DNA of 64,000 nucleotides. Source: Porphyromonas uenonis DSM 23387 = JCM 13868. Its GTDB lineage: Bacteria > Bacteroidota > Bacteroidia > Bacteroidales > Porphyromonadaceae. The DNA lies in assembly GCF_000482365.1 (NCBI RefSeq), contig NZ_KI535307.1, positions 62,001 through 126,000 on the forward strand. The letters are read 5' to 3'. How positions within the stretch are numbered: position 1 is the stretch's first letter; each line of letters opens with the position of its first letter. The position numbers and the translations under genes are program-made. The notes under the pieces were generated by a model that was not told the DNA's origin, ran no database searches, and saw nothing but the letters and a program-made list of their open reading frames with translations. Below are positions 1 to 64,000 of this stretch, in pieces.

Positions 1-1125
1 CGCAGTGATGATGTCTTTGAGGAGGAGATCAATAAGCAGGTCCGCATAGCGGTCGAAGAGGCTGACCTGATACTCTTTGTCGTGGACATCCTCAACGGTG
101 TGACAGACCTAGACGACGAGATAGCTCTGATGCTCCGACAGACCAGCAAGCCTGTCATCTTGGTGGCTAACAAGGCGGACAACTTCACCCAGCACAACGA
201 CGCCGCCGAGTTCTACTCTCTAGGTCTGGGCGATCCCTACCCTATCTCTGCTATCAACGGTTCCTCAACGGGTGACCTCCTCGATCATATCCTAGAGCTG
301 CTCCCCAAGGAGGGCAACCATGAACCTCTTCTTGAGTTGCCTCGCTTTGCCATCGTGGGCAGACCGAATGCGGGTAAGTCTTCGCTCCTGAACGCTCTCA
401 TCGGCGAGGAACGCAACATAGTCACCGACCGCTCGGGCACCACGCGTGACAGCATCTTTGCCGAGTACGACAAGTACAATCAGCACTTCTATCTCGTCGA
501 CACGGCAGGCATCCGCAAGAAAGGCAAGGTCAACGAAGATCTTGAGTACTACTCCGTGATCCGTGCCATCCGTGCTATCGAGAATGCCGATGTCTGCATC
601 ATGCTCATCGACGCTACGAGAGGAATCGAGGCTCAGGACGCCAACATCTTTCGGGTGATCCAGCGCAATAACAAGGGGCTGGTCGTCTGCGTCAATAAGT
701 GGGACCTTGTCGAGGACAAGAGCCTGCCCGTACAGCGCACCATGGAGGAGGCGATCCGTGCAAGGTTTGCCCCCTTTACCGACTTTCCTATCATCTTCAT
801 CTCAGCACTCAATAAGCAGCGCATCCTGAAGGTGATCGAGATGGCGCAGCATGTCTACGATATGCGCTCGACCCGCATACCGACGCACGAGCTTAACCAA
901 GTCTTGCTGCCACTCATCGAGAAGACTCCACCACCCTCTATCAAGGGTAAGTACATCAAGATCAAGTTTGTCCAGCAGCTCCCCACAGCGGTGCCGACAT
1001 TTGCCTTTTATGCCAACCTACCTCAGTGGGTGCGCGAGCCGTACAAGCGCTTTCTCGAAAATCAAATCCGCAAGAACTGGGACTTCTGCGGCACTCCCAT
1101 CAATGTCTTCCTCAGAGAGAAGTAA
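1..1125 (+). CDS. der: Ribosome biogenesis GTPase Der (EngA), 5' end missing
   Basis: The frame is open from base 1, so the gene begins upstream of the window; a GTG at 82 is internal. Der carries two GTPase domains and a C-terminal KH-like domain and acts in 50S ribosome assembly. The first domain's P-loop lies outside the window, but its G4 motif NKAD is seen at 169-180. The second domain is complete: P-loop GRPNAGKSS at 358-384, DTAG at 499-510, NKWD at 694-705. The KH-like tail follows, with the typical late motif around [12 protein letters not shown]. About 374 residues are present, compared with roughly 435-440 for full Der proteins. A 27-bp gap separates it from ispD, so co-transcription is likely. 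The identification is firm; only the N-terminus is lacking. Confidence 0.96.
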
Positions 1126-1152
1126 TCTTCCCCTTCACAACTTACTATAAAC

Positions 1153-1905
1153 ATGGAGCAAGCAGTAAAGGCGTCAGATCATACTAAGAGATATCTCGTC
1201 ATCCCCTCTGGAGGGTCGGGTGTCCGTATGGGGGCTGATCTGCCCAAGCAGTATATCAAGCTGGGTGGCAAGACGATCCTCCAGCACACCGTAGAGGCTC
1301 TCTCTAAGTGTGTGGACTACATCGTCATAGGCATATCGTACGAGTACCGTATCATCATTGAGGATATGCTCCAAACGATAGGTCTTGCCGATCGAACCCA
1401 TCTCACATTGGCAGGCAAAACGCGCTTTGAAACAGTGCGTCGGGCTCTACGGGCCGTACCCGACGGCACGCTCGTCGGCATACACGATGCGGTACGCCCT
1501 TTCGTCTCTAAGGAAGTGGTGGACAAATGCTACGAAGAGGCTCAGCGAGTGGGTGCTGCTGTGCCTGTCCTACAGTTCTCGGAGAGCTTACGCTACCTCT
1601 CTGACGAAGGGGCAGGAGCACAACCTTCGCAAGCTGTAGATCGTAGTCGCTACCGCTTGGTACGCACGCCACAAGTCTTCTGGTCGGAGCGCATCAAGGA
1701 GGCTTATCAGCAGCCCTTTCAGGAGAGTTTTACGGACGACTGCTCTGTCTATGACCAGCTCTACAGCGACCTTGTCTTAGTCCCTGACACCACGGAGAAT
1801 ATCAAGATTACGACTCCTGACCAGCTTTACTGGGGTGAGCATCTCCTGACCATATCCCGTCAGGAGCGTCTGCGACTTACACAGCGACTACTCTCAAGTC
1901 GGTAG
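1153..1905 (+). CDS. ispD: 2-C-methyl-D-erythritol 4-phosphate cytidylyltransferase
   Basis: The 250-residue product is the MEP-pathway enzyme that joins CTP and methylerythritol phosphate to give CDP-methylerythritol, a step to isoprenoids. The nucleotide-binding N-terminus reads IPSGGSGVRMGADLPKQY (residues 17-34), the family's glycine-rich loop with its R and K; the usual first Ala-Ala is replaced by Pro-Ser. A conserved GIHDAVRPFV segment lies near residue 112 and a DDCSVYD segment follows in the C-terminal half. The length is slightly above the typical 225-240, mostly from an N-terminal extension. It sits 27 bp after der and 29 bp before recG, in what looks like one transcription unit. 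Confidence 0.94.
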   Translation: MEQAVKASDHTKRYLVIPSGGSGVRMGADLPKQYIKLGGKTILQHTVEALSKCVDYIVIGISYEYRIIIEDMLQTIGLADRTHLTLAGKTRFETVRRALRAVPDGTLVGIHDAVRPFVSKEVVDKCYEEAQRVGAAVPVLQFSESLRYLSDEGAGAQPSQAVDRSRYRLVRTPQVFWSERIKEAYQQPFQESFTDDCSVYDQLYSDLVLVPDTTENIKITTPDQLYWGEHLLTISRQERLRLTQRLLSSR

Positions 1906-1934
1906 CCCATCCTCCCCTCTCTGCCCATACTGCT

Positions 1935-4028
1935 ATGAGCTTCCTGACCACACCCCTAGCAGATCTGCCTGGACTGGGCACCAAGCGGGCGCAACTGATA
2001 GCCGAAGAGCTAGACCTGCACACCTATCGGGACCTGCTCTACTACATCCCCTACCGCTACGCCGACCGTCGGGTCATCTACCCCATAGGCTCGCTCATGC
2101 CCTCCATGTCGGAGGTACAGGTCGAGGGGATCTTACAACCCTTTAGCGCGCCCTCTTTGGGGCGCAAGAGCAGCCTCTCGGCACGACTTATGGACGACAC
2201 GGGAGAGTTGCTCTTGGTTTGGTTCAAGGGGCTCAACTACATCCAGCGCTCACTCACCCCTGGGTGCAAATATATCGTCTACGGCAAACTACAGTTCTTC
2301 AATAATCAACTGCAGATCACACACCCTGAGATCAAACTCGCAGACAAGCCCAACCCATCCGTCGGTGGGTACCAACCGATCTACCGAATCACCGAGCGAC
2401 TCAAGCGCTCCCGCATTGACTCCGCATTCTTAGGACGCTACATCGACCAGCTTCTCCAGAGCCCCTACTTCTCCATCCCCGAGACGCTCTCCGAGCCACT
2501 CATAGCGCACCGCCATCTAGCGCCACTCCAGACCGCTATCAGATGGATTCATCACCCCAAAAGTGTCGAGCAGGCGCAGGTGGCTAAGTTCAGACTCAAG
2601 TACGACGAACTCTTTTACCTCAATCTCTACCTACGTCGCCTAGCCGTCATGCAGCGCATGCGCTACGAGGGCTACCGATTGGATCAGGTGGGTCAGCTCT
2701 TCAACGGTCTATACCACGCACTCCCCTACGACCTCACTGGAGCGCAAAAGCGAGTCCTCCGTGAGATACGTCGGGACACCCTATCGGGAGCACAAATGAA
2801 CCGCCTCCTGCAGGGAGATGTGGGCAGTGGTAAAACCCTCGTCGCGCTCTTTGCCATGCTCCTAGCCGTAGACAACGGCTACCAAGCCTGCATGCTCGCT
2901 CCGACGGAGATCCTAGCGCAACAGCACTACGAAACCATCTCCGAGTTCGTCGAGGGGCTCGATGTATCCATCGCACTCCTCACGGGAAGTAGCAAGACAA
3001 GAGAGCGACGTGAGACCTTATCGGCACTAGCCGATGGCAGCCTCTCCATCTTGATTGGCACACATGCTATATTAGAGGAGCGGGTTGCCTTTCGCAAGCT
3101 CGGCATGGCCGTCATTGACGAGCAGCACCGCTTTGGCGTAGCCCAGCGATCCAAGCTCTGGGGCAAGAACGTGTTGACACTACCCCATATCCTCGTCATG
3201 AGCGCCACCCCCATCCCCCGCACCCTAGCGATGACTATGTATGGCGACCTCGAGGTCTCGATCATAGACGAGATGCCCCCTGGGCGCAAACCGATCACAA
3301 CCGTCCAAATAGCAGAAAAGAAGAAGGAGACACTCTACAGTCTCATCAACGAAACGATCAATCGTGGGCAACAGATCTACGTCGTCTTCCCCATGATCGA
3401 AGGAACGGAAGAGTCTGACTTTGCTAATCTAGAGGTAGGCTACAAAGAGTACGTAGAGCGATTTGGCGAAGAGCGAGTCGTCTACGTTCACGGACGACTC
3501 AGTGCCGAGGACAAGGCGGAGCAGATGGAGCGCTTTGCCTCGGGAGAGGTGCCGATACTCCTTGCCACGACGGTCATCGAGGTGGGCGTCAACGTGCCAA
3601 ACGCTACGGTCATGGTGATCAACGATGCGCAGCGCTTCGGATTGGCACAGCTACATCAGCTGCGGGGACGTGTGGGACGTGGTGGCGACAAGAGCTACTG
3701 CATCCTCGTCACGCCCGACGACCTGCAGGGCGATGCCAAGCAACGCATCGACACGATGGTTGCCACGCAAGACGGATTTAAGATAGCGGAGGAGGATATG
3801 CGCCTGCGAGGCTTTGGACAGATGGAGGGGACACGACAGAGCGGCACCCTAGCGGGCATCAGCATAGCCGACCCCGTGGCGGACTACAATCTCCTCGCCC
3901 TCACACGGCTAGATGTCAACTACCTCCTCGACTATAGCCCCCTCCTCGACAAACCCGACACAGAGCTCTACCGCATCAACCTCGAGCGCATCCACCCCAA
4001 CGCCCACCACTGGGGACAAATCAGCTAA
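1935..4028 (+). CDS. recG: ATP-dependent DNA helicase RecG
   Basis: A 697-residue superfamily-2 helicase that remodels stalled replication forks and branched DNA. The N-terminal part is the wedge/OB region. The helicase core has Walker A in LLQGDVGSGKT (about residue 292), the RecG-type box II DEQH in VIDEQHRFG (about residue 393), motif III as SATPIPRT, and motifs V/VI in TTVIEVGVNVPNA and QLHQLRGRVGRG. The length matches the family. It ends the der-ispD-recG run and is followed by a short hairpin at 4034-4052. Confidence 0.96.
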   Translation: MSFLTTPLADLPGLGTKRAQLIAEELDLHTYRDLLYYIPYRYADRRVIYPIGSLMPSMSEVQVEGILQPFSAPSLGRKSSLSARLMDDTGELLLVWFKGLNYIQRSLTPGCKYIVYGKLQFFNNQLQITHPEIKLADKPNPSVGGYQPIYRITERLKRSRIDSAFLGRYIDQLLQSPYFSIPETLSEPLIAHRHLAPLQTAIRWIHHPKSVEQAQVAKFRLKYDELFYLNLYLRRLAVMQRMRYEGYRLDQVGQLFNGLYHALPYDLTGAQKRVLREIRRDTLSGAQMNRLLQGDVGSGKTLVALFAMLLAVDNGYQACMLAPTEILAQQHYETISEFVEGLDVSIALLTGSSKTRERRETLSALADGSLSILIGTHAILEERVAFRKLGMAVIDEQHRFGVAQRSKLWGKNVLTLPHILVMSATPIPRTLAMTMYGDLEVSIIDEMPPGRKPITTVQIAEKKKETLYSLINETINRGQQIYVVFPMIEGTEESDFANLEVGYKEYVERFGEERVVYVHGRLSAEDKAEQMERFASGEVPILLATTVIEVGVNVPNATVMVINDAQRFGLAQLHQLRGRVGRGGDKSYCILVTPDDLQGDAKQRIDTMVATQDGFKIAEEDMRLRGFGQMEGTRQSGTLAGISIADPVADYNLLALTRLDVNYLLDYSPLLDKPDTELYRINLERIHPNAHHWGQIS

Positions 4029-4033
4029 TCCCC

Positions 4034-4052
4034 AGCTCCTATTGAAGGAGCT
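4034..4052 (+). terminator. Hairpin after recG
   Basis: AGCTCCT-ATTGA-AGGAGCT is a 7-bp stem with a 5-nt loop, six bases past the recG stop. It is followed only by a short TTT, so termination activity is an inference. Confidence 0.45.
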
Positions 4053-4136
4053 TTAGGATGCATGGAACGAGTAGCGAAATGTAGGAACGCACGATGAGTG
4101 TCGAGTCGGAGGACCGAAATAAACCATTCTGAGAGA

Positions 4137-4229
4137 TTTCCAAAAGCTTTCCGGTATTGGAAAATGAAATTTCCAAGTGAGGAAACTTAGTTTTCCAAGG
4201 GAGGAAACTTTCTTTTCCACCGTTGGAAA
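4137..4229. repeat. 22-bp phased array of TTTCC-N6-GGAAA dyads
   Basis: Four dyads start at 4148, 4170, 4192 and 4214, exactly 22 bp apart. Each reads TTTCC, six variable bases, GGAAA. The loops differ (GGTATT, AAGTGA, AAGGGA, ACCGTT) while the arms are constant. An extra TTTCC half-site sits at 4137, 11 bp before the first. No supported gene overlaps it. The array lies in the 376-bp recG-hutH gap, which otherwise holds only the two hairpins listed separately. Confidence 0.75.
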
Positions 4230-4310
4230 AGATTCGCTTGACTGTAGCGTTTCACTTATTTGCCCAAGGGTTACTTCTCGAGCAGGGCACAGGGGCCTTC
4301 AGGCTATGGC

Positions 4311-4350
4311 AAACAAAGTGAGCGTGCTGACTGTGCTCAGACACGCTCAC
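4311..4350 (-). terminator. Terminator of the hut operon
   Basis: The perfect 9-bp arms GTGAGCGTG (4318-4326) and CACGCTCAC (4342-4350) form a hairpin that, read on the minus strand, is followed by TTTGTTTG. It lies 54 bp downstream of the hutH stop. Confidence 0.65.
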
Positions 4351-4404
4351 GATTGGGGTGTAGTATGAGGGGGCGATGTCCCTACACTACCTTATGACGA
4401 GTGA

Positions 4405-5904
4405 TTACTCAAAGGGGAAGGTCTTGATGAGCTCCTCAGCCTTGTTCATCTGCTCGTACATGACGACGTCATCCTCGACGCGAGGACAAACCTTGCGGAA
4501 GGTAGCGAGGAAGCCCTCAAGGCGCTCCGAGGTCTTCATAGGACGACGGAACTCGATAGCCTGAGCGGCATTGAGTAGCTCGATGCCGAAGAGACGATAG
4601 AGATTGGCGATGAGTGGCATAAGCTTGGTTGCTGCGTTGGCTCCCATGGAGACGTGATCCTCCTGACCATTGCTGGAGACGATGCTATCGCTAGCTGCTG
4701 AGTGGCAGTACATCTTGTTTTGGCTGACCATAGAGGCTGCGGCATACTGTGGGATCATGAAGCCACTGTTGAGTCCGGGGTTGGCAACGAGGAACTCAGG
4801 CAGGTCGCGTAGCCCAAGGATGAGCTGAGCGACACGACGCTCTGAGATATTGCCTAGCTCAGCGAGTGCTATAGCGAGGAAGTCGTAGACGATGGCTAGT
4901 GGCTGACCGTGGAAGTTACCACCTGAGACGACCATATCGTCATCGGGGAAGACGGTGGGATTGTCTGTGACGGAGTTGATCTCAGTCTCGACGACACTGC
5001 GCACGTAAGCGATGGCGTCACGGGAAGCTCCATGTACCTGTGGCACACAGCGGAAGCTGTATGGGTCCTGTACCTGTGGTTTGGGCTTTGCAATCATCTC
5101 GCTGCCCTTGAGTAGCTCACGCATGTGGGCTGCGACTTGTATTTGCCCCTGATGTGGACGTATCTGATGCAGACGATCATCGTAGGGAGCATCTAGTCCA
5201 GCGAAGGCCTCTAGTGAGAGTGCTGCGCACCAGTCAGCGGCTAGCTTGAGGCGCTCTGCCTGTATGAGGGCATAGACACCGTGTGAGCTCATGAACTGAG
5301 TACCGTTGAGCAGGGCTAGACCCTCTTTGCTCTTGAGCTTGATGGGCTTCCAGCCGAACTTGCCGAGGACCTCGCAGGAGGGAAGCTTCTCGCCCTTGTA
5401 GCGTACCTCACCGTAACCGATGAGCGGGAGGAAGAGGTTGGCCAAAGGAGCTAAGTCACCTGAAGCACCTAGCGAACCGCGGTCATAGACGACGGGTAGG
5501 ACATCGGCATTGAGCATGTCAACGATGCGCTGTACGGTCTCTACCTGTACGCCACTATTGCCGATCTGGAGGGCATGAGCCTTCAGAAGGAGCATGAGGC
5601 GAATGATGGGGGCTGCGACCTCGTCACCACAGCTACAAGCGTGGCTCTTGACGATGTTTTCCTGAAGCTTGGTGAGCTGATCAGGTGAGATGGTGCGGTT
5701 GCAGAGTGAACCGAAGCCTGTGGTGACACCGTAGATGGGCTTGTCGACCTCCTCGACCTTGCGGTCTAGGTAGTTGCGGCAGTGCTCGATACGCTTGACG
5801 GCCTCTGGTGAGAGGGTTAGCTCGAAGTGGTTCTCTAGATACTCTCGGCATAGCTCGATGGTGAGCTGCTCGCTACCGATGGCGAATGATTTACGTGCTG
5901 ACAT
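4405..5904 (-). CDS. hutH: Histidine ammonia-lyase
   Basis: The 499-residue enzyme removes ammonia from histidine to give urocanate, the first step of histidine degradation. The MIO cofactor-forming Ala-Ser-Gly is at residues 147-149 in GSLGASGDLAP, and the N-terminal YGVTTGFGSLCNRT motif with the catalytic Tyr is at residue 58 onward. The length fits the family (about 500-510). It is the last gene of a minus-strand operon, 6 bp after the cyclodeaminase gene. Confidence 0.96.
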   Translation of the reverse strand: MSARKSFAIGSEQLTIELCREYLENHFELTLSPEAVKRIEHCRNYLDRKVEEVDKPIYGVTTGFGSLCNRTISPDQLTKLQENIVKSHACSCGDEVAAPIIRLMLLLKAHALQIGNSGVQVETVQRIVDMLNADVLPVVYDRGSLGASGDLAPLANLFLPLIGYGEVRYKGEKLPSCEVLGKFGWKPIKLKSKEGLALLNGTQFMSSHGVYALIQAERLKLAADWCAALSLEAFAGLDAPYDDRLHQIRPHQGQIQVAAHMRELLKGSEMIAKPKPQVQDPYSFRCVPQVHGASRDAIAYVRSVVETEINSVTDNPTVFPDDDMVVSGGNFHGQPLAIVYDFLAIALAELGNISERRVAQLILGLRDLPEFLVANPGLNSGFMIPQYAAASMVSQNKMYCHSAASDSIVSSNGQEDHVSMGANAATKLMPLIANLYRLFGIELLNAAQAIEFRRPMKTSERLEGFLATFRKVCPRVEDDVVMYEQMNKAEELIKTFPFE

Positions 5905-5910
5905 GTTTCT

Positions 5911-6546
5911 TTATTTGCAAGCTTCTTTAGTATACTCTATGACCTTAGCCTCACGCTCGATCACCTCACGCTCGAGACGGTCTGCCTCAGCAGTCATATC
6001 TGCGACGAACTGCTCGTCCTTGATGGAGGTCAGGTTGATGCGGACGTTAAAGAGTGCGCCGATGATCGCATTACGTGCGGACATCATAGCGACGCAGCCA
6101 TCGGTGACAGCGTTTTGGTTACCATTGGAGACAACCTCCTCAATATCGCTCAGCAGACTGTAGACACGACGAGCGACCTCCATGGGTACGTTGGCCGCAA
6201 TCTTGGTGGCCTCTTGGATTTGTGCAGAGCGAGCAGCCTTCTCTTCGTCAGTCTCTTTGGGCATTTGGAAAGCGGCAAAGACAACGTTGTAAGCTTCGCT
6301 GTCACGATCTACATCGAGGATCAACTGCTGACGGATCTTCTGGACACGCTCGACGAGTTCCTTCATCTGCTCCTCGACCTCGGCATACTTCTTCTTGCCA
6401 ATGGTGAGGCCAGCGACCATCTCGGTGAGAGCTGCAGCGATGGAACCACTGAGTGCTGAGATGCTACCACCTCCAGGTACAGGGTCCTTGCCTGCGGTGA
6501 CGTCAAGAAGCCCCTTGACAGTCAAATCTGTTAGACTATTATTCAT
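5911..6546 (-). CDS. Formimidoyltetrahydrofolate cyclodeaminase
   Basis: A 211-residue stand-alone cyclodeaminase, equivalent to the C-terminal domain of vertebrate FTCD. It converts 5-formimino-THF to methenyl-THF with release of ammonia. The family hallmark is the N-terminal DPVPGGGSISALSGSIAAAL stretch (from residue 21); the remainder is helical. In this operon it works together with the separate formiminotransferase at 8336-9241, so the two halves of FTCD are split genes here. The gaps are 6 bp to hutH and 52 bp from hutI. Confidence 0.9.
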   Translation of the reverse strand: MNNSLTDLTVKGLLDVTAGKDPVPGGGSISALSGSIAAALTEMVAGLTIGKKKYAEVEEQMKELVERVQKIRQQLILDVDRDSEAYNVVFAAFQMPKETDEEKAARSAQIQEATKIAANVPMEVARRVYSLLSDIEEVVSNGNQNAVTDGCVAMMSARNAIIGALFNVRINLTSIKDEQFVADMTAEADRLEREVIEREAKVIEYTKEACK

Positions 6547-6598
6547 AGGATGATTGAGATTGTTTGTTAGTTAATTAGATGGGTAGCGACTAGCCTGG

Positions 6599-7873
6599 CT
6601 AGACGCTGGGTGTGGGGGTCACGAGTTTGTTTTCGTAGACGGTACCCGCCTTGATGGTGGCTCGTACGAGGTTGACACCAAAGTGATAGGAGAGGAACTT
6701 GTACGAGGGGAAGCGTAGGAGCGCTAGGTCTCCCGCCTTGCCTACCTCGATGCTTCCTATTTGGTCAGCACGGCCGATGGCGGCTGCGCCATTGAGCGTG
6801 AGTGCTGTGACGGCCTCCTCGACGGTCATGCCCATATAGATGGTCGCTAGAGCGAACATGAGTGGGATGGAGGAGCTAAAGCAGCTTCCAGGATTGAGGT
6901 CGGAAGCAACGGCTACAGCGCAACCAGCATCGATCATGCGACGTGCTGGCGCATACTTTTCACCCAGGCTGAAAGCTGTACAGGGAAGGCAGGTAGCCAC
7001 GGTGTCGCTCTGAGCCAATGCTTGGATACCTTTGTCAGATATCTGTAGTAAGTGGTCTGCAGAGAGACAACCTAGCTCGGCTGCTAGCTCAGCGCCACCG
7101 AAGGAGACGATCTCGTCGGCGTGCATCTTGACCTTGAGGCCTAGCTCCTTAGCATGGGTCAAGAGGATGCGTGTCTGCTCATGGTCGAAGACTCCTTTCT
7201 CAGTGAAGATATCGCAACACTCTGCCAAGCCTCGCTCTACGACTACTGGCATGACCGTGTCACAGAGGTAGTGGATGAAGTCTGTGGAACGACCTTTGTA
7301 CTCGGGCGGTGTGTCGTGCGCTCCCATGAAGGTGGGGTAAAGGTCTATCGGGTGCTGCTTCTGTAGTGTCCGAATGACCTCTAGCTGCTTGATCTCCGTG
7401 TCGAGCTCCATGCCGTAACCACTCTTCGCCTCGACGGTGGTGACACCCATGGATAGCATGGCGTCTAGATGTGCAGAGGCGCGCTGAGTAAGTTCCTCAG
7501 CCGTTGCGCTACGGGTCGCCTTCATCGTGTTGGCTATACCACCGCCACGCTCCATGATGCTCATGTAGCTATCGCCCGCTAGTCGCCATTGGAACTCGTC
7601 CTCACGGTACCCACCGAAGATGAGGTGGGTGTGACTATCGACGAAGCCTGGCAGGACGCACCCGCCCTGAGCGTCATAAGCGACGCAGTCGGTGTGGTCT
7701 ACTTGCTCGGCTTCTTGCATAGTTCCTACGAAGGCTATTTTGCCTTGTCGTACGATGATGGCGGCAGGTCCCTCGATGACTCCGATCTGACGCATCGCCT
7801 CAGCGCCGTGCTGTGCGGTGGAGCCTGGACGAGTCACGATCTGACCGATATTGTATAGGTAGAGATTGGACAT
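6599..7873 (-). CDS. hutI: Imidazolonepropionase
   Basis: The 424-residue amidohydrolase opens imidazolonepropionate to N-formiminoglutamate. The metal-binding HTH motif (His81 and His83 in GFVDSHTHLIFGG) is present, as are the downstream KMHADE motif and the late SDLNPGS motif with its Asp. The length is normal for HutI. The start ATG (complement of 7871-7873) directly abuts a TTAGAGR heptad array, so the ribosome-binding region of this gene is made of repeat DNA. Translation may rely on coupling or on A/T-rich leader sequence, as is common in Bacteroidota. Confidence 0.95.
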   Translation of the reverse strand: MSNLYLYNIGQIVTRPGSTAQHGAEAMRQIGVIEGPAAIIVRQGKIAFVGTMQEAEQVDHTDCVAYDAQGGCVLPGFVDSHTHLIFGGYREDEFQWRLAGDSYMSIMERGGGIANTMKATRSATAEELTQRASAHLDAMLSMGVTTVEAKSGYGMELDTEIKQLEVIRTLQKQHPIDLYPTFMGAHDTPPEYKGRSTDFIHYLCDTVMPVVVERGLAECCDIFTEKGVFDHEQTRILLTHAKELGLKVKMHADEIVSFGGAELAAELGCLSADHLLQISDKGIQALAQSDTVATCLPCTAFSLGEKYAPARRMIDAGCAVAVASDLNPGSCFSSSIPLMFALATIYMGMTVEEAVTALTLNGAAAIGRADQIGSIEVGKAGDLALLRFPSYKFLSYHFGVNLVRATIKAGTVYENKLVTPTPSV

Positions 7874-7945
7874 TAGAGATTAGAGATTTAGAGGTTAGAC
7901 TTTAGAGGTTAGAAGTTAGAGGTTAGAGGTTAGACTTTAGAGATT
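7873..7945. repeat. TTAGARR heptad array, left flank of the four-helix-bundle gene
   Basis: About ten degenerate heptads (TTAGAGA, TTAGAGG, TTAGACT, TTAGAAG) run from the hutI start codon into the 3' end of the next gene. They supply that gene's stop codon and its last few residues. The mirror-image array lies at 8292-8327. Confidence 0.85.
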
Positions 7946-8288
7946 TGATGAGACCTGCAAGCATACGTCCTACTTCGTTGGAAAGGTCCAAAGGCTCTTT
8001 TATCTGAGGCTCTGAGAGGTACCCTATGCGCAGACAAAGCTCTAGCTGTGTCTCTAGCTCTGCTCGAGAGCCTTGCGCTATGTATAGGAAGTGATTCGTA
8101 TCTCTAGTGCTCTCCCTTGCATTCCCTTCTGCAATATTAGAGGGGATGGAGAGAGCCGACCGTCTCATTTGGTCTGAGAGTGCGTACTTCTCTTCCAGTG
8201 GCAGTTGGCGTATGAGATTATAGACATCTATGGTCAGTTGCATGGCTTTCTGCCAAACGATCAACTCTCTATGATCCTTGCCGGCCAC
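7923..8288 (-). CDS. Four-helix-bundle protein (S23 / 23S rRNA IVP family)
   Basis: This 121-residue protein belongs to the four-helix-bundle family first seen in intervening sequences of 23S rRNA genes and structurally like Avd of diversity-generating retroelements. The signature is HRELIVWQKAMQLTIDVY near the N-terminus, then SDQMRRSALSIPSNIAEG, and the closing EVGRMLAGLIKSL. The start is GTG at 8288; an in-frame TAG lies a few codons upstream. The final Lys-Ser-Asn-Leu and the stop are encoded inside the heptad array. It is inserted between ftcD and hutI in an otherwise metabolic operon and is bounded by inverted heptad arrays, which suggests arrival as a cassette. The cellular role is unknown. 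Confidence 0.88.
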   Translation of the reverse strand: MAGKDHRELIVWQKAMQLTIDVYNLIRQLPLEEKYALSDQMRRSALSIPSNIAEGNARESTRDTNHFLYIAQGSRAELETQLELCLRIGYLSEPQIKEPLDLSNEVGRMLAGLIKSLKSNL

Positions 8289-8291
8289 TCT

Positions 8292-8327
8292 ATCTTCTAA
8301 TCTCTAATTTCTAACCTCTAATCTCTA
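8292..8327. repeat. TTAGARR heptad array, inverted, right flank of the four-helix-bundle gene
   Basis: On the plus strand it reads as YYTCTAA units (for example TCTAATCTCTAATTTCTAAC), the inverse orientation of the array at 7873-7945. It fills most of the 47 bp between the ftcD stop (8336) and the GTG start of the four-helix gene. Confidence 0.85.
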
Positions 8328-8335
8328 TGTTCGCA

Positions 8336-9241
8336 TTACTCCATCATGCGGAGCTCCAGGATCTGGGTCTCGCAGAAGTTCTCGATGCCGAGGTAGTACT
8401 CAGCGCAGTCGATGAGCGCCTTCATAGGTACGAGGCCGATGACCTCAGCGCCAACGATCTCGACACCGTAGCGACGAGCCTCCATGCGTACCATCTCGTG
8501 AGCACGATAGACAGCTGTCTTGGTGTAGTCGGTGAGGTTCATAGAGACCTGTACGATGTGTCGGTCAGTCAGCTCTACGCCCATAGCCTTGCAGAAGCGT
8601 AGACCGCCACCGATGTGACGTACCTTCTTAGCGATGGCATCAGCGATAGAGAGGTCAGCCGTGTTGAGGTTAACATTGTAAGCGACGAGTGGCATACGTG
8701 CACCGACAGCTACAACACCTGCTGTGGGGTGAATGTCAGCTGGACCGAAGTCTGGGTGCCACTCATCCTCGTGAATCTTCTCAGCCATACCCTCAAACTG
8801 ACCCTTGCGGATCTTAGCGAGGTTCTCACGGTGAGGAGCTGTAGCGCTCTTCTCATAGAGGAAGACGGGCACACCGATGCGCTCGCCGATCTCCTTACCA
8901 ACCTCCTTAGAGAGCTCGATAGCCTCCTCCATCTCCATATTGCGAATGGGGATAAAGGGGATAACGTCGACAGCGCCCATACGTGGGTGCTGGCCCTGGT
9001 GCTTAGTCATGTCGATAACCTTGACAGCGACCTCGACAGCAGCGATGACAGCCTTACGGACAGCCTCAGGCTCGCCCATGACGGTCACCACGCAGCGGTT
9101 GTGATCTTCGTCATTGCTGTAGTCTAGGAGCTTGACACCCTTAGTCTCTCTAAAGGGTTGTACGATCTGCTCAATCTTTGCTTTGTCACGTCCCTCGCTA
9201 AAGTTGGGGACACACTCTACGATCTTTGTCTGAATAGCCAT
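8336..9241 (-). CDS. ftcD: Glutamate formimidoyltransferase
   Basis: The 301-residue transferase domain moves the formimino group from N-formiminoglutamate to tetrahydrofolate, releasing glutamate. Family features are the N-terminal VECVPNFSEGRD motif (residues 8-19), the GQHPRMGAVDVIPF segment with the catalytic-region His, and the VAVGARMPLVAYNVNL stretch. No cyclodeaminase domain is fused; that activity is encoded at 5911-6546. It is the first gene of the minus-strand hut operon, about 75 bp downstream of a well-formed promoter. Confidence 0.95.
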   Translation of the reverse strand: MAIQTKIVECVPNFSEGRDKAKIEQIVQPFRETKGVKLLDYSNDEDHNRCVVTVMGEPEAVRKAVIAAVEVAVKVIDMTKHQGQHPRMGAVDVIPFIPIRNMEMEEAIELSKEVGKEIGERIGVPVFLYEKSATAPHRENLAKIRKGQFEGMAEKIHEDEWHPDFGPADIHPTAGVVAVGARMPLVAYNVNLNTADLSIADAIAKKVRHIGGGLRFCKAMGVELTDRHIVQVSMNLTDYTKTAVYRAHEMVRMEARRYGVEIVGAEVIGLVPMKALIDCAEYYLGIENFCETQILELRMME

Positions 9242-9314
9242 AGTATTATCTATTTATAGTGTTGTGTTTTGATATCTTGGTAAGCCTTTTCGATAGGTTT
9301 CCTGAAACATTCCG

Positions 9315-9346
9315 CTAAGTTACTGATTATTTGAAGTCCTGTCAAG
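9315..9346 (-). promoter_or_regulatory. Probable promoter of the hut operon
   Basis: Read on the minus strand: CTTG (9343-9346), 20 bp, TAACTTAG (9315-9322). This is close to the Bacteroidota TTTG-N19-21-TAnnTTTG consensus. It is framed by the complementary words CCTGAAA (9301-9307) and TTTCAGG (9350-9356). Confidence 0.5.
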
Positions 9347-9380
9347 CTTTTTCAGGAGAAAAATAACTCAAAAGTGAGCG

Positions 9381-11888
9381 TTAGCTCTTGTAGTAAGTAC
9401 GCTTGATGCGTGGCGAGAGCTTGGAAATCACCTCATATGGTATGGTGCCGATGCGCTCTGCGAGGTCACTCACCTGCAAGCCTGGCACGCCAAAGATGAT
9501 CACCTCGTCACCCTCTGCGACCTTCCCTTTGAGTGCCGTGAGATCGACCATACAGGTGTCCATACAGACGTTGCCCACAATCGGGCAGAGCGTGTCGTGG
9601 ATCATAACGCTCCCCACGCCACAGCTGAAGCGCCTATCATAGCCATCGGCATAGCCAATAGGTATAATGCCAATCTGCCCGCCAGGAGCGACCTGCCCAC
9701 GACGTCCATAGCCGATAGTCTCCCCGTCAGGGATCGTTTTAATCTGTAGGAGCGTGGTACGTAGCTTAGCGACAGGCTCGAGGGTGAGACTACCCGTAGC
9801 ACTGATACCATAGAGCCCTACTCCTAGACGAGCCATGTCGTAGTGATGATGGTTGTATCGCTCCATGCCGGCCGTGTTTTGGACGTGACGCAGAGGACGA
9901 TAGGAGAGCTGACTGGTAAGGTAGTCGGCACCTGCATCATAGAGGGCAAACTGCTGCTCCGTGAAGTCGCTCATCGTCGGTTCATCGGCAGCAGCCAAGT
10001 GCGTAAAGATACTCTGCACCCGTATCAGCGGCTCCACCTCATGAAGCGTCTGAGCGAGATGCTCGAGGGTCGCTCTGTCTGGCGTAAAGCCCGTACGGTG
10101 CATACCCGTGTCTAGCTCGATATGAACAGGATAGTGGCTCAGGCCCTGACGCTCCACATGGCGGGCAAACTCTCGGAGGATGCGCTCGTTGTAGATCTCA
10201 GGCTCTAGGCGACTCTGCGTCATCACCTCAAAAGCCTCGACCTCAGGATTCATCACGATGATCGGCAGGAGGATCCCTTTGCTGCGAAGCTCCTTGCCCT
10301 CGTCCGCCAGCGCCACCGCTAGCGCTGCGAGGTCTTGCTGCTCCAGCGCCTTGGCCAGTTCGTAAGCTCCGATACCGTAGCCCTGCGCCTTGGCCATGAC
10401 GATGATACGTGTCTCGGGTGAGAGGAGCGCTTTGTAGCTTTTCAGATTGTTCACCAGAGCTTCGAGGTCTATCTCTAGAGTCGTCTCATGCACCTGCTTC
10501 GCTAGGTGCTGTACGATACGCTCGAACTGGAATTGTCTAGCCCCCTTGACCAAAATCTCCGCATGAGTGATGGTGCTGAGGAGGTCATCGGCAAGGAGCT
10601 GGTCGGTCGTCTCGTAGAAGGCGGTCTTCCCTTCCCCACTCCCCTGGAAGTAGTCCTGATAGTTGCACAGCTCCCGACCCACACCGATGAAGAGCGTGTG
10701 GGGATACTGCGCAATCATCTCGCCCACCTGCTTGTAAAGGTCTCGTGGTAGCTGGGCACTCTGTAGGATATCGGAGAGAATGATCACCGCCTGCTGATGC
10801 GAGGTGGCCGTGCGCTGCTTCTGAAAGTCAAGCGCAATGCGTAGCGAATTGATATCGTTGTTGTAAGCGTCGTTGATCAGACGATTGCCCGCCTGCCCCT
10901 CCTTGACCTCCAGTCTCATCTCGATCGCCTCAAGCGTCGCAAAGCGAGCCAGCACCGCCTGGCGCTGAGCCGTGGTGAGTGGCAGGAGACCAATGAGACA
11001 GAGACAGTGCGTAGCGTTTTGTATAGAGGCTTGATCCGCAAAGGGAATGGTCACCGTACTGCTCTCGTCCGCATGCTGAACTGTGATGGTTGTGGTGCCG
11101 TCCCCTGAGGGGCTATAGAAGACATGGTAGTAAGCTTTGCCAGGCGTGAGGCTCCAGCCGATCGCCTTGTCCGAAAGACCCAAATTGTCAATGCCTCGCT
11201 GTATCTCATCGCTGTCGGCATCATAGACAAAGTGGTCAGCATCGACGAAGAGCTGCAGCTTCTCCTCGATCTTCTGATTGAGCGAAACAAAGTTCTCTTG
11301 ATGCGCCGCCCCAATGTTGGTCAAGATACCGAGCGTCGGCCGTATGATACGCTGGAGACGTAGCATCTCCATCGGCATCGAGATCCCCGCCTCAAAGATA
11401 GCGAGCGTATGCTCCTCCTCCATATTCAGTATCGAGAGCGGCACACCGAGCTGCGAGTTGTAGCTCTTTGGCGAACGCACGATGCGATAGCAACCAGAGA
11501 GGAGGTGATAGAGAAACTCCTTGACGACCGTCTTGCCGTTGCTTCCCGTGATGCCGATGACTGGGTAGTTGTAGCGCATACGCCAGTGGCTAGCTATCTG
11601 CTGGAGCGCACGGAGTGTCTCCTGCACCTGTACAATATTGGCATCAGGATAGCGCTCCACATAGGGCTCGATCGGCTCGCAAATGAAGAAAGCCCGCACC
11701 CCATGCTCGTAAAGCTGGGGAATATATTTATGCCCGTCACCAGAGGCGGTACGCATCGCGAAGAAGAGGCTATCGCTCGGCGAAGTGAGCTTACGACTAT
11801 CGGTCAGGATATGTCGTATCGGACGCTCGTCGACGAGATGCGTTTGGATAGGACGAAGATACTCAAGGATGTTTTGCAGTGTAGACAT
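9381..11888 (-). CDS. murF-alr: Bifunctional UDP-MurNAc-tripeptide D-Ala-D-Ala ligase / alanine racemase
   Basis: A natural fusion of two cell-wall enzymes, known across Bacteroidota. The N-terminal Mur ligase (residues 1 to about 460) has the ATP loop TGSNGKT near residue 112 and the MurF motif NDAYNNDINSL. The C-terminal alanine racemase has the PLP-lysine motif VMAKAQGYGIG near residue 498 and late motifs RLGVGLYGI and IGYADGYDR. It therefore makes D-Ala and joins the D-Ala-D-Ala dipeptide to the tripeptide precursor. I chose the ATG at 11888 (835 residues) because the 17 extra residues from 11939 would overlap the upstream gene and do not look like MurF. The upstream GSCFA gene ends 23 bp away. 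Confidence 0.95.
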   Translation of the reverse strand: MSTLQNILEYLRPIQTHLVDERPIRHILTDSRKLTSPSDSLFFAMRTASGDGHKYIPQLYEHGVRAFFICEPIEPYVERYPDANIVQVQETLRALQQIASHWRMRYNYPVIGITGSNGKTVVKEFLYHLLSGCYRIVRSPKSYNSQLGVPLSILNMEEEHTLAIFEAGISMPMEMLRLQRIIRPTLGILTNIGAAHQENFVSLNQKIEEKLQLFVDADHFVYDADSDEIQRGIDNLGLSDKAIGWSLTPGKAYYHVFYSPSGDGTTTITVQHADESSTVTIPFADQASIQNATHCLCLIGLLPLTTAQRQAVLARFATLEAIEMRLEVKEGQAGNRLINDAYNNDINSLRIALDFQKQRTATSHQQAVIILSDILQSAQLPRDLYKQVGEMIAQYPHTLFIGVGRELCNYQDYFQGSGEGKTAFYETTDQLLADDLLSTITHAEILVKGARQFQFERIVQHLAKQVHETTLEIDLEALVNNLKSYKALLSPETRIIVMAKAQGYGIGAYELAKALEQQDLAALAVALADEGKELRSKGILLPIIVMNPEVEAFEVMTQSRLEPEIYNERILREFARHVERQGLSHYPVHIELDTGMHRTGFTPDRATLEHLAQTLHEVEPLIRVQSIFTHLAAADEPTMSDFTEQQFALYDAGADYLTSQLSYRPLRHVQNTAGMERYNHHHYDMARLGVGLYGISATGSLTLEPVAKLRTTLLQIKTIPDGETIGYGRRGQVAPGGQIGIIPIGYADGYDRRFSCGVGSVMIHDTLCPIVGNVCMDTCMVDLTALKGKVAEGDEVIIFGVPGLQVSDLAERIGTIPYEVISKLSPRIKRTYYKS

Positions 11889-11911
11889 TATCGTGTTGTA
11901 AATAAGGGTCA

Positions 11912-12910
11912 TCATGGTTCTACTACGGAGGCTACGCATAGCTTCTCTCCATAGCGCTCACGGCAGTGTGCTATGCGCTCAGCGATCTGAGCCTGTAGTC
12001 GCTCGGCTCCGTGTGGCGTCTTAGGCCGATGCAGTGCCAGCTTGCGCAGACGCTGAGCAGCCTGACGCCTCTCCACTTCACGCTCCTCTTGGCTTGCCCA
12101 GTAGGCGACGAAGTGATCGGCTATGTAGGCGACCGCTTCATCAGACGGGTGAGTCAAGTCACTGGCGTAAAAGCGGTAGTCCCGCAACTCATCATGTAGG
12201 ATCTCATACGCGGGAAAGTAGTGACAGGCAGGTAGCTCACGACAAAGCGTGTCGCAGAGGATACGTAGCTTGCTCTTTGACAAGTTGCTCTCCGCCAAGC
12301 CGTCCTGCAGATAGCGCACAGGACTAACCGTCAGGACTATCTGCAGCGAATGATGCTTAAGGAGCTGTGAAAGCGTCGCTAGCATACGCTCCTGCAGAAG
12401 ATCCAAGGGAAGGTCCCGTCTGTCGAAGAGACGTGCGGGAAGTTGCTGACAGTTTGCCACAGCACGACCACCCTCCGCAAGGTAGTAGACTTGCGTCGTG
12501 CCGAGTGTGATCCAGAGCCAGTTTGCCTCTGCTAGTCGGCGATGAGCCGTATGCCATAGCTGAGCGGTCGCCTCACGTAGCGCCTCCTGGCTCTCGCCAT
12601 AGATAGCGCTGTGGTGACGCAGACTATAGTAGAATCCGTCTCGCTCTATAATATAAGGTGTATAGTCGGGGCAGTCTTGCTCATCGAGGAGCAGATCCTC
12701 CAGCGTGTCGCAGATACTGATCGGATTGTAGAGCGTACCGTAAGGATTGACCAGCACATCATATCCGAGGTGTCGCATATGCTCGCCTATATGCTCACTA
12801 AAGCAAGAGCCAAGCGTCAGGATACGATCCCCATAGCGCCCCGCTATAGAGGTGGGCAGAGGAGCTACCTGAATCGGTGTGAACCACTGTATGGATCGGG
12901 AGGTGAGCAT
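11912..12910 (-). CDS. GSCFA-domain protein
   Basis: This 332-residue protein has the namesake GSCF motif at residues 34-37 (LTLGSCFSEHIG) and later conserved stretches such as LWITLGTTQVYYL, LTVSPVRYL and YFPAYEIL, which resemble the SGNH-like fold of GSCFA proteins. The substrate is not established; the family is linked with cell-surface or peptidoglycan acyl/esterase chemistry only by fold. It precedes murF-alr by 23 bp and has its own promoter at 12941-12948, so the two are probably co-transcribed. Confidence 0.85.
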   Translation of the reverse strand: MLTSRSIQWFTPIQVAPLPTSIAGRYGDRILTLGSCFSEHIGEHMRHLGYDVLVNPYGTLYNPISICDTLEDLLLDEQDCPDYTPYIIERDGFYYSLRHHSAIYGESQEALREATAQLWHTAHRRLAEANWLWITLGTTQVYYLAEGGRAVANCQQLPARLFDRRDLPLDLLQERMLATLSQLLKHHSLQIVLTVSPVRYLQDGLAESNLSKSKLRILCDTLCRELPACHYFPAYEILHDELRDYRFYASDLTHPSDEAVAYIADHFVAYWASQEEREVERRQAAQRLRKLALHRPKTPHGAERLQAQIAERIAHCRERYGEKLCVASVVEP

Positions 12911-12940
12911 CTAGTGAAGTGTCAAGGCGCAGAGCCACCA

Positions 12941-12948
12941 CAAAGGTA
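12941..12948 (-). promoter_or_regulatory. -7 box for the GSCFA/murF-alr operon
   Basis: TACCTTTG on the minus strand, 31 bp before the GSCFA start. It begins directly after the T-tract of the preceding terminator. No clear TTTG is present at -33. Confidence 0.6.
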
Positions 12949-12985
12949 CAAAAAAGCGGGTAGCACTCGTCTGAGCACTACCCGC
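12949..12985 (-). terminator. Terminator of the beta-barrel gene pair
   Basis: Minus strand: 13-bp stem with mismatches, GCGGGTAGTGCTC-AGAC-GAGTGCTACCCGC, followed by TTTTTTG. It lies 48 bp past the stop of the gene at 13033-13938. Confidence 0.75.
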
Positions 12986-13032
12986 AATTCAAAGGGAATA
13001 TCGTATCTGATAGTGGATTAGCGAACTCTCCT

Positions 13033-13938
13033 CTAGAAGCGAGCCACTATTCCCACCGAGTAGTCTCTCGTGCTCACCTCAGCCTGCGCTGACGGTATGG
13101 TGCTGAGCAGACTAACCCGTCCGAAGAGTCCGAGGAAGCCATACCCTATCTCGCCACGCAGATCTAGTCCGAAGGGGCGTACATTGAGATCATCGTCCAC
13201 AAGCGTATTGATCCGCTCATCGAGCGAGCGTGTGCGGGACTTTTGTAGGCATACGAACTTCGGGACGATCGATAGCGAGCTCCAGGCATTCGTCTCGCCC
13301 CATGAGAGCGACAGCCCTATCGGCATCTCTATGGAGAGGAGGTCTAGTTCCGTCTGCGCATAGCCCACCTCTGTAGGCTCCTGTCTTAGGATCGTCTGTT
13401 CCTTATCGTCACGCTGCATAGCGTACTTCTTGTCAAAGGCAAATCTACTGCCCACAAGCGAAGTCCCCACGTTGAAAGCCCACGGACTACGCCCGATCTG
13501 GAGGATACCATAGACACCAAATTCTCCACGAGTAGAGCACCAAAAGCGCTGCTTGCCACTCCACTCAGGAGCTGTAAAGAGGTTCCAACCGAAGGAGCCT
13601 ACAAAGTGATAGGAGACATCTCCCATCAGTGTCTTGTAGATGATAGGTCGGCCATCCTGCTTGTGAACGGTGCTAATGCGAGAGCGATTCCAAACTGACT
13701 GACGACCACCTCTCGTCCATACCCTATCTATATAGAGTGGCACCTCTTGCGCCTGACCTTTAGGGAGCCGATGCTCCACCTCTATCTGACTATCTTTCTC
13801 ACCTCGCATCACATAGACCGTGCGGTCAGCGAACTGGATCGTATCACACGAGGTCACCGTCTGCCCCGTGGCACCTAGCGTAGTAAGCAGTAAGGTGACT
13901 AACGCAAATAAGGGTAATGTATAAACTCTTGAGTACAT
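13033..13938 (-). CDS. Secreted, probable outer-membrane beta-barrel protein
   Basis: The 301-residue product has a clear signal peptide (hydrophobic residues about 8-22, cleavage after GATGQ), then a short region beginning CDTIQFADRTVYVMRGEKD. A region of alternating hydrophobic beta strands ends in VGIVARF with a terminal Phe, as in outer-membrane barrels. I do not recognise a named family. It follows a gene of similar architecture by 13 bp (13952-14863) and probably shares its transcript. The function is unknown. Confidence 0.7.
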   Translation of the reverse strand: MYSRVYTLPLFALVTLLLTTLGATGQTVTSCDTIQFADRTVYVMRGEKDSQIEVEHRLPKGQAQEVPLYIDRVWTRGGRQSVWNRSRISTVHKQDGRPIIYKTLMGDVSYHFVGSFGWNLFTAPEWSGKQRFWCSTRGEFGVYGILQIGRSPWAFNVGTSLVGSRFAFDKKYAMQRDDKEQTILRQEPTEVGYAQTELDLLSIEMPIGLSLSWGETNAWSSLSIVPKFVCLQKSRTRSLDERINTLVDDDLNVRPFGLDLRGEIGYGFLGLFGRVSLLSTIPSAQAEVSTRDYSVGIVARF

Positions 13939-13951
13939 AGTGACGATACGA

Positions 13952-14863
13952 TTAGAAGGTGATACTTAGTCCAGCCGTGAGAAGGCCCTTGTTGTTGTAC
14001 CCGCTCATAGCGTCTTTGACGAGGAGTAGCGACTGAGGCGTGTAGTGGAGATAGAGACCTAGAGGTCTAAAGTCGATAAAAGCGCCATAAGTCATCGAGA
14101 GTGGCGGTGTCGCCTCTGTCTTGGTACGCTCCTTGTGACGATTGCCATACTGCTTGTGCATCACGTACTCCTTGTACTTGATCTGTGGAATCACCTCGAT
14201 GCCGACACGCATACGACTATTCATCATCGGGCGCATCCCCAGCGTGATTGGGAACGATATGTAGCGTGTCACCAGCTTGCTCTGGCGTAGTCCCATATCC
14301 TCGTCATAGTGACTCTGATGCAGCTCGTTGAGATCCCTATTTGGTTTGAAATAGTAGCCATCACGCAGGCTGTAGGTACGCCCCTCAAAGGCAAAGTCAA
14401 AGCCAACAAAGTAACGACCCTGCAGGTAATACCTATACCCTATCGGCGCCACCATGTAGTGGTTGAAGCAGGGTGTAGCTGCATGGTCAAAAGCATCGCC
14501 CAGCATCATCGTCGAGCCGAAGTACAGCTTCGGAAAGAGTCGTATCGTACCCCAGCGAAAGCTATTATCATCGTAGATACCGAGTACACCACCTACACCC
14601 GATAGAGCCTTACGTAAATCACGATCTAGCGAGAAAGCGGTCGTCTCCATACGACGCACGCGGTTCCGCTCGTTGTAATCGACGAGTGTCACATCGGTCT
14701 GATCTTTACTAGACTCTATAATGACTTTGTAGTCGTCTCGCTCGATGATTGTGTCTGGAGCGAGGGTCGCTAAGGGGGTTGCCTCTAGCCAGTTCGTGGC
14801 AAAGAGAAGAAGCAAACCTGCCAGCAATCCTCCTCGTAGCGAAGCATGTAAATAGTACTGCAT
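13952..14863 (-). CDS. Secreted, probable outer-membrane beta-barrel protein
   Basis: The 303-residue product has a signal peptide (residues about 8-27, LRGGLLAGLLLLFATNW), an N-terminal segment PDTIIERDDYKVIIESSKD, and a barrel-like C-terminal region rich in aromatic residues ending GLSITF. The segment after the signal resembles that of the neighbour at 13033-13938 (DTI, then a short beta-rich stretch ending near KD), so the two may be distant paralogues. It is the first gene of a two-gene operon with a TAACTTTG box 46 bp upstream. No function can be assigned. Confidence 0.7.
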   Translation of the reverse strand: MQYYLHASLRGGLLAGLLLLFATNWLEATPLATLAPDTIIERDDYKVIIESSKDQTDVTLVDYNERNRVRRMETTAFSLDRDLRKALSGVGGVLGIYDDNSFRWGTIRLFPKLYFGSTMMLGDAFDHAATPCFNHYMVAPIGYRYYLQGRYFVGFDFAFEGRTYSLRDGYYFKPNRDLNELHQSHYDEDMGLRQSKLVTRYISFPITLGMRPMMNSRMRVGIEVIPQIKYKEYVMHKQYGNRHKERTKTEATPPLSMTYGAFIDFRPLGLYLHYTPQSLLLVKDAMSGYNNKGLLTAGLSITF

Positions 14864-14909
14864 AGGTTGTTTTGATATGTGTCGGTTAAAACAATGTTTG
14901 TTGTGAAGA

Positions 14910-14917
14910 CAAAGTTA
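14910..14917 (-). promoter_or_regulatory. -7 box for the beta-barrel pair
   Basis: TAACTTTG on the minus strand, 46 bp before the start at 14863. No clear -33 element was seen. Confidence 0.55.
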
Positions 14918-14941
14918 GAAAAATATTGCTATCCAATAAAG

Positions 14942-15015
14942 AGTTCCTCCGCTGGAACTAAAGAGTTCCTCCCTTGGAACTAAATAGTTCCAAGAGGGGA
15001 ACTGTTTTTGGAACT
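14942..15015. repeat. 22-bp phased array of AGTTCC-N6-GGAACT dyads
   Basis: Three dyads start at 14942, 14964 and 14986, exactly 22 bp apart, each with 6-bp arms AGTTCC/GGAACT and a 6-base centre (TCCGCT, TCCCTT, AAGAGG). A lone GGAACT half-site follows at 15010-15015. The spacers are AAAG and AAAT. It occupies the 349-bp gap between a secreted-protein gene and a lipoprotein gene, upstream of the promoter at 14910. No coding potential is visible. Confidence 0.8.
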
Positions 15016-15120
15016 CGTATCTACTACGAGTACAGCACGATACGAATTACAGATTAACGGAGAGAGACTATCAGACTAACCTTCTAATTCCACCCAGTAA
15101 TCACTTTGATGCGCAGAGAT

Positions 15121-15156
15121 AAAAGAAGGGGCAGAAACCGCTCTGGTCTCTACCCC
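15121..15156 (-). terminator. Terminator of the small lipoprotein gene
   Basis: Minus strand: a 12-bp stem with two G-T pairs, GGGGTAGAGACC-AGAGC-GGTTTCTGCCCC, then TTCTTTT. It is 57 bp past the stop at 15213. Confidence 0.65.
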
Positions 15157-15212
15157 CCTATCTATAATGCCGTTACAAACGGCGCTTACGGGTTATTGCG
15201 TCTTAGGACTGA

Positions 15213-15653
15213 CTACTTGACATATCTAAAGAACATAATAGGCTTCGGGATGACGACTCCAGCTTCCAGCTCGTAGGCTATCAAGATGTTAGTGTCCCAA
15301 TCGACCTTCAAGATAAACTGGTTGATATCATCTCCTATCTTTACCGTGGCGGGATAAGCCTTTTGCGTAGCATCGTAGCTGTAAGTCACCGAGAGTGTGA
15401 GCTTCGTCCCTTTGATAGCTGCTGTCAGCTCGCCTTCCGTCTGAGAAGTGAAGCGAAGCTCGCCGCCAGATACTTCACCGATCTCTTTGTCAATGTCAAG
15501 CCCTGTGAGGTCTGTAGCCATCTTCCAGCGGGTATTGACGAGTGCCTCCTTGGGGCCCTTGTCTTTTGGATCCTTCTTACAGGAGCTGAGCATGAGGGTG
15601 GTGCTGACTAGTAGCATGGCTAGGCAGATGCGGATCAATTGTTCTTTTCTCAT
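15213..15653 (-). CDS. Small lipoprotein of unknown function
   Basis: The 146-residue product has a lipoprotein signal peptide: a charged start, hydrophobic core LAMLLVSTTLML and lipobox LSSC with Cys at residue 25, followed by KKDPKDKG. The mature part reads like a small beta-sandwich (alternating strands such as GELRFTS and KLTLSVTYSYD). I recognise no named domain. It stands alone between its terminator (15121-15156) and the PD40 gene, 66 bp away, and is the last gene in that direction. Confidence 0.75.
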   Translation of the reverse strand: MRKEQLIRICLAMLLVSTTLMLSSCKKDPKDKGPKEALVNTRWKMATDLTGLDIDKEIGEVSGGELRFTSQTEGELTAAIKGTKLTLSVTYSYDATQKAYPATVKIGDDINQFILKVDWDTNILIAYELEAGVVIPKPIMFFRYVK

Positions 15654-15719
15654 TGTTATTAGGGCGTTTATTGGTTTAACGCCCGCTAAGGTACTACTTT
15701 TCCAAAATATAGGGCGCTC

Positions 15720-17057
15720 TTAGAGATGCGGGCGCTCGAGCTGTCGTATCTTCTGGGCGAGCGTGCGCAACGCTTTGCGGGCTGCAGGGAGCTCACGCTC
15801 GAGCTGTAGGATCATCTCGGTCAGGTCAGCATCGCTACCACTATGCTGGTGATAGGCAGTGCGGAGACGAGCCAGTGTCTGCTCCTGCTCGGTGAGCTGC
15901 TTCTGCTGACTCAGATACTGATCGTAGAGGGTCGCAGCCTCGGCGGAGTGAAACTGATCGCGGTTGGTGTAGATCACATTTGGTGCCACGACAAAGTTAC
16001 CCTGAGAAGCGCTGCTGTGGGCAGGCTGTGCAGAGGTATGCTTACCCAGCAAAGCAGCGTAGTCTACGTCCGAGCGCTGCGTGACATGGTAAGGTCGTAG
16101 CATAGCGTACTGGCGCAAGAGAGCGGGATCGTTGGACGGGACCTCTGTCACCTCTCCATCATTGTAAACAAAGCGGTAAACGGTGACCATGCCACGGGGG
16201 GCATAGCGGTCGGAGACGAGGTAGCCGAGATGGCGCTCAGCGTTGAAAGCGAGAAGCAGGTCATTGTCCGAACTATTGTACGGCAATCCTAGCGGGACAG
16301 GCTGTAGGTAAGCACCCGAAGCGGTCTGGCGGGTCATATAAAGGTCTCGCCCGCCAAGCCCCTGCTTGCTAATAGCGGAGAAGTAAAGCGTGATACCGTC
16401 GGGAGCTAGCGTAGGATAAGAGGGGGCCTCGAGACTGTCTGGGATAGCGGTGATGATGCTAGCATCTGACTGAAGAGTCATCGGTATCGGCTGATTGGCT
16501 AGAAGATCGCCATAGACGAGACGCACGGGTGCACCGGGACGCTCTCGGAGCGGTCTGATATAGCGATCACTTCGCTCGGTGAGGAAGCCGAGACCTAGGC
16601 TATCACAGGAGAAGACTTTGACGCCCTGTCCATTGAGGTAGCTGGCCAATTGCTCTCGTGCGACGGTGATGGTGTCTGCCACTTCTAACCAAAGGACGTT
16701 TCCCATAAGACGTCGCAGCGTATGCAGTCGCTCAGCGTAGAGGTCGGTGACGTGCTGAGCCTTGCGCGCTTTGCTCTGCTTCTCTAGCGAAGCGGACAGT
16801 GCGTCTAGTCGCAACTCTCGGAGGTAGCACTCCCAGAGAGCGGGCAGGTACTTACCATTCTGATGAGCAAGGTACTCATAAGCTGAGACGGCTAGGTCAC
16901 TGCGTCCTCGCGCTGTAGCTCGCTCCACGAGCTGCGTGGCGGTAGCTACAGTGGGCTTCGCATGAAAGGCTTGCGTGAGCGAGTCTAGCTTTTGCCCTTG
17001 AACCATAAAGGCTGGCAAAGTGAGGAGGCAAAGCAAGATGACGAGTAGACGCTTCAT
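15720..17057 (-). CDS. PD40 beta-propeller protein, secreted
   Basis: The 445-residue product has a signal peptide (VILLCLLTLPAFMVQG), a helical, TPR-like N-terminal part (about 25-150), then WD40-like PD40 repeats, best seen in YPTLAPDGITLYFSAISKQG with GGRDLYMTR. A C-terminal coiled coil ends in repeated Gln/Glu/Arg heptads. PD40 propellers of this kind occur in periplasmic TolB- and OmpA-associated proteins of Bacteroidota, but no OmpA domain is present here. It is separated from panE by a strong hairpin and a heptad array, so it probably has its own transcript. Confidence 0.72.
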   Translation of the reverse strand: MKRLLVILLCLLTLPAFMVQGQKLDSLTQAFHAKPTVATATQLVERATARGRSDLAVSAYEYLAHQNGKYLPALWECYLRELRLDALSASLEKQSKARKAQHVTDLYAERLHTLRRLMGNVLWLEVADTITVAREQLASYLNGQGVKVFSCDSLGLGFLTERSDRYIRPLRERPGAPVRLVYGDLLANQPIPMTLQSDASIITAIPDSLEAPSYPTLAPDGITLYFSAISKQGLGGRDLYMTRQTASGAYLQPVPLGLPYNSSDNDLLLAFNAERHLGYLVSDRYAPRGMVTVYRFVYNDGEVTEVPSNDPALLRQYAMLRPYHVTQRSDVDYAALLGKHTSAQPAHSSASQGNFVVAPNVIYTNRDQFHSAEAATLYDQYLSQQKQLTEQEQTLARLRTAYHQHSGSDADLTEMILQLERELPAARKALRTLAQKIRQLERPHL

Positions 17058-17061
17058 GGGG

Positions 17062-17090
17062 GATTAGAGATTAGAGGTTAGATATTAGAG
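17062..17090. repeat. Short TTAGARR heptad array
   Basis: About four heptads (ATTAGAGATTAGAGGTTAGA and a variant) lie just 5' of the PD40 gene start, in the same plus-strand orientation as the array at 7873. No inverted partner is nearby. Confidence 0.75.
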
Positions 17091-17092
17091 GA

Positions 17093-17137
17093 AGCGTCTC
17101 GGAGTGATCGGACAGGGACCGACAGCTCCGAGACGCT
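17093..17137 (-). terminator. Hairpin downstream of panE
   Basis: The perfect 12-bp arms AGCGTCTCGGAG (17093-17104) and CTCCGAGACGCT (17126-17137) have a small inner TCGG/CCGA stem in the loop. On the minus strand it lies 10 bp past the panE stop and is followed by TCCTCTAATATC, which is only moderately T-rich. Confidence 0.6.
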
Positions 17138-17147
17138 GATAAGTAGA

Positions 17148-18110
17148 TTACTGCTGAGCAATGCGCTGCAGGATGCCAGCGTAAGCCTCTGCATAGTGTG
17201 GCGCTGAGAGGCCTAAGCGATGGCTCTCACGGACCACGTAGCCGACGAGACTCTCAACCTCGCTCTGATGATGATTACGTAAGTCGCTATTCATCGAGGT
17301 GGTCGTGCCTGGTGGCATACGCTCTATGCGACGGAGCGCTGAGGCGACTGGATCGGCATCGCTGATGCCCCACCCCTTAGCACGGTAGAGCTGGCAGAGC
17401 TCTTCGGTGAGTCCGATAACAAAGGCACGATGCGCACAGAGCAAGCCCTCGACGTCGCAGTCGTAGTAGCCTGTTGCAGCAGCTGAGTTGGAGAGCATGA
17501 GAAACTTCTTGCGCACCTCTTCCATCGGATCGTCAGGGATGACGAGGTCAATGCCGGCAGCTTGGGAGATCTTGAGGAGTCGCTCTTCGCTAGCCGTTCG
17601 TTCACTACCGATGGGGCGTGCAAGAGAACCTATGTAGAGTCGCTCGTTGTCGGAGTGGCTCTCCACGACACCGGGCTCTGTGCGCCGTGCGGTGACATAC
17701 GCAACGCCCGCCCAGCGCTCGACCTCTGCGGGAAGCATCGTGCGGAGCTGTTCATGGATATCTAGTCCATTGAGCAGAGGCAGGACGGCGCTCTCTTTGG
17801 TCAGGAAGGACTGCAGTGGACGAATACTATCGGCTAGGTCATAGCTCTTGGTCACGACGACTAGATAGTCTATCGGACCCAGCTCCTGCGGATCGCAAGT
17901 GACGCAACTGGGACGTACAACGGTCTCTGCCAGACGAGGCGAAGAGATGCTCAAGCCCTCACTGCGTACACGATCGTAGTGCGCTCCTGGACGCATCAGG
18001 TAGGAGACGCATAGCTGGTCGGGATGCTCCATGGCGTAGCGTGTCCAAAGCCCGCCGAAGTAGCCGCCGACGCCTCCTAAGCCGAGGATAACTATATGAG
18101 GAGTTCTCAT
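17148..18110 (-). CDS. panE: 2-dehydropantoate 2-reductase family protein
   Basis: This 320-residue NADPH-dependent reductase would convert ketopantoate to pantoate for CoA synthesis. The N-terminal Rossmann loop GLGGVGGYFGG is at residues 11-21, and the family's central LNGLDIHEQL and KKFLMLSNSAAA segments (with the catalytic-region Lys) are present. Its stop-to-start neighbour lpd is only 6 bp upstream, so the two are co-transcribed. PanE/ApbA-family members are often annotated by similarity alone, so substrate specificity is not certain. Confidence 0.85.
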   Translation of the reverse strand: MRTPHIVILGLGGVGGYFGGLWTRYAMEHPDQLCVSYLMRPGAHYDRVRSEGLSISSPRLAETVVRPSCVTCDPQELGPIDYLVVVTKSYDLADSIRPLQSFLTKESAVLPLLNGLDIHEQLRTMLPAEVERWAGVAYVTARRTEPGVVESHSDNERLYIGSLARPIGSERTASEERLLKISQAAGIDLVIPDDPMEEVRKKFLMLSNSAAATGYYDCDVEGLLCAHRAFVIGLTEELCQLYRAKGWGISDADPVASALRRIERMPPGTTTSMNSDLRNHHQSEVESLVGYVVRESHRLGLSAPHYAEAYAGILQRIAQQ

Positions 18111-18116
18111 GGCTAA

Positions 18117-19487
18117 CTAGAGCGTACGTGGGAAGGTTTCCAGCGTCTCCTTGAGGATCTCAGCCACGGAGGGGTGCGGGAAGATGATTTCGCTCAGCTC
18201 GTGCGCTGTCATACCACGCTCGATGGCTAGCCCTGCGGTGACGATCAGTTCGCTACAAGGATTGCCTAGCATGTGCACTCCGAGGATCTTGCCTTCGGGG
18301 TTGACAAGTACTTTGCAAAAGCCTGAAGCCATCTCGTTTTCCGCAACAAAGCGTCCTGAGTAGCTCATCGGGAGCATCAGCTTCGTATAGACTTTGTCTC
18401 CACTTCGTAGCGCATCTTCGGTGAAGCCTACGCCCGCTATCTCGGGATGCGTGTAGACGACCCCAGGAATGGCTCGGTAGCTCATCGGATTGATCTCACG
18501 GCCGAGGATATGATCGACCGCCACCTCTGCCTCACGCACAGCCGTGTGGGCTAGGAGCGAGTGTCCGTTGACATCGCCCGCAGCATAAAGATTGGGGAGC
18601 GAGGTGCGGAGGTATTCGTCGGTCTTAACGCCTCGACGCTCGAGCTCGAGCCCTTGGCTGAGCAATGCCTCGAAGGAGCCGGTCACAGGACGACGACCCA
18701 CGGAGAGCATCACTTGCTCGCCCTCTACCTTAAAGGTCTTGCCCTCATACTCGACCTCTACGCCGTCGGCATAGAGATGCGTCACCTTGTGCTGGAGGTA
18801 GAACTTGATGCCACGCTTTGTGTACTCCTCACGAAGGAGCGCTGCTAGCTCGCTGTCCATTCCATTGATAATCTCGGGAAGCATCTCGACTACGGAGACG
18901 GTCACGCCCATCTCGTTGTAGTAAGCGGCGAACTCCATGCCGATGACGCCACCGCCGATGATGACAATCGAGGCGGGAAGCTCCTTGCTGTCCAAAGCCT
19001 CTCGGTGGGTAATATAGTGCCCCTCCTCGACTCCAGGGATAGGCGGGATGACTGTCTCTGAGCCTGTACAGAGGAGTAGATGCTTAGCCGTATATGTCTC
19101 AGCAGCTGCCGTGACGGTATAGGTGTCGTCGCTGTTGTGCGCCGTGACGGTCGCATGCTCTGTGACCACGGTCACGCCAGCTTCCTTCATACGTGCACGG
19201 ATACCAGCGACGAGTTTACGAACGACTTTATTTTTTCTAGAGATAACCTTGGCTGGGTCTATCTGCTCTGGCGTACAGGTGACGCCATACTTAGCGGCGC
19301 TCTGCACTGTCTGCCAAACCTTAGCAGAGTAAAGGAGCGTCTTCGTAGGGATACACCCTTCGTTGAGGCAGACGCCACCGAGCGCACGCTCCTCGATGAG
19401 CAGCGTCTCCAGTCCTCCACGAGCAGCACGCTCAGCAGCTGTGTAACCCGCAGGTCCTCCACCGATGATGATGAGATCGTATGTCAT
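18117..19487 (-). CDS. lpd: Dihydrolipoyl dehydrogenase
   Basis: A 456-residue FAD disulfide oxidoreductase, the E3 subunit of 2-oxoacid dehydrogenases or the glycine cleavage system. It shows the FAD loop GGGPAGYTAAE (residues 9-19), the redox-active pair Cys40/Cys45 in GGVCLNEGCIPTK, the NAD-binding loop IIGGGVIGMEFA, the second FAD motif LYAAGDVNG, and the C-terminal FPHPSVAEILKE with the active-site His and Glu. The length is typical. It lies in a tight run with panE. No E1 or E2 genes are in the window. Confidence 0.93.
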   Translation of the reverse strand: MTYDLIIIGGGPAGYTAAERAARGGLETLLIEERALGGVCLNEGCIPTKTLLYSAKVWQTVQSAAKYGVTCTPEQIDPAKVISRKNKVVRKLVAGIRARMKEAGVTVVTEHATVTAHNSDDTYTVTAAAETYTAKHLLLCTGSETVIPPIPGVEEGHYITHREALDSKELPASIVIIGGGVIGMEFAAYYNEMGVTVSVVEMLPEIINGMDSELAALLREEYTKRGIKFYLQHKVTHLYADGVEVEYEGKTFKVEGEQVMLSVGRRPVTGSFEALLSQGLELERRGVKTDEYLRTSLPNLYAAGDVNGHSLLAHTAVREAEVAVDHILGREINPMSYRAIPGVVYTHPEIAGVGFTEDALRSGDKVYTKLMLPMSYSGRFVAENEMASGFCKVLVNPEGKILGVHMLGNPCSELIVTAGLAIERGMTAHELSEIIFPHPSVAEILKETLETFPRTL

Positions 19488-19526
19488 AATAGTTGGAAGT
19501 GTCTAGTGAAATGAACAGGATCGTGG

Positions 19527-20273
19527 TTACTTGCTCTTGCCTTGATTGGCAACGGCTGCCTGAAGCTTGGCTATCTGCTCGGGATCGCCGAGGAAGTAGT
19601 CTCGCTGCAACTGCATCTTGTCGTCAAACTCGAAGACGTACGGGATGCCTGTCGGGAGATTGAGCGCAGGAATCTCTTCGTCTGAGATACCTTTGAGGTG
19701 CTTAACGATACCTCTCAAGCTATTGCCGTGAGCCGTGACGATGATCTCGCCATACTTCTCCAGGTCGGGACGAATGTTGCTCTCCCAGTAAGGAAGGATG
19801 CGCTGGACCGTCTCCTTGAGCGACTCCGTGAGTGGGAGCTCGTCAGGATTGACTGCTGCATAGCGTGGGTCGTGCTGCGGCGCACGCTCATCGGTCGGGT
19901 CTAGCGGTGCAGGCGGTACATCGTAGCTGCGTCGCCAGATGTGCACTTGTTCCTCGCCATACTTGGCTGCTGTCTCGGACTTGTCCAGCCCTTGTAGCAT
20001 GCCGTAGTGCTTTTCGTTGAGACGCCACGACTTCTCCACGGGGATCCAGTCGAGGTCCATCTCATCGAGGATAATGTTTAGCGTCTTGATAGCGCGCTTG
20101 AGATATGATGTGTAAGCCTTGCCAAATCGAAAGCCCGCTTTGCGTAGCTGTCGGCCAGCCTCGTGCGCCTCCTCGACACCTTGCTCGGTGAGGTCGACAT
20201 CTGTCCAGCCTGTGAATTGGTTACTCTTATTCCACGTACTCTGTCCGTGGCGTACTAATACAAGTCTTTTCAT
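19527..20273 (-). CDS. gpmA: 2,3-bisphosphoglycerate-dependent phosphoglycerate mutase
   Basis: The 248-residue glycolytic mutase interconverts 3- and 2-phosphoglycerate. The phosphohistidine motif [10 protein letters not shown] has the catalytic His at residue 9; [11 protein letters not shown], the [12 protein letters not shown] segment and the second His in TAHGNSLRG are all present. The length matches the cofactor-dependent family (about 248-250). It sits 29 bp after the DUF2723 gene and 39 bp before lpd on the minus strand. Confidence 0.96.
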
Positions 20274-20302
20274 AAGGGTGAGATAAAGGAGTTTCTAGGG
20301 AA

Positions 20303-23300
20303 TTACTGATTTGTTGAGCCAGAGAGCCTCTGAGCAAGCTGCTGAGCGGTCATCTCTTTGACAGCCTCCAGTGATCCGCCAAAGGTGGGCAACGCTTGCT
20401 GTAGCATCGTCTCATACTCTGCCAAGAGGTTGCGACCCCAAAGCATATCTATGCGAACCAAGTCCATAAGCGTGACGAGCGAGTAGCGTACCGTCGCATC
20501 GCTGACGAGTGCCAACTGATGGCGTGGGCTCTGCTGGCTGACCCAGTAGAGGAGCTGTGCCGTGTCGCGGAAGAGTGCGCGAACGATCTCGTCGCCCTGC
20601 TTCGTCATATCGGCACGATAGTAAGCGTCCGCTAGACTTACGTCAGTCATGTCGTAGGGAACCGCCTTGGGCGAGATCACCTCGGCACACTTCGTCAGCA
20701 CCTCCTTAGCTCGCTCGGTGTCGCCCTGACGTAGGAGCGCCTGGGCTAGCGTCGCGAAGACACGTGCTCGATAGTAGTAAGAGATGTTGCGTCGGATATT
20801 CTCGTCAAAGTAGATGTTCGGGTCGTTGGCATTGAAATAGCGGTACTTGTTCATCACCAAGTCATACATCCGCTCTACATCGACCTCGTAAGGCGTCCCC
20901 GCCACAGTCGTCGGGTTAAAGCGTTGCGCCATACCCACCTGCGACATATACTGTCTCTGATTAGCAAAGACATTCTGAGGAGCCGATGTTACCCACATGA
21001 TCGGTCGCTGCCACTTCGCTGCGCCCAGCATGTCTAGGACGAAGAGCTGATCTCTCGTGGCAGCTGTCTTGCCCTCCAGCGAAAGCACCATACTCTCGGG
21101 CATAGGCAAGCCCTGAAGCTGCGGGAAGTACTTAGCGACAGCCATCGTGTCCACAGGTAGTAGCACCTTGTCCGCAGGCATCTGCGCCTGCCCCTGAGGA
21201 ACGACCTTGGTCGCTGCCTTCATCGCTTGGTCGAAAGGCATCGGCATCGCACTCGTCGGACGTATCAGTACATAGGAGTTCGACACGAAGAAGGCTGGAC
21301 TCATATATTTATTAGGTATCGGCTGCGCCTCGTAGCTGTGACGTAGCATGTGCTTGCCGTACCACTCCGACTGCAGGTAGCTCAGGTTGCCCACCTTGAC
21401 ATCCGTGCGCACGCCTTCCACCTCTTGGGAGTACCACAAGGGGAAGGTATCGTTATCCCCGAAGCAGAGTAGCACCGCATTGGGATCACAACTGATCAAA
21501 TAGTTGTAGCCGAAGTCGCTTGCTAGGACACGTCCTGAGCGGTCGTGGTCGTCCCAGTTTTCCGAAGCCATCTGTATCGGCACGATCAACCCGAGTACGG
21601 AGACTATCGAGGCATTCAGTACAGGCTTGAGCTTAGCACGGCTCAGCAGTTCGTAAAGTCCTGCCACACCAAAGCCAATCCATATCGCAAAGGCGTAGAA
21701 AGAGCCCGCATAGGCGTAGTCTCGCTCGCGTGGCTGCCCTGGCGTCTGGTTGATGTACAGGATAATCGCCAAGCCCGTCATGAAGAAGAGCGCCAGCGTA
21801 ATCCAGAAAGCTTGCATCCCCTTCTTGCGCCTCGTCACTTGAAAGGCAATGCCGAGGAAGCCGAGGAGAAGCGGCAAGAGGTAGTAAGCGTTGCGCCCCT
21901 TGTTATTGCGGAATTGATCTGGCAGATCTTTGGTCTTACCCAGTGCGATCTGATCAATAAACGAGTAGCCCGTCAGGACGCCTCCCTTGAGCATGCCACC
22001 ATCGCCCTGCAAGTCGTTCTGACGGCCGATGAAGTTCCAGCCAAAGTAGCGCCAGTACATATAGTTGACCTGATAGCGCAGGAGGTACTTTAAGTTGTCC
22101 GCCATCGAGGGCTTAGACATATCATCGGGGTTGCGGTCTACCCAACTGTTGTACGCACTGATATGCTCCGGCTGCGGAGAGTACATACGGGGGAAGAGCA
22201 TCTTGCTCCCCTCAGCATACTTCACCACTGGCTGGCTATAGATCTTGACATACTCGTCAGGTTCGTTGGGATTGCTCTTTACCTTGGGCGCATAGACAGG
22301 ACTTCCATCCTCCATAGCTATAGGACGCGCCACGTAGGTAGCGCTGTACAGATGCGGGATAGCACCGTACTGCTCACGGTTGATGTAGCTCTTGATGGCA
22401 AGCGCCGTGTTCGGTTCATTCTGATTCATCGGCGTGCCAGCGAGCGAACGCACCAGGATCACCCCGTAGGAGCTAAAGCCGATCATGATGACCAGCATAC
22501 ACATCTGAGCCGTGTGTAGGAGCTGTAGAGAGACCTTTCTATTTTGGAAAAGGTATATCGCCAATGCTATCGTCACGATCACGCCTAACCAGACCGCTCC
22601 TCCGAAGTATGGGATACCGATCAAGCACCAGGAGAGGATAAACGAGCTGATGATCAGATTACGACCACGCTCGCCTCGCTGATAGAGCGTGAGCGAACCG
22701 ACCAGCACCACCATGAGGACCGCTAGATAGAGGTAGAAGCCACTGTTGTACGGCAACTTCAGCCCGTTGACCACCCAGCGGTCTATCGTTCCTCCGAAGG
22801 CCACGACACCCTGCATGATACCAAACATGATAACTGCAATCAAGACGAAGGAGACGATCAGCGTCGTGACAATCCCCTTGAAGGAGAGCGTATCATGCTT
22901 GCGGAAGTAGTATATAAGCGCCATCGCAGGGATACAGAGCAGGTTGAGCAGGTGCACACCGATACTGAGTCCCATCACATAGGCGATGAGGACTATCCAG
23001 CGGTCGGAGCGGGCATTGTCCGCGCGGTCGCTCCACTTGAGCATCAGCCAGAAGACCAGTGCCGTCAGGAAGGAGCTAAAGGCATAGACCTCGCTCTCCA
23101 CAGCACTGTACCAGAAGGTATCTGTAAAGGTGTAGAGCAGCGCTCCCACCAGTCCAGAGCCCATGATCAGTATCGTCTGCGCTAAGGTAGGCACAGGAGT
23201 CACCCCCTCGGGGATCAATTGCTTGGCACAAGGCGAAGCGCCTGGTAATACCACACGACGCACCAGATGGGTGATGCTCCAGAAGAGCAGGAGGATCGTC

Positions 23301-23575
23301 CCCGCACTGAGCAGTCCACTCAGCGCATTGGTGTATAGTCCCGCCAGTGCAGGTGTCGGGGCTAAGTGTGCAGCGACATTGTACACAAGCATGTAGATGG
23401 GAGCCCCAGGTGGGTGCCCCACCCCCAGTTTAAAGGCCGATAAGATAAACTCGGGGCAGTCCCACAGGCTCGCCGAGGGACCGATGGTCATCAGGTAGAC
23501 CACTGCTGCGATGACAAAAGTCACCCAGCCCACCACATTGTTCAGCAGATTGTACAGTCGCCAGTTCTGTTGCAT
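20303..23575 (-). CDS. DUF2723 membrane protein (GT-C / GT117-type glycosyltransferase)
   Basis: The 1090-residue protein has about a dozen predicted membrane spans in its first ~650 residues and a soluble C-terminal part with TPR-like helices (about 900-1080). The conserved N-terminal luminal motif ASLWDCPEFILSAFKLGVGH with following HPPG is the hallmark of DUF2723, a GT-C-fold family related to protein mannosyltransferases and found mainly in Bacteroidota. It probably transfers sugars from lipid carriers in the periplasm; acceptor and donor are unknown. It is the first gene of a minus-strand unit leading into gpmA, with a TATCTTTG box 30 bp upstream, next to a large hairpin. Confidence 0.87.
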   Translation of the reverse strand: MQQNWRLYNLLNNVVGWVTFVIAAVVYLMTIGPSASLWDCPEFILSAFKLGVGHPPGAPIYMLVYNVAAHLAPTPALAGLYTNALSGLLSAGTILLLFWSITHLVRRVVLPGASPCAKQLIPEGVTPVPTLAQTILIMGSGLVGALLYTFTDTFWYSAVESEVYAFSSFLTALVFWLMLKWSDRADNARSDRWIVLIAYVMGLSIGVHLLNLLCIPAMALIYYFRKHDTLSFKGIVTTLIVSFVLIAVIMFGIMQGVVAFGGTIDRWVVNGLKLPYNSGFYLYLAVLMVVLVGSLTLYQRGERGRNLIISSFILSWCLIGIPYFGGAVWLGVIVTIALAIYLFQNRKVSLQLLHTAQMCMLVIMIGFSSYGVILVRSLAGTPMNQNEPNTALAIKSYINREQYGAIPHLYSATYVARPIAMEDGSPVYAPKVKSNPNEPDEYVKIYSQPVVKYAEGSKMLFPRMYSPQPEHISAYNSWVDRNPDDMSKPSMADNLKYLLRYQVNYMYWRYFGWNFIGRQNDLQGDGGMLKGGVLTGYSFIDQIALGKTKDLPDQFRNNKGRNAYYLLPLLLGFLGIAFQVTRRKKGMQAFWITLALFFMTGLAIILYINQTPGQPRERDYAYAGSFYAFAIWIGFGVAGLYELLSRAKLKPVLNASIVSVLGLIVPIQMASENWDDHDRSGRVLASDFGYNYLISCDPNAVLLCFGDNDTFPLWYSQEVEGVRTDVKVGNLSYLQSEWYGKHMLRHSYEAQPIPNKYMSPAFFVSNSYVLIRPTSAMPMPFDQAMKAATKVVPQGQAQMPADKVLLPVDTMAVAKYFPQLQGLPMPESMVLSLEGKTAATRDQLFVLDMLGAAKWQRPIMWVTSAPQNVFANQRQYMSQVGMAQRFNPTTVAGTPYEVDVERMYDLVMNKYRYFNANDPNIYFDENIRRNISYYYRARVFATLAQALLRQGDTERAKEVLTKCAEVISPKAVPYDMTDVSLADAYYRADMTKQGDEIVRALFRDTAQLLYWVSQQSPRHQLALVSDATVRYSLVTLMDLVRIDMLWGRNLLAEYETMLQQALPTFGGSLEAVKEMTAQQLAQRLSGSTNQ

Positions 23576-23604
23576 ATCTATAGTTAAGGTATCATATACG
23601 GGGA

Positions 23605-23612
23605 CAAAGATA
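23605..23612 (-). promoter_or_regulatory. -7 box for the DUF2723 gene
   Basis: TATCTTTG on the minus strand, 30 bp before the start at 23575. It lies immediately outside the left heptad array. Confidence 0.62.
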
Positions 23613-23618
23613 CGAAAA

Positions 23619-23793
23619 TAGAGGTTAGAGATTAGAAGCTAGAGATTAGAGGTTAGAAGTTAGAGATTAGAAGTTAGAGGTTAGAAGTTAGGCCCTAGAG
23701 GCACTAGGAGCACTAGAAGCACTAGTGTCACTAGAAACACTAGCCCCCTCTAACCTCTAACTTCTAATCTCTAACTTCTAACCTCTAATCTCT
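23619..23793. repeat. 45-bp perfect inverted repeat built of TTAGARR heptads, with CACTAG repeats in the loop
   Basis: The left arm 23641-23685 and right arm 23749-23793 are exact reverse complements over 45 bp, and each is made of TTAGARR heptads. More heptads precede the left arm. The 63-nt loop holds five CACTAG words spaced 9-12 bp apart. It fills most of the 290-bp gap between the divergent DUF2723 and LysE genes, with a -7 box just outside each end. Confidence 0.92.
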
Positions 23794-23801
23794 CCTTTTT
23801 G

Positions 23802-23809
23802 TACCTTTG
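23802..23809 (+). promoter_or_regulatory. -7 box for the LysE-type exporter
   Basis: TACCTTTG, 56 bp before the ATG at 23866. It begins 9 bp after the right arm of the large inverted repeat. Confidence 0.62.
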
Positions 23810-23865
23810 TGCCGGAGTCACTAGAGGTCGGCGGTCCAAGTCTCCTCTTCTATCTCTTATATACG

Positions 23866-24519
23866 ATGTTGATTACAGAGTACATATTACAGTTATTCGG
23901 AGGTATCATCATAGGCATCTGCATCTCCGCCCCGATGGGTCCTGCGGGGATCCTCTGCTTGCGACGAGCCATCGAGCAGGGACGACGTGCAGGAGTGGTC
24001 ACAGGCGTGGGTGCCACGCTGGGCGACCTCTTCTATGCGGTTATTACCTATCTCTTCACAGGGATCATGCTGGACTATATAGATCACAACAAGATGGTCC
24101 TGCGCATTATAGCAAGTCTCCTCTTCCTAGCCTTTGCCTGCTACCTATACTTCAGCACGCCACGGCTGGGCGTCTCGCAGCGTGTCGTCGGGCAGATCAA
24201 TCAGCGCAACCTCTCCCACCTTGGGAGTGGCTTCCTGCTGACCATCCCCAACCTGCTCATCGTCCCAGTCTATGTAGTCCTCTTCAGCCAGTTCAACTTC
24301 GTCTATCCATTTGGCGAGCCTCCCTACGGGATGTTTATTCTCGGACTCATCTCCATCGCGCTAGGAGCTCTGATTTGGTGGCTCTTTATCACTTACATAG
24401 CCACCCGCCTGAGAGACTTGGTGAGTCTGCGCAATCTGCGCACCTTCAATCGCATCTTTGCGCTCATCTTTGCCTTGATAGCTATCATTTCGCTGTTCTA
24501 CACCTTTATGGCTCTGTAA
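23866..24519 (+). CDS. LysE family amino-acid exporter
   Basis: The 217-residue integral membrane protein has about six hydrophobic spans and the LysE/RhtB N-terminal signature ISAPMGPAGILCLRRAI with GRRAGVVTGVGA. Such proteins export amino acids or related small molecules through the inner membrane; the substrate here is unknown. I chose the ATG at 23866 because an earlier in-frame TTG at 23809 overlaps the -7 box and adds 19 residues that do not look membrane-like. It is followed after 34 bp by the YeiH-type gene and is probably co-transcribed. Confidence 0.86.
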   Translation: MLITEYILQLFGGIIIGICISAPMGPAGILCLRRAIEQGRRAGVVTGVGATLGDLFYAVITYLFTGIMLDYIDHNKMVLRIIASLLFLAFACYLYFSTPRLGVSQRVVGQINQRNLSHLGSGFLLTIPNLLIVPVYVVLFSQFNFVYPFGEPPYGMFILGLISIALGALIWWLFITYIATRLRDLVSLRNLRTFNRIFALIFALIAIISLFYTFMAL

Positions 24520-24553
24520 AAGCTTAGACTAGACCTATACCTTAATTATATAT

Positions 24554-25609
24554 ATGACAAAAACAATCTCACGTCCCTCACGAGGCTTCTGGTGTGGGCT
24601 ACTCCTAATGGCAGTCTTCGCTGGCGTAGCTGTTGCCTTAGCGCAGCTACCTCTCTTTAAGGAGACGCTCCGCATCTCTCCACTCATCATAAGTGTCCTG
24701 ATTGGTATGATCTATGCCAATACGCTACGGCATAAGCTCAACCCCACGTGGGTGCCTGGGCTAGCCTTTTCATCGAAGCGTATCCTGCGCCTAGCGATCG
24801 TCTTCTACGCTTTTCGCCTTACGCTGGCAGACATCTACGAGGCGGGAGCTACCGCCTTCATTTACGACCTCATCATCGTCTCCTCGGTCATCCTCCTCGG
24901 AGTGCTCATCGGTCGCTGGCTCAAGATGGACCGAGACACTGCCATCCTCACCGCTTCGGGTAGCGCTATCTGTGGTGCCGCTGCGGTGCTAGGCACCGAA
25001 CCTGTGCTGGGAGCCAGCTCGGAGAAGACGGTCATAGCTGTCGCTACGGTGGTGCTCTTTGGTACGCTCAGCATGTTTCTCTACCCACTCGTCCACGCGA
25101 CTGGCTGGCTCGGACTGACCGACCATCAGATGGCTATCTACACTGGAGGCACGCTCCACGAGGTAGCGCATGTGGCTGGTGCTGGCGGTGCTATGGGCGA
25201 AGCAATCGCCTCCACAGCAACCATCACGAAGATGATCCGTGTGATCCTCTTGGCGCCTTTCCTACTCATCCTCACCTCCGTCCTACATCGTGGCGGGCGT
25301 GGCGCAGTCACAGGCCAGCGCAAGGTGTCTATACCTTGGTTTGCCATCTGGTTCCTCATCATGATCTGCGTCAATACACTGATCGCTTACCTCGCTGAGC
25401 AGCAGGGCGTGAACGACCTCTACAATCAGGTCTGTGGCGGAATCCGCTGGGCGGACGACTTCGGACTCTGTATGGCTATGGCAGCGCTCGGTAGCGATGC
25501 TTCGTTCGCTCGCTTCAAGCGTGCTGGTGGCAAACCCTTCCTCCTCGCAGGAGCGCTCTACCTCTGGCTCACTATCGGGGGCTACTGTCTGATCCGCCTG
25601 ATCGGCTAA
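24554..25609 (+). CDS. YeiH/UPF0324 family putative sulfate exporter
   Basis: The 351-residue membrane protein has about ten spans. Family features are RISPLIISVLIGMIYAN, the ILRLAIVFYAFRLTL segment, the glycine/alanine-rich TASGSAICGAAAVLGTEP motif and GGTLHEVAHVAGAG. Members are annotated as putative sulfate or anion exporters; direct evidence is limited, so the substrate is an inference. It is the second gene after the LysE exporter and is closed by a strong terminator at 25739-25775. Confidence 0.86.
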   Translation: MTKTISRPSRGFWCGLLLMAVFAGVAVALAQLPLFKETLRISPLIISVLIGMIYANTLRHKLNPTWVPGLAFSSKRILRLAIVFYAFRLTLADIYEAGATAFIYDLIIVSSVILLGVLIGRWLKMDRDTAILTASGSAICGAAAVLGTEPVLGASSEKTVIAVATVVLFGTLSMFLYPLVHATGWLGLTDHQMAIYTGGTLHEVAHVAGAGGAMGEAIASTATITKMIRVILLAPFLLILTSVLHRGGRGAVTGQRKVSIPWFAIWFLIMICVNTLIAYLAEQQGVNDLYNQVCGGIRWADDFGLCMAMAALGSDASFARFKRAGGKPFLLAGALYLWLTIGGYCLIRLIG

Positions 25610-25738
25610 ACTCCTGACTTATAAGTCAAAGCAGTGGCGAAAACCTAGAGTTTAGCCTGACAAATTAAGAGCCACCGAGGAAATCGGAAATTCCTCCGTA
25701 GTTATTTTCCAGTATGACGGGCATGTCATACGAGAAAA

Positions 25739-25778
25739 GGAGACCGCCCTCCAATCAGTGAGCGGTCTCCTTTTTGTT
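25739..25778 (+). terminator. Rho-independent terminator after the YeiH-type gene
   Basis: The arms GGAGACCGC (25739-25747) and GCGGTCTCC (25762-25770) form a perfect 9-bp stem followed by TTTTTGTTTT. Two more short hairpins lie just upstream (25677-25696 and 25712-25731). Confidence 0.85.
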
Positions 25779-25799
25779 TTGTTGCGTGACGTTGATCGA

Positions 25800-27242
25800 C
25801 TAAGCGCCGTGGAAGAGGTACTCAGCCTGTATGTCGCGGGTCATCTGCGTGAAGAGCTCCTCGATCAGCGCATCAGCCACCTCGAGGGCGCGCCACAAGA
25901 TGGCGTCCGACTCCTCCTGTAGCATATCTTGAGCTGCGTGTGGCATCCCCTTGTCCAGCTTATGACAGTAGCGACGCTGTATCTCCTCAATGCGCTCGTC
26001 GCACTCCAGCTCGAAGGCGTGGTAGCGCTCCTTGATCAGCGGTGCGTACTTATTATAGTTGGTCATACCGAGCACCTGCACCTTACGGAAGGTCCAGTAG
26101 GCTGACTCCTGTGAGGACTCTCCCCCACCCTTGGTATAAGGCTCGGGATAGGAGGTCACACCCTGGAAGAGCGGTACGAAGAGACCTAGGTCTGCCATAC
26201 CCAAGCAAACGTGGTTGATACGCCCGACGGCTACGGGTAGCTTAGGCTGCACCTGTAGGATATGCGTCTGCGTGGTACGGAAGATGGAGACTGGGCGGTA
26301 CACCTCGTGCGGATTGCTGTGGAGGTAAGGATCATGCTCCGTGCCGTCGTAGTGGAAGCGGAAAGCATGGCGCATAGCCTCCATCGTGATTGGCTTCTCA
26401 GCCTTAGCATAGACAGGGAAGTCGTTGACAGCTACATCCTGCTTCATCGCGGGGGTAAACATCTGCTGGAGTCCCCAGACACGTGGATAGTTGTACGTAG
26501 TGTCTAGCTCCACGTCGCGTATGTAAGCTTTGTGGAAGTCAAAGGCACCCTCCTTAGGATCATACAGCCCGTGCTCCTGGGCAAACTCGATCAGGTCGCT
26601 GGATGCCATAAAGTGCTCCTTGTCCTTGGGATCATACTGGCGGAAGCGGCTCTGATTGCCCGTGACGAAGTATTGCTCCTCGGGGATACGACAAGCTAGC
26701 CAGCGATGTCCCGAAGCGGTCTCGAGATACCATATTTCATCGCTATCAACGAAGCCGATGCCAAAGCCCTCGCTGACACCATACTCCTCGATGAGCTTGC
26801 CGAGGCGCTCTACGCCTTCGCGAGCTGTGTGGATGTAGGGGAGGACGATGTTGAAGACTGAGTTCTCAGCCACACCATTCTCCACAAGAGGATCGACAGC
26901 CAGTGCTGCATCGCTACTAAAGATAGACTCGGTGGCGCTCATGCCGACGCCGGACTCGTTGAAGCCTGCGCTTCCCCAGTGTCCTGGCAGATGATAAGGT
27001 GGCAGCGCCGAGTAGCTCTGCGCATTGCCGGGCAGATCGCAGGCGAAGGGGCTATCGAATGCGTCAAAGCGCATAGGATCGACCGAGCCAGGCTCGCCGG
27101 GACGGTGGATGGTGAGGTTCTTGGCAAACATAGCGTCCCAATCCTCTGAGCGCGCTACGATACGTGATCCATCAGCACTCATCTGACTGCCGACGATGAT
27201 GGTCGTACACTCAGAGGGTAGATTAGATTTTTTCTTGTTCAT
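25800..27242 (-). CDS. C69 family dipeptidase
   Basis: This 480-residue N-terminal-nucleophile hydrolase of peptidase family C69 has Cys12 in ECTTIIVGSQMSADGS as the likely catalytic residue after removal of a short propeptide. The SRIVARSEDWD motif and the AENSVFNIVLPYIHTARE segment follow the family pattern. It cleaves dipeptides, in keeping with the peptide-based metabolism of Porphyromonas. It stands alone on the minus strand with a good promoter 33 bp upstream. No N-terminal signal peptide is evident. Confidence 0.9.
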   Translation of the reverse strand: MNKKKSNLPSECTTIIVGSQMSADGSRIVARSEDWDAMFAKNLTIHRPGEPGSVDPMRFDAFDSPFACDLPGNAQSYSALPPYHLPGHWGSAGFNESGVGMSATESIFSSDAALAVDPLVENGVAENSVFNIVLPYIHTAREGVERLGKLIEEYGVSEGFGIGFVDSDEIWYLETASGHRWLACRIPEEQYFVTGNQSRFRQYDPKDKEHFMASSDLIEFAQEHGLYDPKEGAFDFHKAYIRDVELDTTYNYPRVWGLQQMFTPAMKQDVAVNDFPVYAKAEKPITMEAMRHAFRFHYDGTEHDPYLHSNPHEVYRPVSIFRTTQTHILQVQPKLPVAVGRINHVCLGMADLGLFVPLFQGVTSYPEPYTKGGGESSQESAYWTFRKVQVLGMTNYNKYAPLIKERYHAFELECDERIEEIQRRYCHKLDKGMPHAAQDMLQEESDAILWRALEVADALIEELFTQMTRDIQAEYLFHGA

Positions 27243-27274
27243 AGTACTTGTGTCTTGATATATTACTCTAAGGA

Positions 27275-27306
27275 CAAAGGTAACTCATTTGCTCCACCTA
27301 AGCAAC
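27275..27306 (-). promoter_or_regulatory. Promoter of the C69 dipeptidase gene
   Basis: Minus strand: GTTG (27303-27306), 20 bp, TACCTTTG (27275-27282). The -7 box is 33 bp before the start at 27242. Confidence 0.62.
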
Positions 27307-27377
27307 GTGGTACGCATACCTACTATCTGCGAGTTTTTTGTCGAGGAGGAGGGAGCCCTTATATCAGAAAAAAGCAT

Positions 27378-27385
27378 TACCTTTG
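27378..27385 (+). promoter_or_regulatory. -7 box for the tRNA gene
   Basis: TACCTTTG on the plus strand, about 90 bp before the tRNA 5' end. No other plus-strand gene lies between. Confidence 0.5.
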
Positions 27386-27473
27386 CACCACGACAGAGCG
27401 AACGGCGCTTCATCAGTAGGCGTCCTGCCCTTCGAAACAGACATTTAGAGGTAAGCCACACGGCCGCTCCTCG

Positions 27474-27550
27474 GGTCCTATAGCTCAGTTGGTTAGAGCA
27501 CCTGACTCATAATCAGGGAGTCCTTGGTTCAAGCCCAAGTGGGACCACCA
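27474..27550 (+). tRNA. tRNA with CAU anticodon (tRNA-Ile2 or tRNA-Met)
   Basis: 77 nt with encoded CCA. The acceptor stem is GGTCCTA/TGGGACC, the D arm AGCTC...AGAGC, the anticodon stem CCTGA/TCAGG with loop CTCATAA (CAU at the centre), and the T arm CTTGG/CCAAG with loop TTCAAGC. The first pair is G-C, which excludes the usual initiator mismatch. C4-G69 and C5-G68 are the pairs used by TilS to pick tRNA-Ile2, so a lysidine-modified isoleucine tRNA reading AUA is favoured over elongator Met, though sequence alone does not settle it. Confidence 0.93.
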
Positions 27551-27577
27551 CGATGCGCCTTGCATCCTCACACTTAG

Positions 27578-27619
27578 CGAGTGCAGTCCAGTATGTTTGG
27601 AGTGCACTCGTTTGTTTTT
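27578..27619 (+). terminator. Terminator after the tRNA
   Basis: The arms CGAGTGCA (27578-27585) and TGCACTCG (27603-27610), with an inner TCCA/TGGA pairing, are followed by TTTGTTTTT. Confidence 0.8.
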
Positions 27620-27643
27620 ACAAGGGTACAGAGTGTGAGCGGT

Positions 27644-28021
27644 CAGGGCTGACGCATGATAGCCAGCCGTCTAGGAGCGGCATATGACGATAACTAGGGA
27701 TGTGCTGTTCGACCACCGCTACAGAGGGTTCGAGCATTACTACAGAGAGGCTACGGATCCTCTCTGATTATACCTTTCTTCCGAAGAATTGAATTCCTAC
27801 CTAGGAATTTGCCAAATAGCTACCTAGAAATTGGCCCAATTCCTACCTAGGAAATAAAAAATTCTTCGGAGGAATCAAATGAAACTTCGGAAGAATCAAA
27901 AAATAAGTCCGAAGAATTTGGCCATTTTCTAGGTAGCAAATCAAAAATATCTACGGAGGAATTTTGCCATTTCCTAGGTAGGAATTGAAATGAGCTCTTT
28001 TTTTATCATGCGTCAGCCCTG
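27644..28021. mobile_element. MITE-like element with 18-bp inverted repeats and an internal dyad array
   Basis: The 378-bp element is bounded by CAGGGCTGACGCATGATA at 27644-27661 and its exact reverse complement at 28004-28021. The 10 bp TGTGAGCGGT is repeated directly outside both ends (27634-27643 and 28022-28031), as expected for a target-site duplication. It contains no ORF of note. Its right half (about 27779-27989) is a degenerate array of TTCC-N6-GGAA-type dyads, several with TACCTA/TAGGTA or TTCGGA/TACGGA centres. It looks like a non-autonomous transposon mobilised by a transposase elsewhere; no such transposase is in the window. Confidence 0.8.
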
Positions 28022-28029
28022 TGTGAGCG

Positions 28030-28060
28030 GTTGCGCCAATCGCTATTTTCAGTACTTTTG
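28030..28060 (+). promoter_or_regulatory. Promoter of the beta-helix lipoprotein gene
   Basis: GTTG (28030-28033), 19 bp, TACTTTTG (28053-28060). The -33 region touches the right target duplication of the MITE-like element. The start codon is at 28142. Confidence 0.55.
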
Positions 28061-28141
28061 CTAGGAGGAGCATGACCCGCAACAGGTTCGGTGACCAGGA
28101 GGTTGCTTTGCTCCACACTTTCCATACCTGATGAACACTCG

Positions 28142-29668
28142 ATGAACGAAATAAGAAGATCTATCAGAGCTCTGTCACGACTGACCAGCATAGCACTCTG
28201 CGCAGCTCTCTTGCTGGTGGCGTGCGTGCGGTCGCCCTGGCAGTATGACCGCTCGGAGGGTAGCCAGCCCCACCTCTCCGTTGACACGATACGACTGGAC
28301 ACGCTCTACAGCGCGCTCTCCTCGGCGACCCACGTGGCGATGATCTACAACCCGCACGACCATCCGCTACTCCTCGATGAGGTGTCACTCCTGAGCGGTG
28401 GCAATAAGGGGTACCGCATCAACGTGGACGGATGTAGTGGCTCGGAGATACGAGATGTGACGCTGCCTCCGCGTGATAGCATCTTTGTCTTTGTGGAGGC
28501 GACCTTTACGGCGGGAGACTCAGACCTGCCGACACTGGTGACCGATTCGCTCCTGTGGCGCTGCAATGGGGTCACGCACTATACGCGCATCGAGGGTTAT
28601 CGGCAAAACGTCTCTACCCTATCCGCCAACTGGCACATAACAAAGGACACCCTCTGGCGTAGCGAGCGTCCTTACCTAATAACCGACAGCATCACGATAG
28701 AGCCAGGCGCGCGGCTAACGATCGCCGAAGGGGGGCACCTGTTACTGCCTCAAGGGGGGCGGATCATCGTGCGAGGTGCTTTGACACTGGCGGGATCGGC
28801 GGCTAGTCCCATCCTCATAGAGGGTGTACGACGAGACAATCTCACGACAGATGTCTCCTATCGCTTGTTACCGAATCAGTGGGACTACATACAATTTACG
28901 GCAGAGAGCCAGGACAATGAGATACGCTATACGACCATTCGCAATGGATGTGAAGGGGTAACCTTTGCCCCGGGAAATGATCCTCTAGCGAAGCGGTTGC
29001 TCCTAGAGTCAAGCACCATCACCAATATGGGCGGGGATGGCTTGACCCTCGCAGGAGGTAGCTATACGCTACGAAACAGCGAGCTAAGCAATGTGGGTGG
29101 CTCCTGCCTATCCATGCGAAAAGCTACCGTACAGGCAGAGCAGATGACGGTGGTGTGCGACTATTTATTTGACCACAGGCGCAGCCCTGTACTCTATGTA
29201 GGTAAGGAGGGTAAGCTACAGATGATCAATAGCATCGTGGATGGTAGGCAGACGATTGCACTACAGAGCGATACGCTGCGTCGCTCAGGCGAACTAGCGT
29301 GGCACCCCTCGGATCAGACGCAACTGGATCTGCAGCATTGCTACCTACGATTGGAGCAGGACTCTATCGTGGCTAAGCAACTCGTTGATGAGCTTTTCCC
29401 TACCTGTCATCGAGCCACTGTCCCCTTTGTGGATAGTTACTGGATGCTGGGCAAGGATTACAAGGATCGTAGCAATAGACAGGCTAAGTATCACTTTCAC
29501 TTTGACTTTCACCCTGTAGAGACAGCTGGTCTGCAAGAGCTTTCGCCTTTAGCTCCTGCGGTATGCGGCCTGGATCGTACGGGTATGCCCCGACGCAAGA
29601 ACAAGCTGGGAGGCTACACCGTAGGCGCTTACGAAGCTGTCGCACCGCCAAAGGATAAGAAGCCGTAA
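28142..29668 (+). CDS. Surface or periplasmic lipoprotein with right-handed beta-helix repeats
   Basis: The 508-residue lipoprotein has the signal TSIALCAALLLVAC with the lipid-bearing Cys near residue 28. The central third shows short repeating beta turns typical of parallel beta helices (for example ITNMGGDGLTLAGGSYTLRN followed by similar rungs). Homologues in Bacteroidota are common but uncharacterised. I start at the ATG at 28142, which gives a compact lipoprotein signal; an upstream in-frame TTG at 28091 would add 17 polar residues before it. It is a single gene with a promoter at 28030-28060. Confidence 0.8.
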   Translation: MNEIRRSIRALSRLTSIALCAALLLVACVRSPWQYDRSEGSQPHLSVDTIRLDTLYSALSSATHVAMIYNPHDHPLLLDEVSLLSGGNKGYRINVDGCSGSEIRDVTLPPRDSIFVFVEATFTAGDSDLPTLVTDSLLWRCNGVTHYTRIEGYRQNVSTLSANWHITKDTLWRSERPYLITDSITIEPGARLTIAEGGHLLLPQGGRIIVRGALTLAGSAASPILIEGVRRDNLTTDVSYRLLPNQWDYIQFTAESQDNEIRYTTIRNGCEGVTFAPGNDPLAKRLLLESSTITNMGGDGLTLAGGSYTLRNSELSNVGGSCLSMRKATVQAEQMTVVCDYLFDHRRSPVLYVGKEGKLQMINSIVDGRQTIALQSDTLRRSGELAWHPSDQTQLDLQHCYLRLEQDSIVAKQLVDELFPTCHRATVPFVDSYWMLGKDYKDRSNRQAKYHFHFDFHPVETAGLQELSPLAPAVCGLDRTGMPRRKNKLGGYTVGAYEAVAPPKDKKP

Positions 29669-29708
29669 CTCCAGCGGCAAGAAGAATAAGATCTTAGCAC
29701 TAAATTCG

Positions 29709-29716
29709 TACCTTTG
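29709..29716 (+). promoter_or_regulatory. -7 box for the tamB-tamL operon
   Basis: TACCTTTG, 93 bp before the tamB start. No clear -33 element. Confidence 0.6.
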
Positions 29717-29809
29717 TATGCATTTAGCCGTTTCGCCTCAGGAATGCTCCGTTCAGAGCTCACACCGAGAGTGCTCTTCGGCTTACTCAGATGGCTCCAA
29801 ACTTAGTCC

Positions 29810-32800
29810 ATGAACCCCATACGAAGACGCCGTAAACTCTTTTGGATCCTACTCCTCACCCCACTGACAGTACTACTGCTACTGATAGGATCGATCTACC
29901 TACCTAGTGTACAGCGCTGGGCAGTAGACCGTCTCGTCCGTACCCTCGAGGAGCAGACGGGCTGGAAGATTACGGTCGAGGAGATGCGCATTAGCTTCCC
30001 TCTGCGGGTGCGGGTTGACAAACTGCTCGCCACGGAGAAGGGGGACACGGTCATATGGGTCGATGAGCTGCGCACCAGTCTGCCACTGATGCCTCTCTTT
30101 AACAAGCGCCTAGAGGCTCCCAGCCTGAACCTGCGAGACGCAGTTGTGGCGATGCCTCTAGACAGTCTCAACCGCAGCCGTATCGATGCCCGTCTAGGGA
30201 ATATGGAGGCAGGACATGTGCAGGTAGACTTGAGCTCGATGGATATTGATATCGCAGCAGTCTCCCTGGCGGATGGGTTCTTTGCTTACACCCAGACTGA
30301 CACGACCGAGACTAGCGAGCCTGGACCGCCTATGAGCATCAATATCAATCGGGTGGATCTCACGCGCTTTGCTAGTTACATACACCTCTACCCTTCGGGC
30401 GTACACACCGATGCGGTGATCGACCGTGGCGCTATCGACAAGGTAATGGTCGAGATCCCCGACTTCAACCTACTCGTAGAGCATATCAATGTAGACCTGA
30501 CTAGGGCGAGCTATGCAAGAGATACAGCCACGGTGCGACTCCCCTATGTGGACTACAGTCATATGTCTTATCACGATGCGCATGCCGATATTGATGGGCT
30601 CTCTATCAATAGTAAGGGGCTGGTGCAGATGGACATTAACGAGTTGAGTCTACGTGAGCAGAGTGGAGCACAGCTGGAGCACTTCCAGGGCTACTTCAAG
30701 CTTGAGGACAAAGTGATCAACATGCGCAACTTCGCGCTCGCTACGCCTAAGAGCCAGCTAACGGGGGATCTGATCCTTCCCTTAGATCTCTTCTCGGGCG
30801 ATGAAGAGGCGATCGTCACGGCTGAGTTCAAGGGTACCTTAGCTCCACAAGACCTATACTACTACACACGCATTAGTCTGGACAGTATGCTCTATAGCCC
30901 TGGAGGTCACAAGCAACTGGCCGATGTGCCTCTGTCCGTAGACTTGAGTTCGCGAGGTTCACTGAGTGCCCTGGAGATATACAATCTAGAGTTGCAACAA
31001 GAGGGCTTCATCGCACTCACGGCCAGTGGCACAGCCTCGCATATCCTTGACGAGCACAGGCGCACAGCCTCCCTGAAAAGTAGCATACAGACAGGCCCCG
31101 CGGCTAAGCTACTTCTAGCCATGGCAGGGATAGACAAAGCGTCAGGATCTGTGACATTACCAGCAAAGATGGACCTCGACTTAGACGGCACACTCCACGG
31201 CGACCAGATCACAGCGGATCTGCATCTTGGCACACCGAGAGGCTCGCTCTCCCTCAACGGAATGTATGCACTGCACCAGCAGCGCTACAAGCTTGACGGC
31301 CAGCTCGACGGTCTTGATGTCGCTCAGTTTATGCCTCGCGACTCCATCGGAGTAATCTCCGGATCAATCAAAGCAGATGGCGCAGGCTTCTCTCTAAAGT
31401 CCAAGAACAAGTATGGGCTCGTCGCGGTAGCCCTAGACGAAGTCAACTATAAGAACTATAAGCTCCGCGATCTCTCGCTCGACGGCTTCCTACGTGGGGA
31501 CTCTGTATCTGTCTCCCTGCAGGCTAACGATCCCTCGGCACAGTTATCCGGAGACCTTGCGGGAACGCTTATCACAACTGGCAAACGGCCTTCCTTCGGA
31601 GGCAAGATAGACCTAGATGTCTCTCACCTAGACCTACAAGCTATAGGACTAAGCGATAGTATTATGGAAGGGCGTATGAGGCTTACGGCAGATCTCTATA
31701 GCGACTTTGCAGAGACTCATATGGTCGATGGACAATTGTCTGGTCTGCACCTAGCTGTCGGCTCACAGCGAATAGATAACGAGCAGATCAACCTGCGCCT
31801 GGCTAGTGATACGACGCAAGTGATGGCACAGCTAGGGGCTAGCGATATAGACCTGAGCGTGACAACGCAGGAGGGACTGAACCACCTCTTGACTTCTATC
31901 TCAGGAGTCTCCAAGTGGGCAGGGGGATATCAATTTGACAAGCCCCGACTGACCGCCTACAGCGACCTCATCAGCGTCCTCCCCAATGCTCACATAGCAC
32001 TGCACATGGGATCACACCACCCGCTCCGCTCGCTGCTAGAGAAGTACAATGTCTCCGTAGAGTCTCTCGACGCTGATCTGCTGACCAGCCCTAAGCTAGG
32101 GATCAATGGGCGCATCGAGCTGCACCAGCTACAGTACGATACGATACAGTGTGACAACGCTCTCCTCCAGCTGACGACGCTCTCCCCGACTCGTCCCGTA
32201 CTCCTAGACCATCTGACCCATGTGAGCCAGCAATTGCCCTCCGAGGCTATGCGACCGCTACTCCTATCAGACCTCTCCGATCAGTTTAGCTCTGATGAAC
32301 TTGCCCAGCGATACGTACACCCATTGCTACAGATAGACCTCAGCCTCGAAGGTGAGCGACAGGAAAAGCGTCCACCATACAAGATCATCGGATCGGCTCA
32401 GACAGACCTTGTAGCTATGAACCTAGACTTCGACTGGCTACGAGACCACGAGCTGTACTACAGCTTGGGCGCTAGCGGGTATTACAATGCGCAGGGCTTT
32501 GGCGTAAGCCTATCCGACAAGGATATCTACCTTGCTGGCGAGCGACTTCGTGCGAATGAGGACAATGCGCTCTTCTACTTCCGTGAGGACAACCAGATCT
32601 TTGCCAACCTCGAGCTGACGAATCCGCAAGGCGCCAAGCTCTCTGTCCACAGCGATCTAGATGAGCCAAACAATGTACAGAGTTTGCTCTGCAACGTACA
32701 GCGACTAGAGCTGAGCGATCTGGCACGCATCCTACGCCTACCCGATATGAGTGGACGCACCTTCATGGATCTGCGCATCGAGCGTGTGGACAACGTCTAC

Positions 32801-34675
32801 CGTGCCACGGGCGATCTCTCGGTGAACGACATGACTTACATGAATGGGGACCTAGGCAACGTGAGTGTCGCCTTCTTCTACGAGCCTCGTGACAATGCCT
32901 CGCAATATGTCACCGCACAGGTGAGTAGCAATGGTAACCTAGCACTCACGGTAGACGGTATCTACCATAGTCGTAAGGGCGAAGAGGCGCTGGATATGAA
33001 GGCATCATTCGAATCCTTACCACTACGTCTGGCTAACCCCTTCTTAGGTGGCAATCTGCTCAGTCTGGAAGGTGCACTCAATGGCTCAATTGCGGTGACG
33101 GGTACGCCAAAAAATCCTATTCTCAATGGAGCGCCACACATTACCGATGGATTGGTCGCACTCTCTCTGACAGGCAATAAGTACACCCTAGACAGTCGTC
33201 CGCTGACTATCGAGCAGAGCCGACTAAACCTCCAGGACTACAAGCTAACGCTACAAGGCAAGGAGACCTCGCTCTACCTTGATGGTTGGCTAAATCTCTT
33301 TGGTCCTGAGGCGCTCAAGAGCAACCTTCGTCTCTATGCCGACCATGCACAGGTGATCGACAGCAAGTACCACAGCAAGCAGTCGATCTACGGACGAGCT
33401 ATCCTCTCTGCGGACCTACGCCTGCAGGGCTACCTGACAGCGCCTCAGCTACTGGGATCAGTCACGCTACATGGAGGAACCAATGCGACCTACGTCATGT
33501 CGCAAGCAGCCATCAAGGCCCAGGACAACATGTCGGGCGTCGTAGAGTTTGTCAATCTCTCAGACACTACGATTGTCGAGGAGCCTCAGAAGGAGCGCTC
33601 TCAGTCTCTCGGTCGTATGGATCTAGCTGTGGCGCTTCACATCGAGCCCGCAGTACAGATAGGCATAGACCTCTCCTCACGAGGACAAGACTACGTACGC
33701 ATACAGGGCGGTGGAGACCTCCGCCTGAAGTACCCGCCACTCGGCACGATGAGCCTCGTAGGGCGGTACGACTTCAACGGTGGCGAGGTACAGTATGAGT
33801 TCCCCGTCGTAGGGCGACGCCACTTCGACATAGAACCCGAGAGCTACCTCGTCTGGAGCGGCGATCTGCTAAATCCTTACTTACACTTCATCGCTTCGCA
33901 AAAGCTACGCGCCGACGTGACCAGAGGCGAGACAACCAATAAGGTAGACTTTGAGGTATCCATCAAGGCTGATGAAAACTTAAAGGATATGTCACTCGCC
34001 TTCGACCTAGCAGCCCCCGAAGACCTAGAGACGCAGACGCAGCTCTCCTCTATGAGCGAAGAGGAGCGTGGCAAGCAGGCGGTAGCTATGCTCGTGTCGG
34101 GCACCTACCTCGCCTCCGACATGGGACAGATGTCAATGGAGAAAGTACTCAGCAACGTCGCCATGAGCGAGCTCAACAACCTTACGGGCAAGCTCCTCCA
34201 GGGGACGAATCTCTCCCTCGGCATGGAGCTGGGCGGATACAACCAGTCGCAGCTACAGCAGACAAACTATACCTACAGCTTCAGTCGTCGCTTCCTCAAC
34301 GATCGCATACGCTTCGTCATCGGTGGGCGCGTCGCTTCAGGCAATCTACCGACCAACTACGAGCAGACCTTCATCGACAACGTAACCTTCGAGTATCGTC
34401 TTGACGAGGCTGGCCGGCAGTATGTGACGCTTTTCCACAAGCGTAACAACGACAACATGCTCGAGGGCGTAGTGACCGAGACGGGCGTCGGCTATCTCGT
34501 CAAGCTCAAGGCACGTCGCTTCGTCGATCTCTTTGATCCGCGCAACTACATGTGGTGGCAAAAGAAGAAGTCCGAAAAGCCCGCTGACTCCAAGAATCCC
34601 CTTGATAGCCTGTCACACGCTACGCCTATCACACCAGACTCAGTAACCCCAACCTCACAGACCCCACAGCTATGA
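29810..34675 (+). CDS. tamB: TamB-like translocation/assembly protein (AsmA/TamB family)
   Basis: The 1621-residue protein has one N-terminal membrane anchor (residues about 9-29), then a very long, beta-rich region of AsmA/TamB repeats and the C-terminal DUF490 domain. Conserved C-terminal stretches include MSLVGRYDFNGGEVQYEFP, the SEEERGKQAVAMLVSGTYL segment and the final barrel-docking region. TamB-type proteins bridge inner and outer membranes and assist outer-membrane biogenesis or lipid transport. Its stop overlaps the next gene's start by 4 bp (ATGA), so the two products are translationally coupled and likely form a complex. Confidence 0.93.
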   Translation: MNPIRRRRKLFWILLLTPLTVLLLLIGSIYLPSVQRWAVDRLVRTLEEQTGWKITVEEMRISFPLRVRVDKLLATEKGDTVIWVDELRTSLPLMPLFNKRLEAPSLNLRDAVVAMPLDSLNRSRIDARLGNMEAGHVQVDLSSMDIDIAAVSLADGFFAYTQTDTTETSEPGPPMSININRVDLTRFASYIHLYPSGVHTDAVIDRGAIDKVMVEIPDFNLLVEHINVDLTRASYARDTATVRLPYVDYSHMSYHDAHADIDGLSINSKGLVQMDINELSLREQSGAQLEHFQGYFKLEDKVINMRNFALATPKSQLTGDLILPLDLFSGDEEAIVTAEFKGTLAPQDLYYYTRISLDSMLYSPGGHKQLADVPLSVDLSSRGSLSALEIYNLELQQEGFIALTASGTASHILDEHRRTASLKSSIQTGPAAKLLLAMAGIDKASGSVTLPAKMDLDLDGTLHGDQITADLHLGTPRGSLSLNGMYALHQQRYKLDGQLDGLDVAQFMPRDSIGVISGSIKADGAGFSLKSKNKYGLVAVALDEVNYKNYKLRDLSLDGFLRGDSVSVSLQANDPSAQLSGDLAGTLITTGKRPSFGGKIDLDVSHLDLQAIGLSDSIMEGRMRLTADLYSDFAETHMVDGQLSGLHLAVGSQRIDNEQINLRLASDTTQVMAQLGASDIDLSVTTQEGLNHLLTSISGVSKWAGGYQFDKPRLTAYSDLISVLPNAHIALHMGSHHPLRSLLEKYNVSVESLDADLLTSPKLGINGRIELHQLQYDTIQCDNALLQLTTLSPTRPVLLDHLTHVSQQLPSEAMRPLLLSDLSDQFSSDELAQRYVHPLLQIDLSLEGERQEKRPPYKIIGSAQTDLVAMNLDFDWLRDHELYYSLGASGYYNAQGFGVSLSDKDIYLAGERLRANEDNALFYFREDNQIFANLELTNPQGAKLSVHSDLDEPNNVQSLLCNVQRLELSDLARILRLPDMSGRTFMDLRIERVDNVYRATGDLSVNDMTYMNGDLGNVSVAFFYEPRDNASQYVTAQVSSNGNLALTVDGIYHSRKGEEALDMKASFESLPLRLANPFLGGNLLSLEGALNGSIAVTGTPKNPILNGAPHITDGLVALSLTGNKYTLDSRPLTIEQSRLNLQDYKLTLQGKETSLYLDGWLNLFGPEALKSNLRLYADHAQVIDSKYHSKQSIYGRAILSADLRLQGYLTAPQLLGSVTLHGGTNATYVMSQAAIKAQDNMSGVVEFVNLSDTTIVEEPQKERSQSLGRMDLAVALHIEPAVQIGIDLSSRGQDYVRIQGGGDLRLKYPPLGTMSLVGRYDFNGGEVQYEFPVVGRRHFDIEPESYLVWSGDLLNPYLHFIASQKLRADVTRGETTNKVDFEVSIKADENLKDMSLAFDLAAPEDLETQTQLSSMSEEERGKQAVAMLVSGTYLASDMGQMSMEKVLSNVAMSELNNLTGKLLQGTNLSLGMELGGYNQSQLQQTNYTYSFSRRFLNDRIRFVIGGRVASGNLPTNYEQTFIDNVTFEYRLDEAGRQYVTLFHKRNNDNMLEGVVTETGVGYLVKLKARRFVDLFDPRNYMWWQKKKSEKPADSKNPLDSLSHATPITPDSVTPTSQTPQL

Positions 34676-37011
34676 ACAGTTATCGCTACAGACCAACCAT
34701 AGCTCATGCGCTACTCCTCCTACTCGGCACCATACTGGCTATGAGTAGTTGCTCTGTGACACAACACATACCCCAGGGAGAGCTACTATATATAGGTATC
34801 GGCAAGACACGCATCCAGGGAGACGACGGCAGTGACGCTGCTGATCGCGCCATATCTAATATGGAGAAAGTGCTCAATGTACCACCCAACGATGCCTTCT
34901 TCGGCAGTGCACGCTCTCGCTTTCGCATCCCCATCGGGCTCTGGTTTTACAACGGCTTTGTCAACGACAGCACTTGGGTGGGCAAACGTCTTTATAAGCT
35001 CTTTGCCGAGGAGCCCAAGCTCATCAGCGATGTACGCCCCGACGTGCGTGCCAAGCAGTCCCAGCTAATCCTCCACGAGCACGGCTACTTTAATGCTGTC
35101 GTGACCGATAGTATAGCGCGCGCCTCTAGCGACTCGCTACAGGCTCGTGTCTACTACAAAGCCGATCTTGGAGCGCCTTACCGCTACGACAGCATTAGCT
35201 ATATGGAGCCATGGCTCCTAGGTAGTGGAGAAATCCTAAGTCATGCTGAGCTGTCGAAGATACACAAGGGCGACCAGTTCAACTTCTCTCAGATTCTCCA
35301 GGACCGCAACACGCTGGTCACGAATCTGCGAGACCGTGGTTACTACTTCTACACACCAGACCTGCTCGTATATCAGGTAGACACGCTACTCACACCAGGC
35401 AAAGTCTATATGCAGGTACGCGAGCAAAGTGGCTACCCAAACTATACCTTCGAGCCATGGCGCATAGGCTCCGTACACGTCCTACTCACCGAGGACGATC
35501 GGCTTTCGCTGACAGACACCATGCAGTTCAAGGGCATCACACTACACTACCGAGAGCACCCTAAAGTACGACCTTCAGTCTTTGCCAATAGGATACAGCT
35601 ACATTCAGGAGAGCTCTACTCACAGTCCCGCGAGCAGGCTACACGTCAGTCGCTACTGGGACTAGGCGCCTTTTCTTATGTTGACATGCAGTTTGTCGCT
35701 AGTGATACACTGCACAACCTCCTCGACCTCTACATCACAGCCGAGCTAGACAAGCCGTGGGACTCCTCGCTCTCTGCCGTCTTCACGACCAAGTCCAACA
35801 ACTTCATCGGACCAGGACTCACCCTATCACTCGGACGTCGCAACCTCTTCGGAGGTGGAGAGCGCCTCTCACTCGATCTCTACGGCTCCTACGAGTGGCA
35901 GACCAATCGTACACGGAGCAGTCAGAACGTATCCATATCCGACATCAACAGCTACGAGGTCGGTTCCAATCTCAACCTACAGGCTCCACGCATCCTGCTG
36001 CCGTGGCTCTACGATCTGCACCTCACACACGACGTGCAGACCACCTACACCCTATCCGCCTCCATGCTCAATCGTGCTCGCTACTTCCAGATCACCTCTC
36101 TAGGACTGAGCGCCAGCTATAGCGTACGCAATGAACAGCATCAGCACCTGATCGCGCCTCTGCGGATACACTACAACCGGCTCTCTCGCCAGTCAGAAAT
36201 CTTCCAAAAGGTCATCGCCGACAATCCTATCCTAGGGCTTAGCTTGCGGAGCCAACTAATCCCGCAGATGAGCTACCAGTACACCTTTGACAATATCTTC
36301 ACAGGACTAGGCAGTCATCACCTGCACATCGACCTAGGCATCTCTGAGGCGGGCAATATCCTCAACGGCATCTACTCGCTAGCTGGGCGCAACTATCATG
36401 AGACTAAAAAGATCCTCGGAGTCCCCTTTGCACAGTTTGTCAAGGGTACCGCCGAGCTGCGCTACACCTACGGCATCGATCGCAACCAGAGCTTAGCCTT
36501 GAGAGCTGGTGTGGGAGCTATATACAGCTATGGCAATATGACCGTAGCGCCGTATAGTGAGCAGTTTTACGTCGGCGGAGCAAACAGCATCCGCGCCTTC
36601 ACCGTACGCAGTATCGGACCAGGGCGCTTTGTGCCACGCAATAGTCGCTACGCCTTTATGGATCAGACAGGAGAGTTCAAGCTGGAGATGAACGCTGAGT
36701 ACCGCTTCCGTCTTGCGGGCGATCTGCACGGTGCGCTCTTCCTCGACTCGGGTAATATATGGTTGCTTCGTCCCGACGAAAACCGCCCTGGAGCATCACT
36801 CCAGGAGATCACTGGGGCTAAGGACTTCTTCAAGCAGCTCGCCCTCGGCTCTGGTGTAGGACTACGCTACGACCTCAACTTCCTAGTCATCCGCTTTGAT
36901 GTCGGTGTGGGTCTGCACCTACCCTTCGAGACCTCACGCCATGGCTACTACAACCTGCCCAAGTTTGCCAATTCGCTCGGATACCACTTTGCTGTAGGCT
37001 ACCCCTTCTAA
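34672..37011 (+). CDS. BamA/TamA family outer-membrane protein, lipoprotein type (TamL)
   Basis: The 779-residue Omp85-family protein has POTRA-like domains in its first ~400 residues and a 16-strand-type barrel in the C-terminal half. The barrel motif FYVGGANSIRAFTVRSIGPG (with the Omp85 L6-region R) and the final FAVGYPF are present. It starts with a lipoprotein signal whose lipobox MSSC places Cys near residue 27, the feature that marks the Bacteroidota variant TamL. It is translationally coupled to tamB, so the pair would act as an envelope-spanning module. Confidence 0.92.
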   Translation: MNSYRYRPTIAHALLLLLGTILAMSSCSVTQHIPQGELLYIGIGKTRIQGDDGSDAADRAISNMEKVLNVPPNDAFFGSARSRFRIPIGLWFYNGFVNDSTWVGKRLYKLFAEEPKLISDVRPDVRAKQSQLILHEHGYFNAVVTDSIARASSDSLQARVYYKADLGAPYRYDSISYMEPWLLGSGEILSHAELSKIHKGDQFNFSQILQDRNTLVTNLRDRGYYFYTPDLLVYQVDTLLTPGKVYMQVREQSGYPNYTFEPWRIGSVHVLLTEDDRLSLTDTMQFKGITLHYREHPKVRPSVFANRIQLHSGELYSQSREQATRQSLLGLGAFSYVDMQFVASDTLHNLLDLYITAELDKPWDSSLSAVFTTKSNNFIGPGLTLSLGRRNLFGGGERLSLDLYGSYEWQTNRTRSSQNVSISDINSYEVGSNLNLQAPRILLPWLYDLHLTHDVQTTYTLSASMLNRARYFQITSLGLSASYSVRNEQHQHLIAPLRIHYNRLSRQSEIFQKVIADNPILGLSLRSQLIPQMSYQYTFDNIFTGLGSHHLHIDLGISEAGNILNGIYSLAGRNYHETKKILGVPFAQFVKGTAELRYTYGIDRNQSLALRAGVGAIYSYGNMTVAPYSEQFYVGGANSIRAFTVRSIGPGRFVPRNSRYAFMDQTGEFKLEMNAEYRFRLAGDLHGALFLDSGNIWLLRPDENRPGASLQEITGAKDFFKQLALGSGVGLRYDLNFLVIRFDVGVGLHLPFETSRHGYYNLPKFANSLGYHFAVGYPF

Positions 37012-37059
37012 GTTTTCTTCGCTTGGTGACATTCGTGGGCTAGATCCCAATTTATCCGA

Positions 37060-37206
37060 CTTTCTACGGAGGAAATTCTAATTCTCCAGGGAGCTATTTG
37101 AAAACTCCTCCGAAGTTTCATTTCATTCTTCCGAAGTTTCATTTCAAACTTCGGAGGAAATACTGATTTGCCACCGAACAATTTGAGGATTTCTTCGGAG
37201 GAATTG
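37060..37206. repeat. Degenerate array of TTC/GGA dyads between tamL and the metal-uptake locus
   Basis: At least six dyads of the same style as the other arrays: TTTC-TACGGA-GGAAA (37070-37084), AAACT-CCTCCGA-AGTTT, AAACTTCGGAGGAAAT and ATTTC-TTCGGA-GGAATT at the right end. Spacing is less regular here. The 315-bp gap holds nothing else except the promoter at 37281-37311. No terminal inverted repeats were found. Confidence 0.65.
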
Positions 37207-37280
37207 GCTTTTCGGGGGACACCGTAAGGCACCTCGACTCTTCAAATCCAATTTGTCGCATTAAATTTGAACAGGCATCT

Positions 37281-37311
37281 ATTGTGCAAAGAAAACTTTT
37301 TACTATCTTTG
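37281..37311 (+). promoter_or_regulatory. Promoter of the metal-uptake locus
   Basis: ATTG (37281-37284), 19 bp, TATCTTTG (37304-37311). The expected transcript start near 37318 decides the ATG at 37327 as the start of the next gene. Confidence 0.62.
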
Positions 37312-37326
37312 CGGTCGATACAGCTT

Positions 37327-37716
37327 ATGAAGAGACTCACGCATATCGATATGCCGACGCGAATGACGGCTTTGCTATTAGGGCTAGTGTACGTACTGGC
37401 TCTGATGGGGCAAGCTGTGCACCAGCACGATGCGGAGATCTTTTCGTCAACTTACTACGGTCTAATCTCTGATGCCAACGGGCACCAGAGTGACGATAAC
37501 AAGAAGAGTGACACTAGCTCTAGGGTATACCTAGTTAATAATGTAACTTGCCCCATCTGCGAGTTTCACCTCGGTATCACAGACCAGTGTGCAGTAGCGC
37601 CATCCTTTGCGGTGGATGAGTGGGATGCTCCCGCTCCAGTGCTACAACCCGAAGCTGTACACCTAGCCCTGAGAGAGGGCGAAGCTCTAAGAGCCCCACC
37701 AGTGAGATACTGCTAG
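37327..37716 (+). CDS. Small His/CxxC protein upstream of a TonB-dependent receptor
   Basis: The 129-residue protein has one N-terminal hydrophobic segment (residues about 12-30, MTALLLGLVYVLALMGQA), a VHQHD motif right after it, and a CPICEFH motif (CxxC plus His) in the middle. Similar small proteins stand in front of metal-related TonB receptors in Bacteroidota, so a periplasmic metal-binding or sensing part is plausible but unproven. The longer frame from 37267 is rejected because it begins before the promoter box at 37304-37311. It is followed by a 253-bp gap before the receptor. Confidence 0.72.
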   Translation: MKRLTHIDMPTRMTALLLGLVYVLALMGQAVHQHDAEIFSSTYYGLISDANGHQSDDNKKSDTSSRVYLVNNVTCPICEFHLGITDQCAVAPSFAVDEWDAPAPVLQPEAVHLALREGEALRAPPVRYC

Positions 37717-37969
37717 CCACACCTATTCTACTACGTGGCTATAGGCGGATTAGCTCTATGCTGATGCTCCGCCGTATGCGCTTGCTTTGGCTTCTTGCCA
37801 TAGTGTGAGTGACCGTCGTGTCGCTCCCCTACCTTCCCTAGCGTAGCTAGACCATATCTATGTGACACAACCACTTACGCACGCCTGCTCCTCCGTAGTG
37901 AGCGAGCGAAGCTATCGGCGTAGTGGCACTGTCCCTCCTTACATTTCACTGGTTCAAATCATTTTTGCG

Positions 37970-40147
37970 ATGTATTGCAGATACATTTGCCATCTATTAA
38001 TATATCTCATCCCGATGGGTGCTCTAGCTGAGTCATCCATATCGATACCTGACAGCGTAGCGCTAGAGCCTCACCCCTTTGACGAGACGCTCCAGACGGT
38101 GGTCGTCAGAGCCAATAACCATCGGCTTCAGACCGCTCGCCTCGGTCAGACCATCGAGTGGCTTGACAGCACTTATCTGACGAAACACTTTACGGGCAAC
38201 TTTGCAGCGACCCTAAGCACGCTGCCCGGGGTCAATGTGATCACGATCGGATCTGGCTACGGCAAGCCTGTGATCCGTGGTCTAGGCTTCAACCGCATCG
38301 CCTATGTCGATGGGGGACTCAAGCAAGAGGGACAGCAGTGGGGCGCCGACCATGGGCTGGAGGTAGATGCCTTCGACCAAGACCCTGTCCAAGTAATCAA
38401 GGGGGCTGGCTCACTCCTATACGGCAGCGACGCCCTAGGAGGAGTCATTGTGAGACAGCCAGCAGATCCTCCTCACAAGCAGGGGCTCTATGGTTCCTGC
38501 ACACTACTGGGACAGAGCAGTACGATGGGCGGTGGTGGTAGTCTCATGATGGGCTACCTGCACGGAGCGCATCACATCCGTCTCCGTGTGAGTGGTCAGT
38601 ATCATGGCGACCGCAATGTGACGGCTGACAGCATCACCTACCTCACCCGCTGGATACCGATACATAATCGTAGGCTAAAGAATAGTGCCACACAGACCTA
38701 CGCCTCCCAACTACGCTACGAGTGGTTGGGAGAACAGATCAAAGCTTCGCTACAAGCCTCTGTCAACGGGGAGCGCAGTGGCTTCTTCCCTGGAGCACAC
38801 GGCGTACCAGACCTAAAGCGTGTGCTACCGGACAAAAGCCGCTACAACATCGAGCTACCCTACAGCAGCGTGCGCCAGCTCTCTACGCAGGGCTCTCTGC
38901 AGTGGCGGATCTCTCCGCAGTGGCAATTGGTCGGCGAGCTAGGCTGGCAGCAGAACCTGCGCCGTGAGCTTAGCGCCTTCCACACGCACTACGGGACGAT
39001 GCAGCGACCCGTGCAGGACGCAGACTTGGAGTTTGAGTTTGACCTCAAGACCATCTCCGCACGCTTGCAGGCTAGCTACTATGCGCCCTGGGGTGGCAAG
39101 TGGACCTTAGCCACTGATGGACAGTACCAGTGGCACAAGCGGAGAGGCTACGGCTTCCTCCTACCAGACTACCAGCGAGCAACGAGTGGCATGAGCCTAA
39201 CCTACCAAGGGCGCATAGCTCAGGGACTACACCTCACCAGTGGTCTGCGCTACGATTTAGGATACATCTCGATGAGCCCCTACCACGACCCCTATCTAGC
39301 TGACTACCTCAAGGAGCGTGGCGAGTCCTCGGCAACCTTGGCGCAGTACTACTACAGTAGCCAGGAGGGCGAGCGTCATTGGCACGACCTCTCGGGGAGT
39401 GTCGGCTTAGCTTGGCAGATCGATCAACATTGGCTCTGGAAGGTCAATCTGGGCAGAAGCTTTCGCCTACCAGGCATCTACGAGCTTGCAGCAAATGGTA
39501 TCCACCACGGCACCTTCCGCCACGAGGTGGGCGACCCTTCGCTGGGTAGTGAGCAGGGCTGGCTACTAGATAGCGAGGTGGGCTTTCATAATGAAGTGTG
39601 GAGCTGTACGGTAGCGCCTTTTGTGACCTACTTTACCAACTACATCTTCCTGCAGCCCTCGGGCGAGTGGTCCATACTGCCCCACTCGGGACAGATATAC
39701 CGCTACCAGTCCACACGGGCGCTCTTTACAGGCGTCGAGCTGGAGGGCACTTGGCATCTGCATCCGCAGTGGGACTACCACCTGCAGGGTGACTATGTCT
39801 ACACCTACAATGTGGCAGACCGCCTAGCGCTACCCTACTCGCCACCAGCACGCTTGAGCCACGACTTGACTTGGCACCCTAAGCACTGGGCGCTCTCGCT
39901 CAAGCACCGCATGATCGCTCCCCAGCATCGCATAGCGCGCAATGAGGAGCCGACACCTGGCACAGCCACGTTACTAGACCTAGCTGTGACCTACGACGGA
40001 CAGCTCAGACAGAGCAACTACAGCATCTCTCTAGCTATCCAAAACCTACTGGACAGCCGCTACTATGACCATATGAGTTACTACAGGCGAGTCAATCTCC
40101 CTGAGGCTGGACGAAATGTACTACTAACAATCAATCTATCATTTTAA
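37970..40147 (+). CDS. TonB-dependent outer-membrane receptor, probably for metal ions
   Basis: The 725-residue receptor has a short signal region (MYCRYICHLLIYLIP), a TonB-box-like TVVVRA segment, a plug domain with LSTLPGVNV, GKPVIRGLGFNRI and GAGSLLYGSDALGGVI, and a barrel ending INLSF with terminal Phe. The plug stretch QWGADHGLEVDAFDQDPVQ resembles His/Asp-rich plugs of zinc and copper receptors of the ZnuD type. No carboxypeptidase-like N-terminal domain is present. I place the start at ATG 37970, directly before the signal segment; the frame is open further upstream. The gene following by 11 bp encodes a His-rich lipoprotein, which supports a divalent-metal role. Confidence 0.9.
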   Translation: MYCRYICHLLIYLIPMGALAESSISIPDSVALEPHPFDETLQTVVVRANNHRLQTARLGQTIEWLDSTYLTKHFTGNFAATLSTLPGVNVITIGSGYGKPVIRGLGFNRIAYVDGGLKQEGQQWGADHGLEVDAFDQDPVQVIKGAGSLLYGSDALGGVIVRQPADPPHKQGLYGSCTLLGQSSTMGGGGSLMMGYLHGAHHIRLRVSGQYHGDRNVTADSITYLTRWIPIHNRRLKNSATQTYASQLRYEWLGEQIKASLQASVNGERSGFFPGAHGVPDLKRVLPDKSRYNIELPYSSVRQLSTQGSLQWRISPQWQLVGELGWQQNLRRELSAFHTHYGTMQRPVQDADLEFEFDLKTISARLQASYYAPWGGKWTLATDGQYQWHKRRGYGFLLPDYQRATSGMSLTYQGRIAQGLHLTSGLRYDLGYISMSPYHDPYLADYLKERGESSATLAQYYYSSQEGERHWHDLSGSVGLAWQIDQHWLWKVNLGRSFRLPGIYELAANGIHHGTFRHEVGDPSLGSEQGWLLDSEVGFHNEVWSCTVAPFVTYFTNYIFLQPSGEWSILPHSGQIYRYQSTRALFTGVELEGTWHLHPQWDYHLQGDYVYTYNVADRLALPYSPPARLSHDLTWHPKHWALSLKHRMIAPQHRIARNEEPTPGTATLLDLAVTYDGQLRQSNYSISLAIQNLLDSRYYDHMSYYRRVNLPEAGRNVLLTINLSF

Positions 40148-40158
40148 TCTTCAATACA

Positions 40159-40686
40159 ATGATGAAAAGAACAATTTTCGCATCAATCACGCTCCTTAGC
40201 TGTCTCGCTCTAGCGACAGCCTTCACCGCTTGCAAAGAGGAGCCCAAGAATCAACCAATTGTTGACACGACCAAACCGGTCATCGAACTCATCGAGCCCG
40301 AAGACAATGACTCGCTCCGCATCGGCGGTGAGAACGGCGTGCACTTCGAGATGAATCTCTCGGACAACGACCTCGTCAAGTCGTACAAGATCGACGTCCA
40401 CAACAACTTCGACGGGCACTCGCACACCCGCGATCTACGTCACGGTGACGACCAGACGAAGCCTTTTAGCTTCAACAAGGAGTACACGGTCAACCAGCGC
40501 AACGCCCATATCCACCACCACGACATCAAGATCCCAGCAGACGCAACGCCAGGTGAGTACCACCTCCTCGTCTACTGCGTGGATCGCTCGGGCAATGAGT
40601 CGATGGTGGCGCGTACCGTCATCCTCTCCAAGAACGCTCCTGACGATCATCACCACGACCACGACCATGATCACGACCACGAGTAA
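40159..40686 (+). CDS. DUF4625 lipoprotein with His-rich tail
   Basis: The 175-residue lipoprotein has signal and lipobox AFTAC (Cys near residue 25), then an Ig-like beta domain of the DUF4625 type with internal His clusters (HNNFDGHSHTRDLRHGDD and AHIHHHDIK). A C-terminal tail of alternating His and Asp (DDHHHDHDHDHDHE) closes it. It very probably binds divalent metal, most likely zinc, at the cell surface for the receptor 11 bp upstream. The gene is followed by a hairpin and T-run at 40727-40771. Confidence 0.88.
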   Translation: MMKRTIFASITLLSCLALATAFTACKEEPKNQPIVDTTKPVIELIEPEDNDSLRIGGENGVHFEMNLSDNDLVKSYKIDVHNNFDGHSHTRDLRHGDDQTKPFSFNKEYTVNQRNAHIHHHDIKIPADATPGEYHLLVYCVDRSGNESMVARTVILSKNAPDDHHHDHDHDHDHE

Positions 40687-40726
40687 GGCGGGCAAGAGAC
40701 ATTAATTTGTTTAGTGTATGTGATAG

Positions 40727-40771
40727 GGAGGGGTGTTACCGTGATGGTAGCACTCCTCTCGCCTTTTTAAT
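40727..40771 (+). terminator. Terminator after the DUF4625 gene
   Basis: GGGAGGGGTGTTACC pairs with GGTAGCACTCCTCTC (several G-T pairs) around a 5-nt loop and is followed by GCCTTTTTAATTG. Confidence 0.65.
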
Positions 40772-40801
40772 TGTTTTCGCAGACTAGTCGTAAGAAGAGC
40801 A

Positions 40802-40846
40802 AACATTAAAGAAGGCTCAACCGCATCGCTGCGACTGAGCCTTCTC
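40802..40846 (-). terminator. Terminator of pepD
   Basis: On the minus strand GAAGGCTCA...TGAGCCTTC (9-bp perfect stem with inner GTCGCAGCGATGCGGT loop pairing) is followed by TTTAATGTTTG. It lies 45-90 bp past the pepD stop. Confidence 0.7.
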
Positions 40847-40890
40847 GTTAGTGGAACTGCGGACTGGTTAGTCGGCAGTCTTAGCTATGA

Positions 40891-42354
40891 TTACTTACGC
40901 TTAGGAGCGTTCTTGAGGATTGCTACGAGGTGACGCCAGAACATCTCCACCGTCTTGATCTCCATACGCTCTGCGGGTGAGTGCACGTCACGCATCGTCG
41001 GGCCGAAGGAGACCATGTCAAGGTAAGGATACTTCGCAAGGAAGAGTCCGCACTCGAGACCTGCGTGGATAGCCTTGACCTTTGGCTCCTTGCCAAAGAG
41101 CTCACGATAGGTGCTCTCAGCGACCTTTAGGATCTCAGAGTCGGGGTTAGGAGCCCAGCCAGGATAGCCGTCACGAACCTCTGTGCGTGCACCAGCTAGC
41201 TCGAAGAGAGCGAGGAGCATGTTGCCCACATCCTCCTTGAGTGACTCGGTAGAGCTACGCTGACTGGTCTCGATGCTGATCACATTGCCCTCCCGCATCT
41301 TGACACTAGCTAGATTGGTCGATGTCTCTACGAGCCCCTCTAGCGAGTGGCTCATGCCCATCACACCGTGAGGACAAGCGTAGAGCGTGCGGATGAGCGT
41401 GTTAGCCGTCTTGGCATCGACCACTTCCTTAGGAGTCGTGGTCGTCTCCACACGGAGGTTGACATTAGGATCAACCTTCTTGAGCTCGTTGCGGAACTCA
41501 GCGTCCATCTCGTTTGCCCAGATAGCTAGATCCTCCTTGCGATTGGCAGGGATCGTGATAACTGCCTTAGCCTCACGAGCGATAGCGTTGTGTAGATTAC
41601 CACCATCGATCATAGCTAGGCGCATCTCGGGCACCTCCTTGAGTACCTTATATAGGTAGCGCACGAGGAGCTTATTGGCATTGCCTAGGCCGACATGGAT
41701 GTCGCCACCGCTGTGTCCGCCCTTGAGACCGCTTACCTTCACCTCGAGAGCTATCTGCCCAGCGGGCGTAGCCTCTGTCGTATAGTCAAAGAAGGCCATC
41801 GTACCCATACCACCAGCGCACCCGATGAACATCTCGCCCTCGTCCTCACTGTCGAGGTTGATGAGGATGCGTCCCTTGACGAAGCCTGGTTCGATACCCA
41901 TGGCACCAGTCAGACCAGTCTCCTCATCTACTGTAAAGAGGCACTCAACAGGTCCATGCTCTACGGTGGGGTCAGTTAGGACAGCAAGCCCTGCAGCGAC
42001 TCCGATACCATTGTCGGCACCTAAAGTCGTACCCTCAGCGTGAATCCATCCGTCTGTGATCTGCGTCTTGATAGGATCCTTGTAGAAGTCATGCTCTACG
42101 TCACTATTCTTCTCGCAGACCATATCTACGTGGCCCTGGAGGATGATGGTCTCACGGTCCTCCATGCCTGGTGTAGCACCCTTGCGGATGACTATATTGC
42201 CCGTCTTGTCCTGTGCATAGTCTAGGTTATGCTCCTCGGCAAACTTCTTGAGGAAAGCCAATATCTGCTCCTCATGCTTAGAGGGGCGAGGTATCTTAGT
42301 GATTTCGTAGAAGTGCTGCCAGATGGGCATGTGAGTTAGATCTGTTATTTGCAT
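40891..42354 (-). CDS. pepD: Aminoacyl-histidine dipeptidase (PepD, M20 family)
   Basis: The 487-residue metallopeptidase cleaves Xaa-His dipeptides (carnosine type) in the cytoplasm. Zinc-site motifs are GHVDMVCEKN (first His and Asp), GADNGIGVAAGLA (bridging Asp region), DEETGLTGAMG (Glu pair) and the late SFGPTMRDVHSPAERM with the last His. The length is standard for PepD. It is a single minus-strand gene with its own terminator. The histidine it frees could feed the hut operon elsewhere in the window, which is an inference from function only. Confidence 0.95.
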   Translation of the reverse strand: MQITDLTHMPIWQHFYEITKIPRPSKHEEQILAFLKKFAEEHNLDYAQDKTGNIVIRKGATPGMEDRETIILQGHVDMVCEKNSDVEHDFYKDPIKTQITDGWIHAEGTTLGADNGIGVAAGLAVLTDPTVEHGPVECLFTVDEETGLTGAMGIEPGFVKGRILINLDSEDEGEMFIGCAGGMGTMAFFDYTTEATPAGQIALEVKVSGLKGGHSGGDIHVGLGNANKLLVRYLYKVLKEVPEMRLAMIDGGNLHNAIAREAKAVITIPANRKEDLAIWANEMDAEFRNELKKVDPNVNLRVETTTTPKEVVDAKTANTLIRTLYACPHGVMGMSHSLEGLVETSTNLASVKMREGNVISIETSQRSSTESLKEDVGNMLLALFELAGARTEVRDGYPGWAPNPDSEILKVAESTYRELFGKEPKVKAIHAGLECGLFLAKYPYLDMVSFGPTMRDVHSPAERMEIKTVEMFWRHLVAILKNAPKRK

Positions 42355-42450
42355 CGTTTATTGCTTTGAAAAGTTAGAATATTAGCTGATTAACTACCGC
42401 ACGATATCAGTTTGTCACCTCAAATGCGTGCGTAAGTCCGACAAAAGGTA

Positions 42451-42458
42451 TACCTTTG
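42451..42458 (+). promoter_or_regulatory. -7 box for the small membrane protein/ompH/dapB/lepB run
   Basis: TACCTTTG within a near-palindrome GACAAAAGGTATACCTTTGTC split at 42440-42460, 60 bp before the ATG at 42518. The mirrored half could serve the divergent pepD gene. Confidence 0.58.
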
Positions 42459-42517
42459 TCTACCTGAGAGCTGTAGCACCGTGCTACTCTCCCTCTGCAA
42501 ATATACTAAGAAAAACT

Positions 42518-42733
42518 ATGAAACTCATCATCATATCCGTTCTCCTAGTCGGACTCGCCGTACTTCTGCTCGCCTTGCGACTGGTCGTCAAGGGCGACAA
42601 GAGCCCTCAGAGCTCGCACATAGAGGACAGCAAAGCTCTTAAGAAGAGAGGCATAGGATGTGCCAACAAGCAGATGGCGGAGTTGGCTACAAGACAAGAC
42701 CTAGCCGACCGTCTAGCCGATGATCCACAGTAG
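42518..42733 (+). CDS. Small membrane-anchored protein conserved in Bacteroidota
   Basis: The 71-residue product has one N-terminal transmembrane segment (IIISVLLVGLAVLLLALRLV) and a cytoplasmic-type polar tail containing SKALKKRGIGCANKQ. The pattern 'H-I-x-x-x-K-A-L-x-x-x-G-I-x-C' is shared by small 'membrane or secreted' proteins of this phylum, whose role is unknown. I chose the ATG at 42518; the 30 extra residues from 42428 would precede the promoter. It is the first gene of a plus-strand run, 39 bp before the ompH-like gene. Confidence 0.75.
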   Translation: MKLIIISVLLVGLAVLLLALRLVVKGDKSPQSSHIEDSKALKKRGIGCANKQMAELATRQDLADRLADDPQ

Positions 42734-42772
42734 TGCCCTCTCCACCTTTAGTCAAATCAACACAATAACTAT

Positions 42773-43399
42773 ATGAACAAGAAGTTTATTCTCCTACTCC
42801 CCCTACTCATTGCGTCTCTCCTACTCGGCAGCTGCAATAAAAAACAGAATGGTCAACCCACGACTTCAGACAGCCTGACAGCTGCTATCGCCGTTCCTAC
42901 GCATCAGCTCAAGATAGGCGTCGTGTCTCTTGACTCGCTCTACAAGAACTACGAGTACTACACTCAGGCAAACAAGCAGATCGAGGCTCAGATCAAGCGC
43001 AATCAGCAGGCACTTGCCAACAAGGCGCAGAAAGCTCAGCAAGCCTACGCCAGCTATATGGAGAAGGCTCAGAAAGGTCTCTTTACCACTCAGGCTCAGG
43101 TCGATGCCGAAGAGAAGCGCATCACCGCCATGCAGCAGGAAGGCGCTCAGCTGGAGCAGCGCTACGCTGAGGAGGCGATGAAAGCTCAAGCAGATGCTCA
43201 GAAAGCCCTTCACGATGAGGTGGTAGCTCAGCTCAAAGCCTTCAACGAGGACAAGAAGTACGACCTGATCCTCACCTCCGCAGGACTTGAAGGCGTGATG
43301 TACGCTGGCGAAAGCTTTGACATCACCCAAGAAGTCATTGACTTCCTCAACGCTGCTCACAAAGCTAAGGCCGAGGACGCCAAGAAGTCTAAGAAGTAA
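42773..43399 (+). CDS. OmpH/Skp family chaperone-like lipoprotein
   Basis: The 208-residue product has a lipoprotein signal with lipobox LLGSC (Cys21), then IGVVSLDSLYKNYEYY, the usual start of Skp/OmpH domains, and a long charged coiled-coil of Gln/Ala/Lys/Glu (about 70-160) that forms the family's tentacles. The C-terminal strand segment KYDLILTSAGLEGVMYAGES matches the Skp body. Skp-type proteins hold unfolded outer-membrane proteins in the periplasm; the lipid anchor is unusual compared with the soluble E. coli protein. Spacing to dapB is 54 bp. Confidence 0.88.
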   Translation: MNKKFILLLPLLIASLLLGSCNKKQNGQPTTSDSLTAAIAVPTHQLKIGVVSLDSLYKNYEYYTQANKQIEAQIKRNQQALANKAQKAQQAYASYMEKAQKGLFTTQAQVDAEEKRITAMQQEGAQLEQRYAEEAMKAQADAQKALHDEVVAQLKAFNEDKKYDLILTSAGLEGVMYAGESFDITQEVIDFLNAAHKAKAEDAKKSKK

Positions 43400-43453
43400 T
43401 CCACACATCTCGTGTGCCGTAAGCCACGCACACTCGCTAAATACTTACCTACT

Positions 43454-44179
43454 ATGAAAATCGCTATACTCGGATACGGGCGCATGGGGCATATGATCGA
43501 AGAGGTCGCCACCCAGCGCGGACATCAGGTGGTCGCTCGTATAGATAAGGCTGACGCTGCCCTACTGGAGGACGGTTCTCTGCGAGAGGCCGACGTCGCC
43601 ATTGAGTTCTCCACCCCTGAGAGTGGCTATCAGCTTTGCCTGGCTGCCCTAAAAGCGGGACTCCCCGTGGTCACAGGCAGTACGGGTTGGAAAGAGCAAC
43701 TAGAAAAGCTCAAGACTGAGGTGCAAAGCTCTGGACGTGGGGGACTCTTTGCAGCGTCCAACTTTAGCCTCGGAATGAATCTCATGATGATCCTCAACGA
43801 GCAGCTCGCCCAGCTCATGGCTCCCTACCCCGAGTACACGCCACGCATTCAGGAGACGCATCACATACACAAGCTTGATGCGCCCAGTGGTACTGCGATC
43901 ACACTCGCCGAGGGGCTCATCGAGCAGACCCCCTCGCTACACGACTGGCATCTAGGGCTTGAGACGCACGACGGCTCTCTCGGCATTGAGGCAATCCGCG
44001 AAGGCGAGGTGCCTGGCATCCACACCGTCATCTACCACTCTGACATCGACGAGATAACGCTTCGCCACGAGGCTTATAGCCGTCGGGGCTTTGCTCTAGG
44101 AGCCACCCTCGCCGCTGAGTATCTCCAGCAGCACCCTGTAGGCGTCTGGTCTATGCGTGACCTCATCCTACACAAATAG
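43454..44179 (+). CDS. dapB: 4-hydroxy-tetrahydrodipicolinate reductase
   Basis: The 241-residue NAD(P)H-dependent enzyme of lysine/diaminopimelate synthesis makes the peptidoglycan precursor DAP. It shows the Rossmann loop GYGRMGHMIEE (residues 7-17), the VVTGSTGW segment, SNFSLGMNLM, and the catalytic ETHHIHKLDAPSGTA motif with its His-His and Lys. I start at ATG 43454, where the protein begins directly with MKIAILGYG; 14 residues upstream in frame are untypical. The next gene, lepB, begins 26 bp later. Confidence 0.95.
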   Translation: MKIAILGYGRMGHMIEEVATQRGHQVVARIDKADAALLEDGSLREADVAIEFSTPESGYQLCLAALKAGLPVVTGSTGWKEQLEKLKTEVQSSGRGGLFAASNFSLGMNLMMILNEQLAQLMAPYPEYTPRIQETHHIHKLDAPSGTAITLAEGLIEQTPSLHDWHLGLETHDGSLGIEAIREGEVPGIHTVIYHSDIDEITLRHEAYSRRGFALGATLAAEYLQQHPVGVWSMRDLILHK

Positions 44180-44205
44180 TCCTTCCCACACACCCCATTC
44201 ACACT

Positions 44206-45624
44206 ATGAAAATGAAGCTTCACTGGCAAGACAAGACCATCTTTCAGAAGATTGTAGCCATCGTCATACCGATTCTCTACCTCCTCTTCTGTCTCCTCTG
44301 GGCTGGTCCCTTTTGGTTGATCTTCCTCCCCTTTATCCTGGACTATTACTTTACCAAGTTCATCAATTGGTCTTGGTACCGCAACATCAAGAACAAGACG
44401 CTGAGAGGCTTCGTCTCTCTGCTGGCAGACCTCCTCTGGGCGGTCATCGGCGTGCATCTGCTCAGCATCTTCTTCGTCCAGAACTTTGCCATCCCCACCT
44501 CTTCGCTGGAGAAGACGCTCCTCGTCGGTGACTACCTCTTTGTGGACAAAGTGACCTACGGTCCCCGTATGCCGATGACGCCACTGCAGGTGCCACTAAC
44601 GCAAAACCGCTTCCTCGGCCGTGAGTCTTACCTCAGCAAACCACAGCTCTCCTACAAGCGACTCAAAGGCATCAGAAAGGTACAGCGTGGCGATCTTGTC
44701 GTCTTCAACTTCCCCACAGGCGACACCGTCACGACCAAGGTGACCAATCCCGACTACTACTACCTCAAGGAGATGTATGGCGGACGGGCTGCGCTAGAGG
44801 CTCAACCGGAGGTCTTTGGCAAGATTGTCTACCGCCCCGTGGATCGTCGTGACCACTATGTGAAGCGCTGTGTAGGACTGCCTGGCGACCTCATCGAGAT
44901 ACGCAACAATGACATCTATATCAATGGCAAGCAACAGGCGCGTCCCGAGCATATGCAGCTCAACTACTGGGTCTGCACCCGTGGAGGATACTTCTCCAGT
45001 GAGGAGCTAAAGCATCTAGGCATTAGCCTCGACGATCAGCATGTCGTCTCTCCCTCACAGCTCTCTGCTGGCGACCTAGAGGCGATGGGCTTAGCTGGCG
45101 TCGACCCCAGCGACCTGCAGGCGCTCTACCTACTACCTCTTGCGGAGGCGATGCGCCAGCAATTGGCCAGTGATAGCCGTGTCGCTAAGATTGTTGTGTC
45201 GCAAGACCCCAATACCAATCTCTACCCCGTAGGCTATGACCTCGGCTGGACCCGTGACAACTACGGTCCACTACAGATACCGCGCAAGGGACTCACCATC
45301 GAACTGACGCCCGAAGCTTTAGCACTCTACAGTAGGTGTATACACAACTACGAGGGACACGCTCTCGAGCAGCGTCCCGACGGAACCGTTCTCATTGACG
45401 GACAGCCCGCCACGCACTACACCTTTGGGATGGACTACTACTATATGATGGGTGACAATCGCCACAACTCGGCCGATAGTCGCTACTGGGGCTTCGTTCC
45501 CGAAGATCATATCGTAGGGCGTCCCGCTCTCCTCTGGCTCTCGCTAGACAAGGATCTAGGTCTCTGGGGCGGCAAGATACGCTGGAGACGTATGATGCAC
45601 ACGATACATGGTCAGCCACTCTGA
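44206..45624 (+). CDS. lepB: Signal peptidase I
   Basis: A 472-residue type I signal peptidase, longer than E. coli LepB (324), as is common in Bacteroidota because of an insert between the catalytic regions. Membrane segments occupy the first ~95 residues. The catalytic Ser is in IPTSSLEKTLL (Ser99/100), the general-base Lys in RDHYVKRCVGLPGD (about residue 219), and the C-terminal box is MMGDNRHNSADSRYWGFVP. It removes signal peptides of exported proteins at the inner membrane. The next gene starts 17 bp before its stop. Confidence 0.94.
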   Translation: MKMKLHWQDKTIFQKIVAIVIPILYLLFCLLWAGPFWLIFLPFILDYYFTKFINWSWYRNIKNKTLRGFVSLLADLLWAVIGVHLLSIFFVQNFAIPTSSLEKTLLVGDYLFVDKVTYGPRMPMTPLQVPLTQNRFLGRESYLSKPQLSYKRLKGIRKVQRGDLVVFNFPTGDTVTTKVTNPDYYYLKEMYGGRAALEAQPEVFGKIVYRPVDRRDHYVKRCVGLPGDLIEIRNNDIYINGKQQARPEHMQLNYWVCTRGGYFSSEELKHLGISLDDQHVVSPSQLSAGDLEAMGLAGVDPSDLQALYLLPLAEAMRQQLASDSRVAKIVVSQDPNTNLYPVGYDLGWTRDNYGPLQIPRKGLTIELTPEALALYSRCIHNYEGHALEQRPDGTVLIDGQPATHYTFGMDYYYMMGDNRHNSADSRYWGFVPEDHIVGRPALLWLSLDKDLGLWGGKIRWRRMMHTIHGQPL

Positions 45625-46093
45625 CATAGCAACGAAGAGACGAGCCACCTGGCTACGCTGGGGACTTCCGACGATCATAGTAGTACTCATTATCGTCGGA
45701 CGGCTCTTCTTCTTTGTCTATCGTCAGCCCACACCTAGCGGAAGCAACTACCACCTGATGAGTCGCATCGCACAGCCACATCGTGGCGATGACGTACTCC
45801 TCAAGCTAACCGCCGATAGCTTAGCGGGAAGCGAGCTGATACTACGAGTCGTGGGCGAGCCAAGCGACACCTTGCGCTTTACCGAGGGCAAACTCCTAGT
45901 TCTGGGCAAGCGTGGTCGGAAAACCTTTACCATGCCACTCCCCCAGCCTTTACAGCAAAGTACTTACGAAGTGGTCTTGGCAGCCGATGAATATTGGCTC
46001 TTAGCCAAGCCCCCGCTCACGGCAGAGACGATAGACTCTCGCCACCTCGGACCGATCCACCGCTCAGAGATCTCAGCAACAGTCATATGGTAG
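45608..46093 (+). CDS. Signal-peptidase-like protein lacking the catalytic motifs
   Basis: The 161-residue product has one N-terminal membrane span (LPTIIVVLIIVGRLFFFV) and then a small beta-rich region. Its C-terminal stretch DEYWLLA...DSRHLGPIHRSEI can be laid over the last box of signal peptidase I (YYMMGDNRHNSADSRYWG...). The Ser and Lys boxes are not recognisable. It overlaps lepB by 17 bp and wbqC by 7 bp, so it is translationally tied to both. I infer a degenerate LepB paralogue, perhaps a non-enzymatic partner; a different origin is possible. Confidence 0.62.
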   Translation: MVSHSDIATKRRATWLRWGLPTIIVVLIIVGRLFFFVYRQPTPSGSNYHLMSRIAQPHRGDDVLLKLTADSLAGSELILRVVGEPSDTLRFTEGKLLVLGKRGRKTFTMPLPQPLQQSTYEVVLAADEYWLLAKPPLTAETIDSRHLGPIHRSEISATVIW

Positions 46094-46740
46094 TGCTCCC
46101 CACGGCATACGCTCCCTCGATCGCCTATATGAGCTACCTGCTGGACGGTTCCACTCGTATTGAGGCGCACGAGTACTATCAGAAGCAAACCTACCGCAAT
46201 CGCTGCGCCATCGTTGGCGCCGAGGGGGTGATGAAGCTCTCTATCCCCGTCCTCGCCGGCTCCTCACAGCAGTGCCCTGTACAGTCGGTGCAGATCGCTG
46301 AGCATGACAACTGGCGGCACAAGCACTGGTACACCATAGAGACCTGCTACGGTGCATCACCTTACTACGAGTACTACGCTCCCGACTTAGCGCCACTCTA
46401 CCTCGACAAGGAGCGCCGATCCACATCGCTCTACCAGCACAATCAGCGACTCATCATACGCATCTGCCAGCTCATCCACCTACCCTACCAGTGGCAAGAG
46501 ACGGAGCAGTATGTCGGCATCTCCGCAGGCGTGTGCTCACAGATCCTGCCGCCCATCACAACCGCCAGCACAGCGACCCAAAAGACTATCGCCTCCGTCC
46601 CGTACTACCAAGTCTTCGCCGGATCGCTCGGCTTCGTCGCCAATCTCAGTATCCTCGACCTGCTCTTCAATATGGGACCCGAGTCGCTCCTCGTCTTACG
46701 ACAGCTCCACGACCAGCTCTCGGGCATCTCGCTTCTCTAG
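46087..46740 (+). CDS. WbqC family protein
   Basis: The 217-residue protein has the WbqC-like features: the N-terminal LPTAYAPSIAYMSYLL, the YQKQTYRNRCAIVGAEG segment (residues about 32-48), KLSIPVLAG, and the HDNWRHKHWYTIETCYG motif with YYEYY soon after. WbqC-like proteins are linked to O-antigen or surface polysaccharide clusters; their reaction is not known. I start at ATG 46087, which overlaps the previous stop by 7 bp. The gene's end converges with the minus-strand gene at 46737 (4-bp overlap). Confidence 0.88.
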   Translation: MVVLPTAYAPSIAYMSYLLDGSTRIEAHEYYQKQTYRNRCAIVGAEGVMKLSIPVLAGSSQQCPVQSVQIAEHDNWRHKHWYTIETCYGASPYYEYYAPDLAPLYLDKERRSTSLYQHNQRLIIRICQLIHLPYQWQETEQYVGISAGVCSQILPPITTASTATQKTIASVPYYQVFAGSLGFVANLSILDLLFNMGPESLLVLRQLHDQLSGISLL

Positions 46741-47093
46741 GGATTAGCGTAGCCATGGGCCACAACCGCCGTCATAAAGACGCCGAAGATTAGGACGAAG
46801 ATTATAAGCCAAAAGAAAGAGATACAAGCCCCAGCGATGGCTAGACCTCGTGGCTTACGAAAGATGCCAATAGTAGAGAAGATGGCTCCTAAGACCCATA
46901 CAATCCAACCTACGACGGGGAACCAACCTACGACTAGGGCGACCAGCGACAAGGCAAAGCCTGCAGTACCTAGAGAGTTCTTCTGCGGACTCTGTACCAC
47001 GTTCTGTACATAGACATTTGTTACTGGCTTAGCGGGTTGCTCCGGTATTCGATTCACGTAGTGAGGAGGAGGTGGCGGTGTCTTTACTTCCAT
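46737..47093 (-). CDS. Small membrane protein, copy 1 of a duplicated pair
   Basis: The 118-residue product has a proline-rich polar N-terminus (KTPPPPPHYVNR), then three hydrophobic segments: GTAGFALSLVALVVGW, VVGWIVWVLGAIFSTIGIF and the C-terminal SFFWLIIFVLIFGVFM. It resembles DUF4190-like small membrane proteins, but I cannot name a family with certainty. It is a close paralogue of the product at 47397-47729, sharing the MEV start, KPVTN.YVQN, LGTAGFALS and GIFRKPR. The promoter regions are also alike, so this is a recent tandem duplication of gene plus promoter. Confidence 0.72.
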   Translation of the reverse strand: MEVKTPPPPPHYVNRIPEQPAKPVTNVYVQNVVQSPQKNSLGTAGFALSLVALVVGWFPVVGWIVWVLGAIFSTIGIFRKPRGLAIAGACISFFWLIIFVLIFGVFMTAVVAHGYANP

Positions 47094-47123
47094 AGGGAAC
47101 TAGTTGATAATGGTTTGTAGTGC

Positions 47124-47131
47124 CAAAGATA
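47124..47131 (-). promoter_or_regulatory. -7 box of duplicated gene, copy 1
   Basis: TATCTTTG on the minus strand, 31 bp before the start at 47093. The surrounding sequence is nearly the same as at 47760-47767. Confidence 0.6.
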
Positions 47132-47209
47132 CGAATAGCAAACAATAAGGACCCCTCAATGAGGTAACCGTAGATTCAACTACCAAAGGCTCCTTACGTA
47201 GAGGCACAT

Positions 47210-47255
47210 GAAACACGCCCAAGCTCTAAGATTAGAACTGGGGCGTGTTTCTATT
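47210..47255 (-). terminator. Strong hairpin between the duplicated genes
   Basis: The arms GAAACACGCCC (47210-47220) and GGGCGTGTTTC (47241-47251) form an 11-bp perfect stem. It would lie downstream of copy 2 on the minus strand; no proper T-run follows in that direction. On the plus strand it is followed by TATTTAT. Confidence 0.5.
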
Positions 47256-47301
47256 TATAGCGTGAGGCTCATAGGCCAGACACTCTACTGACTAGTATGT
47301 C

Positions 47302-47391
47302 TTACTGCTTGTCAAAGGGTAGCGTAGCCACTCCCCCGTCGATCATCTGCAGGCGGACATAGTAGCGAGACGACCAGCTCTCAGGCCCCCC
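47302..47391 (-). pseudogene. Possible 3' gene remnant
   Basis: A 29-codon open stretch without a start codon encodes a protein-like end (SRYYVRLQMIDGGVATLPFD then KQ and stop). It begins after an in-frame TAG and ends in TAA. It reads like the C-terminus of a deleted gene, but I cannot name the parent and chance is not excluded. Confidence 0.25.
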
Positions 47392-47396
47392 CTACA

Positions 47397-47729
47397 CTAG
47401 AAAACGTCCTCGTAAGTCGTCAAGATACCGGAGGCCCAAATGACTATTATAAGCCAACAGAAAGAGAGCCAAACCCCTGCAATGGCTGGATATCTTGGCT
47501 TACGAAAGATCCCAAGGCCAGAAAAGATAGCTCCCAGAACCCATACAATAAAGCCCAGTTCTGGCACCCAGCCTACGACGAAGGTGACAGCCGACAAGGC
47601 GAAGCCAGCAGTACCTAGAGGGTTCTTGCACGGACTCGGCACCGCGTTCTGGACATAGTCATTTGTTACTGGCTTGTCCTGTTGCTCCTTATTTCGGTTT
47701 TCATAGGGTGAAGGAGTATTTACTTCCAT
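47397..47729 (-). CDS. Small membrane protein, copy 2 of a duplicated pair
   Basis: The 110-residue product has a polar N-terminus (MEVNTPSPYENRNKEQQ) and three hydrophobic segments (GTAGFALSAVTFVVGW, GFIVWVLGAIFSGLGIF, LSFCWLIIVIWASGIL). It parallels the protein at 46737-47093 throughout, with divergence mostly at the ends. The gene stands alone with its own TATCTTTG box, which was duplicated along with it. Function unknown; it may be a surface or stress-related small protein. Confidence 0.72.
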   Translation of the reverse strand: MEVNTPSPYENRNKEQQDKPVTNDYVQNAVPSPCKNPLGTAGFALSAVTFVVGWVPELGFIVWVLGAIFSGLGIFRKPRYPAIAGVWLSFCWLIIVIWASGILTTYEDVF

Positions 47730-47759
47730 AGGAAGCTAGTTGAAAATGGTTGGTAGTGC

Positions 47760-47767
47760 CAAAGATA
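47760..47767 (-). promoter_or_regulatory. -7 box of duplicated gene, copy 2
   Basis: TATCTTTG on the minus strand, 31 bp before the start at 47729, the same distance as for copy 1. Confidence 0.6.
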
Positions 47768-47864
47768 CGAAAAGCAAACAATAGCGACTTCATAGTCCTA
47801 CGACACGTGGGGAGCCTTAGCACTAGATTGCACCCGTAGTAACAGTCCCGTCACATTATCAGCA

Positions 47865-47872
47865 TATCTTTG
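47865..47872 (+). promoter_or_regulatory. -7 box for the three-repeat secreted protein
   Basis: TATCTTTG, 101 bp before the ATG at 47974. No clear -33 element. Confidence 0.55.
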
Positions 47873-47973
47873 CCTCCGCAACTGCTCTAGTGAGCAGTAC
47901 TTTGTGATGCGCTCTAGATAGAGACTGCGCATCATCAAGCCTAATCACTATAAGTAAACCTTATCACTTTACT

Positions 47974-50448
47974 ATGAGACAAAAACTTTACCTCCTCACC
48001 TTACTACTTCTAGGACTACTGAGCTCCTCACACGCTCAGAGCAATCCATACGGAGTAAATCCGACAGCCACCCCTATCGCCTGTACGACGATAGACTTAG
48101 ACTTCGAAGATCAGCAAATCCCTACTGGCTGGCTCAATGTATCTCTAGAGGGATCACGCCAGTGGGTCCTTAAGACCTTTGACGAGAATACGGCTCTACG
48201 TATGACAGCTTACCAATCGGGGAGCAAGTGTACCACAGCTTTCGTATCCCCTCTGATTGAGTTCCCTGAGAATGAGGGGCGGGGCTATCAGCTAAACTTC
48301 TGGAGTCATACAGGCTATGCCAATGGCGCAAAGCTCGTGACGAAGCTACTCGATCGTAATGGCAACGTGGTACAAGTCCTAGAGGAGTTCATCAAAGAGA
48401 ATCATCCAGACTGGGCTCCCTTTTGGGATGAGCACACCCTCTACTTACCTGACACGACAGAACCTGGCTATATATGCTTTGAATATATCGGTAATGACGA
48501 CAATACGCAAGGGCCGATTATGACCACAACCTACGAAATCGATGACATCGTTGTAGAGCCTGCCAACGCTAAGCAAGAGCTCACAGCCTCCGTAAGTAGC
48601 TACGACTTCTACAGTCGTGAGATCAACAAGGATCACACCTACACCATCACCTTCCTTGGGCGCAACCTTCCTGAAGACATACAGCTCTCACTCACCGATA
48701 GTAGCAAGGTATTTACCCTGAGCACCACAACACTACCGAAGGAGGGCGGAGAGCTGGTCATCACTTACCACCCTACAGAGGGCGGCAGTCACTCAGCCTC
48801 TCTCTCCGCGACGTCTGGAGATCTCTATGAGGGGATCATGCTCTACGGACGTGGTTTAGATCCCTCTAATCCCTACAATGTGGATGTCGCTATGGCTCCG
48901 CAAGCTCTCGATGAAAACTTTGAGCCAACTGGGTGGGACGACTCTGGCTACAATCTCCCCAAGGGATGGAGTCAGATCCCCCTCAAAGGTCGTGTAGCGT
49001 GGGAGGTCAAGGATTACAACAGCAATAGGTTCCTACATATCAATCCCTTTGGTCTAGGAGTTGAGGTTGAGACGGCCGTAACGACACCTTTGATCGATAT
49101 GGATCCGACAAAGAGCTACACACTATCCTTCGATTACAACTGGGGCTTCGCCAATGGAGCCGAGCTGTCTGTTTTGCTTTTAGACAAGACAGGCAAGGTG
49201 GTTAAGGAGCTCACAACTCTCACCCACAAAGACAATGTGCTATGGAAAGATGACTTCACACCGATGGAGATTTTGTTACCTTCAGGCTGTGATGATAGCT
49301 TTATCGCCTTTTTATACAAGGGGCTAGACAGTAACGACAAGAGCCTGAAGCGCACGACCGCTTACCGCCTAGACAATGTCAAAGTGTATGCTGAGGGCGA
49401 TCAGTCCTCATCGGGTAGCATCAAGGCGAGTGAGTCTCGCGTGGACTTTGGAGAGTTTCTCATTGGAGAGAGTGACTCTTACCAGATCAAACTCACTGGA
49501 GAGGGCTTAAGTGAGGATATGACGATATCCCTAGAGGGTGATAAGGGTTTTACCATTAGCCCCACGACCCTACCCAAGGAGGGCGGGGTTATAACGGTCT
49601 CCTTTGATGCGAAAAAGTCGGGATCATTTACCACTAAGATCCTAGTAAAGAGTGGCAAGGCTTCTCTGACGATCCCTGTGCTAGCGACCGTAGAGGGCGA
49701 CGAAGGCGATGACAACAATCCGACCCAAGGCTCCTACCACTTTGACACAACGGCAACGCCTATCGCTCTCAACGAGGACTTTGAGTCTGGTTCCTTACCA
49801 GAGGGGTGGACATCACAGGCTCTGAAAGGAACTCGCCAATGGATTATCAAGCAGTACAACAATAATCAGTATGCCCAGTTCTCAGCACATAAGAGTGGAG
49901 AGGAACTGACCGTAGGACTCATTACGCCTCTTGTAGCGATAGACGCTGCTAAGGAGTACGAGCTACAGTTTGACCTCAAGAGTGGATTTTGCAATGGAGC
50001 GACCCTCAGAGTCTGCCTTTACGATGCTCAGGGACAACTGACTAAGGATCTTAAGACATTCACTGCTACGGATCCAGCTCAGGGATATGCTAAGGACTTC
50101 ACCACAGAGACTATCGCCTTGCCTAAGGGCACAAGCAACAGCTTCATCCTCTTCGAGTACGCAGGCGACGATAGCTCTCAGACCAAGCGGACCACGACCT
50201 ATCAGGTAGACAATGTCAAGGTCAGTCAGATCACATCACTGCAAAATGTGGTCGCAACTCCTGCCTACACAATTGATGGGGTTAAGTTGATCCTTACAGA
50301 TCATGGATCCCTGACACTCTACACAGTAGATGGTACGATCGTGGCACAGGGTGATTACCCTGCTATGAGCCAGATAACACTTGAGCCGAGCAGATGCTAC
50401 ATCCTGCTACTGAACGGCATCGCTTACAAGGTTATGACTCTGGAGTAA
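47974..50448 (+). CDS. Secreted protein with three choice-of-anchor-J-like repeats
   Basis: The 824-residue product has a signal peptide (LYLLTLLLLGLLSSSHAQ). Three jelly-roll-like modules of about 170 residues follow, starting near residues 25, 300 and 587; each contains a DFE/ENFE start, a GW....L.G.R.W core, NGA followed by a strand, and a YEIDD/YRLDN/YQVDN V.V ending, as in choice-of-anchor-J/cleaved-adhesin domains. Two Ig-like linkers with FTLSTTTLPKEGGE and FTISPTTLPKEGGV separate them. The C-terminal ~70 residues (LTLYTVDGTIVAQGDY to the end) resemble a type IX secretion sorting domain. Probably a cell-surface adhesin; its ligand is unknown. Confidence 0.8.
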   Translation: MRQKLYLLTLLLLGLLSSSHAQSNPYGVNPTATPIACTTIDLDFEDQQIPTGWLNVSLEGSRQWVLKTFDENTALRMTAYQSGSKCTTAFVSPLIEFPENEGRGYQLNFWSHTGYANGAKLVTKLLDRNGNVVQVLEEFIKENHPDWAPFWDEHTLYLPDTTEPGYICFEYIGNDDNTQGPIMTTTYEIDDIVVEPANAKQELTASVSSYDFYSREINKDHTYTITFLGRNLPEDIQLSLTDSSKVFTLSTTTLPKEGGELVITYHPTEGGSHSASLSATSGDLYEGIMLYGRGLDPSNPYNVDVAMAPQALDENFEPTGWDDSGYNLPKGWSQIPLKGRVAWEVKDYNSNRFLHINPFGLGVEVETAVTTPLIDMDPTKSYTLSFDYNWGFANGAELSVLLLDKTGKVVKELTTLTHKDNVLWKDDFTPMEILLPSGCDDSFIAFLYKGLDSNDKSLKRTTAYRLDNVKVYAEGDQSSSGSIKASESRVDFGEFLIGESDSYQIKLTGEGLSEDMTISLEGDKGFTISPTTLPKEGGVITVSFDAKKSGSFTTKILVKSGKASLTIPVLATVEGDEGDDNNPTQGSYHFDTTATPIALNEDFESGSLPEGWTSQALKGTRQWIIKQYNNNQYAQFSAHKSGEELTVGLITPLVAIDAAKEYELQFDLKSGFCNGATLRVCLYDAQGQLTKDLKTFTATDPAQGYAKDFTTETIALPKGTSNSFILFEYAGDDSSQTKRTTTYQVDNVKVSQITSLQNVVATPAYTIDGVKLILTDHGSLTLYTVDGTIVAQGDYPAMSQITLEPSRCYILLLNGIAYKVMTLE

Positions 50449-50548
50449 TCACGAGGAGTCTCAACTTAATATCTAGAAAGGGTCAAGCCCCCTGGACGAT
50501 AATCGGGGACTAGCAGAGAGTCCTTTACAAAGTCCTCACGCTAGGTAG

Positions 50549-50626
50549 CGTACCAGCGCCAAGCCAAAGGTCGATGTAGAGGCACTGCTGCAGGAGTTAC
50601 CCGCACGGATAGTAGCCCGCATCTAG
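50549..50626 (+). pseudogene. Possible 3' gene remnant before a terminator
   Basis: Twenty-five codons without a start (SAKPKVDVEALLQELPARIV and a short end, then TAG) lie directly before the strong terminator at 50640-50682. The position fits the tail of a lost gene; the parent is not recognisable. Confidence 0.25.
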
Positions 50627-50639
50627 TTTACTTTGTCAT

Positions 50640-50682
50640 AGTCACGCCTAGGAGCAACCGCTTTTCTAGGCGTGACTTTTTC
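50640..50682 (+). terminator. Rho-independent terminator
   Basis: The arms AGTCACGCCTAG (50640-50651) and CTAGGCGTGACT (50666-50677) form a perfect 12-bp stem followed by TTTTTCG. It closes the 281-bp gap after the secreted-protein gene. Confidence 0.85.
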
Positions 50683-50729
50683 GTTCCACCCCGATATACT
50701 CTTTATCGTCAGGAGGAGCAAATCCTCAC

Positions 50730-52316
50730 GTGGAAAATCGAGAGTCTCCAGGGAGCAAACGAATATTCTCCACGGAGACGGGAAATAAAAGTTCGGAAGA
50801 ATTTTTTTGTCCTCTTCCTGAAATAGTACACAGTTGGGGTTGGCTCCCCAACTGTGTACTATTTCAGGAGAGGACAGGTTCGCTGCCCCCATTTTTGATA
50901 CCTTTGCATCGAGTTTGTAACCGAGGCTGCCGCGCTAGATGGCAGCTCTCACTAGAAGGTAAAATCATCAAAACTGATAGCATAAACTTCACTCAAGGAC
51001 CGATCCGTAAGCAACTACTGCGACTGGCGGCTCCGATCGTCGCCACCTCATTTGTCCAGATGGCGTACAACTTCACCGACATGGCGTGGCTCGGACGTCT
51101 CGGCAGGCGTGAGGTGGCCGCCGTCGGTGTCATCGGGGTGCTCCTGTGGATCGCTACATCGATCGCTCAGCTTACCAAGACCAGTGCCGAGGTGTGTGTC
51201 TCGCAGAGTCTCGGAGCTCGTAATAAACCGCTGGCGATCAAGTTTGCCCGCCACTGTACCACCTGGGCGCTCATCATCGGGACGCTCCTAGCGCTCGTCT
51301 ACCTACTCTTTGGCTCTCCGATCGTGGGCATCTACAATCTAGAGGCGGATGTGCACCAGATGGCGCTAAGCTATCTGCGCATCGTATTGGTTGGCCTGCC
51401 GGGCTACTTCCTGACGCTCGCCATGAGTGGCATTTATAATGCGCATGGACGGAGTATGACCCCATTCAAGATCAATTCGCTGGGGCTACTCTTCAACATG
51501 ATCCTCGACCCGCTGCTCATCTTCGTCTGCCATCTAGGAGTCGTCGGAGCGGCCCTCGCCACACTCCTCTCTCAGCTGGTCGTCTGCGCTATCCTCTACT
51601 ATCGCATGCAGCACCGCGACAAGATACTTGACGGGAGCTCCATCGTGACAAAGCTAGCGGGAGAGCAGAGCAGACGAATCTTCGCTATCGGTGTACCAGT
51701 GGTGCTGCTCAACTCGCTCTTCGCGCTGATCAGCATATTTATGGGTCGCTTAGCCTCCGATCAGGGAGGCGCTATCGGCGTGGCGGTCATGACGACTGGC
51801 GGACAGCTAGAGGGCGTGACATGGAATGCGTGCCAAGGCTTTTGCACGGCCCTAGCGACTTTCGTGGGGCACAACTATGCGGCACGTCAGTTTGACCGTG
51901 TGTGGCGTGGCTACAGAACGACGATCCTCATGACGCTATCCATAGGTCTCTTCGGGACGCTGCTCTTTCTCTTCCTCGGCAGGGCGTTCTTTGCGCTGAT
52001 TGTACCAGATCCTGAGACCTATATAGAGGGCGGACGATACCTTTACATCGCCAGCTTCTCCCAGCTCTTTATCATGGCGGAGATTACGACGCAGGGACTA
52101 TTTTACGGTGTAGGACGGAGCAATACGCCCGCCATCATCAGTATCGTAGGAAATCTGCTACGCATACCGCTGGCGCTCCTACTGATCTACTTGGGCTGGG
52201 GACTGCCAGCCGTCTGGTGGGCTATCTCCCTCTCATCCATCGGCAAGGGTATCACCGCCATCATCGTACTACTCACCAAGAGAGACAAACTAACCCCAAC
52301 GAACTTAGCCGCTTAA
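50730..52316 (+). CDS. MATE family efflux transporter, start uncertain
   Basis: The product is a 12-span multidrug/toxin extrusion transporter (Na+ or H+ driven). MATE features begin at FTQGPIRKQLLRLAAPIVAT, with VQMAYNFTDMAWLG, the SVSQSLGA-like VCVSQSLGARN and GVPVVLLNSLF. The only usual start codon before this region is the ATG at 50730, but that places about 80 unmatched residues, including the translated stem-loop, in front of it and starts before the promoter at 50899. Between 50913 and 51059 the frame has no ATG, GTG or TTG. The true start may be an unusual codon near 50960-50990, or the 5' end may be disrupted. The core assignment is firm. prmA follows by 7 bp. Confidence 0.85.
   Translation: MENRESPGSKRIFSTETGNKSSEEFFCPLPEIVHSWGWLPNCVLFQERTGSLPPFLIPLHRVCNRGCRARWQLSLEGKIIKTDSINFTQGPIRKQLLRLAAPIVATSFVQMAYNFTDMAWLGRLGRREVAAVGVIGVLLWIATSIAQLTKTSAEVCVSQSLGARNKPLAIKFARHCTTWALIIGTLLALVYLLFGSPIVGIYNLEADVHQMALSYLRIVLVGLPGYFLTLAMSGIYNAHGRSMTPFKINSLGLLFNMILDPLLIFVCHLGVVGAALATLLSQLVVCAILYYRMQHRDKILDGSSIVTKLAGEQSRRIFAIGVPVVLLNSLFALISIFMGRLASDQGGAIGVAVMTTGGQLEGVTWNACQGFCTALATFVGHNYAARQFDRVWRGYRTTILMTLSIGLFGTLLFLFLGRAFFALIVPDPETYIEGGRYLYIASFSQLFIMAEITTQGLFYGVGRSNTPAIISIVGNLLRIPLALLLIYLGWGLPAVWWAISLSSIGKGITAIIVLLTKRDKLTPTNLAA
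50735..50798. repeat. Short degenerate dyad array before the MATE gene
   Basis: It holds TCTCC-AGG-GAGC, TTCTCC-ACG-GAGAC and GTTCGGAAGAATT, words of the same kind as in the other dyad arrays but with shorter, irregular centres. It lies between the terminator at 50640 and the large stem-loop at 50808. Confidence 0.4.
50808..50875. repeat. Large stem-loop in front of the MATE gene
   Basis: A 23-bp perfect stem (CCTGAAATAGTACACAGTTG with GGG, and its exact complement) has a 6-nt loop TTGGCT. The stem continues outward with GTCCTCT/AGAGGAC after one bulged T, giving about 30 paired bases. It is preceded by seven T's and is not followed by a T-run on either strand, so it is not a normal terminator. 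Confidence 0.88.
50899..50906 (+). promoter_or_regulatory. -7 box for the MATE gene
   Basis: TACCTTTG, 24 bp after the large stem-loop. The MATE reading frame is already open here, so a transcript from this box would start inside it. Confidence 0.55.
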
Positions 52317-52323
52317 CTACGCT

Positions 52324-53208
52324 ATGTACCACCACTACACCTTTACCACGGAGCAACTCGGCGAGACGGAATGGGCGATGCCTCTGCTCGCTCAAATGCT
52401 AGCCGACTGGGGCTTCGAAAGCTTTCAGGAGGAGCTTGACAAAGGGTTGCTTCACGCCTACATTTCTGATGACGCTTGGCAAGAGAGCGGAGAGGTTGAC
52501 AGCCAGCTCGCCACAGATGCGGGAGCCCTCACACTATATGATATAGCGTGGCACTATCGCCACGATCTGGCGCCATCCAGTGACTGGCTGGCAGCGTGGC
52601 GCAGCACGACCTTCGAGCCGATATCGCTACGGGGGCGTATGCTGGTCACCACGCCCGAGCTGGCTCCGACACTACCAACGCATGAGCTACAGCTACTCAT
52701 TGAGGCGTACAATTCGTTTGGCTCGGGCGAACACCACACGACTCGTATGATCCTAGAGCATCTACTCGACTACGACGTGACGGGCGCTCAGGTGATCGAT
52801 ATGGGGTGCGGGACGGGCATCCTCGGCATAGCGGCTCTGCTGCTCGGTGCCGACTCGCTCGTAGCGATAGACATATCGTCCGAATGCGTGACCAATACGC
52901 TGCACAACCTCCAGCTCAACGGCTTCGTTCCCTCGGAGCGGATCAGCGTACTACATGGTGACGCTGCGCGTCTCTCCGCCTACCCCAGCAAGGCGGATCT
53001 GCTCTTTGCCAATATCCATCGCAACATCATCCTACAGGACCTCCCCAGCTACGTAGCGGCTGTACGATCGAGTGGCGAGGTGTGGCTCAGTGGTTTCCTC
53101 CTCTCGGACCGCACAGCCATCTGCCAAGGGTTAGCGTCCGTGGGGCTAGAGATTATCGACGAAGCGACCTCCGAGGAGTGGCTCTTCGTACGAACCCGCA
53201 AAGCTTAA
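52324..53208 (+). CDS. prmA: Ribosomal protein L11 methyltransferase
   Basis: The 294-residue SAM-dependent methyltransferase trimethylates ribosomal protein L11. An N-terminal substrate domain of about 110 residues is followed by the PrmA motif FGSGEHHTTRMILEHL (about residue 137), the SAM loop VIDMGCGTGILGIAAL, IDISSECVTNTLHN, and the NIHRNIILQDLPSYVAAV segment corresponding to the family's NILA-type motif. The length is typical. It lies 7 bp after the MATE gene and 38 bp before a glycosyltransferase gene. Confidence 0.94.
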   Translation: MYHHYTFTTEQLGETEWAMPLLAQMLADWGFESFQEELDKGLLHAYISDDAWQESGEVDSQLATDAGALTLYDIAWHYRHDLAPSSDWLAAWRSTTFEPISLRGRMLVTTPELAPTLPTHELQLLIEAYNSFGSGEHHTTRMILEHLLDYDVTGAQVIDMGCGTGILGIAALLLGADSLVAIDISSECVTNTLHNLQLNGFVPSERISVLHGDAARLSAYPSKADLLFANIHRNIILQDLPSYVAAVRSSGEVWLSGFLLSDRTAICQGLASVGLEIIDEATSEEWLFVRTRKA

Positions 53209-53246
53209 TGGCTACCTACTGAACATTTACCTTGACCTAGCTTGAT

Positions 53247-54239
53247 ATGTCCGACACCCAGCCACTGATTACACTGATAGTCACCTTTTACAATGAGGAG
53301 GCTTATCTCGATAGTTGTCTGGCATCGGTTGCTTCGCAGGACTACCCCAATCTAGAGATCTTGCTGATGGACGATGCCTCAACAGATGCTTCGCAAGAGA
53401 TAGCCCGCAGGTATGCAGCCGAGGACGCACGGATGCAGCTACACCGTATGGAGCATAATGGTGGAATAGCTCGTCTGCGCAATCGTGCCCTAGACCTAGC
53501 GCAAGGCGACTACATTGCTTGGATAGACGGGGATGACTGGATAGATCCTCACCATATCTCGATGCTCTACGACGCTCTAAGACAAGCGCCCACGCAGCCT
53601 GCCATCGTGCTCTGTCCTACGCAAAGGCACCATGCCGATGGCTCAATAAAGGATCAGCGTGGTCTGCGGGTGCCTTACCTGACGACGCTCACTTCGCAAG
53701 AGGCATTGATTCTGATGATGACTGGTGACAAGGTGTCTGGGCACTTTTGGAATAAGCTCTTCCCCCGTGAGCTGTTTGATAATGAGCGGATGCCCGAGGG
53801 GCGGGTCTTTGAGGACTATTACCTGCTACCTAGGCTAGTGGCCCGTGCTACCTGCTTGATCTGCACGGACCGCACACTCTATCACTATCGACTGCACGCC
53901 GCGAGCATCGTGCATGTGGCTAAGCCGCAGAATGTCTACGATCTGCTCCTAGCCTGTCGTGACCGTATCCTCTTCCTGCGCAACAACCCGTCACACCTCT
54001 CACCAGAAGTGGCGCACCGACTGGAGATCTATCCGCTCAAGATGATCTACCGTGCGTACCATCGGCTAGCGCATATGGATCACCCTGAGCGTCACGCCTA
54101 CCTCACCAAGATGGAGGAGGAGTTGCAAGACCTAGGGCTAAAGCCTCTCCGTGGCATACGCTACTCGTCGTATATGTTCCTTCTTTCCTTGCGCAAGCGC
54201 TATACCGAGTGGTGGCTCAGGAGCGTCAAGCCCTATTAG
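53247..54239 (+). CDS. Glycosyltransferase family 2 protein
   Basis: The 330-residue GT-A protein has LITLIVTFYNEEAYLDSCL at the N-terminus, LLMDDASTDAS with the nucleotide-binding Asp, and IAWIDGDDWIDPHHI with the DxD metal motif at about residue 92. The C-terminal part contains acceptor-side motifs with EDYYLLPRLV. Donor and acceptor sugars cannot be told from sequence. It is one of three glycosyltransferases in this 7-kb stretch, which suggests surface polysaccharide or glycolipid synthesis. Confidence 0.9.
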   Translation: MSDTQPLITLIVTFYNEEAYLDSCLASVASQDYPNLEILLMDDASTDASQEIARRYAAEDARMQLHRMEHNGGIARLRNRALDLAQGDYIAWIDGDDWIDPHHISMLYDALRQAPTQPAIVLCPTQRHHADGSIKDQRGLRVPYLTTLTSQEALILMMTGDKVSGHFWNKLFPRELFDNERMPEGRVFEDYYLLPRLVARATCLICTDRTLYHYRLHAASIVHVAKPQNVYDLLLACRDRILFLRNNPSHLSPEVAHRLEIYPLKMIYRAYHRLAHMDHPERHAYLTKMEEELQDLGLKPLRGIRYSSYMFLLSLRKRYTEWWLRSVKPY

Positions 54240-54240
54240 C

Positions 54241-54326
54241 CGGTCCTCCGAGCCTCCTTTCTTAGGTATACTGCGGGGCATTGACACTTTTGTTGCAAAG
54301 GAAAGAAGCTCGGAGGAGGATTATAC
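54241..54326. repeat. Imperfect inverted repeat between GT2 and gyrB
   Basis: TCCTCCGAGC near 54244-54253 is the reverse complement of GCTCGGAGGA near 54308-54317, and the match extends about 10 bp inward with a few mismatches around a loop of roughly 40 nt. It could end the GT2 transcript, but no T-run follows. Confidence 0.45.
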
Positions 54327-54338
54327 CCGCATTTTCTG

Positions 54339-54346
54339 TATCTTTG
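54339..54346 (+). promoter_or_regulatory. -7 box for gyrB
   Basis: TATCTTTG, 81 bp before the gyrB start. No clear -33 element. Confidence 0.58.
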
Positions 54347-54391
54347 TACTGTTCAAGACACTTAGCGGGAGGAGTCTCTCTGTCTTCCTAA

Positions 54392-56401
<2,010 letters not shown>

Positions 56402-56410
56402 CGCCTAACT

Positions 56411-57256
56411 ATGACGACCAAGCGTGTTGCCGCCCTGACGATGGTGCGCAACGATGACTTCTACCTGCGCAAGTGGACAGCCTACTACGGGCGAGAGCTA
56501 GGCGAGGAGCATCTCTACATCTATCTAGATGGCAAGGATCAGCCCCTACCCGACTGGTGCCCTCAAGCTACGGTCGTGGCGGTGGATAAGATCCAAGGAC
56601 AGGTAGTCTCTGCCGAGAAGGAGCGACTAGCCTTCCTCTCTGAGCGCGCACAGGAGCTACTCACCACGGGAGGCTACGACCTCGTCATCGGAGTCGATGC
56701 AGACGAAATACTTGTCGTCGACCCGCTCGTTGGCATGGGACTCAAAGAGTACCTGAGCCAGATCAAAGTAGGTATCAGCGTCTCAGGATTAGGCGTCGAT
56801 GTAGGACAGTACCTTCAGAAGGAGGGCGACATACGCGAGGATCAGCCCTTCCTCCAGCAGCGCCACTACGCACGGCTATCAACACGCTATACCAAGCCTT
56901 GCGTCATCGCCCAGCCAGTCGTCTGGGGATCGGGCTTCCATCGTATCAAGGGGCACAACTTCACCATTGATCCGCAGCTCTACCTCTTTCACTTCGGCTA
57001 CTTTGACATGAAGCGTATCGAGGCACGCTTTGCCGATCCCGACCGACGAGAGGCGGGCTGGACCAAACATATCGCTAAGCGGTCGAAAACCATCCAGCAG
57101 GTGACCAACCATAAAGCTCGGACGTGGGACTGCACGACGAGACTAGCCCGCAAGCTCCAGACCTATATACGTCCCCCCTATGCGTGGAATAAGCCCGCTA
57201 TGCTGGGACTCTGTCTCATCGTTGAGATACCCGAGCGCTTTCACGACATAGTCTGA
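56411..57256 (+). CDS. Glycosyltransferase family 2-like protein (Glyco_tranf_2_4 type)
   Basis: The 281-residue protein starts ALTMVRNDDFYLRKWTAYYG (residues 8 onward), the hallmark of the Glyco_tranf_2_4 group, followed by LVIGVDADEILVV with its DxD-like motif (about residue 96). Late FHRIKGHNFTI and LYLFHFGYFDMKR motifs are also family features. It begins 9 bp after gyrB and is followed after 23 bp by another GT2 gene, so it probably shares the gyrB transcript. The donor and acceptor are unknown. Confidence 0.85.
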   Translation: MTTKRVAALTMVRNDDFYLRKWTAYYGRELGEEHLYIYLDGKDQPLPDWCPQATVVAVDKIQGQVVSAEKERLAFLSERAQELLTTGGYDLVIGVDADEILVVDPLVGMGLKEYLSQIKVGISVSGLGVDVGQYLQKEGDIREDQPFLQQRHYARLSTRYTKPCVIAQPVVWGSGFHRIKGHNFTIDPQLYLFHFGYFDMKRIEARFADPDRREAGWTKHIAKRSKTIQQVTNHKARTWDCTTRLARKLQTYIRPPYAWNKPAMLGLCLIVEIPERFHDIV

Positions 57257-57279
57257 ACCATATACATAGTCCATCTCTT

Positions 57280-58296
57280 ATGCCTAAGATCTCCGTCATC
57301 ATCCCCGTATACAATGTAGAGAAGTACCTGCGACGCTGTCTAGATAGCGTCCTAGCGCAGACCTTCACAGACTGGGAGGCTATCTGTGTCAATGATGGGA
57401 GTCCTGACAATAGTGCGCAGATCCTAGCGGAGTATGCCGAGAGAGACCCACGCTTTAAGATCGTCACGAAGGAGAATGGAGGACTATCCGATGCTCGCAA
57501 CGCAGGTATGGCCGTTGCTAAGGGTACTTTTATCAACTTCTTAGACTCAGACGATCTGATTCATCCACAGACGTTTGAGATAGCCTATGCCCTCGTTGAG
57601 CAAGAGGAGGCTGACATTGTCTCCTGGTACAAAGATCCGCTCTTTCGTCCTCGCCTACTCGTACGTCATGCGCTAGGCTTTAACATTGATAAGACGATGC
57701 CTCGCGGAATCAAGCGACGATTTTCGCTAGATAAAGTTCTGTACCAGACAACCGACGATATCTTCGCTCATGTTACGGAGTATAGCCATACGGCGATTGA
57801 GTACCCGATCAAGCACTTCTACGTATGGCGTCACTTGCTGCGGAGGAGTCTAGTGCAGGATGTGCTCTTTCTCAAAGGAGTCATCTTCGAAGACTTCCCC
57901 TGGTGGAGCGAGGTGATTCTAAAAAATCCTCGGACGGTAATCACGGATCTACCCTTTTACTACTACTTCCCCAATATAGGATCCATAGACCGATCCTCCA
58001 GTCGGGCCAAGAAGATCAAAAACTGGATCCAAGGCTTAGAGCACATCTATCAGATCTATGAAGAGCGAGCCACACCCCGCCAAAAGAAGTACTGGCAGCG
58101 TGAGTGCATGTGGGCTATGATCACTAATCGTATTGCCTACAAGCTAGAGCAGCGTGTCACAGACCCAGAAGATCGGCGAGAGCTCGCTCAGGATCTGAAT
58201 CGTCTGAACGAGCTGGGGACATTTGACAATCCTTTTACAATCAAGGGGGTCAAAGCTCGCCAGCGAATCCTTCGCTTTATCAGTAAATACCAGTAA
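57280..58296 (+). CDS. Glycosyltransferase family 2 protein
   Basis: The 338-residue GT-A enzyme has KISVIIPVYNVEKYLRRCL, AICVNDGSPDNSA, GGLSDARNAGM and INFLDSDDLIHPQ with its DxD motif near residue 91, a textbook GT2 N-terminus. The C-terminal part has a DFPWWSEV segment usual in polysaccharide GT2 enzymes. It lies between another GT and the LtaS-type gene and likely works in the same surface-glycan pathway. The substrate is unknown. Confidence 0.9.
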   Translation: MPKISVIIPVYNVEKYLRRCLDSVLAQTFTDWEAICVNDGSPDNSAQILAEYAERDPRFKIVTKENGGLSDARNAGMAVAKGTFINFLDSDDLIHPQTFEIAYALVEQEEADIVSWYKDPLFRPRLLVRHALGFNIDKTMPRGIKRRFSLDKVLYQTTDDIFAHVTEYSHTAIEYPIKHFYVWRHLLRRSLVQDVLFLKGVIFEDFPWWSEVILKNPRTVITDLPFYYYFPNIGSIDRSSSRAKKIKNWIQGLEHIYQIYEERATPRQKKYWQRECMWAMITNRIAYKLEQRVTDPEDRRELAQDLNRLNELGTFDNPFTIKGVKARQRILRFISKYQ

Positions 58297-58350
58297 GAGA
58301 AGGAACTCACACACCTCACCTCAGGATCAAACGACCATATCGCACTATAT

Positions 58351-60351
58351 ATGTTTAAGACAAAGAATCGCTGGATCGCGATAGCCTGTCATACGCTCTT
58401 GGCTATCGTGGTAATGCAGCTATGCCGATTGCTTTACTTCTTCTACAATCAGTCCTTCTTCCCCTCGGTAGACGGCTGGCAGTTGCTCCGCCTCATGCAG
58501 GGAGGCTACAGACTAGACATGGTCGCCATCGCATATGGACTGCTACTCTACTACCTTATGATGATCGTAGGTGCTTACCTACCTAGACGGGTTGAGATGA
58601 GTCGCTGGTATCGCTGGGTACGCCATGTAGCATACGTCTTGCCACTAGGGGTCTTCATCTTCCTCAACGTGTCAGACACGGGCTACTATCCGTTCGTCCT
58701 GAGGCGAGCCAATAGTGACATCTTCCGAGAGTTCCAGGGGAAGAGCATGTTTAGCTTCTACAAAGACTTCGTCGTAGAGTTTTGGCCTCTGACGATAGCC
58801 TTTTTAGTCTTACTAGCTCTCACCATAGCTGGCTACTGGCTGGTGCAGTATCAGCGCAAGGAGCGCTCCTCTCGTCGCTCTTATTGGGTAGACGCCTCTT
58901 GTACTCTAGGGATGGTCATCTTCCTCTTCTTCAGTATGCGTGGTACTTGGGACCTTTCGAGCAAACCCGTACCAACGACGCACTTCTTCTCTTATGCCAC
59001 AGACCCAGAGCAATTTCCCTTGCTACAAAACACCCCCGTCGCCCTGACAAAAGACGCTGCCTCACGGCAACTCTTCACCTTCTACACAGACGAAGAGCTC
59101 CCTACCATCTTCACACCCTACTATCAGGCGGCACCGCTCTCTGAGGGCGACACGCTCTTTGGCTCCATGCAGGGGCGCAACGTTGTCGTCATCATCTTAG
59201 AGAGTATGGCGCGAGAGTATACAGGCTACCTTAATAGATATATCGACGGGTATCCGAGCTACACCCCTTACCTCGATAGCTTGATGCCACACACGCTCTA
59301 TGCGCAGTACGGCTTTGCATCGGGCAAGCGATCGGTCGAGTCCTTTCCCTCCATCTTTGTCTCACTACCCTCGTTTGGTGGCACCTTCGACGATGAGGCG
59401 TGGACTATGGACAACTACCAGCACTTCGACTCCTACGACACGGGCTTGCCCCTATCACTAGGCGATTACGGCTACCACCTCAAGTTTTACCACGGTGATG
59501 AGCCGGGAGCTATGGGCTTCTATTCCTTTCTCAATCGCCTAGATGTACAAGATCAATACACCGCTCAGGACTACCTAGCCACGCACCCTAATGAGTCTAG
59601 TGCTAAGGTCGGTACATGGGGTATCCACGACCTGCCCTTCGAGCAGGCCATGGCTGACGATATGAAATCGCTGAAAGAGCCCTTTGGAGCCTTCTTCTTT
59701 TCGCTCTCTAATCATAGTCCGTTTAGTATGCCCAAGGGTTATAAGGGACGCTTGAAGCAGGGCACCCTCCCCATCCATCAGACGGCTCAATATGCCGATG
59801 AGGCTCTCCGAGAGTTTTTCGAGCGGGTCAAAGATGAGCCGTGGTATCGTAACACGCTCTTCGTCATCACGGCAGACCATACCAGCCTCAGCGACCAACC
59901 TCTATATGCCAACCTAGCGGGACATGCTGCAGCACCTATCTTATTTTTCGACCCGCAGGGCAAGCTACATGGAGAGATCAGCGACTATGTCGTGCAGCAC
60001 ATAGATATCCTCCCCACCCTCCTCTACCTACTCGGTATCACAGAGCCTGTCCTGAGCTACGGGAGCAACATCTTCGACCAGCATGCGGAGCACTATGCGC
60101 TCAACTTCTATCACAACCAGTACCTCTTCTTCACGAAGGCACTCACGCTCACGATGACCTCCGATGGTCAGGTCACTGTCAAGGAGCCCGCAGCCTACCT
60201 GCAGACAGAGCCCAGTCGTGCCACCGCCCCCACCTCGTCAGCGGTAAAGCACTACACAGCACTCTTTAAGGCGATCGTGCAGGACTACAACAATCGTGTC
60301 CTCAAGAGCTCCTTCTCCATCAGAGATGTGACCCCAAAGTCGTCAGACTAG
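58351..60351 (+). CDS. LTA-synthase-type sulfatase-fold phosphotransferase
   Basis: The 666-residue protein has about five membrane spans in its first 210 residues and an extracytoplasmic sulfatase-like domain. Metal-site motifs are NVVVIILESMAREYTG (Glu), the nucleophile-region ASGKRSVESFPSIFVSLP, and VITADHTSLSD with Asp and His. In Firmicutes LtaS polymerises glycerol phosphate, but Bacteroidota members probably add phosphoethanolamine or phosphoglycerol to lipids or glycans; the true substrate is unknown. It closes the gyrB-led gene run, with 54 bp to the preceding GT gene. Confidence 0.87.
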   Translation: MFKTKNRWIAIACHTLLAIVVMQLCRLLYFFYNQSFFPSVDGWQLLRLMQGGYRLDMVAIAYGLLLYYLMMIVGAYLPRRVEMSRWYRWVRHVAYVLPLGVFIFLNVSDTGYYPFVLRRANSDIFREFQGKSMFSFYKDFVVEFWPLTIAFLVLLALTIAGYWLVQYQRKERSSRRSYWVDASCTLGMVIFLFFSMRGTWDLSSKPVPTTHFFSYATDPEQFPLLQNTPVALTKDAASRQLFTFYTDEELPTIFTPYYQAAPLSEGDTLFGSMQGRNVVVIILESMAREYTGYLNRYIDGYPSYTPYLDSLMPHTLYAQYGFASGKRSVESFPSIFVSLPSFGGTFDDEAWTMDNYQHFDSYDTGLPLSLGDYGYHLKFYHGDEPGAMGFYSFLNRLDVQDQYTAQDYLATHPNESSAKVGTWGIHDLPFEQAMADDMKSLKEPFGAFFFSLSNHSPFSMPKGYKGRLKQGTLPIHQTAQYADEALREFFERVKDEPWYRNTLFVITADHTSLSDQPLYANLAGHAAAPILFFDPQGKLHGEISDYVVQHIDILPTLLYLLGITEPVLSYGSNIFDQHAEHYALNFYHNQYLFFTKALTLTMTSDGQVTVKEPAAYLQTEPSRATAPTSSAVKHYTALFKAIVQDYNNRVLKSSFSIRDVTPKSSD

Positions 60352-60791
60352 CCCAGCGACATCCCGCTTGCTGCATTACAAGACGTAATTTGTAGAGTAG
60401 CTTGCACAGCCTCGTAGGAGCAACGCACGACAATCAAACGGCTTCTGCACGATAATCACGTGAGGATTGAATAGCACTATGAAGGGAGGCCGAGCCGTGG
60501 TCCCTACAAAGCAACGTCTCGCTTTGACGAAACCGGACGCACCGACTTCTGCATCCGAGCTGTACGTCCCTACTAAGGGCTACACGTGAGATTTACGGAG
60601 TTGGGGCCAGAGCGGATCTTCATCGGATAGAGATATTTTTCGTAACTTAGCCTTCTGAAAGTAGAGGTCTCTCTAAAGCTGTCAACCCAACTAGTGGCAC
60701 CAGCTGAGTGAGCGTGGATGACGAAGAGGAATTTGTATCTGAGTGCGTCTGCTAGCCTCTACGACCAAGCGAATAAAACACATTAGACTCT
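60352..60791. other. 440-bp non-coding region before gyrA
   Basis: I see no convincing ORF, RNA gene or repeat here. Possible signals are a TAACTTAG box at 60643-60650 and a small inverted repeat TCCCT...AGGG near 60568-60580. Part of it is presumably the gyrA leader and the end of the preceding transcript. Confidence 0.5.
60643..60650 (+). promoter_or_regulatory. Possible -7 box for gyrA
   Basis: TAACTTAG matches TAnnTTTG in six of eight positions counting the two free ones, and is the same word used in the hut promoter. It lies 141 bp before the gyrA start. Confidence 0.35.
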
Positions 60792-63374
60792 ATGGAAGAT
60801 AGTATAGATAGGATTATCCCGGTGGACATTGAGGACGAAATGAAGACCTCTTACATTGACTACTCAATGTCTGTCATCGTGTCTCGAGCACTACCCGATG
60901 TACGCGACGGTCTCAAGCCGGTGCATCGTCGTGTACTCTACTCGATGAATGAGAGTGGCAACACCTACAATAATCCTACCCGCAAGTGTGCACGTGCCGT
61001 CGGTGATATCATGGGTAAGTACCACCCCCACGGCGACAGCTCCGTATACAATACATTGGTACGTCTCGCGCAGGGATGGAACATGCGCTACCCGCTCGTA
61101 CAGGGGCAGGGTAACTTTGGTTCTATCGATGGGGACTCACCCGCTGCGATGCGTTACACCGAGTCAAGGCTGAATCAGTTTGCCCAGGAGATGCTCCGTG
61201 ACATTGACATGGAGACGGTCGACTTTCAGGACAACTTCGACGGGGACTTCAAGGAGCCTACCGTGCTCCCCTGTCGTATCCCTAACCTCCTGATCAATGG
61301 TGCTGCCGGTATCGCTGTCGGTATGGCGACCAATATGGCTCCGCACAATCTAACGGAGACACTCAACGCCTGTATCGCTTACATCGAGGCTCGTGGTGAG
61401 ATTACGGTCGATGAATTGATGCAGTATGTCAAGGCTCCAGACTTCCCCACGGGTGGTGTCATCTACGGCTACGAGGGGGTCAAAGAAGCTTTCCGCACGG
61501 GACGTGGACGTATCGTCATACGTGGCAAGGCAGACATAGAGGAGTACCACAACCATGAGCGCATTGTCATACGAGAGATACCCTACCAAGTGCGCAAGAG
61601 CGATATGGTCGCTAAGATTGCTCAGCTGGTCAACGAGAAGAAGATCGACGGCATCAGTGACATCTCTGATGAGTCGAGCAATAAGGGTATCCGCATTGTC
61701 ATAGATATAAAGAAGGACGCCAACGCGGGTGTCGTCCTCAACTACCTATATAAGTACTCCGACCTGGAGAGCTACTTCAGTATCAATAACATTGCGCTAG
61801 TCAATGGTCGTCCTCGTCAGCTCAACCTTAAGGACCTCATCGGTCACTTCGTCGATCACCGTCACGATGTGGTAACACGTCGCGCGCAGTATGAGCTTCG
61901 CAAGGCACAGGAGCGTATCCATATATTGGAGGGCTTGATCATTGCGGTAGACCACATTGACGAGGTCATACGCATTATCCGCTCTAGTGAGGAGACTCGC
62001 GAGGCGATGAATCGACTGATGGAGGCTTTCAACCTCTCGGAGCTACAGGCTCGAGCCATCGTCGATATGCGTCTACGACAGCTCACGAAGCTTGATATTG
62101 ACAAGTTGCAGCACGAGTACAATGAGCTCAAAGAGCGCATTGACTACTTGAACCTCTTCCTCAGCGACATCAATATGCGTATGGAGCTGATACAGGAGGA
62201 GTGCCGTGAGATCATTGACAAGTATGGCGACGAGCGTCGCTCGGAGATTGTATACGCTTCGGAAGATCTGAATCCTGAGGACTTCTACGCCGATGAGGAT
62301 ATGGTCATCACCATCTCTCACCTAGGATATATCAAGCGTACGCCACTCTCGGAGTTCCGCACGCAGACACGTGGCGGTGTCGGCGTCAAGGGAGCCGACA
62401 GTCGTGACGAAGACTTTGTCGAGTACATCTACTCAGCGACGATGCACGCTACGATGATGCTCTTTACCGCTACGGGACGTGTCTACTGGCTCAGAGTCTT
62501 TGAGATACCTGAGGGCTCCAAGAGCTCTAAGGGCAGACATATCCAGAACCTTCTAGACCTTGACGAGGAGAACCGCATCACAGCCTTCCTACGTATTAAG
62601 AACTTAACGACCGATGTGGATTTTGTCAATACGCACTACCTCGTCTTCGCTACAGAGCAAGGCTTGATCAAGAAGACACTCCTAGCTCACTACGCTAATC
62701 CTCGCAAGACAGGTGTCCGTGCGATCAACCTACGTGACGATGATCAGGTCGTTTCGGTGGCTCTATCGAATGGTAACTGCGAGATATTCCTTGCCAATCG
62801 CAATGGGCGCTGTGTTCGCTTCAACGAGCAGGAGGTACGTCCTATGGGGCGCACAGCGACAGGTGTCCGTGGCATCCGTCTCGATGACGACCCCAACGAC
62901 AAGGTCGTCGGTATGGTAGTGCACCGCCTGAAGAACAGCGACGAGACCATCCTCGTCATCAGCGAGAAAGGCTATGGCAAGCGTTCGCTCATCGACGACT
63001 ACCGCATAACCAAGCGTGGCGCCAAGGGTGTCAAGACGATCAACGTGACCGATAAGACGGGTCAGCTCATCGACATACGTGCCGTAGAGAACGATGACAA
63101 CATCATGATCATCAACAAGAGTGGCGTCGCTATCCGTCTTTCTATGGATCAAGTACGTGTCATGGGACGTGCTACTCAGGGGGTCAAGATGATTGACCTC
63201 AATAAACGTTCGGACGAAATCGCATCTATATGTAATGTAGTGGCCGAGGAAGAAGAGCCAGAGCTCGTAGACGAGGCTGACCTAGACGACCCCTCAGAGT
63301 TTGTTCCACAAGAGGAGGATCTCAATGACCTTGACAACTCCTCTGCACAAGATGAGGAGGACAGAGAGGATTAG
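60792..63374 (+). CDS. gyrA: DNA gyrase subunit A
   Basis: The 860-residue subunit breaks and rejoins DNA. N-terminal motifs are DYSMSVIVSRALPDVRDGLK, then the quinolone-resistance region with GKYHPHGDSSVYNTLVR; Ser and Asp/Tyr occupy the usual positions there. The catalytic Tyr is in AAMRYTESRL. The C-terminal beta-pinwheel contains the GyrA box in RTQTRGGVGVKG, which supports gyrase rather than topoisomerase IV. The tail is highly acidic (EEEEPELVDEADLDD). It is followed after 66 bp by a TPR gene. Confidence 0.96.
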   Translation: MEDSIDRIIPVDIEDEMKTSYIDYSMSVIVSRALPDVRDGLKPVHRRVLYSMNESGNTYNNPTRKCARAVGDIMGKYHPHGDSSVYNTLVRLAQGWNMRYPLVQGQGNFGSIDGDSPAAMRYTESRLNQFAQEMLRDIDMETVDFQDNFDGDFKEPTVLPCRIPNLLINGAAGIAVGMATNMAPHNLTETLNACIAYIEARGEITVDELMQYVKAPDFPTGGVIYGYEGVKEAFRTGRGRIVIRGKADIEEYHNHERIVIREIPYQVRKSDMVAKIAQLVNEKKIDGISDISDESSNKGIRIVIDIKKDANAGVVLNYLYKYSDLESYFSINNIALVNGRPRQLNLKDLIGHFVDHRHDVVTRRAQYELRKAQERIHILEGLIIAVDHIDEVIRIIRSSEETREAMNRLMEAFNLSELQARAIVDMRLRQLTKLDIDKLQHEYNELKERIDYLNLFLSDINMRMELIQEECREIIDKYGDERRSEIVYASEDLNPEDFYADEDMVITISHLGYIKRTPLSEFRTQTRGGVGVKGADSRDEDFVEYIYSATMHATMMLFTATGRVYWLRVFEIPEGSKSSKGRHIQNLLDLDEENRITAFLRIKNLTTDVDFVNTHYLVFATEQGLIKKTLLAHYANPRKTGVRAINLRDDDQVVSVALSNGNCEIFLANRNGRCVRFNEQEVRPMGRTATGVRGIRLDDDPNDKVVGMVVHRLKNSDETILVISEKGYGKRSLIDDYRITKRGAKGVKTINVTDKTGQLIDIRAVENDDNIMIINKSGVAIRLSMDQVRVMGRATQGVKMIDLNKRSDEIASICNVVAEEEEPELVDEADLDDPSEFVPQEEDLNDLDNSSAQDEEDRED

Positions 63375-63440
63375 TCTCAAGCCGTAAGCCATCTATATTA
63401 GAGAGAGTAAGACAAATAACTAGTAACACCGATTTAGAAT

Positions 63441-64000
63441 ATGAAGACAACACGCAAAGTAACCCTAGTGCTACTCGTGCTAATGAGTGCACTGACACTC
63501 GGATTCGCACAGACCTCAAACGTTAGAGGGGCTGACCGTCTATCCGATGCTAGCAAGCCAGACTATCCTGGCGCTCGCGCTCTAATCCAGCAAGCTCTTG
63601 AGAATCCTGAGACCAAGGACGACGCCAAGACCTGGTACACAGCTGGACTCATCGAGGAGCGTGCCTTCACAGGCGAAAACCAGAAGAGCCTCAAAAACGA
63701 GCAACAAGACCTGCCTAGTATGTACAAAGCTCTCCTGGCTATGCACGAGTACTACAAGAAGACCTACGAGGTCGATCACCAGCCCAACGATAAGGGCAAG
63801 GTACGTCCTAAGTTTGAGAAGAAGATTGCTAACGCATACAAGGACAACATCCTCTACTACATCAATGCGGGAGGATACTACATGGAGCAGAAGGACTTCA
63901 AGAGCGCACTCCAGGCATTCCAGTCATTCAGAGAGATCAAGCGCTCTCCCCTATTCGAGGGTGATAAGTTCGCTCAGACAGACTCTAACTCGCTAATGGT
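63441..64000 (+). CDS. TPR-repeat secreted protein, 3' end missing
   Basis: It starts at ATG 63441 with a signal peptide (VTLVLLVLMSALTLGFAQ). The mature part has helical, TPR-like repeats (for example NAYKDNILYYINAGGYYM, then EQKDFKSALQAFQSF). About 186 residues are visible before the window ends. The position directly after gyrA matches P. gingivalis, where the TPR gene tprA (PG1385) neighbours gyrA; that comparison is from memory. Probably periplasmic or surface-exposed, with protein-protein binding as its likely role. Confidence 0.85.
   Translation, partial: MKTTRKVTLVLLVLMSALTLGFAQTSNVRGADRLSDASKPDYPGARALIQQALENPETKDDAKTWYTAGLIEERAFTGENQKSLKNEQQDLPSMYKALLAMHEYYKKTYEVDHQPNDKGKVRPKFEKKIANAYKDNILYYINAGGYYMEQKDFKSALQAFQSFREIKRSPLFEGDKFAQTDSNSLM

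Follow-up and report, generated by a model that had tools for sequence, protein, structure and literature searches.

What is the segment of DNA that separates a tRNA-Met gene from a gene with a lipoprotein-like N-terminus at this locus, how did it get there, and why is its interior a ladder of 21-23-bp units, each of which is a short palindrome? We addressed these questions from the sequence of the window, by which we mean the whole 64,000-nt stretch of DNA analysed, and by comparison with related genomes. The features of the locus are:

27474-27550, + strand: tRNA-Met(CAT), the upstream neighbour
27634-27643, no strand: left target-site duplication (TSD) TGTGAGCGGT, from the sequence; single copy at the P. 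uenonis 60-3 empty site
27644-27661, + strand: left terminal inverted repeat (TIR) CAGGGCTGACGCATGATA, from the sequence
27662-27775, no strand: left subterminal region, conserved among family A copies (22-copy alignment)
27776-27853, no strand: left dyads, TTCTTCCGAAGAA and then units with a TTCCTACCTAGGAA-type palindrome at 23-bp spacing, from the sequence
27856-27919, no strand: core units (GAATCAAATGAAACTTCGGA on the window strand) with a 21-bp period, conserved in five related genomes
27920-27989, no strand: right dyads TTTCTAGGTAGCAAA, TATCTACGGAGGAA and TTCCTAGGTAGGAA, from the sequence
28004-28021, - strand: right TIR, from the sequence
28022-28031, no strand: right TSD TGTGAGCGGT, from the sequence and the P. 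uenonis 60-3 empty site
28031-28060, + strand: putative Bacteroidetes-type promoter of the downstream gene, a match to TTG-N19-TACTTTTG (pattern scan; identical at the empty site)
28142-29668, + strand: downstream gene, lipoprotein-like N-terminus (MNEIRRSIRALSRLTSIALCAALLLVAC...); the ORF is listed from 28091, with a likely ATG at 28142 read from the sequence

The element runs from 27644 to 28021, and is 378 bp long with both TIRs counted in. An earlier note on this DNA had described exact 18-bp inverted ends, a 10-bp TSD and an interior without an ORF, and each part of that description is borne out: the ends match at 18 of 18 positions (the expectation in the 64-kb window, at ≤3 mismatches, is 0.01), TGTGAGCGGT lies on both sides, and the ORF listing contains no credible ORF inside the element, with two short minus-strand ORFs merely overlapping its right edge. 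The element is therefore short, non-coding and TIR-bounded, as a MITE is. The internal dyads are also real, since TTCCTACCTAGGAA is matched at ≤3 mismatches 21 times in the window, versus 3.6 expected, with the matches concentrated within the element.

The same terminus is found many times elsewhere, as the earlier note had anticipated. A search of the host genome with a 17-mer of the TIR, allowing ≤2 mismatches, returned 98 matches, versus 3 for the reversed control, and these ends pair into 37 copies of 175-534 bp. Seventeen of the 37 pairs are flanked by a duplication of exactly 10 bp at ≤1 mismatch (11 identical, six with one mismatch); no duplication was detected in 1,332 mismatched pairings of foreign flanks, and none at lengths of 7-9 or 11-13 bp among the pairs. 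Hence, the host genome has multiple dispersed copies with a TSD of fixed length. Insertion polymorphism is likewise evident. The orthologous site in a sister species, P. uenonis 60-3, is empty, with flanks about 93-95% identical to those in the window joining at a single TGTGAGCGGT; this is the empty site that the earlier note had proposed to look for, and together with the TIRs and the TSD it upholds the reading of the locus as the product of transposition. Another family A site (L072, with CGAAGGAGGT as its TSD) lacks the element in three relatives, in one of which, G017, the site is nearly intact, and at a family B site (L056, TSD TCGCTTGAAG) P. uenonis lacks the element. For the window locus itself, G017 was set aside in judging whether the site is empty, because other insertions downstream of its tRNA make it uninformative there. 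The proposal that the inverted ends and direct repeats reflect chance or an assembly artefact, for which we found no supporting point, is refuted by the 98 terminus matches, the TSD statistics and the empty sites, and its probability is negligible.

At least two unrelated interiors share these ends: family A, of ~355-380 bp, to which the window copy belongs, and family B, of ~385 bp, both with palindromes every 21-23 bp. Identity between the window copy and its closest full-length relatives is ~85%, too low for the family to have arisen from one recent burst. Further array-bearing elements with the same ends, carrying CCACGTGG dyads, are present in G017, G018 and G020, the last of which we take to be P. 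asaccharolytica. Two copies in our set (L095 and L092) contain GAGACTGTTGCA...TGCAACAGTCTC-type sequence that resembles the MITEPgRS/IS5 ends of P. gingivalis, and these are probably nested or chimeric insertions. Seven-base tandem repeats of the TTAGAGG/TTAGAGA type, found in the window at 7860-7945, 8296-8327, 17062-17091 and 23619-23793, and also at L048 and L092, occur at the edges of several MITE copies too. In Prevotella bivia DSM 20514 (L246, 950-1240), an intact left TIR is followed by a related array with a TCTTCCGAAGTTTCATTTC core, the right TIR being absent; the array sits between Prevotella-like genes, which suggests transfer between co-resident genera.

The earlier note had also suggested looking for a transposase gene enclosed by such ends, and one was found, belonging to the ISAs1 family. 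In genome G003, the ends of the MITE enclose an element of 1209 bp that has the TSD TAGAAAACGC and encodes an ISAs1 transposase of 384 aa (NF033564, E=4e-82; PF13808+PF01609). P. levii and Porphyromonas sp. HMSC065F10 have versions of this IS of ~1320 bp, with TSDs, and G017 has several copies of 1.3 kb; IS copies with the MITE termini are at L104, L113, L114, L131 and L218. An Ignavibacteriae MAG has an ISAs1-like transposase, assigned to ISAs1 by resemblance, between matching 18-bp ends, with a 10-bp duplication, GTGCTCTCCT, read from the sequence. The IS (NF033564; PF13808 + PF01609) and the MITE are thus alike in their terminus, which in the IS is CAGGGCTGACGCATTATA, one base off the window MITE end and exact in other MITE copies, and in a target duplication of 10 bp. 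They differ in that the IS is 1.2-1.3 kb long, encodes a 375-384-aa transposase and has no palindrome array. We detected no similarity between MITE and IS beyond the TIR (z about -0.8; no tblastn match), and we therefore rejected an origin of the MITE by internal deletion of the ISAs1 IS, the derivation expected of many, though not all, MITEs. A search of one literature collection on ISAs1 terminal inverted repeats and target-site duplication found nothing.

Within the host genome, the IS is represented only by fragments at contig ends (both ends of C4 and an end of C14), where the TIR is joined directly to the reading frame of the transposase or to the leader of that frame. The middle of the IS is missing from the draft, as expected for a collapsed repeat, and we infer that the host genome probably encodes a working ISAs1 transposase. 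Both ends of C4, a 228-kb contig (G000; L060, L067), enter one ISAs1 element and share the flanking ATCCCCCCGA, which gives the appearance of a contig closing on itself.

The window element shares its terminus and its duplication length of 10 bp with an ISAs1 IS, and we therefore place it in the ISAs1 group as a non-autonomous member. On the sequence evidence, we are highly confident that it is a real MITE of this kind, very probably one that arrived after P. uenonis 60-3 had diverged. We propose that it was moved in trans: full-length IS copies with the same 18-bp ends would produce an ISAs1-family transposase, this would recognise the MITE termini, and a 10-bp staggered cut at insertion would give rise to the 10-bp duplication. 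The window copy would have inserted after the P. uenonis 60-3 split, downstream of the tRNA-Met terminator and ahead of the next gene's promoter. Between copies, units differ by gain, loss, exchange and inversion, which slippage and recombination would explain most simply.

The array itself is more variable than the ends. In family A, a core of 21-bp units, TTCCGAAGTTTCATTTGA, is flanked by 23-bp units with TTCCTACCTAGGAA-type palindromes, and an alignment of copies shows that they vary by whole units, with a deletion of the core in one (L034) and an inverted core in another (L081). There are 60-210 matches to the core per genome in five species. Perfect 6-bp palindromic arms were found at 57 of 96 loci for the first arm position, versus 1.8% of shuffles, mostly at one fixed offset, and the arm palindrome differs between lineages. 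With the centre of the dyad fixed, pairing reaches 66%, versus ≤33% when it is slid. Double-sided changes within dyads number 28, versus 7-20 in slid controls, a modest excess that makes covariation inside the dyads suggestive, not strong.

Similar arrays occur outside clear MITEs, and three of these are in the window:

about 37045-37215, no strand: related array with the same core sequence as the element and no clear TIR, probably a decayed copy (sequence comparison)
4159-4219: array sharing only the 22-bp palindrome layout with the element
14937-15018: array sharing only the 22-bp palindrome layout with the element

The earlier note had proposed that arrays elsewhere in the window are of the same design as the interior of the element; this holds at the level of the core sequence for the first of them, and only at the level of layout for the other two. 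It had further suggested that arrays spread as, or inside, small non-autonomous elements. Among 44 arrays with no end at ≤2 mismatches, 18 (~41%) have one at ≤5 mismatches, versus 1-4 of 44 in controls, and many arrays without clear ends are decayed MITEs. The suggestion thus stands for the core-bearing families; it finds no support in arrays of the 14937 type, which have no visible TIRs and carry a conserved tail, GGAACTCGTAT...CAGCACGATAC, at one end only. The latter form a second repeat family (window 14937-15060; L310-L329) of 22-bp GTTCC-N6-GGAAC units, with 107 matches in the genome. Single arrays at L317 and L315 mix TTTCC-N6-GGAAA, ATCCCT...AGGGAT, GTTCC-N6-GGAAC and TTCCTACCTAGGAA, mostly in a 22-bp register. 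The sole core-pattern arrays found in three sister-genus genomes (L155, L156 and L157, about 1350-1650) lie in a conjugative element, with a relaxase-like gene on one side and a gene of the TraG/MobC-like coupling type on the other. Lastly, between convergent genes at 25610-25800 of the window, the host has a two-unit remnant where P. uenonis has a full array (L179), indicating that arrays are also lost by deletion.

Why, then, do the palindromes persist? We favour, at roughly even odds, the view that the array is mainly a passenger module of the MITE. As such, its symmetry would be kept by the structure itself or by template-switch copying, we infer, and not by one sequence-specific binding protein. 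The core is nearly constant across species, with variable arms, and a core unit so little changed is not predicted by neutral drift, which counts against this explanation. A different proposal, to which we give only limited credence, is that the palindrome ladder is an independent module, which keeps its register and dyad symmetry while its sequence changes freely and which travels on several carriers; the carriers would be at least two ISAs1-MITE interiors, the mobilisation region of a conjugative element, and dispersal without TIRs. If so, selection or a copying mechanism would act on hairpin structure rather than on sequence. It is also conceivable, if rather unlikely, that a DNA-binding protein of the host uses the array as a platform, with palindromes two helical turns apart binding a homodimer, such that the MITE spreads sites that organise the chromosome or regulate neighbouring genes. 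The 21-23-bp register, the perfect palindromes and the conservation of the core in five species would fit such a role. However, different palindromes (CTACCTAG, CACGTG, CTCCGTGGAG and GTTCC-N6-GGAAC) are present together in one genome and at times within a single array, so a single specificity fails as an explanation, and array positions track intergenic base pairs.

Two further alternatives invoke effects on neighbouring genes. The array might act as RNA: transcription from its neighbours would yield a long hairpin, which would serve as a terminator or shield 3' ends, in the manner of BIME/REP or ERIC elements. Indeed, the element folds far better than shuffles (z=-11.2; z=-10.4 for a family B copy), but so strong a fold is expected of any palindromic array. 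Moreover, arrays are not enriched between convergent genes: tandem, divergent and convergent contexts number 18, 10 and 4, in proportion to 33.1, 17.8 and 8.0 kb of intergenic sequence, in a count that used a crude ORF caller and in which five arrays fell inside probably spurious ORFs. This gene-context count shows no 3'-end bias, and with no convergent-gene bias we rejected a role as transcription terminator. Selection for a long hairpin between the two arms was rejected by an arm swap, in which the arms of one copy pair no better than those of different copies (p=0.57). No Rfam family scored above threshold over the element; besides tRNA, the only models to appear, all below threshold, were those of plant microRNAs and plastids, which is what a hairpin would be expected to give. 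We therefore regard an RNA function as improbable. The other possibility is that the downstream gene is expressed differently because the element has taken the place of what lay upstream of the -33 box. The tRNA-Met gene is followed by a hairpin and a T-run, as read from the sequence, and the earlier note was correct that the right end of the element adjoins the -33 region of the next gene: the TTG-N19-TACTTTTG match begins at 28031, where the right TSD ends. Bidirectional promoter activity has been reported for BrickBuilt segments (PMC4596501). Nonetheless, the -33 and -7 boxes are both intact and do not differ from those of the P. uenonis 60-3 empty site, the -33 box having been restored by the TSD, and a pattern scan found no consensus Bacteroidetes promoter inside the element; an effect on expression therefore seems doubtful.

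Returning to the MITE, a high-copy repeat of the Porphyromonas uenonis group can now be assigned, on sequence grounds, to a named family of transposons whose transposase is likely active. The clean empty site and a second interior with the same ends make mobilisation of MITEs by ISAs1 testable, and explaining a near-constant core with variable arms could show what maintains such repeats in bacterial genomes.

Among known systems, BOX elements of Streptococcus pneumoniae have fixed end modules around a variable count of internal dyad units. The likeness to the element described here is modular; sequence, unit size and mobilising transposase are unrelated. Other small non-autonomous elements in the genus are MITEPgRS/MITE464, MITE239, MITE293 and MITE700 of P. 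gingivalis, whose listed TIRs, GAGACTGTTGCA, ACGTGAGTTCGATA and ACGTCATTCGA (PMC4596501), differ from that of our element. The nearest described array design, set against ours by description rather than by unit sequence, is BrickBuilt of P. gingivalis (Klein et al. 2015, PMC4596501), a MITE/minisatellite with a 23-nt repeat unit, IS5-type ends (GAGACCTTTGCA), duplications of 2-5 bp and 19 copies. Both occur as copies with and without intact ends. The host element differs in having ISAs1-type ends, 10-bp duplications, dozens of copies and individually palindromic units, and we rejected an origin from IS5-type MITEs or BrickBuilt because the TIRs differ. Palindrome ladders, with BrickBuilt as their described cousin, are found here in five species.
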